From NCBI GenBank assembly GCA_947624355.1, contig CANQKI010000013.1, positions 1 to 37,191 of the forward strand: a DNA stretch of 37,191 nt. The letters run 5' to 3'. Source of the stretch: an uncultured Clostridia bacterium (GTDB lineage: Bacteria > Bacillota > Clostridia > Christensenellales > Aristaeellaceae). The position numbers were made by a program, and so were the translations under genes. The notes below the pieces were generated by a model. That model searched no databases. It had not been told where the DNA came from and saw nothing but the letters and a program-made list of their open reading frames with translations. Below, in pieces: positions 1 through 37,191 of the stretch. How positions within the stretch are numbered: the stretch's first letter is position 1; each line of letters begins with the position of its first letter.

Positions 1-91
1 GGGAACGTCATCCCGGTGTCCCGTCCTTTTCGCCCCTGTCCCCCTGATTATACCAGGATGCGGGAAAACAGGCAAGGGAGAAACGAAAAAA

Positions 92-146
92 TGTTACAAT
101 TTCTTTTCAATTATGTGTGGAAAATATGTTGGAAGTGTGCTATAAT
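92..146 (+). promoter_or_regulatory. Extended -10 promoter(s) for the thioredoxin-reductase-like operon
   Basis: A perfect TATAAT lies at 141-146 and is preceded by TG at 138-139, which makes an extended -10 element (TGC-TATAAT). The -35 region 17 bp upstream (118-123) is a poor match, as is common with extended -10 promoters. A second TGT-TACAAT occurs at 92-100. The distance from TATAAT to the chosen ATG at 205 leaves a leader of about 50 bases. Confidence 0.6.
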
Positions 147-204
147 CAGGATGAGGCTGGAAGGCGGACGCTTTCCGGAATGTTTTTCCGTGCGAGGATC
201 GTTT

Positions 205-1095
205 ATGACCTATGACGTATTGATTATCGGCGGCGGCCCGGCGGGATGCTCGGCGGCGCTGACGCTGCGGCAGCGGGGCAAGACGGTGCTGATGGCGGCC
301 GCCGACGCGGGCGCGCTGGCCAAGGCCCGGCGGGTGGATAATTATCCCGGCGCGGCCCATCAAAGCGGCGGCCAGCTCGCCGCCGCCATGCGGGCCCAGG
401 CGGCGGAGGCGGACGTGGAAATCCGGCAGGCCTCCGTGCAGCGGGTGCTGCCCATGGGCAAAAGTTTTTCCGCCATGATCGGCAGCGACATCGTTTCCTG
501 CCGGGGCGTGATTCTGGCCACCGGCGCGCCGCGGGGCGCATTGCTGCCCGGGGAAAGCGAATTGGTGGGCCAGGGCGTCAGCTACTGCGCCACCTGCGAC
601 GGCATGTTTTACAAAGGAAAGGATATGGCCGTTATCGGCGCGTTTCCGGAGGCCGTGGAAGAAGCCAATTTTCTTTCCACCCTGGGCCGGGTCACGTACT
701 TTGCCGAAATTCCCCACGATACCGCCGCCCTGAACGCTTCCATTGTCCAGATGAGCGAAACGCCCAAAGCCCTTGCCCGGCAGGAAGACAAAATCGCCCT
801 GCAAACGGACAAACAGACCCGCCTGTTTGACGGGGTGTTTATCCTGCGGCCGGTCATGGCCCTGTCCCAGCTGCTTCCCGAAGCGGAAGAGGAAAACGGA
901 CGCATGAAAACGGACGCGCAGGGCCAGACCAGCGTGCCCCTGGTCTTTGCGGCAGGGGACGCGGCGGGCCCGCCCTATCAGGCCGCCAAGGCCGCCGGGG
1001 AAGGCAACATCGCCGCCCTGGCCCTGTGCCGCCTGCTGGACGCCGAAAAAGCAAAAGAATCTGCCAAGGAGGAATTGCCCCATGAAAACACGTAA
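205..1095 (+). CDS. Thioredoxin-reductase-like flavoprotein, probably not NADPH-dependent (FFTR-like)
   Basis: This is a 296-residue pyridine-nucleotide-disulfide oxidoreductase of the low-molecular-weight thioredoxin reductase type. Visible are the N-terminal FAD motif GGGPAG (residues 9-14), the redox-active CATC (C128, C131) and the C-terminal FAD-binding stretch starting AAGDAAG. The ATG at 205 is preferred over the upstream open frame because GAGG sits 7 bases before it and the protein then begins directly with the Rossmann strand. The second nucleotide-binding loop, normally GGG(N/D)(S/T)A, reads GAFPEA (145-150), and the HRR motif that binds the NADPH phosphate is absent. Ferredoxin-dependent flavin thioredoxin reductases (FFTR) of clostridia lack these motifs, so ferredoxin or another donor is likely; this is inference. 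It heads an operon with two exported proteins, the next start codon lying inside this gene. Confidence 0.85.
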   Translation: MTYDVLIIGGGPAGCSAALTLRQRGKTVLMAAADAGALAKARRVDNYPGAAHQSGGQLAAAMRAQAAEADVEIRQASVQRVLPMGKSFSAMIGSDIVSCRGVILATGAPRGALLPGESELVGQGVSYCATCDGMFYKGKDMAVIGAFPEAVEEANFLSTLGRVTYFAEIPHDTAALNASIVQMSETPKALARQEDKIALQTDKQTRLFDGVFILRPVMALSQLLPEAEEENGRMKTDAQGQTSVPLVFAAGDAAGPPYQAAKAAGEGNIAALALCRLLDAEKAKESAKEELPHENT

Positions 1096-2170
1096 CGCCG
1101 CCGCCCTTATCCTGGCCCTGTGCCTGATCTTCTGCCAGGTTTCCCCCGCCGCCGCCGCGCCCATGCGGGATGTGCAGCAGGCCGACGTGCTTTTGCAGGA
1201 CGCGGGCCTCACTTCCCTGCTGGAAACGGTGCTGGGCGGTGCGGTGCTGCAGAACGTAAACGCGCTGGAAGCAGGCGCGGTGCCCGGCCAGGCCCTGGCC
1301 GAAAGCGCTCTGGCCCTTGGCATTGCCCACCTGGCCCTGCCCTATACGGAGGAGGTGTGGCAGGGGCAATCCCCCCTCAGCCTCACTTCGGCCGCCGCCA
1401 TGCTGGATATGCTCTTCACCACCGGCGGTATTACCTTTGCGCAGGAAATCACCTGCCCGGGCGTCACCAAGTCGGACGCCGGGCTGACCTTTGATTTTTC
1501 CGCCCTGGAAAGCATTCCCAACGTGGGCGTGTACGCATACGCCGCTCAGGATCAGGACGGGGAGGCCGTTATCGTCCTGTGCGATCTGTACACCTATTTC
1601 GGCGATTTCGGCTCCAGCGCCGAACTGCTGCCCGAGGACGCCATGACCTGGCTCTGCAATGCCCGCGTTTCCCTGCGGCGCGCCCCGGAAGCCGGGTTCG
1701 GCTACACGGTGAACGGGTTTGAACTCTCCGATCCGTACATGGACGGCCAGCTTTCCACCTGGGAGCAAATCGAAAATACCGAATTTGAATATTCGCTGAA
1801 TCTGCCCGCGGCCATCCTGGGCCTGGCGGACGAAACGCCACGCTGCATGGTGTGGCAGAGCGCCGAAGGCGACGCCACGCTGACCGTGGAGGCCTTCGAC
1901 CAGACGGGAGAAACCTGGGAATCCGCCTTCAATTCCGCCCTGGACGAATTCAGGCAGCAGCACCAGAGCGAGACCGTGACGGAGGAAATGGATTTTGCCC
2001 GCTTCACCGCCGTGGGGGACGGGCTGTACATCCTGTGCGTCGTGCCCGCGGAAATGAACTGGTCGTACCGGATCACGCTGGAATTCCCTCCGGAACGCCA
2101 GGCGGAATATATGCTGTACGCCGAGTTCATCCGCAATTCTTTCCAGCCCTGGGGGGCGTCCAATGGCTAA
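1082..2170 (+). CDS. Exported protein of unknown function, 362 aa
   Basis: The start ATG at 1082 has AAGGAGGA at 1066-1073 and overlaps the end of the flavoprotein gene by 14 bases, so the two are probably translationally coupled. The N-terminus is a classical signal peptide: charged MKTR, a hydrophobic core, then an Ala-rich site (AAAA before PMRD, about residue 23-26). No lipobox cysteine follows it. The mature protein is acidic and has few cysteines. I do not recognise a domain. The last third, with WQSAEGDATLTVEAF and a TAVGDGLYILCVV strand, looks like a beta-rich ligand or sensor fold, but that is only an impression. The operon position suggests an extracytoplasmic role linked to the flavoprotein and to the next membrane-anchored gene. 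Confidence 0.8.
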   Translation: MKTRNAAALILALCLIFCQVSPAAAAPMRDVQQADVLLQDAGLTSLLETVLGGAVLQNVNALEAGAVPGQALAESALALGIAHLALPYTEEVWQGQSPLSLTSAAAMLDMLFTTGGITFAQEITCPGVTKSDAGLTFDFSALESIPNVGVYAYAAQDQDGEAVIVLCDLYTYFGDFGSSAELLPEDAMTWLCNARVSLRRAPEAGFGYTVNGFELSDPYMDGQLSTWEQIENTEFEYSLNLPAAILGLADETPRCMVWQSAEGDATLTVEAFDQTGETWESAFNSALDEFRQQHQSETVTEEMDFARFTAVGDGLYILCVVPAEMNWSYRITLEFPPERQAEYMLYAEFIRNSFQPWGASNG

Positions 2171-3011
2171 AGAAAAAAAGCGCCTCCTGGCAGCGCTGGC
2201 AATCCTGCTGGCGGCCGTTGTGCTGACCGCCGTTTTCGTTCACGGCCTGAACCGGTCCGGCGATTCCGAAGAGACGGAAGCGCCGCAGGCAGCGGAAACG
2301 TCGGCGCCCACCGCTCCCATTCAGGCGGCGTCCACTTCCCTTCCGCCGGAGGACGGATACAGCGTCTCCAGCCAGGCCGGGGAAATGTATTTCCCGGACG
2401 AGGAAAACTGGACGTATCATTTCACCTACGCCTACCCCCATATCGACGCGGACGATTCCGCCGCCATCCTCATCAACGAAACCTTCGACGAGGTGCTGAA
2501 CGAATGGGCGGCCCTGTACCTGCCCATGTTCGCCGACGCGCCCGACATGATCGGCGAAGGAAAGAACGAGGTAATCCACGGTTTTTCCGTCACCTGCAAC
2601 AACGGCCGCTTCTTTTCCGTGCTGCTGACCCGCTCCCAGCCCCAGGACGGCAAGACCGTCCTGTCCCTGGAACCGCTGGTGTTTGACGTGAGCGGCGAAT
2701 ATCCCGGCGAAACGCTGACGCTGCGGGGCGTGGTGATGGTGGGCGAATCCTCCGGCCAGCTGTCGGACGCGGTGCTGCCCGTCATCTGGCAGGAATTCCA
2801 AAAACTGCAGGAAAGCGGCGTCGCCCGGGCGGACGTGACGGAGGAACAGTTCTGCGAGGAATTTTCCCCCATGGAAAATTTTTACGCCGATGAAGACAAC
2901 AACGCGGTGTTCTACATCCCGCCCATGCTGCTGACAGAGCCCACTTTCAATCCTCCTTCTTTCACTTTTTCTCCCGCCGAGCTGGAAGCCCTGCTTGGTT
3001 CGGAAGAATAA
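2163..3011 (+). CDS. Membrane-anchored RsiV/DUF3298-like protein, 282 aa
   Basis: The gene begins with ATG inside the last codons of the previous one (8-base overlap). The short basic start MAKEKKR is followed by one hydrophobic segment (about residues 8-27), then a Ser/Thr/Pro/Ala-rich linker (about 32-60) and an extracellular domain. A helix like NETFDEVLNEWA, a central strand pattern FSVTCNNGRFFSVLLTR and a terminal part with VFYIPP...FNPPSFTFSPAEL match the layout of DUF4163/DUF3298 domains, which occur in RsiV-type anti-sigma factors and PdaC-type envelope proteins. No cytoplasmic anti-sigma region is present, because only seven residues precede the membrane span. The function is therefore an envelope sensor or binding domain rather than an anti-sigma factor. 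It is the last gene of the three-gene operon, and a terminator follows directly. Confidence 0.75.
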   Translation: MAKEKKRLLAALAILLAAVVLTAVFVHGLNRSGDSEETEAPQAAETSAPTAPIQAASTSLPPEDGYSVSSQAGEMYFPDEENWTYHFTYAYPHIDADDSAAILINETFDEVLNEWAALYLPMFADAPDMIGEGKNEVIHGFSVTCNNGRFFSVLLTRSQPQDGKTVLSLEPLVFDVSGEYPGETLTLRGVVMVGESSGQLSDAVLPVIWQEFQKLQESGVARADVTEEQFCEEFSPMENFYADEDNNAVFYIPPMLLTEPTFNPPSFTFSPAELEALLGSEE

Positions 3012-3015
3012 TCCC

Positions 3016-3062
3016 ACAAAAAATCGCGGCGCATTTCCAAACCGGAATGCGCCGCTTCTTTA
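3016..3062. terminator. Bidirectional intrinsic terminator between convergent genes
   Basis: The arms GCGGCGCATTTCC (3026-3038) and GGAATGCGCCGC (3044-3055) form a strong stem with one extra T. TTCTTTA follows on the + side, and an A-run (3017-3023) supplies the U-tract for the - strand. It serves the operon ending at 3011 and the Dabb gene ending at 3067. Confidence 0.8.
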
Positions 3063-3066
3063 CGCC

Positions 3067-3357
3067 TTACAGCGTCTCGCAGTCGAAAATGGCCTTGGAT
3101 TGCAGCAGAAGGCCGTATTTCTCCTTCCATGCGTGGTGCACCGGCGACGCGTCCCAGGCGGGCAGGGCGTCCCGGGCCATATCCACCACGACCATGAGAT
3201 CATACCGGTTTTCCCGGTCCACGCAGTTTTCGATCACCCTGGCCCCATTGACGCCGGGAATCTCCGCCGCCCGGGCGAACAGGGCGGCAATTTCGGGGGT
3301 CAGCGCTTTTTTGTCCTGCACTTCGGGGCCGAATTTGGCCACAATGCAATGCTTCAT
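3067..3357 (-). CDS. Dabb (stress-responsive alpha/beta barrel) domain protein, 96 aa
   Basis: This is a small single-domain protein with the ferredoxin-like Dabb pattern: an N-terminal strand MKHCIVAKFG, a helix with EIAALFARAAEIPGV, a second strand YDLMVVVDM, and the late motif SPVHHAWKEKY in which the conserved histidine of the family appears. Family members form dimeric barrels; some are stress-induced and others are small enzymes or binding proteins. Length fits the family (about 95-100). ATG at 3357 is preceded by AAGGAGG on the minus strand. It has its own promoter and is not in an operon. The substrate cannot be told from the sequence. Confidence 0.85.
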   Translation of the reverse strand: MKHCIVAKFGPEVQDKKALTPEIAALFARAAEIPGVNGARVIENCVDRENRYDLMVVVDMARDALPAWDASPVHHAWKEKYGLLLQSKAIFDCETL

Positions 3358-3380
3358 CCGGAATGCGCCTCCTTTTCCCC

Positions 3381-3409
3381 ACTATAGCAGGATTCCGGCC
3401 AAAACGCAA
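3381..3409 (-). promoter_or_regulatory. Sigma-A promoter of the Dabb gene
   Basis: Read on the minus strand: TTGCGT (3409-3404), a 17 bp spacer, then TATAGT (3386-3381) preceded by TG in the extended -10 position. The ATG is 23 bases beyond the -10. Confidence 0.7.
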
Positions 3410-3499
3410 GAATAACAGCATGTACAAAAAAATTTTCCCGCGGCGGCCTATAAAATGTCCCGCCGCTTCGTCTATATTGTCGAAGGGAGGTGCAACGCC

Positions 3500-4015
3500 A
3501 TGGAGGTTGTCGAGGGCCCCGATGACACCCGTGAAGAACTGTTTGAAGCCCTGGTTAAGCAGTATCAGGGCTTGCTGCTGAAAATGTGCTATGTCTGGCT
3601 CTGCGATTTTGACCAGGCCCGGGACGCGGTGCAGGAAACCTTTCTCAAGGCCTACCGTTCCCGGGAAATCCTGAATCATGCGGACAGCGAAAAGGCCTGG
3701 CTCCTCACCGTGGCCCGGAACACCTGCCGGGATATGAAGCGCTCCGCCTGGTGGCGGCACACGGATAGGCGGCTGACCCCGGACGATCTGCCCGAGGCCG
3801 CCGCCCCCGCCGCCCAGCGGGACCTGGATCTGACCGCGGCCATCCTGGCCCTGCCGGACAAGCTCAAGGACGTCATCCTGCTCTATTACTACGAAAACTT
3901 ATCGGTTACGGAAATCGCGCAGATTCTGAATATCGCGCAGCCTTCCGTATCCAACCGCCTGACACGCGCGCGGCTCCGGCTGCGGGCCATTCTGGAAAAG
4001 GGGGAAGAAGCATGA
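3500..4015 (+). CDS. ECF-type RNA polymerase sigma factor, 171 aa
   Basis: Region 2 spans about residues 15-85, with the core-binding pattern DFDQARDAVQETFLKAYR and the tryptophan/arginine-rich WLLTVARNTCRDMKR. Region 4 spans about 110-165, with LPDKLKDVILLYYYENLSVTEIAQIL and the recognition helix PSVSNRLTRARLRLR. The start is set at ATG 3500 (MEVVEG) because GAAGGGAGGTG precedes it by 8 bases; the 15 extra codons upstream in the same frame have no such site. The stop overlaps the ATG of the next gene (ATGA), the usual arrangement for a sigma factor and its membrane-bound regulator. Such sigma factors commonly control their own operon, but I could not identify a convincing ECF promoter upstream. 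Confidence 0.9.
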   Translation: MEVVEGPDDTREELFEALVKQYQGLLLKMCYVWLCDFDQARDAVQETFLKAYRSREILNHADSEKAWLLTVARNTCRDMKRSAWWRHTDRRLTPDDLPEAAAPAAQRDLDLTAAILALPDKLKDVILLYYYENLSVTEIAQILNIAQPSVSNRLTRARLRLRAILEKGEEA

Positions 4016-5820
4016 CGGATCAGGAAATCCGCGAAAAGGTAAAGCACGCATTGGACACTTCGCTTTCCGGCCTGCCCGCCGATCCCTTTCTGGCCCGTCG
4101 CGTGATCAACACGGCGGAGGCACAGCCGGAGGGAAAAGGAGAAAAGAAAGTGATCCGTAAATTATCCATAGGCCTGATTCTGGCGCTGGTGCTGGTGATG
4201 GTATCCACCACCGCCCTGGCCCTGACCAACTGGGACTCCATCCGTACCTATTTTGAATCCGTCCGCGCCATGGCTTCCTCCGGGGAGCTGGACCGCTGGT
4301 CGGACGAAGACAAGCTGAAGCTCTTTGACGCCATGCACGCCGCCGGGCTGACCGACGAAAACGACGAACGGGTGATTACCGCCGCCAACACCGCCCTGCC
4401 CCTGGAAGAACGCGCCCAGGCGGCGGACGCTTTCATCAGCGAACGGTACGGGGCCGATTATTTCAACAGCCACACCATCGAGGAAATCGAGTTCCCCGAG
4501 GAAAACCGCACGGAGGAAGAGCAAAAGGAATTTGACGCGTGGGACGAGGCTTACCGCGCCGCCGAAAACGAGGCCGCGAAGGAAAACCCCCTCATGCAGG
4601 AAACCGAAATCTATAAGCACGCCGTAAGCTTCCTGACCGAAGAGGGTTACTTCCCGCCCGAGCTCATCCGCCAGGCGGAAATCACCGGGGAATTTTCCGA
4701 AACCGGGGCCGACGTGCCGGGCGGGCACGCGGCCGACGTCTGGATCGTCACCATGTCCATTGACAAGGAAACGTATCTGGCCGGCATGCGCAGCATGAAC
4801 GCAAAGCTCATGGAGGAAGGAAAATACGATGGCACCGACAGCGTGTTCGATTACGGCGCGTATGAGAAGGACGGCAAGCGCTGCTTTACGTTCTATCTGG
4901 ATAAGTATGGCAACTATCTGGGGGCCTATGATCAAAACGCTGCCGAGGTGACCGAGGAAAAGGCGACGGAACTGGCCTATGAGGCCATGCGCGTCCGCCT
5001 GGGCAAAAGCAAAGAAGATCTGGCCAAATACACTCTCAAAGTGGGCTCCGGCGAAAGCGGCGATTGGGATCAGGCCCTGGGCATGTTCCGGGCGGATTAT
5101 TATTTCAGCTGGAAGGACGGCGATGCGACGAAATTCTTTGTGGAAATTGACGCCAAGACGGGGACCATCCTTGAGGTCATTGACTGGGAAGAATCCGAAC
5201 GGATGCGGGAACAGGGATTTGCCTGGCGGGATGAACTGAGGGAGGTTTACGGCAAGGCGGGGCTGATCTGCACAAACCCCTACGATCACGAAAGATACGG
5301 CCTTTACGACGAAAACGGCAATTACTTCTGGGATTGGTCCCTGGAAAAGCGGGCGGCTTTCTCCCAAAGCGCCATTCCCCTCTTTGAACAGTTCAAGCTG
5401 GATCATCCCGGGCTGGAACAGTATCTGCAGGACGTGGCGGCAGGAAAATATGCGTTTAGCGTGTACGACAACATTTTCATCGTTACGGATCATGTGTACG
5501 GCCTGCCTGATGAAAAAGCCATCTCCCAGGAGGAAGCCTTCCGGATTGCGTACGACGAGGCCCTTCGCCAGGGCGCCCGGGCCAGCGACCTGGCGGACAA
5601 CACCGCCCGGGGTGCGCATACGTTCTATTACGACGTGACCGACCCGGAGCATCCCCTTTGGAAGGTGCACATCAACCTCCTCTTTGGAGACAGCGACGGC
5701 AGCCATGTGCTCCTGCCAACCGACCCTGAGGGTTACTTTGTCAAAATCGACGCCTATACGGGCGAAATCGTGGAGGTCATTACCCGCACCGTGGATACGC
5801 CTATGCGGGATCTGGTCTGA
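4012..5820 (+). CDS. Membrane-anchored probable anti-sigma partner with two PepSY-like repeats, 602 aa
   Basis: About 50 cytoplasmic residues (MTDQEIREKVKHALD...) are followed by one membrane span (about 51-71) and a long, acidic extracellular part of some 530 residues. The short N-terminal region and the four-base overlap with the sigma gene fit an anti-sigma factor, although no zinc-binding HxxxCxxC motif is present. Two PepSY-like units occur in the outer part: about residues 311-393, ending FFVEIDAKTGTILEVIDW, and about 502-596, ending YFVKIDAYTGEIVEVITR. PepSY domains are often inhibitory or sensory and sit next to proteases or cell-wall enzymes. The region 80-300 is rich in E, D and A and I recognise nothing in it. 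Release of the sigma factor after ligand binding or proteolysis is a reasonable but unproven model. The stop codon is followed within five bases by a hairpin-array element. Confidence 0.75.
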   Translation: MTDQEIREKVKHALDTSLSGLPADPFLARRVINTAEAQPEGKGEKKVIRKLSIGLILALVLVMVSTTALALTNWDSIRTYFESVRAMASSGELDRWSDEDKLKLFDAMHAAGLTDENDERVITAANTALPLEERAQAADAFISERYGADYFNSHTIEEIEFPEENRTEEEQKEFDAWDEAYRAAENEAAKENPLMQETEIYKHAVSFLTEEGYFPPELIRQAEITGEFSETGADVPGGHAADVWIVTMSIDKETYLAGMRSMNAKLMEEGKYDGTDSVFDYGAYEKDGKRCFTFYLDKYGNYLGAYDQNAAEVTEEKATELAYEAMRVRLGKSKEDLAKYTLKVGSGESGDWDQALGMFRADYYFSWKDGDATKFFVEIDAKTGTILEVIDWEESERMREQGFAWRDELREVYGKAGLICTNPYDHERYGLYDENGNYFWDWSLEKRAAFSQSAIPLFEQFKLDHPGLEQYLQDVAAGKYAFSVYDNIFIVTDHVYGLPDEKAISQEEAFRIAYDEALRQGARASDLADNTARGAHTFYYDVTDPEHPLWKVHINLLFGDSDGSHVLLPTDPEGYFVKIDAYTGEIVEVITRTVDTPMRDLV

Positions 5821-5825
5821 CCCCC

Positions 5826-6058
5826 GTGTGTCGAAAACAAGTTTTCGACACACGAGCGAGGCAAGAACGCAAAAGCGTTCTTGCCTCGACTCCATCATTT
5901 TCCTGTGATGCTTCGCATCACGGCCGGAAAATGATATAGGAAGGAGTCATTCTGACTCCTCCTCCCGCCGGCAAAGCCGGCGGTGCGGATTGAAAATGAA
6001 GGGGCTGCGGCCCCTTCATGCATCCCTAAGGATTAGATGTGGTTTTTTTGACAATCTG
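5826..6058 (+). repeat. Hairpin-array element, copy 1 (strand given = sense of the gene it follows)
   Basis: Six successive hairpins fill the space between two convergent genes. H1 is 5826-5838/5841-5853 (13 bp). H2 is 5857-5870/5875-5888 (14 bp, AAAA loop). H3 is 5894-5903/5926-5935 with an inner stem 5905-5911/5915-5921. H4 is 5943-5949/5953-5959. H5 is CCGCCGGC/GCCGGCGG (5965-5983). H6 is TGAAGGGGC/GCCCCTTCA (5997-6018). A spacer with CATCCC and a run of seven T (6043-6049), then ACAATCTG, close the element. The same order of modules recurs at 7835-8035 and 35179-35419. No gene is present here. The T-run after H6 may end transcription of the sigma operon. Confidence 0.85.
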
Positions 6059-6067
6059 CCAACGGAT

Positions 6068-7633
6068 TCAATTGATTTTCGTGCCGCAATTGGGGCAGAA
6101 ATTCACGGTGTTTCCTTCCGGAACGACATATCCGCAATTGGGGCAGGACTGGGCTTTGGGCGCTTCCGGACGGGCGGTGCCGCAATTGGGACAGAAATTG
6201 GATGCAACGCCCTCCAGGCCGCAGGAGGGGCAGGTCCAGCTGGCGTCGTTCTCCTCAGCAGGCGCGACGGGAACGTCGGGCGCTGCCGCGGCGGCAGTGT
6301 CATCGGACACAGCGATCTGGTAAACGATATACTGCCGGTCCGCATTACGGGCCAGGATCACCGTGCCGTCGGCGGACACCTCCACATCGTACATATAGCG
6401 GATCGAACTGCTGAAGGGAACCAATTCGTTGCCGAAGAGATCGACCACGCCGATTTCGCCGTCAGCATTCTGCGCAACGAAGCAGCGCGCAGCAGTACCA
6501 TAATTTATCTGCACATCGGCATAATGCTCGGGCAGCTCGCCAATCGCGCCGCTGAGCACAACCACGCCGCCCATCAGATCCTTCAAAGTGGCAAACGGGC
6601 CCCGCACGGAAGCGGCGCTGTACGCATACACGGGAGGGCAGGTCAACTCGCCCCGGGTATTATAGAAAGCAATTTTGCCGTCCTGGCTGACGGCCTGATA
6701 CCCGCCGGGAAAAGCGGTGTCGTAAGCGCTTATCTCGTCACATACGCAGGGAATCACCGTATTTCCCTGCATATCGATGATACCGTATTTTTTATCCATC
6801 CGGACCTTGACGTAATCATTGTTGATAATGCTGCAGGAATCATACGGCTGCTGGGCGGCGAAGAGCAGGTTTCCCTGAAGATCATAGAAAAAGTTGTTCT
6901 TTTCAAAGACGCTGGTTTCCACTTCCTCCTTCGTCAGGGTGCAGCCCGGCGCAAAGGCCACCTGGCCGGTGCCGCAGTGGACGTTGTTGTAGTCATATTC
7001 GCTTGAAGTGCGTTCGGAAAGCACCCGCACCGAAAAATCCGGGCTGAAAACCTTTGTATTATCGGTTCCGTTGCTGGAACGCATGAGCAGATAGCTGCCC
7101 CTGACGCTGCAATAGTAATTGTTTGTGTATTCGCTGCGGGCCAGGGTGCCCACCTTCGTTCCGTTATAGTAAAAATCCGTGGAATCGATGATGTAGTACG
7201 TTTTTGTATTTGTGTTGTAATTGGTGGAATAGAAATCGTTATAATCTTCCGTTCCGGTCGGCATGAGGCGGTATCCCACCAGCCAGTTCGTATTTTCCGA
7301 ATCCAGGTACTCCGTATGATCGTATTCACAGGGAACGAGAATCTGGCCCGTCCCGGCGTCAATCATGCCGTCTTTGCCGTTCTGAGTAACCCTGCATACG
7401 TCCCCTCTGACTGTCAAATCCTGATATACATCGGAAAGAACGTTGCCGTTCCTGTCAACGAGATAATACCCCGATGAATCGCTGACGACAATGTTCCCGG
7501 TTGATTCGACCATCTGCGCATATTTCCAATCATGCGCTGCGGTGCTGATGAGAGAATCGGCAGCGGCGGGCTGGACCGTGACAGCCATCAAAAGGCTTAG
7601 AACAGCGATGCATGCAAACAGTTTTTTCATCAT
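6068..7633 (-). CDS. Secreted WG-repeat protein with two C-terminal zinc ribbons, 521 aa
   Basis: The protein starts MMKKLFACIAVLSLLMAVTV and has a signal peptide cut near AAAD (about residue 25). The body contains WG/KWG-type repeats, each a short beta hairpin of the form G(x)IDxxGxxVxP: examples are GYYLVDRNGNVLS near the N-terminus, KYGIIDMQGNTVIP in the middle and EIGVVDLFGNELVP later. The tail (465-521) carries eight cysteines in two CPxC...CPNC ribbons (C468, C471, C481, C484; C497, C500, C513, C516). Zinc ribbons are normally cytoplasmic, so their presence on a protein with a signal peptide is odd. ATG at 7633 follows AAAGGAG by 8-9 bases. The coding sequence is visibly richer in A/T and in Asn/Tyr/Thr than its neighbours, which could indicate transfer. 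It stands alone with its own promoter. Confidence 0.85.
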   Translation of the reverse strand: MMKKLFACIAVLSLLMAVTVQPAAADSLISTAAHDWKYAQMVESTGNIVVSDSSGYYLVDRNGNVLSDVYQDLTVRGDVCRVTQNGKDGMIDAGTGQILVPCEYDHTEYLDSENTNWLVGYRLMPTGTEDYNDFYSTNYNTNTKTYYIIDSTDFYYNGTKVGTLARSEYTNNYYCSVRGSYLLMRSSNGTDNTKVFSPDFSVRVLSERTSSEYDYNNVHCGTGQVAFAPGCTLTKEEVETSVFEKNNFFYDLQGNLLFAAQQPYDSCSIINNDYVKVRMDKKYGIIDMQGNTVIPCVCDEISAYDTAFPGGYQAVSQDGKIAFYNTRGELTCPPVYAYSAASVRGPFATLKDLMGGVVVLSGAIGELPEHYADVQINYGTAARCFVAQNADGEIGVVDLFGNELVPFSSSIRYMYDVEVSADGTVILARNADRQYIVYQIAVSDDTAAAAAPDVPVAPAEENDASWTCPSCGLEGVASNFCPNCGTARPEAPKAQSCPNCGYVVPEGNTVNFCPNCGTKIN

Positions 7634-7670
7634 TTATTCTTCTCCTTTCCCCTGGGCACACCGTTATTTT

Positions 7671-7708
7671 CCGTATGGATCATTCCCGTAAATACGGTTT
7701 GTATACGG
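7671..7708. promoter_or_regulatory. Nested inverted repeat downstream of the WG-gene promoter (candidate operator)
   Basis: The outer arms CCGTAT (7671-7676) and ATACGG (7703-7708) enclose an inner palindrome CCGTAAATACGG (7686-7697). The block starts at about the predicted transcription start of the WG-repeat gene, so it could be an operator or a hairpin in the 5' leader. Confidence 0.4.
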
Positions 7709-7712
7709 ATTA

Positions 7713-7741
7713 AGTGTAACATACATCTTGTTTATTGTAAA
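7713..7741 (-). promoter_or_regulatory. Sigma-A promoter of the WG-repeat gene
   Basis: On the minus strand TTTACA (7741-7736) and TACACT (7718-7713) are separated by 17 bp, with TG in the extended -10 position. The surrounding 30 bases are AT-rich, unlike the rest of the window. Confidence 0.75.
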
Positions 7742-7834
7742 GTTTTTTCTGGGAAAAGCGGGAAATGGCTCCGGTGCGGAAAAAAGAGAAGATAGCAAAC
7801 GCTGCAGGAACGCAAATGTGTTCCTGCAACGTCA
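7742..7834. other. Intergenic stretch with one isolated hairpin
   Basis: Between the WG promoter and hairpin-array copy 2 there is no gene. It contains one inverted repeat, GCAGGAAC (7804-7811) and GTTCCTGC (7820-7827), that resembles the end hairpin of copy 2 (the CAGGA/TCCTG core is shared). It may be a remnant of another element. Confidence 0.4.
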
Positions 7835-8035
7835 CAGCTTGTTAAAAAAACAGTATCTCGATTTGGGGATGTATGAAGGGGCCGCAGCCCCTTCATTTGA
7901 AATCCGCAGAACCGGCTTTGCCGGTTCGAGGAGAAGTCAGGATGACTTCTACCTCTATCATTTTCTGGCCGTGATGCGTAGCATCACAGGAAAATGATGC
8001 AGCCGATGCAGGATCGCTTTCGCGTTCCTGCATCG
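7835..8035 (-). repeat. Hairpin-array element, copy 2 (strand given = sense of the gene it follows)
   Basis: This is the same modular series as copy 1, lying just after the stop codon of the PBP gene. In the sense of that gene the order is: end hairpin CGATGCAGGA/TCCTGCATCG (8004-8035), the ATCATTTTC/GAAAATGAT hairpin with inner GTGATGC/GCATCAC stem (7957-7998), GAAGTCA/TGACTTC (7933-7949), GAACCGGC/GCCGGTTC (7909-7927), TGAAGGGGC/GCCCCTTCA (7874-7895), then CATCCCC and a run of seven T followed by AACAAGCTG (the A-run at 7844-7850 on the + strand). It has one end hairpin where copies 1 and 3 have two. Confidence 0.85.
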
Positions 8036-8040
8036 CTATT

Positions 8041-10548
8041 TTACTCGCCGGACTGCCAGAAAAGGGACAGGGCGTCGGCGGAACCGTCGTCCTCCTGCTC
8101 CTGCCGATTGCCAAAGAGCATCCCGGTAATATCCTCCCACAGCCTGCGGCCGGAGGACGGCGGCTCGGCCTGGGCAATCTGCACGGCCTGCTTGCCCTCC
8201 AGCAGCACGCCGTTATTGAGCAGGTCGGAATGGATAGGGATGATGCGGTAGGTGTACACCACGCCCACCTGGGCCTTTTTGTCGGTATAGTAGAAGGTTT
8301 CCCCCGCGTTGGAATAGATTTCATTTAAGATGATGCACTCCCCCACGGCGTCCCGCTGGATGCGGTAGAGGCCGGCGTCCTGGGCGGTCATGACCAGAAC
8401 GGGGTTGCCGCCGCTGTTGTGGGTGACATAGAAGGAGGACAGGGCCCGGGGCGCGCTCCAGACGTTGGAATTTTTCGTGGGCCGGTTGGAGGAAAGAAAG
8501 ACCTCGGAATAGGTGTACGCCTTGGGGGTGAGGGAGGTGGCCAGCATGGGCTCCCCCGCCCATTCGATGGATTTCGTGTCGATCTTGAGCCACACCATGC
8601 CGTCCGCCTGGAGGAAGGCGGGCTTTTCCCGGTCGGCATAGTAGGCGCGGAAGAATTTCGTGGCCAAAGCGGCGGTGTAATCGCCCCCGGACACCCAGCT
8701 TTGCAGCTTGTGGTTTTTGTCCGGGTTGTCAAAGCCCATCCAGAAGGCTGTGGAAATTTCGCTGTTGTAGGCGGCCATCCAGATATCCCGGTTGCCGCCG
8801 CCCGTCATGTTCACCGTGCCCGTTTTGCCCGCCACGGGGGTGCCCGCGCCGGAGAGCTTGGCCCCCGTGCCCGAGGCTGTAACGGTTTGCAGCAGGCTGG
8901 TCATGAGGTACGCCGTCTGGGGAGACAGCACCGTTTCCCCCGCCGTTTCATGGCGGTAGAGCACATTGCCCGCGCCGTCCTCGATGCGTTCGATGAAATA
9001 CGGGCTGTAAAAGGTGCCGCCGTTGGCAAAAGGCGCATAGGCGGCAGCCAGCTGCACGGGCGACACGCCGTAGGTCATGGCCCCCAGGGCCAGGGACAGG
9101 TTCCAGTCCCGGTCGTCCAGCTCGATGCCCGTTTTTCCCAGGTAATCCCGGGCGGCGGCCACGCCGATTTTGTTCAGCAGGGACACGGCGGCCACATTCA
9201 GGCTGTTTTTCAGGGCCGTGCGGACGGTGACGTTGCCGTAATAGAGGTTGCCGCTGTTCCGGGGGGAATAATTGCCGAATTTCTGGGGCGTGTCGTTGAG
9301 GACGCTGGCGGTCATGTACCCGTAATTTTCAATGGCCGGGGCGTACACAGCCAAAGGTTTCAGGGACGACCCCGGCTGGCGGCGAATCTGCGTAGCCCGG
9401 TTGAGGCCCCGCTGCACTTCATAGTTGCGGCCCCCCACAATGGCCCGCACGGCCCCGGTATGCACGTCCACGCAGGCCATGGCCCCCTGGGCCTGGGTGC
9501 CGTCGGAGGCGTCGGCGGGAAAATTGTCGGCAGAGAGAAACTGGGTGTCGATGATGTCCTGCTGCTCCGTATCCAGGGCGGTGTAAATATGATAACCGCC
9601 CCCAAGCAGCGTTTCGGCCTGGAGACCCAGCAGCGCCTCGGCCTCGTCCAGCACTGCGTCCACGTACCAGCCGTACTGCCCGGCCCGGGCGGTGTTTTCA
9701 ATGGGCGTCACGTCCTCCGTAAGGGCGGCCCGGTACGCCTCTTCGGACAGCATATCGTTGTCCCGCATGGTGCTGAGAATGTATTCCTGCCGCTCCCGGT
9801 TGGCTTCCGGGTGCAGGTGGGGCGCGTAGGCGGAGGGCGCTTTGATCACGGCGGCCAGCACGGCCCCCTGGGCCACGGTCAGTTCGGAAGCGGACACACC
9901 GAAATAGGCCTTGGCCGCCGCCTCGATGCCGTAAGCCCCACGGCCGAAATAAATGTAATTCAGGTACATTTCCAGAATCTGATCCTTCGTGCATTTTTGC
10001 TCCAGCTGTACGGCCAGGTAAATTTCCTCAAACTTCCGGGCCAGGGTCTTTTGGGCGCTCAGGTGGCTCAGTTTGACCAATTGCTGGGTAATGGTGCTGG
10101 CCCCTTCGGCATATTCGCCGCTGCGGAAATTGGCCGCCACCGCGCCCAGAATGCGGATAGGGTCAAAGCCCGGATGCCGGTAAAAGCGCAGATCCTCGGC
10201 GGCCAGGAAGGCCTGACGGACTTCGACCGGCACGGCGGCCAGGGGCACGCTGATGCGGTCCTGGCTGCTTTGCACTTTGGCTACGAAATCCCCGTTCCGG
10301 TCGTAAATTGCCCCGGTCTGGGGCACATTGACAATTTTCTCGATATCCAGTTTCTGCCAGTTGCCCACGTCAAACGCAAAATAAAAGCCCACCCCGCCCA
10401 GTATCAACAGCACGGCCAGGGAAATCAGCACGTTCCGTTTTGTGTGCCGCCGGGGTTTGCCCTCCAGGCGGCGCAGTTCTTTCGCATCCTCCCGGTCGCT
10501 CCGCCTGTCCATTTTGCCGATTGCCCGGCCCCATGCCCCTTTTCGCAA
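8041..10548 (-). CDS. Class A penicillin-binding protein (glycosyltransferase/transpeptidase), 835 aa
   Basis: This bifunctional enzyme polymerises and cross-links peptidoglycan outside the membrane. A basic cytoplasmic tail (1-38) is followed by a membrane span (about 39-58), a GT51 domain (about 75-250; catalytic Glu118 in AAEDLRFYRHPG, plus EGASTITQQLVK) and a transpeptidase domain (about 360-640) with SSLK near 393, a later SLN, and GKTGT near 573. A C-terminal beta-rich stretch (about 720-810) resembles a fibronectin type III module. The start is a TTG at 10548: AAGGAGG lies 9 bases upstream, whereas the first in-frame ATG at 10512 has no ribosome site. The gene is divergent from the short ftsH and its stop codon abuts hairpin-array copy 2. 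Confidence 0.93.
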   Translation of the reverse strand: MRKGAWGRAIGKMDRRSDREDAKELRRLEGKPRRHTKRNVLISLAVLLILGGVGFYFAFDVGNWQKLDIEKIVNVPQTGAIYDRNGDFVAKVQSSQDRISVPLAAVPVEVRQAFLAAEDLRFYRHPGFDPIRILGAVAANFRSGEYAEGASTITQQLVKLSHLSAQKTLARKFEEIYLAVQLEQKCTKDQILEMYLNYIYFGRGAYGIEAAAKAYFGVSASELTVAQGAVLAAVIKAPSAYAPHLHPEANRERQEYILSTMRDNDMLSEEAYRAALTEDVTPIENTARAGQYGWYVDAVLDEAEALLGLQAETLLGGGYHIYTALDTEQQDIIDTQFLSADNFPADASDGTQAQGAMACVDVHTGAVRAIVGGRNYEVQRGLNRATQIRRQPGSSLKPLAVYAPAIENYGYMTASVLNDTPQKFGNYSPRNSGNLYYGNVTVRTALKNSLNVAAVSLLNKIGVAAARDYLGKTGIELDDRDWNLSLALGAMTYGVSPVQLAAAYAPFANGGTFYSPYFIERIEDGAGNVLYRHETAGETVLSPQTAYLMTSLLQTVTASGTGAKLSGAGTPVAGKTGTVNMTGGGNRDIWMAAYNSEISTAFWMGFDNPDKNHKLQSWVSGGDYTAALATKFFRAYYADREKPAFLQADGMVWLKIDTKSIEWAGEPMLATSLTPKAYTYSEVFLSSNRPTKNSNVWSAPRALSSFYVTHNSGGNPVLVMTAQDAGLYRIQRDAVGECIILNEIYSNAGETFYYTDKKAQVGVVYTYRIIPIHSDLLNNGVLLEGKQAVQIAQAEPPSSGRRLWEDITGMLFGNRQEQEDDGSADALSLFWQSGE

Positions 10549-10642
10549 GCTTCGCCGCCTCCTTTATCCGCCTGCGTCTATCCTTCCCAGCCTTTCTTTT
10601 CCTTAAAGCCGGCAGAATCTGCCAATGTGGCTGAAAGTACCA

Positions 10643-10671
10643 TGGACAAACGCATATCCGGTTTATATACT
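10643..10671 (+). promoter_or_regulatory. Sigma-A promoter of the short ftsH gene
   Basis: TGGACA (10643-10648), a 17 bp spacer and TATACT (10666-10671). Transcription would begin about 10678, downstream of the ATG at 10674, which argues for the GTG start at 10704. Confidence 0.75.
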
Positions 10672-10703
10672 GGATGCACAGACGGAAAACGGAGGCGAAA
10701 GCC

Positions 10704-12368
10704 GTGAAGAAAAAGAAGCTCGAAGGGCTGATCGTGTTCGGCATGCTGGCCGCGCTGATGGTGCTTTGCCTGCTGTCCGGCGGCGGGGAGGAGGCGAAGC
10801 CCCTTTCCTATGGGGAATTCTGGCAGATGGCAGAAAACGGCGGCGTCGCCGAGGTGACGATGGGCGACGGGGAAAACTGGCATGTTCTGCTCGGCGACGG
10901 GCAAAAGGCCGTCACGCCCAATCCCCGGGCGGAGGACGGGAAGGAGCGGCTGCTGCGCCTGGGCGTAACCGTGCGGGAGCAGGGGCAAAGCCCGGTGCCG
11001 GGCCTTATGTTTCTGGGGCTGCTGCTATGCGGCGTTCTGCTGCTGACCCGGGGACGAAAAGGCGCGGCGGGTATGGCGAAATATGCCGCCGTGCAGGCGG
11101 ATGAGCGCATTCCGGACGTCACCTTCCGGGACGTTGCGGTATCCCCCCAAACGCTGCAAAGCATGCGGGACCTGGTGGGCTTCCTGCGGGAGCCCGAACG
11201 CTTCGCCACCTGCGGAGCGCGGCCTCCCAAGGGCGTAATGCTCTACGGCCCGCCGGGCACGGGCAAAACCCTGCTGGCCCGGGCGCTGGCAGGCGAAGCG
11301 AAAGCGCCCTTTTTTGCCATGAGCGGCGCGGACTTCGTGCAGGTGTATGTGGGCGTGGGCGCGTCCCGGGTGCGGGAACTGTTCCGGAAGGCCCGGAAGG
11401 CGGGCGGCGGCGTCATTTTCATTGACGAAATCGACGCCATCGGCAAAAAGCGGGACAGCGGCAACGACGAGCGGGAGCAGACCCTGAACGCCCTGCTGAC
11501 CGAAATGAGCGGCTTTTCCGGGGGCGACAAAATCATGGTGGTGGCCGCCACCAACCGGCTGGATACCCTGGACGCGGCCCTTCTTCGGGAAGGGCGCTTT
11601 GACCGGCGCATCGAGGTGAGCCTGCCCGACCGGGAGGAGCGGCTGCGCATTTTGCAGGTGCATGCCCGGAACAAACCCCTGGCCCCGGACGCGTGCCTGG
11701 AAACCGTCGCCGCCCAAACCGCCCTGTTTTCCGGGGCGCAATTGGAAACGCTGCTCAACGAGGCGGCCATCCGCGCCGCCCGGGCGGGATGTCAGGCAAT
11801 CGCCATGGAGCATTTGCAGCAGGCTTTCTTTGCCATTACGGCGGGCGAGGACAGGCCCCGGCAGTTTTCGGAAGCCGAAAAACGGATCACGGCCTATCAC
11901 GAGGCGGGCCACGCCCTGCTGACCCACATCCTGCAGCCCGAGGCGCGTCTGACCCGGGTCTCCATCATCCCCACCTCCCGGGGCGCGGCCGGGTATTCCA
12001 TGCATGTGCAGCCGGATAAACTGCTGCACACCCGGCAGGAGCTCATCGCCATGATGGCCGTCGCTTTGGGAGGACGGCTGGCAGAGGAAATGCTGCTGGG
12101 AAAGGACAACGTGACCACCGGCGCGGCCAACGACCTGGAAAAGGTCCGGGAAATTTCCCGCTGCATGGCGGAGGAATGGGCCATGGGCGAAACGGGCGAC
12201 GTGAAATCCGACCGGGCGGCCCTGGAGGAAGAGGCAAGGCGCCTGGGAAAGGATGTGCTGACGCGCTGCCGGGCGGGCCTCGACGCCCTGGCCAAGGCGC
12301 TGACAGCGCGGGAATCCCTGGACGGGGACACGGCAGCGCGCATCCTGGACGCACAAAAAGGTCTATAA
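10704..12368 (+). CDS. ftsH: Short FtsH-type membrane AAA+ zinc metalloprotease, 554 aa
   Basis: This is one of two FtsH proteins in the window. It has two membrane spans (about residues 7-26 and 95-112), a short extracytoplasmic loop, an AAA+ module with GPPGTGKT (about 182-189), Walker B FIDEID and second-region residues GRFDRR, then an M41 protease domain with HEAGH (His399) and the third zinc ligand in GAANDLEKV. The pore motif is YVG (Tyr215) where most FtsH have FVG. GTG at 10704 is chosen because GGAGG precedes it by 8 bases and the promoter lies too close to the earlier ATG. At 554 residues it is shorter than the paralogue at 30909 (609), mainly in the loop and tail. It probably degrades a subset of membrane proteins; the target is unknown. 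Confidence 0.9.
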   Translation: MKKKKLEGLIVFGMLAALMVLCLLSGGGEEAKPLSYGEFWQMAENGGVAEVTMGDGENWHVLLGDGQKAVTPNPRAEDGKERLLRLGVTVREQGQSPVPGLMFLGLLLCGVLLLTRGRKGAAGMAKYAAVQADERIPDVTFRDVAVSPQTLQSMRDLVGFLREPERFATCGARPPKGVMLYGPPGTGKTLLARALAGEAKAPFFAMSGADFVQVYVGVGASRVRELFRKARKAGGGVIFIDEIDAIGKKRDSGNDEREQTLNALLTEMSGFSGGDKIMVVAATNRLDTLDAALLREGRFDRRIEVSLPDREERLRILQVHARNKPLAPDACLETVAAQTALFSGAQLETLLNEAAIRAARAGCQAIAMEHLQQAFFAITAGEDRPRQFSEAEKRITAYHEAGHALLTHILQPEARLTRVSIIPTSRGAAGYSMHVQPDKLLHTRQELIAMMAVALGGRLAEEMLLGKDNVTTGAANDLEKVREISRCMAEEWAMGETGDVKSDRAALEEEARRLGKDVLTRCRAGLDALAKALTARESLDGDTAARILDAQKGL

Positions 12369-12402
12369 AAACCGCTTTATTTTCGGTCAGAAAATAGGGG
12401 TG

Positions 12403-12429
12403 TTCAAATGGAAAAAAATGTTGTATAAT
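12403..12429 (+). promoter_or_regulatory. Probable promoter of the solute-binding protein gene
   Basis: A perfect TATAAT (12424-12429) has only a weak -35 (TTCAAA, 12403-12408, spacer 15). The predicted start of transcription, about 12436, leaves little leader before the ATG at 12441 and favours the TTG start at 12465. Confidence 0.55.
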
Positions 12430-12464
12430 GATAAATACGAATGTTAAAGAAGGGGGTTGCTGCA

Positions 12465-13970
12465 TTGCGGAAAAGATTGTGCTGCCTGATCATAGCCTGC
12501 ATAATGCTCTGCCTGAGCCTGGGCGCCCTGGCCGAGGATACGGCCGCGGACGGTTACGTGATGGCGGGCTTTGACGATACCCAGTACCGGGACTGGGACT
12601 CCAACAAGTTCTTTTCGCGGATGGAGGAAAAGACGGGCGTCCGCTTTTCGTATCGGCAATATAAAAACGAAAGCGATTGGACGGCGGCCAAGGAGGCCAT
12701 GCTCCGGGGCGGCGACCTGCCCGACGTGCTTTTCAAGGCCGCCCTGTCCTCCTCCGAAATGATCGAAATGCGGGAAAAGGGCGTGCTGATTGACCTCAAG
12801 CCCTACCTGGAATCCTGCTGCCCCAACCTGTGGGCCCTTTTCCAGGCGCATCCCGAATACCTGGACGCCATTTCCCTGCCGGACGGCAGCGTGGTCGCCC
12901 TGCCCTATATCGTGTCCATCCCCATGCAGAATTACATGTGGATCAATAAGCAGTGGCTGAAAAACCTGGGGCTTTCCGAGCCCACGACGGCGGAGGAACT
13001 GGTGCAGGTGCTGGAAGCCTTCCGGGATCAGGACCCCAACCGCAACGGCAAACAGGACGAAATCCCCTTCGGGTTCCTGGGGCCCTTCGACCTGAAATTC
13101 CTGGCCCACGCCTTCGGTATGGTGGCCAACGATTACAATATTTTCGTCCGGGACGGGGAAGTATGCTTCATGCCCCTGGAGGAAAACTACCGTCTGTTCG
13201 TCACCTGGTGCCGCGATCTGTATGAAGCCGGGCTGCTGGATCAGAACGGCTTTACCGCCAGCAGCGCTGCCCGGCAGGTGACGGATTCCAACCAGCCCGC
13301 CACCTACGGCGTGATTCTGGCCCCCCTGGCGGCCGATGTGTTCCGGGTGGACTGGAGCACGGATTACGATATCCTGCAGCCCCTCGTTTATGACGGCGCG
13401 CAGGTTTACCGGGATTTCGCGGGCCAGGTGCTCCGGGGCACCTTTGCCGTGACCAGCGCCTGCCAGGACCCGGAAAAAATGCTTCGCTGGGTGGATTACC
13501 TCTACAGCGAGGCCGGCTCCGTGCTGGCCTCGGTGGGCCTGGAAAACGAGGATTACCTCATTGACCCGGACGGCACCTGGCGCCTTTCCGACGCCACCCA
13601 GAACAATCCCTACTTTACCGTATCCTACCTGATCGACGGCGGGGCCACCATGCCCGGTATCCAGTCGGACGGTTTCCAGCGGCGCTTCAGCGGCACTTCC
13701 GCCCTGCAGGAAACCCTGGACCGGCAGGAAAAGGTGAACGCTCTGTGCGTGCGCCCCTTCCCCGTATATTCCCTGACCCGGGCCCAGGCGGACACCGCGG
13801 CGGCCCTCCAGGAAAAGATCGGGTATCTGGTGGACATGCGTCTGGCCCAGTGGGTGCTTGGCGAAGAAGAAATTTCGGATGAATCCTTTCAGCGGTTTTA
13901 CAATGAACTGGAAGAAGCGGGGCTGCCGCAGTTCCTGGCCTTCTGGCAGGATATCCTGAACGGCCTTTGA
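12465..13970 (+). CDS. Family 1 (LplA-type) extracellular solute-binding protein, 501 aa
   Basis: This is an exported sugar or oligosaccharide-binding protein of an ABC uptake system. It starts MRKRLCCLIIACIMLCLSLG with a signal peptide ending ALA before EDT (about residue 24); there is no clear lipobox, unusual for a Gram-positive binding protein. Family marks include the DLPDVLFKA turn, the hinge segment ALPYIVSIPMQNYMWINKQWL, and DPNRNGKQDEIPFGF, typical of LplA-like proteins of clostridia and Paenibacillus. TTG at 12465 is preferred because AGAAGGGGG lies 9 bases upstream, whereas the ATG at 12441 lacks a site. The stop is 13 bases before galactokinase, suggesting that the ligand is a galactose-containing sugar, but the permease genes are not in the window. 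Confidence 0.85.
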   Translation: MRKRLCCLIIACIMLCLSLGALAEDTAADGYVMAGFDDTQYRDWDSNKFFSRMEEKTGVRFSYRQYKNESDWTAAKEAMLRGGDLPDVLFKAALSSSEMIEMREKGVLIDLKPYLESCCPNLWALFQAHPEYLDAISLPDGSVVALPYIVSIPMQNYMWINKQWLKNLGLSEPTTAEELVQVLEAFRDQDPNRNGKQDEIPFGFLGPFDLKFLAHAFGMVANDYNIFVRDGEVCFMPLEENYRLFVTWCRDLYEAGLLDQNGFTASSAARQVTDSNQPATYGVILAPLAADVFRVDWSTDYDILQPLVYDGAQVYRDFAGQVLRGTFAVTSACQDPEKMLRWVDYLYSEAGSVLASVGLENEDYLIDPDGTWRLSDATQNNPYFTVSYLIDGGATMPGIQSDGFQRRFSGTSALQETLDRQEKVNALCVRPFPVYSLTRAQADTAAALQEKIGYLVDMRLAQWVLGEEEISDESFQRFYNELEEAGLPQFLAFWQDILNGL

Positions 13971-13983
13971 GGAGGAACATACG

Positions 13984-15282
13984 ATGGATTGCTATGCACA
14001 AATGCTTTCCAAGCTGAAGCACACCCCCGCCATGGAGCGATTTTCCGAAGTTTACGGCCACCGGGAGGGGGAACTGGCCCGGCAGTTGACCCGGTATTCC
14101 CGCCTGGTGAAGCTGCATGAGGATATTTTCCACGCGGACGTGTCGCCCCTGTATATGGTGAGCGCCCCCGGCCGCATCGAAATCGCCGGCAACCACACCG
14201 ATCACAACAACGGCCGGGTGCTGGCCGCCGCCGTGAACCTGGACTGCGTGGCTTGCGTATCCCCCCGGGACGACGACACCGTGCGGGTGCACAGCGAAGG
14301 CTTTCCCGACATCGAAATGACCCTGGATAATCTGGACCCCGTTCCTGGGGAGGAAGGCACGTCGGCGGCCCTGGTGCGGGGCGTGGCGGCCGGAATGCGG
14401 CAGCGGGGATACCGGATCGGCGGCTTTGACGCGGCGGTGACCTCGGACGTGCTCAGCGGCAGCGGCCTTTCCTCCTCGGCGGCGTACGAAGTGATGGTGT
14501 GCGCCATTTGGGACGCGCTGTACAACGGCTTCGTAGTGGATTCCACTGTGCGGGCGCAGATTGCCCAGTATGCCGAAAACGTCTATTTCGGCAAACCATC
14601 CGGCCTGATGGACCAAATGGCGTCCAGCACGGGCGGCCTGGTGGCCATCGATTTCAAGGAAGAAACGCCTAAGGTGACGCCCCTTGCCTTCCCCTTCTAT
14701 GACAAAGGTTATTCCATCGTGGTGGTGAACACCGGCTCCAGCCACGAGAACCTGACGGGGGAATACGCCGCCATCCGGGAGGAAATGCAGGCGGTGGCCG
14801 GGATGTTCGGGGAGAAGGTGCTGCGGAATGTGCGGCCCGATCAGCTGTGGCAGCGGCTGGGGCCCGTGCGGGAAAAGCTGGGCGAGCGCGCCGTGCTGCG
14901 GGCCTTCCACTACATCAGCGAAAACGAGCGGGTGAAGCAGCAGGTGCAGGCCCTGCAAAAGGGCGAACTGGAAACCATGCTGCAGAGCGTGATTGCCTCC
15001 GGGCGCAGCAGCTGGATGCTGCTGCAGAACGTCTATCCCGCCGGGATTCATCAGCCCATGGCCCTGGCCCTTTCCATGGCCAGCATCATGCTAGAAGGCA
15101 AGGGCGCCTGGCGGGTGCACGGCGGCGGCTTTGCGGGCACGACGCTGAATTTCGTGCCCAACGACATCACCGAAACCTTTGTGCACCGGATGGAAAACGT
15201 ATTCGGCGAGGGCTCCTGCATCATTCTGGATGTGCGGCCCGCCGGCGCGGCCCTGGTGTTTTCGGTCAACACGCGGAAATAA
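13984..15282 (+). CDS. galK: Galactokinase (GHMP family), 432 aa
   Basis: This enzyme phosphorylates galactose with ATP at C1, the first step of the Leloir pathway, in the cytoplasm. The galactokinase signature is at 63-77 and reads GRIEIAGNHTDHNNG; the ATP loop LSGSGLSSSAAYE lies near 160-172; the catalytic Asp is in GLMDQM (Asp210); and the third GHMP motif is GGGFAGTTL. In well-studied galactokinases the signature has GEHTDYN; the Glu to Asn and Tyr to His changes fall at sugar-contacting positions. I recall similar GNHTDH forms in clostridial galactokinases, but substrate preference may differ. The extra 25-30 N-terminal residues are also a feature of that type. GAGGAGG precedes the ATG. 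Located directly after the binding protein; lacZ is 4 kb away on the other strand. A terminator follows. Confidence 0.9.
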   Translation: MDCYAQMLSKLKHTPAMERFSEVYGHREGELARQLTRYSRLVKLHEDIFHADVSPLYMVSAPGRIEIAGNHTDHNNGRVLAAAVNLDCVACVSPRDDDTVRVHSEGFPDIEMTLDNLDPVPGEEGTSAALVRGVAAGMRQRGYRIGGFDAAVTSDVLSGSGLSSSAAYEVMVCAIWDALYNGFVVDSTVRAQIAQYAENVYFGKPSGLMDQMASSTGGLVAIDFKEETPKVTPLAFPFYDKGYSIVVVNTGSSHENLTGEYAAIREEMQAVAGMFGEKVLRNVRPDQLWQRLGPVREKLGERAVLRAFHYISENERVKQQVQALQKGELETMLQSVIASGRSSWMLLQNVYPAGIHQPMALALSMASIMLEGKGAWRVHGGGFAGTTLNFVPNDITETFVHRMENVFGEGSCIILDVRPAGAALVFSVNTRK

Positions 15283-15292
15283 CGAAAAGCGC

Positions 15293-15330
15293 GGCGTCCA
15301 TCCCTTTTCGGGTGCATGGACGCCTTTTTA
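15293..15330 (+). terminator. Intrinsic terminator after galK
   Basis: GGCGTCCAT (15293-15301) pairs with ATGGACGCC (15316-15324); the loop holds an additional CCC/GGG pairing; TTTTTA follows at 15325-15330. It separates the galactose genes from the next operon. Confidence 0.9.
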
Positions 15331-15342
15331 AGCGGAGGCGGC

Positions 15343-16014
15343 ATGGGAGAATTCTGTCGGTTTGCGGGCGAGCGCCTGATGCTCCTCATCGTGCTGGCGC
15401 TGATGGGCGCATTTCTTTGCGAAATCGGCAGAATGCGGCCCGAAACGGCCCGCCGCCTGGGCCGGGTGCTTTTGTGCGTGTGGGGCGCGGAGGCCGCCCA
15501 TGTGCTGCTGAGCGGTCTTATGTATTTCACCGTTTACGGAAACGACGGTTTTCCATCCCCCGAAACCATGTTCCGCACCGGTTCCCTGGAAAAAATGTAC
15601 GACGCCCTGCGGACGCCCGCATTTTTCGCGCCCGTGTCGGGTGCGCTGGCCTGGCTGGGCCACGGCATCGGCAAAATCCTGTTCAATCAATATGTGCTGG
15701 GGGGCTTCCTGCTTTCGGAGGGCATGACGTATGTTTCCTGCTGCCTCCTGGAGGCCCGGCTGCGGGAGCGGTTTTCGCCCCGGGCCGCCCTGCAGGGCGT
15801 GCTGCTGGCGTGCCTGCTGCCAGGGGCAATTTTTCTGTATCTTCCCGGTTGGCCGCCGCTTTTGTTTCTGGGAATCGCCGCGCTGCTTTTTGTTCTTGGA
15901 AAAAGGCTGCCGAAAAAAGAAGGAAAAGCGCTGCCCTGCGAGGAATATCTGCTGCTGCTCTCCGGCATCCTGACCGCGGCAGTGGATTACGCCCTGATTT
16001 CGGGCAGGATATAG
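15343..16014 (+). CDS. Polytopic membrane protein next to a Gpi18-like glycosyltransferase, 223 aa
   Basis: This is a hydrophobic protein with about five or six predicted membrane segments (for example 10-28, 38-58, 110-130, 145-163, 165-183 and 195-213) and short polar loops. No catalytic motif is recognised. The ATG at 15343 is chosen because GGAGG lies just upstream; the earlier in-frame ATG at 15316 is inside the galK terminator stem and has no ribosome site. It precedes the mannosyltransferase-like gene by 13 bases, and the two together are likely a unit for transferring a sugar at the membrane. The residues SGLMYFTVYGNDGFPSPETM form the longest outer loop. It could be the N-terminal half of a split GT-C enzyme system or an accessory subunit; I am not sure. 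Confidence 0.65.
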   Translation: MGEFCRFAGERLMLLIVLALMGAFLCEIGRMRPETARRLGRVLLCVWGAEAAHVLLSGLMYFTVYGNDGFPSPETMFRTGSLEKMYDALRTPAFFAPVSGALAWLGHGIGKILFNQYVLGGFLLSEGMTYVSCCLLEARLRERFSPRAALQGVLLACLLPGAIFLYLPGWPPLLFLGIAALLFVLGKRLPKKEGKALPCEEYLLLLSGILTAAVDYALISGRI

Positions 16015-16027
16015 GGAGGCGGCGGAA

Positions 16028-17137
16028 ATGACGAAAAAACGGCTGGCCGCCTGGCTCCTGGCCGCTTTCACCGGCCTTTCACTCCATTATTTGCTGCTTT
16101 TGATTGGTTGCCTGATTACGAAGGGCAACCTTTCCCCCGCCTCTTTCCTGGCCCTCATGACCGAACGGCTGACCCAGCCCGGGGACGCCGTCCGCTATCT
16201 GGACATCGCGCAAAACGGCTACGTGGCCGAGGGAGAAAACGCCATCAACCTGGTGTTCTATCCCCTGTACCCGTTTCTGGTGCGGTTTCTCAGCCTGGGC
16301 ACAGGGCGGTATGCCCTGGCGGGCGTTGTGCTGTCCCACCTGTGCTATGCGGGGGCGTGCGCCATGCTGTATGAGCTGCTGCGGCTGGACGGCGGCCCCC
16401 GGGAAGCGTTCGGCGGCGTGCTGCTCATGAGCGCCTGGCCCTTTTCCATGTTCGTCTTGGGCGTGTATTCCGAAAGCCTGTTTCTGCTGCTGAGCATCGG
16501 CTGCCTGTACTGCATGCGCAGGGACAGGATGGCGGCGGCGGGCATATGCGGGTTCCTGGCGGCACTGACCCGGGTGCAGGGCATGCTGCTGATTTTTCCC
16601 CTGGTTTACACTGCTGTACGCCGCGTCTGCCGGGAAAAGCGGTTCCGGGGGCGGGATATGTGCGCCCTGCTGCCCATAGGCGGGTTCCTGGTATACCTGG
16701 TCATCAATTACACCCTTCACGGCGACCCCTTCAAATTCCTGGAATTTGAGGCGGGCGAGCCCTGGTACCAAACCACCCAATGGTTGGGAAAGACCCTGGC
16801 CGACCAGGCATCCATGACGGGGGAATATCCCGGCCTGGCCCCCTACATTTACGTACCTCAGCTGGTTCTGTTTTTCTTTTCGGCGCTTGTCCTGCTGGCC
16901 GGGCTTCGGCAAAAAGCGCCGGTGGAATACGTGCTGTACGGGGCGGTGTACCTGGGGTTCACGTACCTGTCCGGCTGGATGATCAGTGGCGGACGGTACT
17001 TACTGGGGTGCGTGCCTCTGTTCCTGATCCTGGCCCGGGTGCGGACGCCGGCGGTCCGGTATATCCTTTTCACCCTGGAAGGCATGCTGTTTTTCTTCTA
17101 TAATCTGCTGTTTCTGATGGCCTATGCCATCATGTGA
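16028..17137 (+). CDS. Gpi18/PIG-V-like mannosyltransferase (GT76-type), 369 aa
   Basis: This is a polytopic GT-C glycosyltransferase. About nine or ten hydrophobic segments are present. The first outer loop holds GDAVRYLDIAQNGYV, the acidic loop position typical of GT-C enzymes, followed by NLVFYPLYPFLVR; later come VYSESLFLLLS and a motif TRVQGMLLIFPL, all characteristic of COG5542/PIG-V-related proteins. Enzymes of this kind use a polyprenyl-phosphate-linked sugar on the outer face of the membrane. The acceptor in bacteria is mostly unknown; a lipid or cell-wall polymer is plausible. AGGGAGG precedes the ATG. It forms an operon with the membrane protein upstream and lies 17 bases before tsaE, so tsaE-tsaB-rimI may be co-transcribed with it. 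Confidence 0.8.
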   Translation: MTKKRLAAWLLAAFTGLSLHYLLLLIGCLITKGNLSPASFLALMTERLTQPGDAVRYLDIAQNGYVAEGENAINLVFYPLYPFLVRFLSLGTGRYALAGVVLSHLCYAGACAMLYELLRLDGGPREAFGGVLLMSAWPFSMFVLGVYSESLFLLLSIGCLYCMRRDRMAAAGICGFLAALTRVQGMLLIFPLVYTAVRRVCREKRFRGRDMCALLPIGGFLVYLVINYTLHGDPFKFLEFEAGEPWYQTTQWLGKTLADQASMTGEYPGLAPYIYVPQLVLFFFSALVLLAGLRQKAPVEYVLYGAVYLGFTYLSGWMISGGRYLLGCVPLFLILARVRTPAVRYILFTLEGMLFFFYNLLFLMAYAIM

Positions 17138-17154
17138 CGAGCAAGGAGCGTTTC

Positions 17155-17607
17155 ATGAACCGAACAATCACCTATTCCCCCGAGGAAACCCGGGCCCTGG
17201 GGACGCGGCTGGCCGCGCATCTGCGGCCCGGAGACGTGGTGCTGCTGGACGGGAATCTGGGGGCCGGAAAAAGCGAATTTGCCCGGGGCGTCGCCCGGGG
17301 CCTCGGCGTTGCGGGGCCCGTACCGAGTCCTTCCTTCACCATCCTGAATGTGTACGAGGACGGGCGCTGCCCCCTGTATCATTTTGACTGGTACCGCATC
17401 GAAAGCCCGGAGGAAATTTACGAAATGGGCCTGGACGAACGCCTGGGAGGCGACGGCGTGGCCCTGGTGGAGTGGAGCGAACGGGCGGAGGAATGCCTGC
17501 CCGAAAGGGCGCTGCGGGTGCGCCTGATCCCCCTGGACGGGGACACCCGGGAAATCGAATTTCTGCCCGAGGGCGGCTTTGCATTCAAGGAGGAATGGCT
17601 GGGATGA
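17155..17607 (+). CDS. tsaE: tRNA t6A biosynthesis ATPase TsaE, 150 aa
   Basis: TsaE is the ATPase that supports the TsaB-TsaD complex in forming threonylcarbamoyladenosine at position 37 of ANN-decoding tRNAs. The Walker A motif is LGAGKS (about 35-40). The family motifs PSPSFTILNVY and LYHFDWYRI follow, then EEIYEMGLDE and ALVEWSERAEE, in the standard order. Length is typical. ATG at 17155 has AAGGAG six bases upstream; an in-frame ATG seven codons earlier overlaps the previous stop and lacks a site. The stop overlaps the start of tsaB (ATGA), indicating coupled translation. Confidence 0.95.
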   Translation: MNRTITYSPEETRALGTRLAAHLRPGDVVLLDGNLGAGKSEFARGVARGLGVAGPVPSPSFTILNVYEDGRCPLYHFDWYRIESPEEIYEMGLDERLGGDGVALVEWSERAEECLPERALRVRLIPLDGDTREIEFLPEGGFAFKEEWLG

Positions 17608-18302
17608 TTCTGCTTCTGATCGATACCTCAGGCCCGGTGGCGGGCGCCGCGCTGGTGGAAAACGGCGTGGTGCGCTATGAAAGCATGGCGGTGAACGCCT
17701 TCACTCATTCCCAGTCCATTCTGCCCATGGTGGAGGAAGCGTACCTGCGGACGGGCCTTTCACCGGAAAATACCGATTATTTCGCCGTCACGGTGGGGCC
17801 CGGCTCCTTCACGGGGGTGCGCATCGGCGTGACCACGGTGAAGGGCCTGGCCCACGCGGCGGGCAAGCCCTGCGTGGGGGTGGACGCGCTGGAGAGCATC
17901 GCATACGGGGTGCAGCCTTTCCCCGGCATCCTCTGCCCCATGCAGGACGCCCGGGCAGGGCAGGTGTACGGCGCGCTGTTTTCGGGTGTGACCATGGAAC
18001 GCCTCATGCCGGACACGCCCATGGCCCTGGAAGATTATTTGCAGAAGGCGGCCTCCTATGGGCAGCCGCTGCTCTTCCTGGGGGATGGCATGCCCGTGCA
18101 CCGGGAAAAAATCGCGGAAACGCTGGGGGATCAGGCACGGTTCGCCCCGGCGCATCTGGCCTATCTTCGGCCCGCGTCGGCGGCCATGCTGGCCTGGGAA
18201 AAGCGGAATGAGGCCGTGGATTACCTGACCCTCCAGCCCCTCTACCTTCGCGCCCCTTCCGCAGAGCGGCGGCGGAACCTGGTGGAGGCCGCCCATGGCT
18301 GA
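17604..18302 (+). CDS. tsaB: tRNA t6A biosynthesis protein TsaB, 232 aa
   Basis: TsaB is the inactive ASKHA-fold partner of TsaD. The N-terminus MILLLIDTSGPVAGAAL, the conserved TVGPGSFTGVRIGV near residues 62-75, and PMQDARAGQVYGALF near 112-126 identify it; the C-terminus is the usual variable part ending in LQPLYLR. ATG at 17604 overlaps the tsaE stop and is 10 bases after AGGAGG; an ATG nine bases earlier is too close to that site. Its partner TsaD is not found in this window. It overlaps rimI by eight bases. Confidence 0.95.
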   Translation: MILLLIDTSGPVAGAALVENGVVRYESMAVNAFTHSQSILPMVEEAYLRTGLSPENTDYFAVTVGPGSFTGVRIGVTTVKGLAHAAGKPCVGVDALESIAYGVQPFPGILCPMQDARAGQVYGALFSGVTMERLMPDTPMALEDYLQKAASYGQPLLFLGDGMPVHREKIAETLGDQARFAPAHLAYLRPASAAMLAWEKRNEAVDYLTLQPLYLRAPSAERRRNLVEAAHG

Positions 18303-18789
18303 CATAATCATCCGCCGGATGACGTTGACGGACGTCCCTGCTGTTCATGCCGTGGAAAACGCCTGCTTTCCCCGGCCCTGGACGCTGGAAGATTTTGAAA
18401 AGGAAATGACGCAGAACGTGTGTGCCCGGTACCTGGTGGCCGAGGCGGACGGAAAAATCATCGGCTTTGCCGGGGCGTGGATCGTGCTGGACGAGGCCCA
18501 TGTGACTAACATTGCCGTGCTGCGGGAATACCGGGGCATGGGCATCGGCAAAAGGCTCACCGCCGCGCTGCTGCAGTATGCCGCCAACCTGGGCGTCGTT
18601 TACGCGACCCTGGAGGTGCGCAAAAGCAACGCCGTCGCCCAGAACCTGTATAAGAGCCTGGGGTTTGTTTACGTGGGCACCCGCAAGCGCTATTACGAGG
18701 ACAGCGGCGAGGACGCGCTGATTTTCTGCCTGGAGCATCTGCCCGCCCCCGACCCCGATTTTGCCGAGGCCGAAACGGTGACTGAATAA
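18295..18789 (+). CDS. rimI: Ribosomal-protein alanine N-acetyltransferase RimI, 164 aa
   Basis: This is a GNAT-fold acetyltransferase. N-terminal segment IRRMTLTDVPAVHAVENACF is followed by WTLEDFEKEM, the acetyl-CoA loop YRGMGIGKRLTAALL (about residues 80-94), the substrate strand LEVRKSNAVAQNLYKSLGF and the tail YYEDSGEDALIF, the complete RimI pattern. RimI acetylates the N-terminal alanine of ribosomal protein S18; rimI beside tsaB is a common bacterial arrangement. A C-terminal extension (LPAPDPDFAEAETVTE) of about 15 acidic residues is not part of the core. It overlaps tsaB by eight bases, so the three genes are translationally coupled. Confidence 0.93.
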   Translation: MADIIIRRMTLTDVPAVHAVENACFPRPWTLEDFEKEMTQNVCARYLVAEADGKIIGFAGAWIVLDEAHVTNIAVLREYRGMGIGKRLTAALLQYAANLGVVYATLEVRKSNAVAQNLYKSLGFVYVGTRKRYYEDSGEDALIFCLEHLPAPDPDFAEAETVTE

Positions 18790-18811
18790 TATGAGCGTCA
18801 CGGAGGAAAAC

Positions 18812-19180
18812 ATGGAAATCAAGATACTGCCCGGCGATTTTACGGTGTGCCAGGTAAAAGATTTTTCCCAGGTTTCTTTGGATTCGGAATACTGCTTTCT
18901 TGGGAAAACGGACGAAGAAAATTCCCTGGTGTGCCCGTCGGACGCCGTGCCGGACAACACCGTCCTGCGGGACGACGGCTGGCGCGGCTTCCGGATTCAG
19001 GGGACGCTGGATTTTTCCCTGGTGGGCATCCTGGCCAAAATTTCGTCCGTGCTGGCCGAAAACGGCATTCCGATTTTCGCGGTATCCACGTACAACACAG
19101 ACTATGTTTTCATCAAAAAGGAACACTTCCCGGAAGCACTGGGCGTTCTGTCTCATTCCGGATACAGGATTGTGGACTGA
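18812..19180 (+). CDS. ACT-domain protein (CASTOR/ACT-7-like), 122 aa
   Basis: This small protein has a tandem ACT-like layout: MEIKILPGDFTVCQVKDF and SEYCFLGKTDEENSLVC form the first half, then a linker with DDGWRGFRIQGTLDFSLVGILAKISSVLAENGIPIFAVSTYNTDYVFIKKE, matching the second ACT repeat with the conserved helix after FSLVGILAKI and the strand pair PIFAVSTYNTDYV. Proteins of this group are small amino-acid-binding or regulatory units. ATG at 18812 is chosen over 18791 because GGAGG stands five bases before it. It follows rimI by 22 bases and is the last gene of the run before a strong terminator. No enzyme domain is present. Confidence 0.8.
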   Translation: MEIKILPGDFTVCQVKDFSQVSLDSEYCFLGKTDEENSLVCPSDAVPDNTVLRDDGWRGFRIQGTLDFSLVGILAKISSVLAENGIPIFAVSTYNTDYVFIKKEHFPEALGVLSHSGYRIVD

Positions 19181-19204
19181 TGATTTTCCGTTGATTGCTC
19201 CATG

Positions 19205-19258
19205 AAAAAAGACCGCTGGCCCGCCGGTTTCCCGGCCAAAGCCAACGGTCTTTTTCAT
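19205..19258. terminator. Bidirectional terminator between the ACT gene and lacZ
   Basis: GACCGCTGGC (19211-19220) pairs with GCCAACGGTC (19241-19250) apart from one internal mismatch. TTTTT follows on the + strand and AAAAAA (19205-19210) supplies the U-run on the - strand. An inner CCGCCGG/CCGG hairpin fills the loop. Confidence 0.85.
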
Positions 19259-19264
19259 ATAGTT

Positions 19265-23058
<3,794 letters not shown>

Positions 23059-23060
23059 GG

Positions 23061-24740
23061 TTACCCTTCCGGATAAAAAAATGGTTCTTCCGTCGGCGCG
23101 GGAGACGCGGCCGGCACATCGGCAGCAGGCGTGGGTTCAAGGTTTGCGATCAGCGCCGCCGTGGTGGTTTCCAGATAAAGCTGGTTCAGGGTCTGCAGGC
23201 CCGCGGTGCCGTCGGCGCTGAGGCCCCGGGAACGCTGATAGGCCTTAACGGCGCTCTGGGTACCCTCCCGATACTGGCCGGTCGCGGTGCCGGTATAAAA
23301 GCCCAGCTCCTTGAGCTTCATCTGCAGCCAATAAACGTCATTCCCTTCCTGACCCACGGAGAGGCTGCGCATTTCCCCGGCGGGCACTGTGAGGCCGTCA
23401 TATTCGGGAAAGGGCTCAGGCGCGGGGGTCGTTTTGGGGGCATAAATGGTTTTATCGTATTCCCCGGGCTTGATGGCATAGCGCAGTTCAGGGTCCGCTT
23501 CGGCATCGTCGTGAATCCAGACCTGCATGCCCTCCTGCACATGGTCGTAAATCCATTTGGCGTCGGCCACGGTGAGGCGGATGCAGCCATGGGAGCCGCG
23601 CTTGCCAAGGCCGGTCAGGGAAGAAACCTTCAGGGTGCTGTCGTCGCTGCTGCTGGAATAGAGCACGCTGTGAAAGGCGATATCGCCGTTGATTTTCGTC
23701 CACCAGCGGGCTTCGCCGCCGCCCCACTTGGGAAACTTGCAATGGGCGGATTTCCGGCCGGACAGGGTAAAGGTGCCCAAGGGCGAAGGGTTCGACGTGG
23801 TGCCGGTGGCGCAGAGAAAGGCCCGGTCAAGGATGGTGTAATCCTGGGTATTGTAATCGTATTTCCACACCTTCACCACCTGGTTTTTCACATCGACCTC
23901 AAAAAAGTAGGGCAATTCATAGGCAGGCTTGGCGGGATCGTTTACGCTGGCCACGGTAGGATCGTTAAAGAGCATATTCCAGGTATCTTCGTCCACCTCG
24001 CCGGTGGCGTTGAGACCGTTGTGCTTCTGGAAGGCAGTGACAGCCTCAACCGTGTTGGCCTGATAATTCAGGGTCGTTTTGTAAAAGGTGAAGAATCCCA
24101 GATCCATAAGCCGCTGCTGCACCTTCTGGACGGTCTCGCCCTTATCGCCCCGGGACAGCTTGCCTTTGAATTCCTGATAGGGCCCGGGCGTGGGCGAAGC
24201 GGTAGGCGCGGCGGTGGGCGGCGGCACGGGTGTGGGCGACGGCGTGGGCCGCACGCTGAGGGCAAAGAGTCTGTCCAGCGTTTTGATGTCGGCCGTGCCC
24301 GTAATTTCCAGGCCCGTTTCTCCCTGGAAGGTCTGAATGGCGGCAGTGGTGCCCTCCAGGAAATTGCCGGTGACATTGCCCCAATAATAGCCCAGTTCAA
24401 GGAGCTTCTCCTGGAGCTGCTTCACGTCCTCCCCCGAATCGCCCATCCGGAGGGGACGCCGGCAATCGCCGTACAGAATCGCCAGGGTCGCCTCGTCCGC
24501 CTCGCCGGTGACGGGCAGGCCGTATGCCTCCTGCATGGCCGAAACGGCGGCCTGGGTAGCCTCCGTATACTGATCGGACGCCCGGACGGTGGTGTAATTC
24601 AGCTGCCGGAGACGGGTATTGAGCTCCAGCACCTCTTCGCCGCTGTCCCCCATCTTCAGCGCCGCGCTTTCCTCGGCCAGCGCCGGAATAAAGGCCAGCG
24701 CCAACAGCACGGCCAGCACGATCAGCAATCCTTTTTTCAC
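23061..24740 (-). CDS. L,D-transpeptidase (YkuD) with four peptidoglycan-binding repeats, 559 aa
   Basis: This exported enzyme would make 3-3 cross-links in peptidoglycan or attach proteins to it. It has a signal peptide (MKKGLLIVLAVLLALAFIPALA), three PG_binding_1 domains before the catalytic part (each with GDSGE or GDKGE, then LQ-LGYY or LGFF-type, e.g. LKMGDSGEEV, LRMGDSGEDV, LSRGDKGETV), a Pro/Thr-rich linker, the YkuD domain with HSVLYSS and SHGCIRL (catalytic Cys about 386), and a fourth PG_binding_1 repeat near 475-530 after another Pro-rich linker. GTG at 24740 is favoured because AGAGGTG lies six bases upstream; a GTG three codons earlier overlaps that site. It has a strong own promoter, and its stop codon adjoins a palindromic element. 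Confidence 0.92.
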   Translation of the reverse strand: MKKGLLIVLAVLLALAFIPALAEESAALKMGDSGEEVLELNTRLRQLNYTTVRASDQYTEATQAAVSAMQEAYGLPVTGEADEATLAILYGDCRRPLRMGDSGEDVKQLQEKLLELGYYWGNVTGNFLEGTTAAIQTFQGETGLEITGTADIKTLDRLFALSVRPTPSPTPVPPPTAAPTASPTPGPYQEFKGKLSRGDKGETVQKVQQRLMDLGFFTFYKTTLNYQANTVEAVTAFQKHNGLNATGEVDEDTWNMLFNDPTVASVNDPAKPAYELPYFFEVDVKNQVVKVWKYDYNTQDYTILDRAFLCATGTTSNPSPLGTFTLSGRKSAHCKFPKWGGGEARWWTKINGDIAFHSVLYSSSSDDSTLKVSSLTGLGKRGSHGCIRLTVADAKWIYDHVQEGMQVWIHDDAEADPELRYAIKPGEYDKTIYAPKTTPAPEPFPEYDGLTVPAGEMRSLSVGQEGNDVYWLQMKLKELGFYTGTATGQYREGTQSAVKAYQRSRGLSADGTAGLQTLNQLYLETTTAALIANLEPTPAADVPAASPAPTEEPFFYPEG

Positions 24741-24865
24741 TGCAAACACCTCTTGTATCTTCCTGCGTTCATTCTATTCTGCATGGGAAATCAACCGGAA
24801 ATCCCTGGATACCCGCTCCCAGTGCAGCGCGCTGTCCAAAGCCTTTCCGACATTTCACCCAGTCT

Positions 24866-24894
24866 ATTAAACATCAAAGAAGCAGATTTGTCAA
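24866..24894 (-). promoter_or_regulatory. Strong sigma-A promoter of the L,D-transpeptidase gene
   Basis: On the minus strand a perfect TTGACA (24894-24889), a 17 bp spacer and TTTAAT (24871-24866). The leader is about 120 bases long, and I saw no conserved riboswitch pattern in it. The flanks are AT-rich. Confidence 0.8.
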
Positions 24895-24940
24895 TATTCC
24901 GTTATGATTTTGTCACATATTCTTATTAAATTTACAATTT

Positions 24941-24976
24941 GCGCAAAAAATGGGCAAGGCTGAAGGCCCTGCCCGT
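24941..24976 (-). terminator. Terminator after cotJC
   Basis: On the minus strand GGGCAGGGC (24974-24966) pairs with GCCTTGCCC (24960-24952) with one mismatch, followed by ATTTTTT (A-run 24945-24950 on the + strand). Confidence 0.8.
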
Positions 24977-24994
24977 GCGTGTGTATAGGATTGT

Positions 24995-25816
24995 TTATTT
25001 CGCGCCGTACCGGGTGCAGAGGTTGGCACAGCTGCAGTTGCAGGTATAGGGCACGGCCTGGCGGGTTTGCTGCTGAGCGGCGGGGGCCACCGCGGCAGTC
25101 TGCGGAGCCTGAACGCGGGTAATGGGGTTCGAATTATCCAGGATGGGGTTCGCGGGCGTGGTGCGGGTCACCTGCACGGTGTCCGCCTCGGTGCCCATAT
25201 CGCCGCCCTGGCCGTGCTGGGCCGTATCGAAGGCGGGATTGAAGGCGTAATAGTTGCGGCTGCTCAGGCGGTCCTGCACCAGGCGGAGCATTTCGCCGAA
25301 GCGCTGATAGTGCACGATTTCCCGGGCCCGCAGGAAGCGCATGACCTGGTTCACGTCCGGGTCGTCGCTGAGGCGCAGGATGTTTTCATAGGTGGTGCGG
25401 GCCTTTTGCTCGGCGGCCATATCCTCGTGCAGGTCGGTAATGGGGTCGCCCTTGACCTGGAGATAAGCGGCGGTAAAAGGCACGCCGGCGGCGGACTGGA
25501 GATACGCGCCGACGGTGTGATCCACAAAGGAATCGTCAAAACCCATGGCGCGGGCCTGATCGGGCGTGACGCGGCGGAGAAGCTGGCTGACCACGCTGGA
25601 CACGATTTCCAGGTGCGCCAGTTCTTCCGTACCGATATCGGTGAGCATCCCCTTGACCTGGTTCACGTTCATGTGATACCGTTGCTGCAGATAGCGCATG
25701 GCGGCGGCCAATTCGCCGTCCGGCCCGCCGATCTGGGACGTGATGATCTTGGCCAGCCGGGGATTGGTGGAACGGATATTCACCGGAAACTGCAGCTGTT
25801 TTTTATAAATCCACAT
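24995..25816 (-). CDS. cotJC: Manganese catalase / spore coat protein CotJC, 273 aa
   Basis: This is a ferritin-like dimanganese catalase. The protein begins MWIYKKQLQFPV, the standard CotJC start. Metal-ligand patterns are visible: Glu35 in GPDGELAAAMRY, EELAHLE (Glu65, His68), EDMAAEQKARTTYENI and REIVHYQRFGE. Its C-terminal tail is long, Gln/Ala/Thr-rich, and ends CNCSCANLC, four cysteines in nine residues that are outside the catalytic core. CotJC is known as a spore coat protein in Bacillus and as a hydrogen-peroxide-removing enzyme in clostridia. It is the last gene of the cotJA-cotJB-cotJC run, 15 bases after cotJB, and a terminator follows. Confidence 0.93.
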   Translation of the reverse strand: MWIYKKQLQFPVNIRSTNPRLAKIITSQIGGPDGELAAAMRYLQQRYHMNVNQVKGMLTDIGTEELAHLEIVSSVVSQLLRRVTPDQARAMGFDDSFVDHTVGAYLQSAAGVPFTAAYLQVKGDPITDLHEDMAAEQKARTTYENILRLSDDPDVNQVMRFLRAREIVHYQRFGEMLRLVQDRLSSRNYYAFNPAFDTAQHGQGGDMGTEADTVQVTRTTPANPILDNSNPITRVQAPQTAAVAPAAQQQTRQAVPYTCNCSCANLCTRYGAK

Positions 25817-25831
25817 ATGCCTGTATCCTCC

Positions 25832-26194
25832 TTACGCCATGTCGGCCGAAGCGCCGTATTCCCAGGGCCACGGGCCGTCCACCCAGGTCCAGCGGATGGC
25901 GCAGCTGGTTTCGCGGGTTTCGGTTTCGTCCGTTCCGCAATAGTTATCCAGATTGCTGGAATTGGACGCGGCGGCCTCGTCAAAACGGCCGAGGGCGTTT
26001 TCATCCTCGTTGCCGCAGTGGCTGCAATCGCCGTACACGGAGGCGTAATTGCCGCATCCGCCCCGGTCCAGCAGCTCGTGATACATCCGCAGGGCGCAAT
26101 GATCGTCGGGATGGGAATTCAGATACAGCCGCAGCTCCCAGGCCGCGAATGGGATGGCATAATCCTGCCCCAGGATGGTGTCGTTCTCATCCAC
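25832..26194 (-). CDS. cotJB: Spore coat protein CotJB with a cysteine-rich insertion, 120 aa
   Basis: The CotJB hallmarks are AWELRLYLNSHPDDHCALRMYHEL near residues 18-41 and the C-terminal WTWVDGPWPWE. Between them, where family members have a short link after YGPL, this protein has about 35 extra residues with CSHC, NYCG and SC (seven cysteines overall), so it might bind a metal or form disulfides with the cysteine tail of CotJC. The start is GTG at 26194: GGAGG lies 8 bases upstream, and the nearby ATG at 26190 is out of frame. It overlaps cotJA by eight bases. Family assignment rests on the two end motifs. Confidence 0.8.
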   Translation of the reverse strand: MDENDTILGQDYAIPFAAWELRLYLNSHPDDHCALRMYHELLDRGGCGNYASVYGDCSHCGNEDENALGRFDEAAASNSSNLDNYCGTDETETRETSCAIRWTWVDGPWPWEYGASADMA

Positions 26195-26405
26195 GAAGAT
26201 CGCCTCCGTTCTCAGCCAGGAAGGGCTTATCCAGTTCGGGGAACAGGGTGCCCGCCCGCAGGGCCTGCATGGCGCCGTAGGTGTTCTTCAGGGTCTGCAC
26301 AGGGGTGTAGCTCATGGCCAGGGACACTTCGCCGTCAATGACGCCCGTCCGCTTGCCATTGCCAGCCGCCTGGCGATTTATGCTCGTCATCACGTTGCTG
26401 TTCAT
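26187..26405 (-). CDS. cotJA: Spore coat associated protein CotJA, 72 aa
   Basis: The conserved CotJA core LAMSYTPVQTLKNTYGAMQALRAGTLFPELDKPF (residues 29-62) is clear, ending in the family mark GTLFPELDKPF. The N-terminal 28 residues are polar and not conserved. ATG at 26405 is preceded by GCGAGG nine bases upstream, a moderate site. It is the first gene of cotJABC. In Bacillus this operon is expressed in the mother cell during sporulation; I could not identify a sigma-E promoter with confidence in the 97 bases upstream. Confidence 0.85.
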   Translation of the reverse strand: MNSNVMTSINRQAAGNGKRTGVIDGEVSLAMSYTPVQTLKNTYGAMQALRAGTLFPELDKPFLAENGGDLRG

Positions 26406-26502
26406 GATGGAAAGCCTCGCTTTGATTCAGATTTGAGCGGCTGTTTCCGCTCACTCCCATGCTATGCGGTTTTCAAAATGCGTGACACGGATTTTTTGCG
26501 CG

Positions 26503-28518
26503 TCAGTGTTCCGCCTTGCGCACGTTGGCCCGGCGGCGGTGGGTGGGTTGGTGCTTATCCATGGGCGCGTCGCCCCGGAGGGCAAAGAGCTGGTCCCGCA
26601 GCTTGGCGGCCTTTTCAAAGTCCAGGGCGGAGGCGGCGGTAAGCATCTGGTCCTCCAGCTGTTTGATCCATTCGGCCTTTTCGGTTTCGTCCATGCCGCC
26701 GGTGATTTCTTCGCTGGTCTTGTCCGTGATTTCCAGCAGCGCCCGCACGGCCGCCTTCACCGACTGGGGCGTAATGCCGTTTTCTTTGTTATAGGCCTCC
26801 TGCAAAGCCCGGCGGCGGTTGGTTTCGTTGATGGCGTTCATCATGGAATCGGTGGGCGCGTCGGCGTACATGATGACGCGGCCCTCCACGTTCCTCGCGG
26901 CGCGGCCGATGGTCTGGATCAGGCTGGTTTCCGAACGGAGGAACCCTTCCTTGTCCGCGTCCAGAATGGCCACCAGCGCAACCTCGGGCAAATCCAGCCC
27001 CTCCCTGAGGAGGTTGATGCCCACCAGCACGTCGTATTCCCCCATGCGCAGCTCCCGGATGAGTTTCGTACGCTCCAGGGTCACAATGTCCGAATGCAGA
27101 TAGCGCACCCGGATGCCCAGTTCGTCCAGGTAATCGGTGAGCTGCTCGGCCATTTTCTTGGTCAGCGTGGTGACCAGCACCCGCTCCCCCTTTTCCACCA
27201 CCTGATGAATTTCCCCCACCAGGTCGTCCACCTGGCCCGTGGCCGGGTGCACGATGATTTTGGGGTCCAGCAGCCCCGTGGGGCGGATGATCTGCTCCAC
27301 GATCTGGCTGGCCTGCTCCCGTTCATAAGGGGCGGGGGTGGCGGAAACGTAAATCACCTGGCGCACCCGCTCCTCAAATTCCTCATAGCGCAGGGGCCGG
27401 TTGTCATAGGCAGAGGGCAGGCGAAAACCGTACTCCACCAGGGCGGTTTTCCGGGCCCTGTCCCCCGCGTACATGGCGCGGATCTGGGGCACGGTCACAT
27501 GGCTTTCGTCGATCATCACCAGAAAATTCTTGGGAAAATAATCCAGCAGGCAGAAGGGCGGGTCGCCGGGCCGGCGGCCGTCAAAATACCGACTGTAATT
27601 CTCGATGCCGTTGCAGAAGCCGATCTCCCGCAGCATTTCGATATCGTACCGGGTGCGCTGGGCAATGCGCTGGGCCTCCAGCAGCTTGCCCTCTTTTTCA
27701 AATTCTTCCACCCGGGCGCGCATGTCTTCTTCAATTCGGGCGATGTTTTCCTCCCGGTGCTCGGCGTTGGTGGCATAATGGGTGGCAGGGAAAATAGCGG
27801 CGTGCTGCACCGTGTGGAGCACATGGCCGTCCACCACGGAAAATTCGGAGATCCGGTCGATCTCGTCGCCGAAAAACTCCACCCGGACGCCGTTTTCCTT
27901 CTGTCCGGCGGGGATAATCTCCACCGTATCCCCACGAACGCGGAAATTTCCACGGTCAAACCCCACATCGTTGCGCTCGTATTGAATGTCCACCAGCCGG
28001 CGCAAAAGGTCCTGAATGGCCATTTCCATGCCGGGGCGCAGGGAAATCATCTGGCCCTCATACTCGCTGGGGTCGCCCATGGAATAAATGCAGCTGACGG
28101 AGGCGACAATAATCACGTCGTTCCGCTCCTTCAGCGCGGCGGTGGCGCTGTGGCGCAGCCGGTCGATTTCCTCGTTCACGGAGGCGTCCTTTTCGATATA
28201 GGTGTCCGAGGAAGCGATGTAGGCCTCGGGCTGATAATAATCATAATAGGAAACGAAGTATTCCACCGCGCTGTCCGGGAAAAACGCCTTGAACTCGGCG
28301 CAGAGCTGGGCCGCCAGGGTTTTGTTGTGGGCGATGACCAGCGTGGGCCGCTGCACCTTCTCAATGACGGAAGCCATGGTGAACGTCTTGCCCGAGCCCG
28401 TCACGCCCAGCAGCACCTGGGCGGGCATGCCCGCCTCCACGCCCTTCGCCAGGGCCTCGATGGCCTGGGGCTGATCCCCCCGGGCGGTGTAAGGCGCTAC
28501 CAATCTGAACTGACCCAT
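26503..28518 (-). CDS. uvrB: Excinuclease ABC subunit UvrB, 671 aa
   Basis: UvrB is the damage-verifying helicase of nucleotide excision repair, working with UvrA and UvrC in the cytoplasm. Walker A GVTGSGKT lies at 38-45 and the beta-hairpin region contains [10 protein letters not shown] near 92-101. DESHVTVPQ (DEAD-like motif II), the later helicase motifs [24 protein letters not shown] and QTIGRAARN, and the C-terminal UVR helix pair (EQLEDQM-like [29 protein letters not shown], in pieces) are complete. Length is typical. AAAGGA precedes the ATG. No uvrA or uvrC is nearby. A promoter with an overlapping LexA-type box suggests SOS control. Confidence 0.97.
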
Positions 28519-28554
28519 GATGCATCCTTTCCGGCCTTCCCGGCCCGCGCTTTA

Positions 28555-28604
28555 AAAACAAATGTTCGCATGCACATTTTACCATATGCGCCGCCGTTTG
28601 CCAA
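28555..28604 (-). promoter_or_regulatory. uvrB promoter with overlapping SOS (LexA) box
   Basis: On the minus strand TTGGCA (28604-28599), 17 bp spacer and TAAAAT (28581-28576). Eight bases further is CGAACATTTGTTTT (28568-28555), with a perfect CGAAC left half and an imperfect right half of the Gram-positive LexA consensus CGAACnnnnGTTCG. It covers the expected transcription start, a normal position for repression. Confidence 0.7.
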
Positions 28605-28769
28605 CAAAAAAATATTGGCTGCGCATAGCGGGAAAGCGCGGCGGTTCCGGAGGATTATCCATCAAATATCTTGCTTCCATCGGCCCTGCGTCGGTTTTTC
28701 CTGAAAAAACTTTGCCCCGCTTCGGGACACAATGACCGCGAAACCGAAAATTTTGCGGAGGTGTGCCCC
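28605..28769. other. Divergent intergenic region between uvrB and murA
   Basis: There is no gene in these bases. The murA ribosome site GGAGGTG is at 28757-28763. I do not find a convincing -35/-10 pair for murA; the in-frame codons upstream of 28770 are not conserved-looking protein. Confidence 0.5.
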
Positions 28770-30023
28770 ATGCCACAGTACCAGATTGCCCAATCGCCCC
28801 GGCTTTCGGGGGAAGTAAGCATCAGCACGGCCAAAAACGCGGTGCTGCCCATTCTGGCGGCCACGCTGCTGAGCCGGGAGGAAACGCTGATCCGCCAGGT
28901 GCCGGACCTGACCGACACCCATCACATGGCCGATATCCTGCGCTCCTGCGGGGCGCAGGTGGAGGAAAGCGGAAAGGATTTCTGCGTCCGCGCCCTGATT
29001 GCGGGAAGCCCGCAGGACGAAAGCCTGCTTCGCACCATGCGGGCCTCCGTGCTGGTGCTGGGGCCGCTGGTGGGCCGGTGCGGGGAAGCGCGGCTGTCCA
29101 TGCCCGGGGGCTGCGCCATCGGGCAAAGGCCCATCGATCTGCATTTGAAGGGATTGCAGAAGCTGGGGGCCAGGGTAAGCCAGGACGGCGGCGAGGTAAC
29201 GGTGTCCGGCCATCTTCGCGGAGCGAACATTTACCTGGATTTTCCAAGCGTGGGGGCCACGGAAAATCTGGTCATGGCCGCGTGCCTGGCCAAGGGCGTG
29301 ACCCGCATTGAAAACGCCGCCAAGGAGCCCGAAATCGCCGACCTGTGCCGTTTCCTCTGCGCCATGGGCGCGCGCATTGCGGGGGCGGGCACGGCCAACA
29401 TCACGGTGGAAGGGGTGAAAGAAATGCGGGGCGCGGCCTACACCCCCATTCCCGACCGCATCGAGGCGGGCACCCTGGCCTGTGCCGCAGCCATCACGGA
29501 CGGCAGCGTGCTGCTGGAAGGCGCGCGGAGCGACCATATGCGCGCCCTGCTTTTCAAGCTGACGGAATCGGGCGTCATTTGTCAGGACGATACCCGGGGC
29601 CTTCGCATCCGGGGCCGGGCCCGGCAGCCCATGGAGGTGCGCACCCTGTCCTATCCCGGCTTTCCCACCGATATGCAGGCCCCGCTCATGGTGGTGGCCA
29701 CCCAGACCCACGGCCTGTCCGTTTTCCTGGAAACGATCTTTGAAAACCGGTACATGCATGTGGTGGAGTTAAAGCGCCTGGGGGCCCAGGCCCGGGTGGA
29801 AGGGCAGCTGGCCCTCATTCAAGGGGGTAAACCCCTGACCGGGGCCACCGTGACGGCCACCGACCTGCGGGCGGCGGCGGCGCTGATGCTGGCCGGGCTG
29901 GTGTCCCAGGGGCAAACCGTGCTGGTGGACGACGCGGGGCACCTGACCCGGGGCTATGACGGGCTGGAGGAAAAACTGCGGGCGTTGGGGGCAAATGTCG
30001 AAAAAATTGACAGACCGTCTTGA
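28770..30023 (+). CDS. murA: UDP-N-acetylglucosamine 1-carboxyvinyltransferase MurA, 417 aa
   Basis: MurA transfers enolpyruvate from PEP to UDP-GlcNAc, the first committed step of peptidoglycan synthesis, in the cytoplasm. It has the two inside-out alpha/beta barrels of the EPSP synthase fold. Lys22 and Asn23 (TAKNAVLPIL) and the active-site Cys115 in PGGCAIGQRPIDLHL are present with the same numbering as in E. coli MurA, so the target residue of fosfomycin is retained. Later motifs TLSYPGFPTDMQAP and ENRYMHVVELKRLGA are intact. ATG at 28770 is set by GGAGGTG six bases upstream; the frame extends to 28671 without a ribosome site. A tandem MurA2 elsewhere is possible. Confidence 0.95.
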   Translation: MPQYQIAQSPRLSGEVSISTAKNAVLPILAATLLSREETLIRQVPDLTDTHHMADILRSCGAQVEESGKDFCVRALIAGSPQDESLLRTMRASVLVLGPLVGRCGEARLSMPGGCAIGQRPIDLHLKGLQKLGARVSQDGGEVTVSGHLRGANIYLDFPSVGATENLVMAACLAKGVTRIENAAKEPEIADLCRFLCAMGARIAGAGTANITVEGVKEMRGAAYTPIPDRIEAGTLACAAAITDGSVLLEGARSDHMRALLFKLTESGVICQDDTRGLRIRGRARQPMEVRTLSYPGFPTDMQAPLMVVATQTHGLSVFLETIFENRYMHVVELKRLGAQARVEGQLALIQGGKPLTGATVTATDLRAAAALMLAGLVSQGQTVLVDDAGHLTRGYDGLEEKLRALGANVEKIDRPS

Positions 30024-30048
30024 ATCACGCCCCGAATTGGGGTAGAAT
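30020..30048 (+). promoter_or_regulatory. Promoter of the DUF2238-type gene with an inverted repeat in its spacer
   Basis: TTGAAT (30020-30025), 17 bp spacer and TAGAAT (30043-30048). The spacer ends with CCCCGAATTGGGG (30030-30042), a short inverted repeat that touches the -10 and may be an operator. Confidence 0.6.
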
Positions 30049-30078
30049 ACTATCAGATTACGAAAGGACTGGATTGCC

Positions 30079-30804
30079 ATGAAGCAGACGAAGGAAAAGC
30101 GGCGGCAGCGAATCAGCAAAATCCTGGCCCATATTCTGTTTGTTTCGCTGGCGGTATCCGCCGTGTTTTCCCTGATCCGGCTCATCCAGGCCCCCGACGC
30201 CGTGGTGGAGGGCGACCCGCACCAGAAGGTCAAAAGCGATTACCTGCTGATGGTGGTGGAATGCTGCCTGGGGCTGATCGTCATCCTGTTGCCCTCGGCC
30301 ATCGCGCGCAGATGGAAGCTGGAAATTCCGAACTTTGTTTACGTCCTGTATTATGTGTTTCTCTACTGCGCCGTATTCCTGGGGGAAGTGCTTTCCTTCT
30401 ATTATTTGGTGCCCCACTGGGACACGATTCTGCACTTTTTCTCCGGGGCCATGCTGGGGGCATTGGGCTTTATCCTGGTGGACTTATTGAACCGGGAAGA
30501 AAAGGTGCGGGTGAACCTGAGCCCCCTCTTTGTGTCCCTCTTTGCCTTCTGCTTTGCCCTGGCCATCGGCACGCTGTGGGAAATCTATGAATACACCTGC
30601 GACACCCTGCTCCACCTCAACATGCAGAAATACATGACCGAGGCGGGCGAGGAGCTTATCGGCCGGGCGGCCCTGCAGGACACCATGGGCGATATCCTGA
30701 CGGACACCTTTGCCGCCCTGCTGGTGGCGGGATCGGGCTATTTTTCCGGCATCAAAATGCGCCTGGAAAGCAGGCGGCAGACGAAAAACGCGGCGGAAAA
30801 ATGA
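30079..30804 (+). CDS. DUF2238-like polytopic membrane protein, 241 aa
   Basis: A basic N-terminus (KQTKEKRRQR) precedes about six hydrophobic segments. Conserved-looking signatures at membrane edges are PHWDTILHFFSGAMLGALGF, GTLWEIYEYTCDTLLHLNMQ and LQDTMGDILTDTFAAL, rich in Asp, His and Glu placed within or beside the membrane, as in the DUF2238/YjdF-type family. The function of that family is not established; the repeated acidic and His residues suggest metal binding or an enzymatic role, which is inference. AAAGGA stands 10 bases before the ATG. It has its own promoter, lies between murA and ftsH, and ends 49 bases before the ftsH promoter. Confidence 0.75.
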   Translation: MKQTKEKRRQRISKILAHILFVSLAVSAVFSLIRLIQAPDAVVEGDPHQKVKSDYLLMVVECCLGLIVILLPSAIARRWKLEIPNFVYVLYYVFLYCAVFLGEVLSFYYLVPHWDTILHFFSGAMLGALGFILVDLLNREEKVRVNLSPLFVSLFAFCFALAIGTLWEIYEYTCDTLLHLNMQKYMTEAGEELIGRAALQDTMGDILTDTFAALLVAGSGYFSGIKMRLESRRQTKNAAEK

Positions 30805-30853
30805 AATTTGTTGCAAAACTGCGGACAGATTGGGGCCCAATCTTGACACGGCC

Positions 30854-30882
30854 TTGACATCCGCTTTGCTTTGTACCATAAT
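30854..30882 (+). promoter_or_regulatory. Sigma-A promoter of ftsH
   Basis: A perfect TTGACA (30854-30859), 17 bp spacer and CATAAT (30877-30882). A second TTGACA at 30843-30848 has no matching -10. No CIRCE or CtsR operator is visible. Confidence 0.8.
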
Positions 30883-30908
30883 AAAGTCATCAAGGAGGCG
30901 AATACTTT

Positions 30909-32738
30909 ATGCGCGAACAACCCAACCAAAGAAAAACGCTGCTCTATTACGTGGGCATTGCGGCGCTGATTATGCTGCTGCTCAATATTTTCGTATTTCC
31001 GTCCATGCTGCAGCCCCAGGTAAATGAAGTGACCTACGACGAATTTTTGCAGATGGTACAGCAGGGACGGGTTTCCGAAGTGGCCTATCAGGACGACCAG
31101 CTGGTGTTCATTGCCTCGGGGGACAATTACCGGCCCGCCTACTTCAAAACGGGCGTCTGGCCCTGGGACGACAGCCTGACCGGCCTCCTGCTCCAGTACG
31201 GCGTGCGCTTTTCCGCCGAAATCCCCACCCAGGCCTCTCCCCTCATGAGCTTCCTGGTTTCCTTCGTGCTGCCCATGGTGTTCTTCGTGGTCATGTGGCA
31301 GTTTATCATGCGGGGCATGCAGAAGCGCATGGGCGGCACCAACGCCCTGACCCTGGGCAAGGCTAACGCCAAAATTTACATCGAGGCCCAGACGGGCAAA
31401 ACCTTTGCGGACGTGGCCGGGCAGGACGAGGCCAAGGACGCCCTGACCGAAATCGTGGATTTCCTGCACGACCCGGGTAAGTACGCCAACATCGGCGCAA
31501 AGCTGCCCAAGGGCGCGCTGCTGGTGGGCCCTCCGGGCACGGGCAAAACGCTGTTGGCGAAGGCCGTGGCCGGGGAAGCGAAGGTGCCTTTCTTCTCCAT
31601 CAGCGGCTCCGAATTTGTGGAAATGTTCGTGGGCATGGGCGCGGCCAAGGTGCGCGATTTGTTCAAGCAGGCCAATGAAAAGGCCCCCTGCATCGTGTTC
31701 ATCGACGAAATCGACACCATCGGCAAAAAGCGCGACAACGGCATCACCGGCAGCAACGACGAGCGGGAGCAGACCCTGAACCAGCTTCTAGCCGAAATGG
31801 ACGGCTTTGACGGCCGCAAGGGCGTCGTCATCCTGGCCGCCACCAACCGGCCCGAAATCCTGGACCCCGCCCTGCTGCGCCCCGGCCGCTTTGACCGGCG
31901 CATTCCCGTGGAGCTGCCCGACCTCCAGGGCCGGGAGGCCATCCTGAAAGTGCACGCCAAGGACGTGAAGATGGACGACGGGGTGGATCTCAAGCCCGTG
32001 GCCCGGGCCACCTCCGGCGCGTCCGGCGCGGAACTGGCCAACATCATCAACGAGGCCGCCCTCCGGGCCGTGCGCATGGGCCGCAGCGCCGTTTCCCAGG
32101 CGGACCTGGAAGAGAGCGTGGAAACCGTCATCGCCGGGTATCAGCGCAAGAACGCCGTCATTTCCGATAAGGAAAAGCGCGTGATTGCCTATCACGAAAT
32201 CGGCCACGCCCTGGTGGCCGCAAAACAAAAGGGCGCTGCCCCCGTCACCAAGATCACCATCATCCCCCGCACCTCCGGGGCTTTGGGCTATACCATGCAG
32301 GTGGAGGAAGACGAAAAGGTGCTGCTTACCCGGGAGGACGCCATGAACCAGCTGGCCACCCTGACCGGCGGCCGCACGGCGGAGGAATTGGTGTTCCACA
32401 CCGTCACCTCCGGCGCGGCCAACGACATCGAGAAGGCCACCCGCCTGGCCCGGGCCATGGTGACCCGCTACGCCATGAGCGACGAATTCGACATGGTGGC
32501 CCTGGAAACCGTCACCAACCAGTACCTGGGCGGGGATACGTCCCTGGCCTGCTCCAACGAGACCGCCGCCGTCATCGACGGCCTGGTGAACGACCTCATC
32601 AAGGAAGCCCACGAAAGCGCCCGGGCCATCCTGGAAAGCAATATGGACAAGCTGCACGAGCTGGCCGCCTATCTGCTGGAAAAGGAAACCATCACGGGCG
32701 AGGAATTCATGCAGATTCTGGAAAAACAGGAAGCTTAA
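30909..32738 (+). CDS. ftsH: ATP-dependent zinc metalloprotease FtsH, 609 aa
   Basis: This is the canonical membrane AAA+ protease that removes damaged or unassembled membrane proteins and some soluble regulators. Two spans (about 12-31 and 116-136) flank an extracytoplasmic loop. The AAA+ domain has GPPGTGKT (about 208-215), the pore motif MFVGMG, FIDEID, and GRFDRR. The M41 domain has HEIGH (His429; most FtsH have HEAGH, but both histidines and the Glu are kept) and the Asp ligand in GAANDIEKA. AAGGAGG precedes the ATG by 10 bases. It stands alone between its own promoter and a terminator. A shorter paralogue is at 10704. Confidence 0.96.
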   Translation: MREQPNQRKTLLYYVGIAALIMLLLNIFVFPSMLQPQVNEVTYDEFLQMVQQGRVSEVAYQDDQLVFIASGDNYRPAYFKTGVWPWDDSLTGLLLQYGVRFSAEIPTQASPLMSFLVSFVLPMVFFVVMWQFIMRGMQKRMGGTNALTLGKANAKIYIEAQTGKTFADVAGQDEAKDALTEIVDFLHDPGKYANIGAKLPKGALLVGPPGTGKTLLAKAVAGEAKVPFFSISGSEFVEMFVGMGAAKVRDLFKQANEKAPCIVFIDEIDTIGKKRDNGITGSNDEREQTLNQLLAEMDGFDGRKGVVILAATNRPEILDPALLRPGRFDRRIPVELPDLQGREAILKVHAKDVKMDDGVDLKPVARATSGASGAELANIINEAALRAVRMGRSAVSQADLEESVETVIAGYQRKNAVISDKEKRVIAYHEIGHALVAAKQKGAAPVTKITIIPRTSGALGYTMQVEEDEKVLLTREDAMNQLATLTGGRTAEELVFHTVTSGAANDIEKATRLARAMVTRYAMSDEFDMVALETVTNQYLGGDTSLACSNETAAVIDGLVNDLIKEAHESARAILESNMDKLHELAAYLLEKETITGEEFMQILEKQEA

Positions 32739-32744
32739 AAATCC

Positions 32745-32779
32745 GCCGGGAAGGAACAAATTTTCTTCCCGGCATTTTT
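32745..32779 (+). terminator. Intrinsic terminator after ftsH
   Basis: GCCGGGAAG (32745-32753) pairs with CTTCCCGGC (32765-32773), followed by ATTTTT. Confidence 0.92.
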
Positions 32780-32822
32780 CCGTTATGCCCCTCCATCTAT
32801 CTGACTGAAAGAAGCGAACCGT

Positions 32823-33692
32823 ATGACCGCACTTTGCGCCCTGTGCCCCCGGAATTGCCGGGTTGACCGTGAAGAAAAGACGGGCTATTGCGGTATGGGG
32901 CAAAACGCTAGGGTGGCCCGGGCCGCGCTGCACTTCTGGGAAGAGCCCTGCCTGTCGGGCGTCCGGGGCAGCGGCACGGTGTTTTTTTCGGGATGCACGC
33001 TGCGGTGCGCCTACTGCCAGAACCACGAAATCAGCCATCTGGGCCAGGGAAAGGACGTGTCCCCCGGGCATCTGGCGGAAATCTTCCGAATGCTGGTGGA
33101 GCAGGGAGCCCACAATCTGAACCTGGTGACAGGCACGCAGTTCGTCCCGGCGATTCTGAAAGCCCTGGCAATTTACGATCCCCCCGTGCCCGTGGTATGG
33201 AACAGCGGCGGCTATGAAAAAATAGAAACGCTGCGGCTGCTGGAAGGGGCGGTGGACGTTTATCTGCCCGATTTCAAGCACCTCTCCCCCCGGCTGTCCG
33301 CCCTGTGCGCAGGCGCGCCGGATTACGGGGATGTGACGACGGCGGCCATTGCCGAAATGCTGCGGCAGACAGGCCCGCCCGTTTACGATGCGGACGGGAT
33401 GATGCTGCGAGGTACGCTGATCCGGCACCTGATTCTGCCCGGCTGCACGGGGGATTCCATGAAAATCCTTTCGTACATCGCGGAGCACTTTCCCGGCGTT
33501 CCCGTTTCCCTCATGCGCCAGTATACCCCTGAACCCTGGTGCGCGATTCCCGGGCTGGACCGGCGGATTACGGACAGGGAATATGGCAGAGTATTGGAAC
33601 ATTTCCGGGCGCTGGGGCTGCAGGGATACTTGCAGGAAAAGGAATCGGCCGACGGGGCCTATACCCCGCCCTTCGACCTGACGGGGGTATAA
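32823..33692 (+). CDS. COG1313-type radical SAM protein (PflA-related), 289 aa
   Basis: The radical SAM cluster motif CxxxCxxC is GCTLRCAYC (Cys58, 62, 65). An N-terminal extra cysteine set (Cys5, 8, 12, 23 in CALCPRNC...GYCG) could hold a second Fe-S cluster or a zinc. The segment VRGSGTVFFSGC, the GTQFVPAIL strand and later LIRHLILPGC are typical of the group annotated as putative pyruvate-formate-lyase-activating enzymes (COG1313). No glycyl radical enzyme is next to it, so the substrate is open. A weak ribosome site (GAAGC region) precedes the ATG at 32823; no better start was seen. It lies alone between ftsH and the HtrA gene. Confidence 0.85.
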   Translation: MTALCALCPRNCRVDREEKTGYCGMGQNARVARAALHFWEEPCLSGVRGSGTVFFSGCTLRCAYCQNHEISHLGQGKDVSPGHLAEIFRMLVEQGAHNLNLVTGTQFVPAILKALAIYDPPVPVVWNSGGYEKIETLRLLEGAVDVYLPDFKHLSPRLSALCAGAPDYGDVTTAAIAEMLRQTGPPVYDADGMMLRGTLIRHLILPGCTGDSMKILSYIAEHFPGVPVSLMRQYTPEPWCAIPGLDRRITDREYGRVLEHFRALGLQGYLQEKESADGAYTPPFDLTGV

Positions 33693-33767
33693 AAGCGGCG
33701 GTCACAAATCATCCCAATAAAAATCAAAGTTATTTCAAAGGTTGTTCAAAAAAAAGTCAAAATCCCA

Positions 33768-33776
33768 TGCTACAAT
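33768..33776 (+). promoter_or_regulatory. Extended -10 promoter of the HtrA-like gene
   Basis: TGC-TACAAT at 33768-33776 is an extended -10. The region upstream is AT-rich, with TTGTTC at 33742 too far (23 bp) to serve as a standard -35. Confidence 0.5.
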
Positions 33777-33845
33777 GCAATTGTTCCCAGGGAAAAGGGA
33801 ATACGGATCATTGCAAAGCAAAGCTTTATTAAGGAGGCCTTTATC

Positions 33846-35123
33846 ATGAAGAACAAGCATTTCGGTTTCGGTATGCTGGCAGTCGTCATCGCGTTGGCGA
33901 TGATTTTCACCACCGTGCTGAGCGCGGGGGCGGACAGCGCCACCATCCCCCAGGAAGAAATCGACGCCATCGTGAACACCACCACCGATTCCTCCCAGGT
34001 GACCAGCCCCTTTACGCAGGTGGCCGAAAAGGTGCGCAACAGTGTGGTGGGCGTGAACAACTATGCCGTGCGGAATAATTCCTATTACGGCTTCGGCTTC
34101 GGTTACGGCTACGGTTACGGCAACGGCGCGGGCCAGGAAACCCTGACTGCCACGGGCTCGGGCGTGGTGATTTCCAAGTACGGACATGTGCTGACCAACT
34201 ATCACGTCATTGAGGACGCCACCCGCGTCACCGTCACCATCGCCAACGACGAAAGCGAGCACGAGGCCATTGTGGCCGGGTATGACGAGGACCTGGACGT
34301 GGCCGTGCTGATGGTGCCCGGGCTGGAGCTTGATCCCGTGCCCCTGGGCGACAGCGACCAATTGCAGGTAGGCGAATGGGCCATCGTCATCGGCAATCCC
34401 CTGGGCGAGGAATTTGCCCGCACCATGACGGTGGGCGTGGTTTCGGCCCTGGACCGGGAAGTGACCGATACGGGCTATGACCGCTACGGCCGCCGCACCA
34501 ACATCACCAACACCATGATTCAGGTGGACGCGGCCATCAACTCGGGTAACTCGGGCGGCGGCATGTTCAACGTGCTGGGCCAGCTGCAGGGCATTCCCGC
34601 CCGGAAGTATTCCGCTTCCGGCTACTCTGAAACCACCATTGACAACATCGGCATGTGCATCCCCATCAACGTGGCAAAGCCCCTGATCGAATCGGTGCTG
34701 CAGGCCTATAACGGCTCCACCCCCGGCACCAACACCGCCAGCAACGGCAACGTCCAAAGCCCGCTGCAGGGCAAGCCCCGCCTGGGCGTCACCGGCACCA
34801 CCCTGAATTCCACCGGCAACGGCAAGGTGCCCCTGGGCGCGTTCATCACGGCGGTTGACGCGGGTTCCCCCGCGGAGGCCGGCGGCATGAAGCCCGGCGA
34901 CATCATCGTGGAAGTGGACGGCACCGTGGTTTCCAACATGACTGCCCTGCAGAACAAGCTGAACGGCTACAATGAGGGCGACACCATCACCGTCAAGGTC
35001 TTCCGGGACGAGGGCCTGGCCAAGCAGGTGGATCAGCAATACATCACCCTGAGCGAAATCGGCGAAGGGGAATACATTGACCTGACCATCACCCTCCGTA
35101 TTGTAGACAACCTGAGTATGTAA
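33846..35123 (+). CDS. HtrA/DegP-like serine protease with PDZ domain, 425 aa
   Basis: An exported or membrane-anchored protein-quality-control protease. The N-terminus MKNKHFGFGMLAVVIALAMIFTTVLSAGA is a signal peptide or anchor. The trypsin-like domain has His120 (LTNYHVIED), Asp151 (DEDLDVAVL) and Ser236 (NSGNSGGGMF), so it should be active. A PDZ domain (about 305-405) holds LGAFITAVDAGSPAEAGGMKPGDIIVEVDG. Between the anchor and the protease is a Gly/Tyr/Phe-rich stretch (YYGFGFGYGYGYGNG, about 79-94) encoded by near-repeats of six bases (34085-34125). AAGGAGG precedes the ATG by 8 bases. It stands alone and is closed by a strong terminator. Confidence 0.94.
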   Translation: MKNKHFGFGMLAVVIALAMIFTTVLSAGADSATIPQEEIDAIVNTTTDSSQVTSPFTQVAEKVRNSVVGVNNYAVRNNSYYGFGFGYGYGYGNGAGQETLTATGSGVVISKYGHVLTNYHVIEDATRVTVTIANDESEHEAIVAGYDEDLDVAVLMVPGLELDPVPLGDSDQLQVGEWAIVIGNPLGEEFARTMTVGVVSALDREVTDTGYDRYGRRTNITNTMIQVDAAINSGNSGGGMFNVLGQLQGIPARKYSASGYSETTIDNIGMCIPINVAKPLIESVLQAYNGSTPGTNTASNGNVQSPLQGKPRLGVTGTTLNSTGNGKVPLGAFITAVDAGSPAEAGGMKPGDIIVEVDGTVVSNMTALQNKLNGYNEGDTITVKVFRDEGLAKQVDQQYITLSEIGEGEYIDLTITLRIVDNLSM

Positions 35124-35142
35124 CAACCCAAATATACAAACC

Positions 35143-35183
35143 GCGGCCCGGAAGCGAAACGCTTCCGGGCCGCTCTGCTTTTT
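35143..35183 (+). terminator. Intrinsic terminator after the HtrA gene
   Basis: A perfect 14 bp stem, GCGGCCCGGAAGCG (35143-35156) with CGCTTCCGGGCCGC (35160-35173), AAA loop, followed by TCTGCTTTTT. Its T-run merges with the edge of hairpin-array copy 3. Confidence 0.92.
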
Positions 35184-35419
35184 AAAAATCTTGTCTTTGG
35201 GGATGTTTGAAGGGGTCGCAACCCCTTCATTTTCAATCCGCAGAACCGGCTTTGCCGGTTCGAGGAGGAAAATTTGCGAAGGAGCGTTTACGCTCCGAAA
35301 GAAAATTTTCCTTCCTTGCAGATTTTCTGGCCGTGAGCGTAGCGAGCAAGAAAATCTGTAAGTCAACAAAATGCGATAAATCGCATTTTGTTGATGAGCA
35401 TTGGCTGCGCCAATGCTCA
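35179..35419 (-). repeat. Hairpin-array element, copy 3 (strand given = sense of the gene it follows)
   Basis: In the sense of the DUF975 gene the order is: TGAGCATTGGC/GCCAATGCTCA (35395-35419, the first TGA being the gene's stop codon), TCAACAAAATGCGA/TCGCATTTTGTTGA (35363-35394), CAGATTTTCT/AGAAAATCTG (35319-35358), a nested GGAAAATTT/AAATTTTCC plus GGAGCG/CGCTCC (35267-35311), GAACCGGC/GCCGGTTC (35243-35261), TGAAGGGGT/ACCCCTTCA (35208-35229), then CATCCCC and a short T-run. It is the longest copy. The G-C to A-T pair swap in the last hairpin keeps it perfectly paired. The inner stem of the third module present in copies 1 and 2 is not paired here. Confidence 0.85.
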
Positions 35420-36055
35420 AAATTGCCGTAATGTGCCGCCGCTCAGTTCGTCCTGGCTGATGGTGCCGTTTTCCAGGGCGTTGTTCTTGAGCTCCTCATA
35501 CACCCCGGCCAAAGTGGTGTTCATGTAGGGGCCCACGTACACGATTTCCAGGATGCCGAAGGTGAACGCACTGAGAATCAGCCAGCCAAGGAAACTGAGC
35601 AGGGTCACGAAAATATCCGCTTTGTAGCCTTTCGTCATGCGCATGGAAAGCTTGAGAGCGTCCCGTGCCTTGACATCGGGGCAGTCGGCCAGGATATAGG
35701 GCGTCATGGAATAGGCGATGCCCTTCACAATTCCCGGAATCATGAACAGCATGGACCACAGGTAAACGAACAGGCACATCCAGTAGTACCCGCCCAGCCG
35801 CCGGCCGAAATTGCTGAAAATATCGGAAAACCAATCGCTGACGGTGCCCCGGAAGCCCCGGTAGGTCCGCACGAAAAAGCCGTTGGCGGCAATGCTGATG
35901 ACGGGCACCAGCAGCAGCGCGCCGACCCCGGCGGCCACGGTAACCAGCACCACGGTAATTACCGAAAGGATCAGGAGCACGGCCACGCACTGGCCCCAGT
36001 TCTGCTTCATGTTCGCTTTGGCGATTTCCTTGATTTCCGGACGTGTTTTCATCAT
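35417..36055 (-). CDS. DUF975-family membrane protein, 212 aa
   Basis: This is a polytopic membrane protein with about four to five hydrophobic segments (26-58, 90-115, 148-172 and 175-195). The conserved DUF975 layout is visible: N-terminal RPEIKEIAKANMKQNW, an LVPVISIAANGFFVRTYRG segment, FMIPGIVKGIAYSMTPYILADCPD, and ALKLSMRMTKGYKADIF. The family's role is unknown. The first of two adjacent ATGs (36055) is used; GGAGGAGG precedes it by 9 bases. It follows the HAD gene by 21 bases and is the last gene of the mscL operon. Its stop codon lies within the first hairpin of array copy 3. Confidence 0.85.
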   Translation of the reverse strand: MMKTRPEIKEIAKANMKQNWGQCVAVLLILSVITVVLVTVAAGVGALLLVPVISIAANGFFVRTYRGFRGTVSDWFSDIFSNFGRRLGGYYWMCLFVYLWSMLFMIPGIVKGIAYSMTPYILADCPDVKARDALKLSMRMTKGYKADIFVTLLSFLGWLILSAFTFGILEIVYVGPYMNTTLAGVYEELKNNALENGTISQDELSGGTLRQF

Positions 36056-36076
36056 CGCTTGTTTCCTCCTCCGTTG

Positions 36077-36709
36077 CTATTCCCCCGCCAGCTCCCGGCG
36101 CATGGTATCCGCGTCCCGGTAGCGGTAGGGCGTATCATAATCGGGATAGAAATCCTCGGGGTCAAAGAGCGCGCAGGCCATGCCCGCGTTCTTGCCCGCG
36201 TCCAGATCGATATCCCGATCCCCCATCATGATGCATTCGCTCTTGTTCAAATGATGCTTTTCCGCCAGGAAATTCAGGGCGTCGGGGGCGGGCTTAGCGG
36301 GAAAGCCGTCCTTGTTGGTCACCCCGTCGCAAAACAGGGTATCCAGCCCGTCATTCCTGAGGAATTCCCAGGCATTGAGGCCCCGGTGGGTGTACAGGTA
36401 ATTTTTCCCGCCGTTTTTCACCACGGCCCGCAGCATTTCGGGAATGCCGGGATAGGGCCGCATGGTCTCCGCGCCCTCCTCGTCGGCATGGGTGCGGTAG
36501 CGGGCCATGTAGGTATCGTTGTCAATGCCGCGTTCCTGGCAGAAATGGGCCCAGGCGTGGCGGAGGGACAGCTTCACCTGGTCGTGCACTTCCGCCTCCG
36601 TGGCCTCGATGCCGAATTCATGCAGGGTCTTCTTCACGGCCCTGGTGATCCGGGGATAGGTGTCATACAGCGTTCCGTCGTAATCCCAGAAGAAATGCAG
36701 GTATTTCAT
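36077..36709 (-). CDS. HAD-family hydrolase (phosphoglycolate-phosphatase-like), 210 aa
   Basis: The four HAD motifs are present: I DYDGTLYDT (nucleophile Asp9, acid/base Asp11), II YTHRG (Thr), III KPAPDAL (Lys) and IV GDRDIDLDAG. A helical C1 cap (about 16-85) is inserted after motif I, as in phosphatases of the Gph/PgmB type. The enzyme is cytoplasmic; its phosphate-ester substrate is not predictable. The C-terminal part (FDPEDFYPDYDTPYRYRDAD) is rich in Asp and Tyr and unusual for the family. The ATG overlaps the mscL stop by four bases, so it is co-translated with the channel. Confidence 0.9.
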   Translation of the reverse strand: MKYLHFFWDYDGTLYDTYPRITRAVKKTLHEFGIEATEAEVHDQVKLSLRHAWAHFCQERGIDNDTYMARYRTHADEEGAETMRPYPGIPEMLRAVVKNGGKNYLYTHRGLNAWEFLRNDGLDTLFCDGVTNKDGFPAKPAPDALNFLAEKHHLNKSECIMMGDRDIDLDAGKNAGMACALFDPEDFYPDYDTPYRYRDADTMRRELAGE

Positions 36710-37161
36710 TTGTCCTCCGCGGGCAGTTCGCTGGTGCAGTGGGGGCAGCGGGTGGCCTTCTCATCCACAGGCTGGCAGCAGAAGGGGCACAGCCGGGGGG
36801 CGGGAGCGGGCGCTTCCTCTTCCTTCCTGTGCAGCTTGGTAATCATCTTCACGAACACGAAAATGCACAAGGCGATGAGGATGAAGTCGATGATCTGCTG
36901 GATGAAGTTGCCGTAATTGATGGTGGCCACGCCGGCGGCGGCGGCGTCCTCGATGGTGGCGAAATCGCCTTCGCCCAGGGCGATGAACAGGCTGGACGTA
37001 TTCAGGCCCCCCGTCAGCAGGGACAGAATGGGCATGAACACATCGTTCACCAGGGAGGTGACGATGGCGCTGAACGCGCCGCCGATCATGACACCGACGG
37101 CCAGATCGATGACGTTGCCGCGCAGGGCGAATTTCTTGAATTCGTCAAACAGCTTTTTCAT
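36706..37161 (-). CDS. mscL: Large-conductance mechanosensitive channel MscL with a C-terminal zinc ribbon, 151 aa
   Basis: MscL forms a pentameric pore that opens under membrane tension during osmotic downshock. The N-terminal helix and first span KKFALRGNVIDLAVGVMIGGAFSAIVTSLVND (pore-lining, about 10-40) and the second span (about 86-108) are typical, with the loop carrying GDFATIEDAAAAGV. The usual cytoplasmic helix is replaced or followed by a Pro/Ala linker and a zinc ribbon, CPFC...CPHC (Cys125, 128, 139, 142). The start has AAGGAAGGA upstream. It heads an operon with the HAD and DUF975 genes; the promoter lies outside the window. Confidence 0.93.
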   Translation of the reverse strand: MKKLFDEFKKFALRGNVIDLAVGVMIGGAFSAIVTSLVNDVFMPILSLLTGGLNTSSLFIALGEGDFATIEDAAAAGVATINYGNFIQQIIDFILIALCIFVFVKMITKLHRKEEEAPAPAPRLCPFCCQPVDEKATRCPHCTSELPAEDK

Positions 37162-37191
37162 GGGAATCCTTCCTTCCTTTGTCTGCCGGGC

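Follow-up and report, generated by a model that had tools for sequence, protein, structure and literature searches.

REP/BIME elements are mosaic palindromic intergenic units; the SPRITE, BOX and RUP repeats of Streptococcus pneumoniae, also intergenic, are terminator-like or modular and insert into each other. By these descriptions, both resemble the hairpin array described here. The array is intergenic and, like SPRITE, BOX and RUP, terminator-like or modular; like REP/BIME it is mosaic and palindromic. Unlike REP/BIME, it occurs in a genome without a Y1 match and has long target duplicates. Excerpts of PMC4923244 describe IS1272 and TnSha1 of the IS1182 family, which enter stem-loops, often terminators, and partly delete them without duplication. 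In the parts of PMC5678879 drawn on here, the IS1272-type outcome is named stem-loop replacement, and duplication of the whole stem-loop is drawn as a possible pathway b. IS1182 is overrepresented between genes that converge on it, according to excerpts of PMC9208149.

As these excerpts portray IS1272 and TnSha1, the array shares with them the terminal inverted repeats and the choice of stem-loops, often terminators, without sequence consensus. IS1272 and TnSha1 use a DDE-family transposase, whereas the array carries no gene, and no PF13751 transposase lies between its ends. Moreover, IS1272 replaces or partly deletes its stem-loop, while the array and two insertion sequences of the same genus duplicate theirs. 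With prokaryotic MITEs, as treated in the accessible parts of a review (PMC10969869), the array has in common that it is short, non-coding and intergenic, with terminal repeats, target duplications and a high copy number. Unlike MITEs in general, it strings together up to six hairpins in a defined order, and each hairpin has several alleles. The accessible text of this review mentions SPRITE, BOX and RUP, and a word search in it found no IS1182, hairpin or mosaic. Our literature search covered open-access papers (subscription papers and ISfinder were outside its scope) and found no account of the array or of a MITE of the IS1182 family that duplicates stem-loops.

Judging from sequence comparison, we consider it quite probable that the array is a MITE-like non-autonomous transposon located at terminator stem-loops and most likely served by an IS1182-type transposase. 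Stem-loop duplication, so far drawn as a model, becomes testable through the duplicates reported below. They suggest that a non-coding element makes use of duplication at many of its roughly 70 sites and in this way rewrites gene ends while leaving the genes intact.

The array in the window and in the source genome

The window (the whole stretch of DNA analyzed, 37,191 nucleotides) contains three array copies (Table 1). An earlier note had described three elements with a common module order, and each was found at the stated position, give or take a few bases. The shared order is H0-H1-H2-H3-H4-TGCGGATT-H5-CATCCC-T run, which defines an ordered hairpin array, and a MAFFT alignment of the copies showed 70% mean column identity. 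As corrections to the note's description, copy 2 lacks H0, the first hairpin, and copy 3 has the arm sequences of a different subfamily. As claimed, the elements start 0 to 5 bases past a stop codon (measured gaps to the first hairpin in copies 1, 2 and 3: 2, 5 and 0 bases), and the upstream genes are unrelated. They encode a PepSY-domain protein after a sigma-70 factor gene (copy 1), a Transgly/Transpeptidase penicillin-binding protein (PBP; copy 2) and a DUF975 protein (copy 3).

Table 1. Features of the three array copies and of the adjoining stem-loops (window coordinates)
Feature	Position	Strand	Remark
Copy 1, full array H0-H5 with 3' end TTTTTTGACAATCTG	about 5825..6058	+	directly after PepSY gene stop (gene 4012-5820)
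Copy 1 H0, CGTGTGTCGAAAAC/GTTTTCGACACACG	5825..5854	+	variant of 5' end hairpin
Copy 1 H1	5857..5888	+	
Copy 1 H2, ATCATTTTC/GAAAATGAT, GGCCGTGA on other strand	5894..5935	+	
Copy 1 H3, short variable hairpin	5939..5964	+	limits approximate
Copy 1 H4, CCGCCGG-CAAAG-CCGGCGG	5965..5983	+	
Copy 1 spacer TGCGGATT	5984..5991	+	within core pattern
Copy 1 H5, ATGAAGGGG/CCCCTTCAT	5996..6019	+	
Copy 1 right terminal repeat TTTTTTGACAATCTGC	6044..6059	+	1 mismatch vs TTTTTTGACANNCTGA
Copy 2, H1-H5 array without H0	7835..8035	-	5 bases past PBP gene stop (gene ends 8041, - strand)
Stem-loop directly beyond copy 2 3' end	7799..7832	-	
Copy 3, subfamily with CAGATTTTC/GAAAATCTG arms	35180..35416	-	directly after DUF975 gene stop (ends 35417, - strand); 3' limit approximate
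Stem-loop beyond copy 3 3' end	35143..35173	.	read by eye

The stem-loop beyond copy 2 is possibly a displaced terminator. The one beyond copy 3 is located between the array and a convergent trypsin/PDZ protease gene (33846-35123). When positions 5700-8300 were scanned with a terminator consensus, the gene strand of copies 1 and 2 showed no terminator-like site. A search of the whole window against Rfam at gathering thresholds gave 0 matches.

When folded as RNA, copy 1 reached -131.8 kcal/mol vs -69.9 (sd 4.4) for shuffled sequences (z -14.2); copy 3, folded as DNA, gave a z of -10.8 against shuffles. The fold of copy 1 included a pairing of TGCGGATT with the 3' end that, by eye, is broken in the commoner 3' ends. 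In the source assembly, a draft of 2,809,251 bases in 176 contigs, the core TGCGGATTNNAAATGAAGGGG matched 73 times with up to 3 mismatches and 72 times with up to 2, and the reversed pattern 0 times. The folding of copies 1 and 3 and the core count against the reversed control show that the array is not due to chance. The three copies of the earlier note thus became about 70, and the search for further copies in the whole genome and in relatives that it had proposed, run here as pattern search and BLAST, found more of them. Per-copy counts below are based on 69 of the 72 copies with up to 2 mismatches, extracted with flanks; those on C22, C62 and C89 were missed by the regular expression and are absent from the counts, as is the 3-mismatch match on C118.

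By eye, the intact consensus begins with H0 (TCAGGGTGTC(A/G)AAAAACAAG..), H1 (CGATGCAGG..), H2 (ATCATTTTC/GAAAATGAT) and H3 and continues with H4 (e.g., GAACCGGCAAAGCCGGTTC), TGCGGATT, H5 (ATGAAGGGG/CCCCTTCAT), GCATCCCC and TTTTTTGACAGACTGA. The standard array measures approximately 200-400 bases and is made up of hairpins; it is short, non-coding and multi-copy, as expected of a MITE. Some copies have longer modules, either within H2 or ahead of H4. Long extra modules (TTTCGCCCCGCGCTACTCC.., ACTCTCAATTCGGCATAGTCG.., CCAAGGGAGGCCCG..) were seen in or between array hairpins at L098, L130, L135 and L102 (C27, C40) and at several L2xx loci. We also observed solo H0-like palindromes of approximately 33 bases at a gene end, with the rest of the array absent (L225, C2: about 22983-23015; L220, C54: about 1012). 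Two contig ends, L223 (C104) and L125 (C19), carry nearly the same flanking hairpin and therefore probably flank one and the same array insertion.

Array ends and flanking stem-loops

Intact copies are bounded by terminal inverted repeats, TCAGGGTGTCAAAAAA on the left, which is the outer arm of H0, and TTTTTTGACAGACTGA on the right, with imperfect middle bases. The end pattern matched 50 times with at most 1 mismatch (inner H0 arms are counted among these matches), and the control 0 times. The 3' end was located in 56 of the 69 copies, H0 in 34, and both ends in 27.

We compared the left and right flanks of the two-ended copies and used 702 mismatched cross-pairs as a control (99th percentile 19, maximum 22). 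Flank matches exceeded the 99th percentile in 11 of the 27 copies and the 99.9th percentile in 9; the other 16 had no flank duplicate above the control. All 11 duplicates, with lengths of 10-30 bases, lie within 5 bases of both array ends, 4 of them in contact with both. Their identities include 29/29 (C114), 25/25 (C45:3611), 18/18 (C27:23536) and 14/14 (C29:21379). By eye, 8 comprise a whole stem-loop and the other 3 a part of one. When H0 was not recognized, a class that includes window copy 1 with its variant H0, a duplicate above the control was detected in 1 of 19 copies. Window copies 1 and 2 were tested for flank duplicates, and none was found.

The array 3' end meets the foot of a stem-loop with a stem score of at least 7 in 19 of 56 source copies, vs 2.1% of mononucleotide shuffles, and with a score of at least 6 in 32 of 56, vs 6.7%. 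Thus, 37 of the 56 ends fall short of score 7 and 24 of score 6. At least 5 T residues in the 10 bases after the stem were present in 13 of the 19 copies scoring at least 7. The flanking stems differ in sequence among copies, indicating a stem-loop target without sequence consensus. Among the matches listed in other genomes, 74 core sites provided 36 copies with a located 3' end and enough flank; 26 of these 36 adjoin a stem scoring at least 7, vs 2.4% of shuffles. Four of six automatically delimited two-ended copies among these matches exceeded a small control of 30 cross-pairs. The duplicates of three of the four lie within 2 bases of both ends; that of L256 does not. At L298 and L307, two copies each of the flanking hairpin are 206 and 208 bases apart.

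Target site duplication, a property of MITEs, is thus present in part of the array copies. IS1272-like stem-loop replacement without duplication is not what these copies display, and copies without a duplicate say nothing either way. We propose that the array, with its ends TCAGGGTGTCAAAAAA and TTTTTTGACAGACTGA, would be joined to the base of a stem-loop, which often is a gene's intrinsic terminator, by a transposase that acts in trans and most likely belongs to the IS1182 (DDE) family. Repair would then duplicate the stem-loop, in full or in part, so that it flanks the array left and right. Many copies may later lose this left duplicate together with the spacer, and in some cases H0 as well, which would bring the first hairpin beside the stop codon.

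Candidate mobilizers and distribution among genomes

One match of the end pattern in the source genome (C37:3075) follows the remains of a DDE_Tnp_1_6 (PF13751) transposase, of which a C-terminal part is left (61 residues searched). By eye, this remnant is followed by an imperfect stem-loop, and its end, CTTTGTTGACAGGCTGA, is identical to the array right end at 15 of 17 positions. It is the sole PF13751 match in the source assembly, in which no intact IS1182-family gene was found. PF13751 occurs separately from arrays in 8 of 29 genus genomes, including the source remnant, and PF05598 was present in 5 of 13 genomes (source, G026, G032 and two with transposases that lack array-like ends). Genus genome G030 and G334, the genome behind a named Clostridia MAG contig (L315), share one PF13751 match with identical coordinates, which suggests that the source organism belongs to the Clostridia of a gut or rumen group. 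Two PF13751 elements of the genus could be delimited at both ends, while the other loci were incomplete or had other surroundings. The insertion sequence in G026 has the ends TCAGACCATCAACAAA and TTTGTTGACGGGTTGA and a perfect 31-base stem-loop duplicate, AGTCGCCCTTTTGACGTTCAAAAGGGCGACT; that in G032 has a perfect 22-base stem-loop duplicate, AGCCTTGCATTTTTGCAAGGCT, and a transposase frame interrupted near its start. Identity between G026 and array ends is moderate, 12/17 on the right and 11/16 on the left. Because insertion sequences of the IS1182 family in the genus combine similar ends with stem-loop duplicates, an IS1182-type transposase is the likely mobilizer.

The source genome may also hold an unassembled insertion sequence of this type. 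By eye, contig C43 starts (L154, C43:1-140) with a right end like that of the IS1182-type remnant. H3 of an array copy follows immediately, a layout that entry of an insertion sequence at the base of this hairpin would produce. The contig beginning inside the right end may reflect a multi-copy insertion sequence that was not assembled.

Alternatively, the array could be a MITE with the same targeting that is served by a different, unrecognized transposase, its likeness to IS1182 being a convergence on stem-loop targets. This would agree with the moderate identity of the G026 ends and with the lack of a PF13751 match in 10 of 12 carrier genomes examined, including the high-copy genomes G201 and G324. 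Two DUF772 transposase genes in carrier genomes also count as a point for this alternative; as mobilizers of the array we rejected them, since by eye their ends are unlike those of the array. In the loci examined (part of the sites near locus starts was ignored), no autonomous element with array ends was seen beyond the G026 insertion sequence. Against a different transposase stand the array-like end of the source remnant and the tendency of draft assemblies to break at repeats, by which missing insertion-sequence copies are to be expected. We therefore regard this alternative as unlikely and favor an IS1182-type enzyme, which would move the array.

The PBP gene beside copy 2 provided a site for comparison, as it is present in 26 of 29 genus genomes, including the source. 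Within 600 bases past the PBP stop, the array pattern was found in 0 of 25 relatives and in the source genome alone, in a search that a strongly diverged array could escape. By eye, the source PBP ends where those of the relatives end, showing that the gene itself was not cut. The absence of the array at this site in the 25 relatives shows that it is not part of the conserved 3' end of the PBP gene.

BLAST with the copy 2 core gave matches in 12 of 13 genus genomes (including the source), whereas 8 genomes from other families gave none. The exact core pattern was present in 3 of 297 genomes of the order: the source (68), G201 of another family (50) and G045 of a third family (1). Carriers among the matches listed include Candidatus Faecaligallichristensenella faecipullorum and rumen or gut Clostridia metagenome-assembled genomes (MAGs). 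By eye, the other carriers largely keep the hairpin order and differ in arm sequences. Matches in Flavobacteriaceae, Duodenibacillus, Singulisphaera, Lyngbya, Pantanalinema, Verrucomicrobiia and Desmonostoc look like chance, as the surrounding array is lacking, and these seven rows were excluded from the orientation, duplicate and stem counts in other genomes. In many of the MAG contigs DVJW and CALWKN among the matches listed (e.g., L240, L264, L269, L302), the core lies near a contig end, which would fit assembly breaks caused by near-identical copies.

Hairpin alleles and placement beside genes

Hairpin pairing was analyzed in the 37 of 69 copies that fit the standard-module pattern, with allele classes that we defined from the copy listing. 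In H4 the two arms are exactly complementary in 35 of 37 copies (5 arm alleles), as are those of H3 in 36 of 37 (4 alleles). The outer 10 pairs of H1 are complementary in 36 of 37 copies (8 alleles), and the arms of the longer H2 apex in 20 of 21. In H4, 99.6% of the pairs are canonical, vs 79.9% after shuffling of the right arms. Inner H1 pairs are partly lost, with one position being T-T in 9 of 36 copies.

The 37 copies represent 34 distinct allele combinations. Significant association (p<=0.001, 1000 shuffles) was detected for 2 of 15 module pairs, namely clamp-H2, which is one hairpin, and the neighbors H3-H4. Alleles of different hairpins are thus little associated between copies, at the limited power of 37 copies. 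By eye, H2 or H4 arms are hybrid in a few of the copies with inserts, so that exchange would not always proceed hairpin by hairpin. A tentative and rather doubtful reading is that the array is a mobile 3' end, the hairpins of which are independently exchangeable cassettes with both arms swapped together by structure-directed conversion or selection. Pairing and order, not sequence, would then be inherited, and genes would gain combinatorial 3' structures against the stop codon. The nearly perfectly paired alleles mixed across copies form a natural data set on two questions, whether recombination is guided by DNA or RNA structure and whether such structure is under selection.

Genes around the copies were called with a simple script based on codon usage, and individual calls may therefore be in error. 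The nearest upstream gene is on the same strand in 46 of the 69 source copies and on the opposite strand in 17, with none called in 6 (binomial p 0.0003); when restricted to genes within 420 bases, the counts are 41 vs 16. At the 74 sites among the matches listed in other genomes, the counts are 36 same, 8 opposite and 30 none (p 2.5e-5). The earlier note had the elements always in the same orientation to the gene; this stands as a bias and not as a rule, with 17 of 63 source copies being opposite. It had set two outcomes against its own reading, an absence of further copies and random orientation. Instead, more copies and a biased orientation were found.

A first hairpin was found in 40 of 41 same-strand copies, in 33 of 40 at most 7 bases from the stop codon. 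Among native gene ends, 90 of 290 have a hairpin, which starts within 7 bases of the stop in 12 of 90 (median 20 bases). When a T run was required, terminator-like hairpins were present at 60 of 291 ends, 7 of 60 within 7 bases (median 21.5). We therefore rejected the position of native terminators as the sole explanation of the 0-7-base gap. Copies with duplicates show longer gaps of 14 (C14) and 40 bases (C114) and gaps of 5 (C45:3611) and 6 bases (C29). Since these gaps are mixed, later loss on the left side as the origin of the stop-codon abutment is a suggestion only. Insertion may be oriented. The orientation bias and the tight abutment are real, and the mobile-element reading explains them only partly.

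Both speak for a resident 3' UTR element with a regulatory or mRNA-protecting role, kept by selection after genes and spread by recombination rather than transposition, and the compensatory variation that preserves stem pairing also fits such an element. However, duplicates at both ends of 11 of the 27 two-ended copies, the PBP 3' ends without an array pattern in 25 of 25 relatives, the 17 copies with an oppositely oriented upstream gene and the patchy spread between families make this explanation very unlikely. A 3' UTR function as such, the first proposal of the earlier note, is possible. Even further from the data is a REP/BIME-type origin with a Y1 (RAYT) transposase as mobilizer. The palindromic, intergenic, mosaic, high-copy array and Y1_Tnp matches in 4 of 18 genomes searched (three weak; one weak match in the high-copy carrier G324) can be cited for it. 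It is nevertheless extremely improbable, given no Y1_Tnp match in the source genome or high-copy G201 and a Y1 mechanism from which neither terminal inverted repeats nor long target duplicates would be expected. With it falls the Y1/RAYT suggestion of the earlier note, the other proposal of which, a mobile palindromic element near terminators, is supported by the copy number, the stem-loop duplicates at both ends of part of the copies, the presence or absence at the PBP site and the insertion sequences of the genus. Finally, by eye, some copies follow tRNA- or tmRNA-like sequences and not protein genes (L092, C7:36689; L099, C28:26944; L105, C43:20658).
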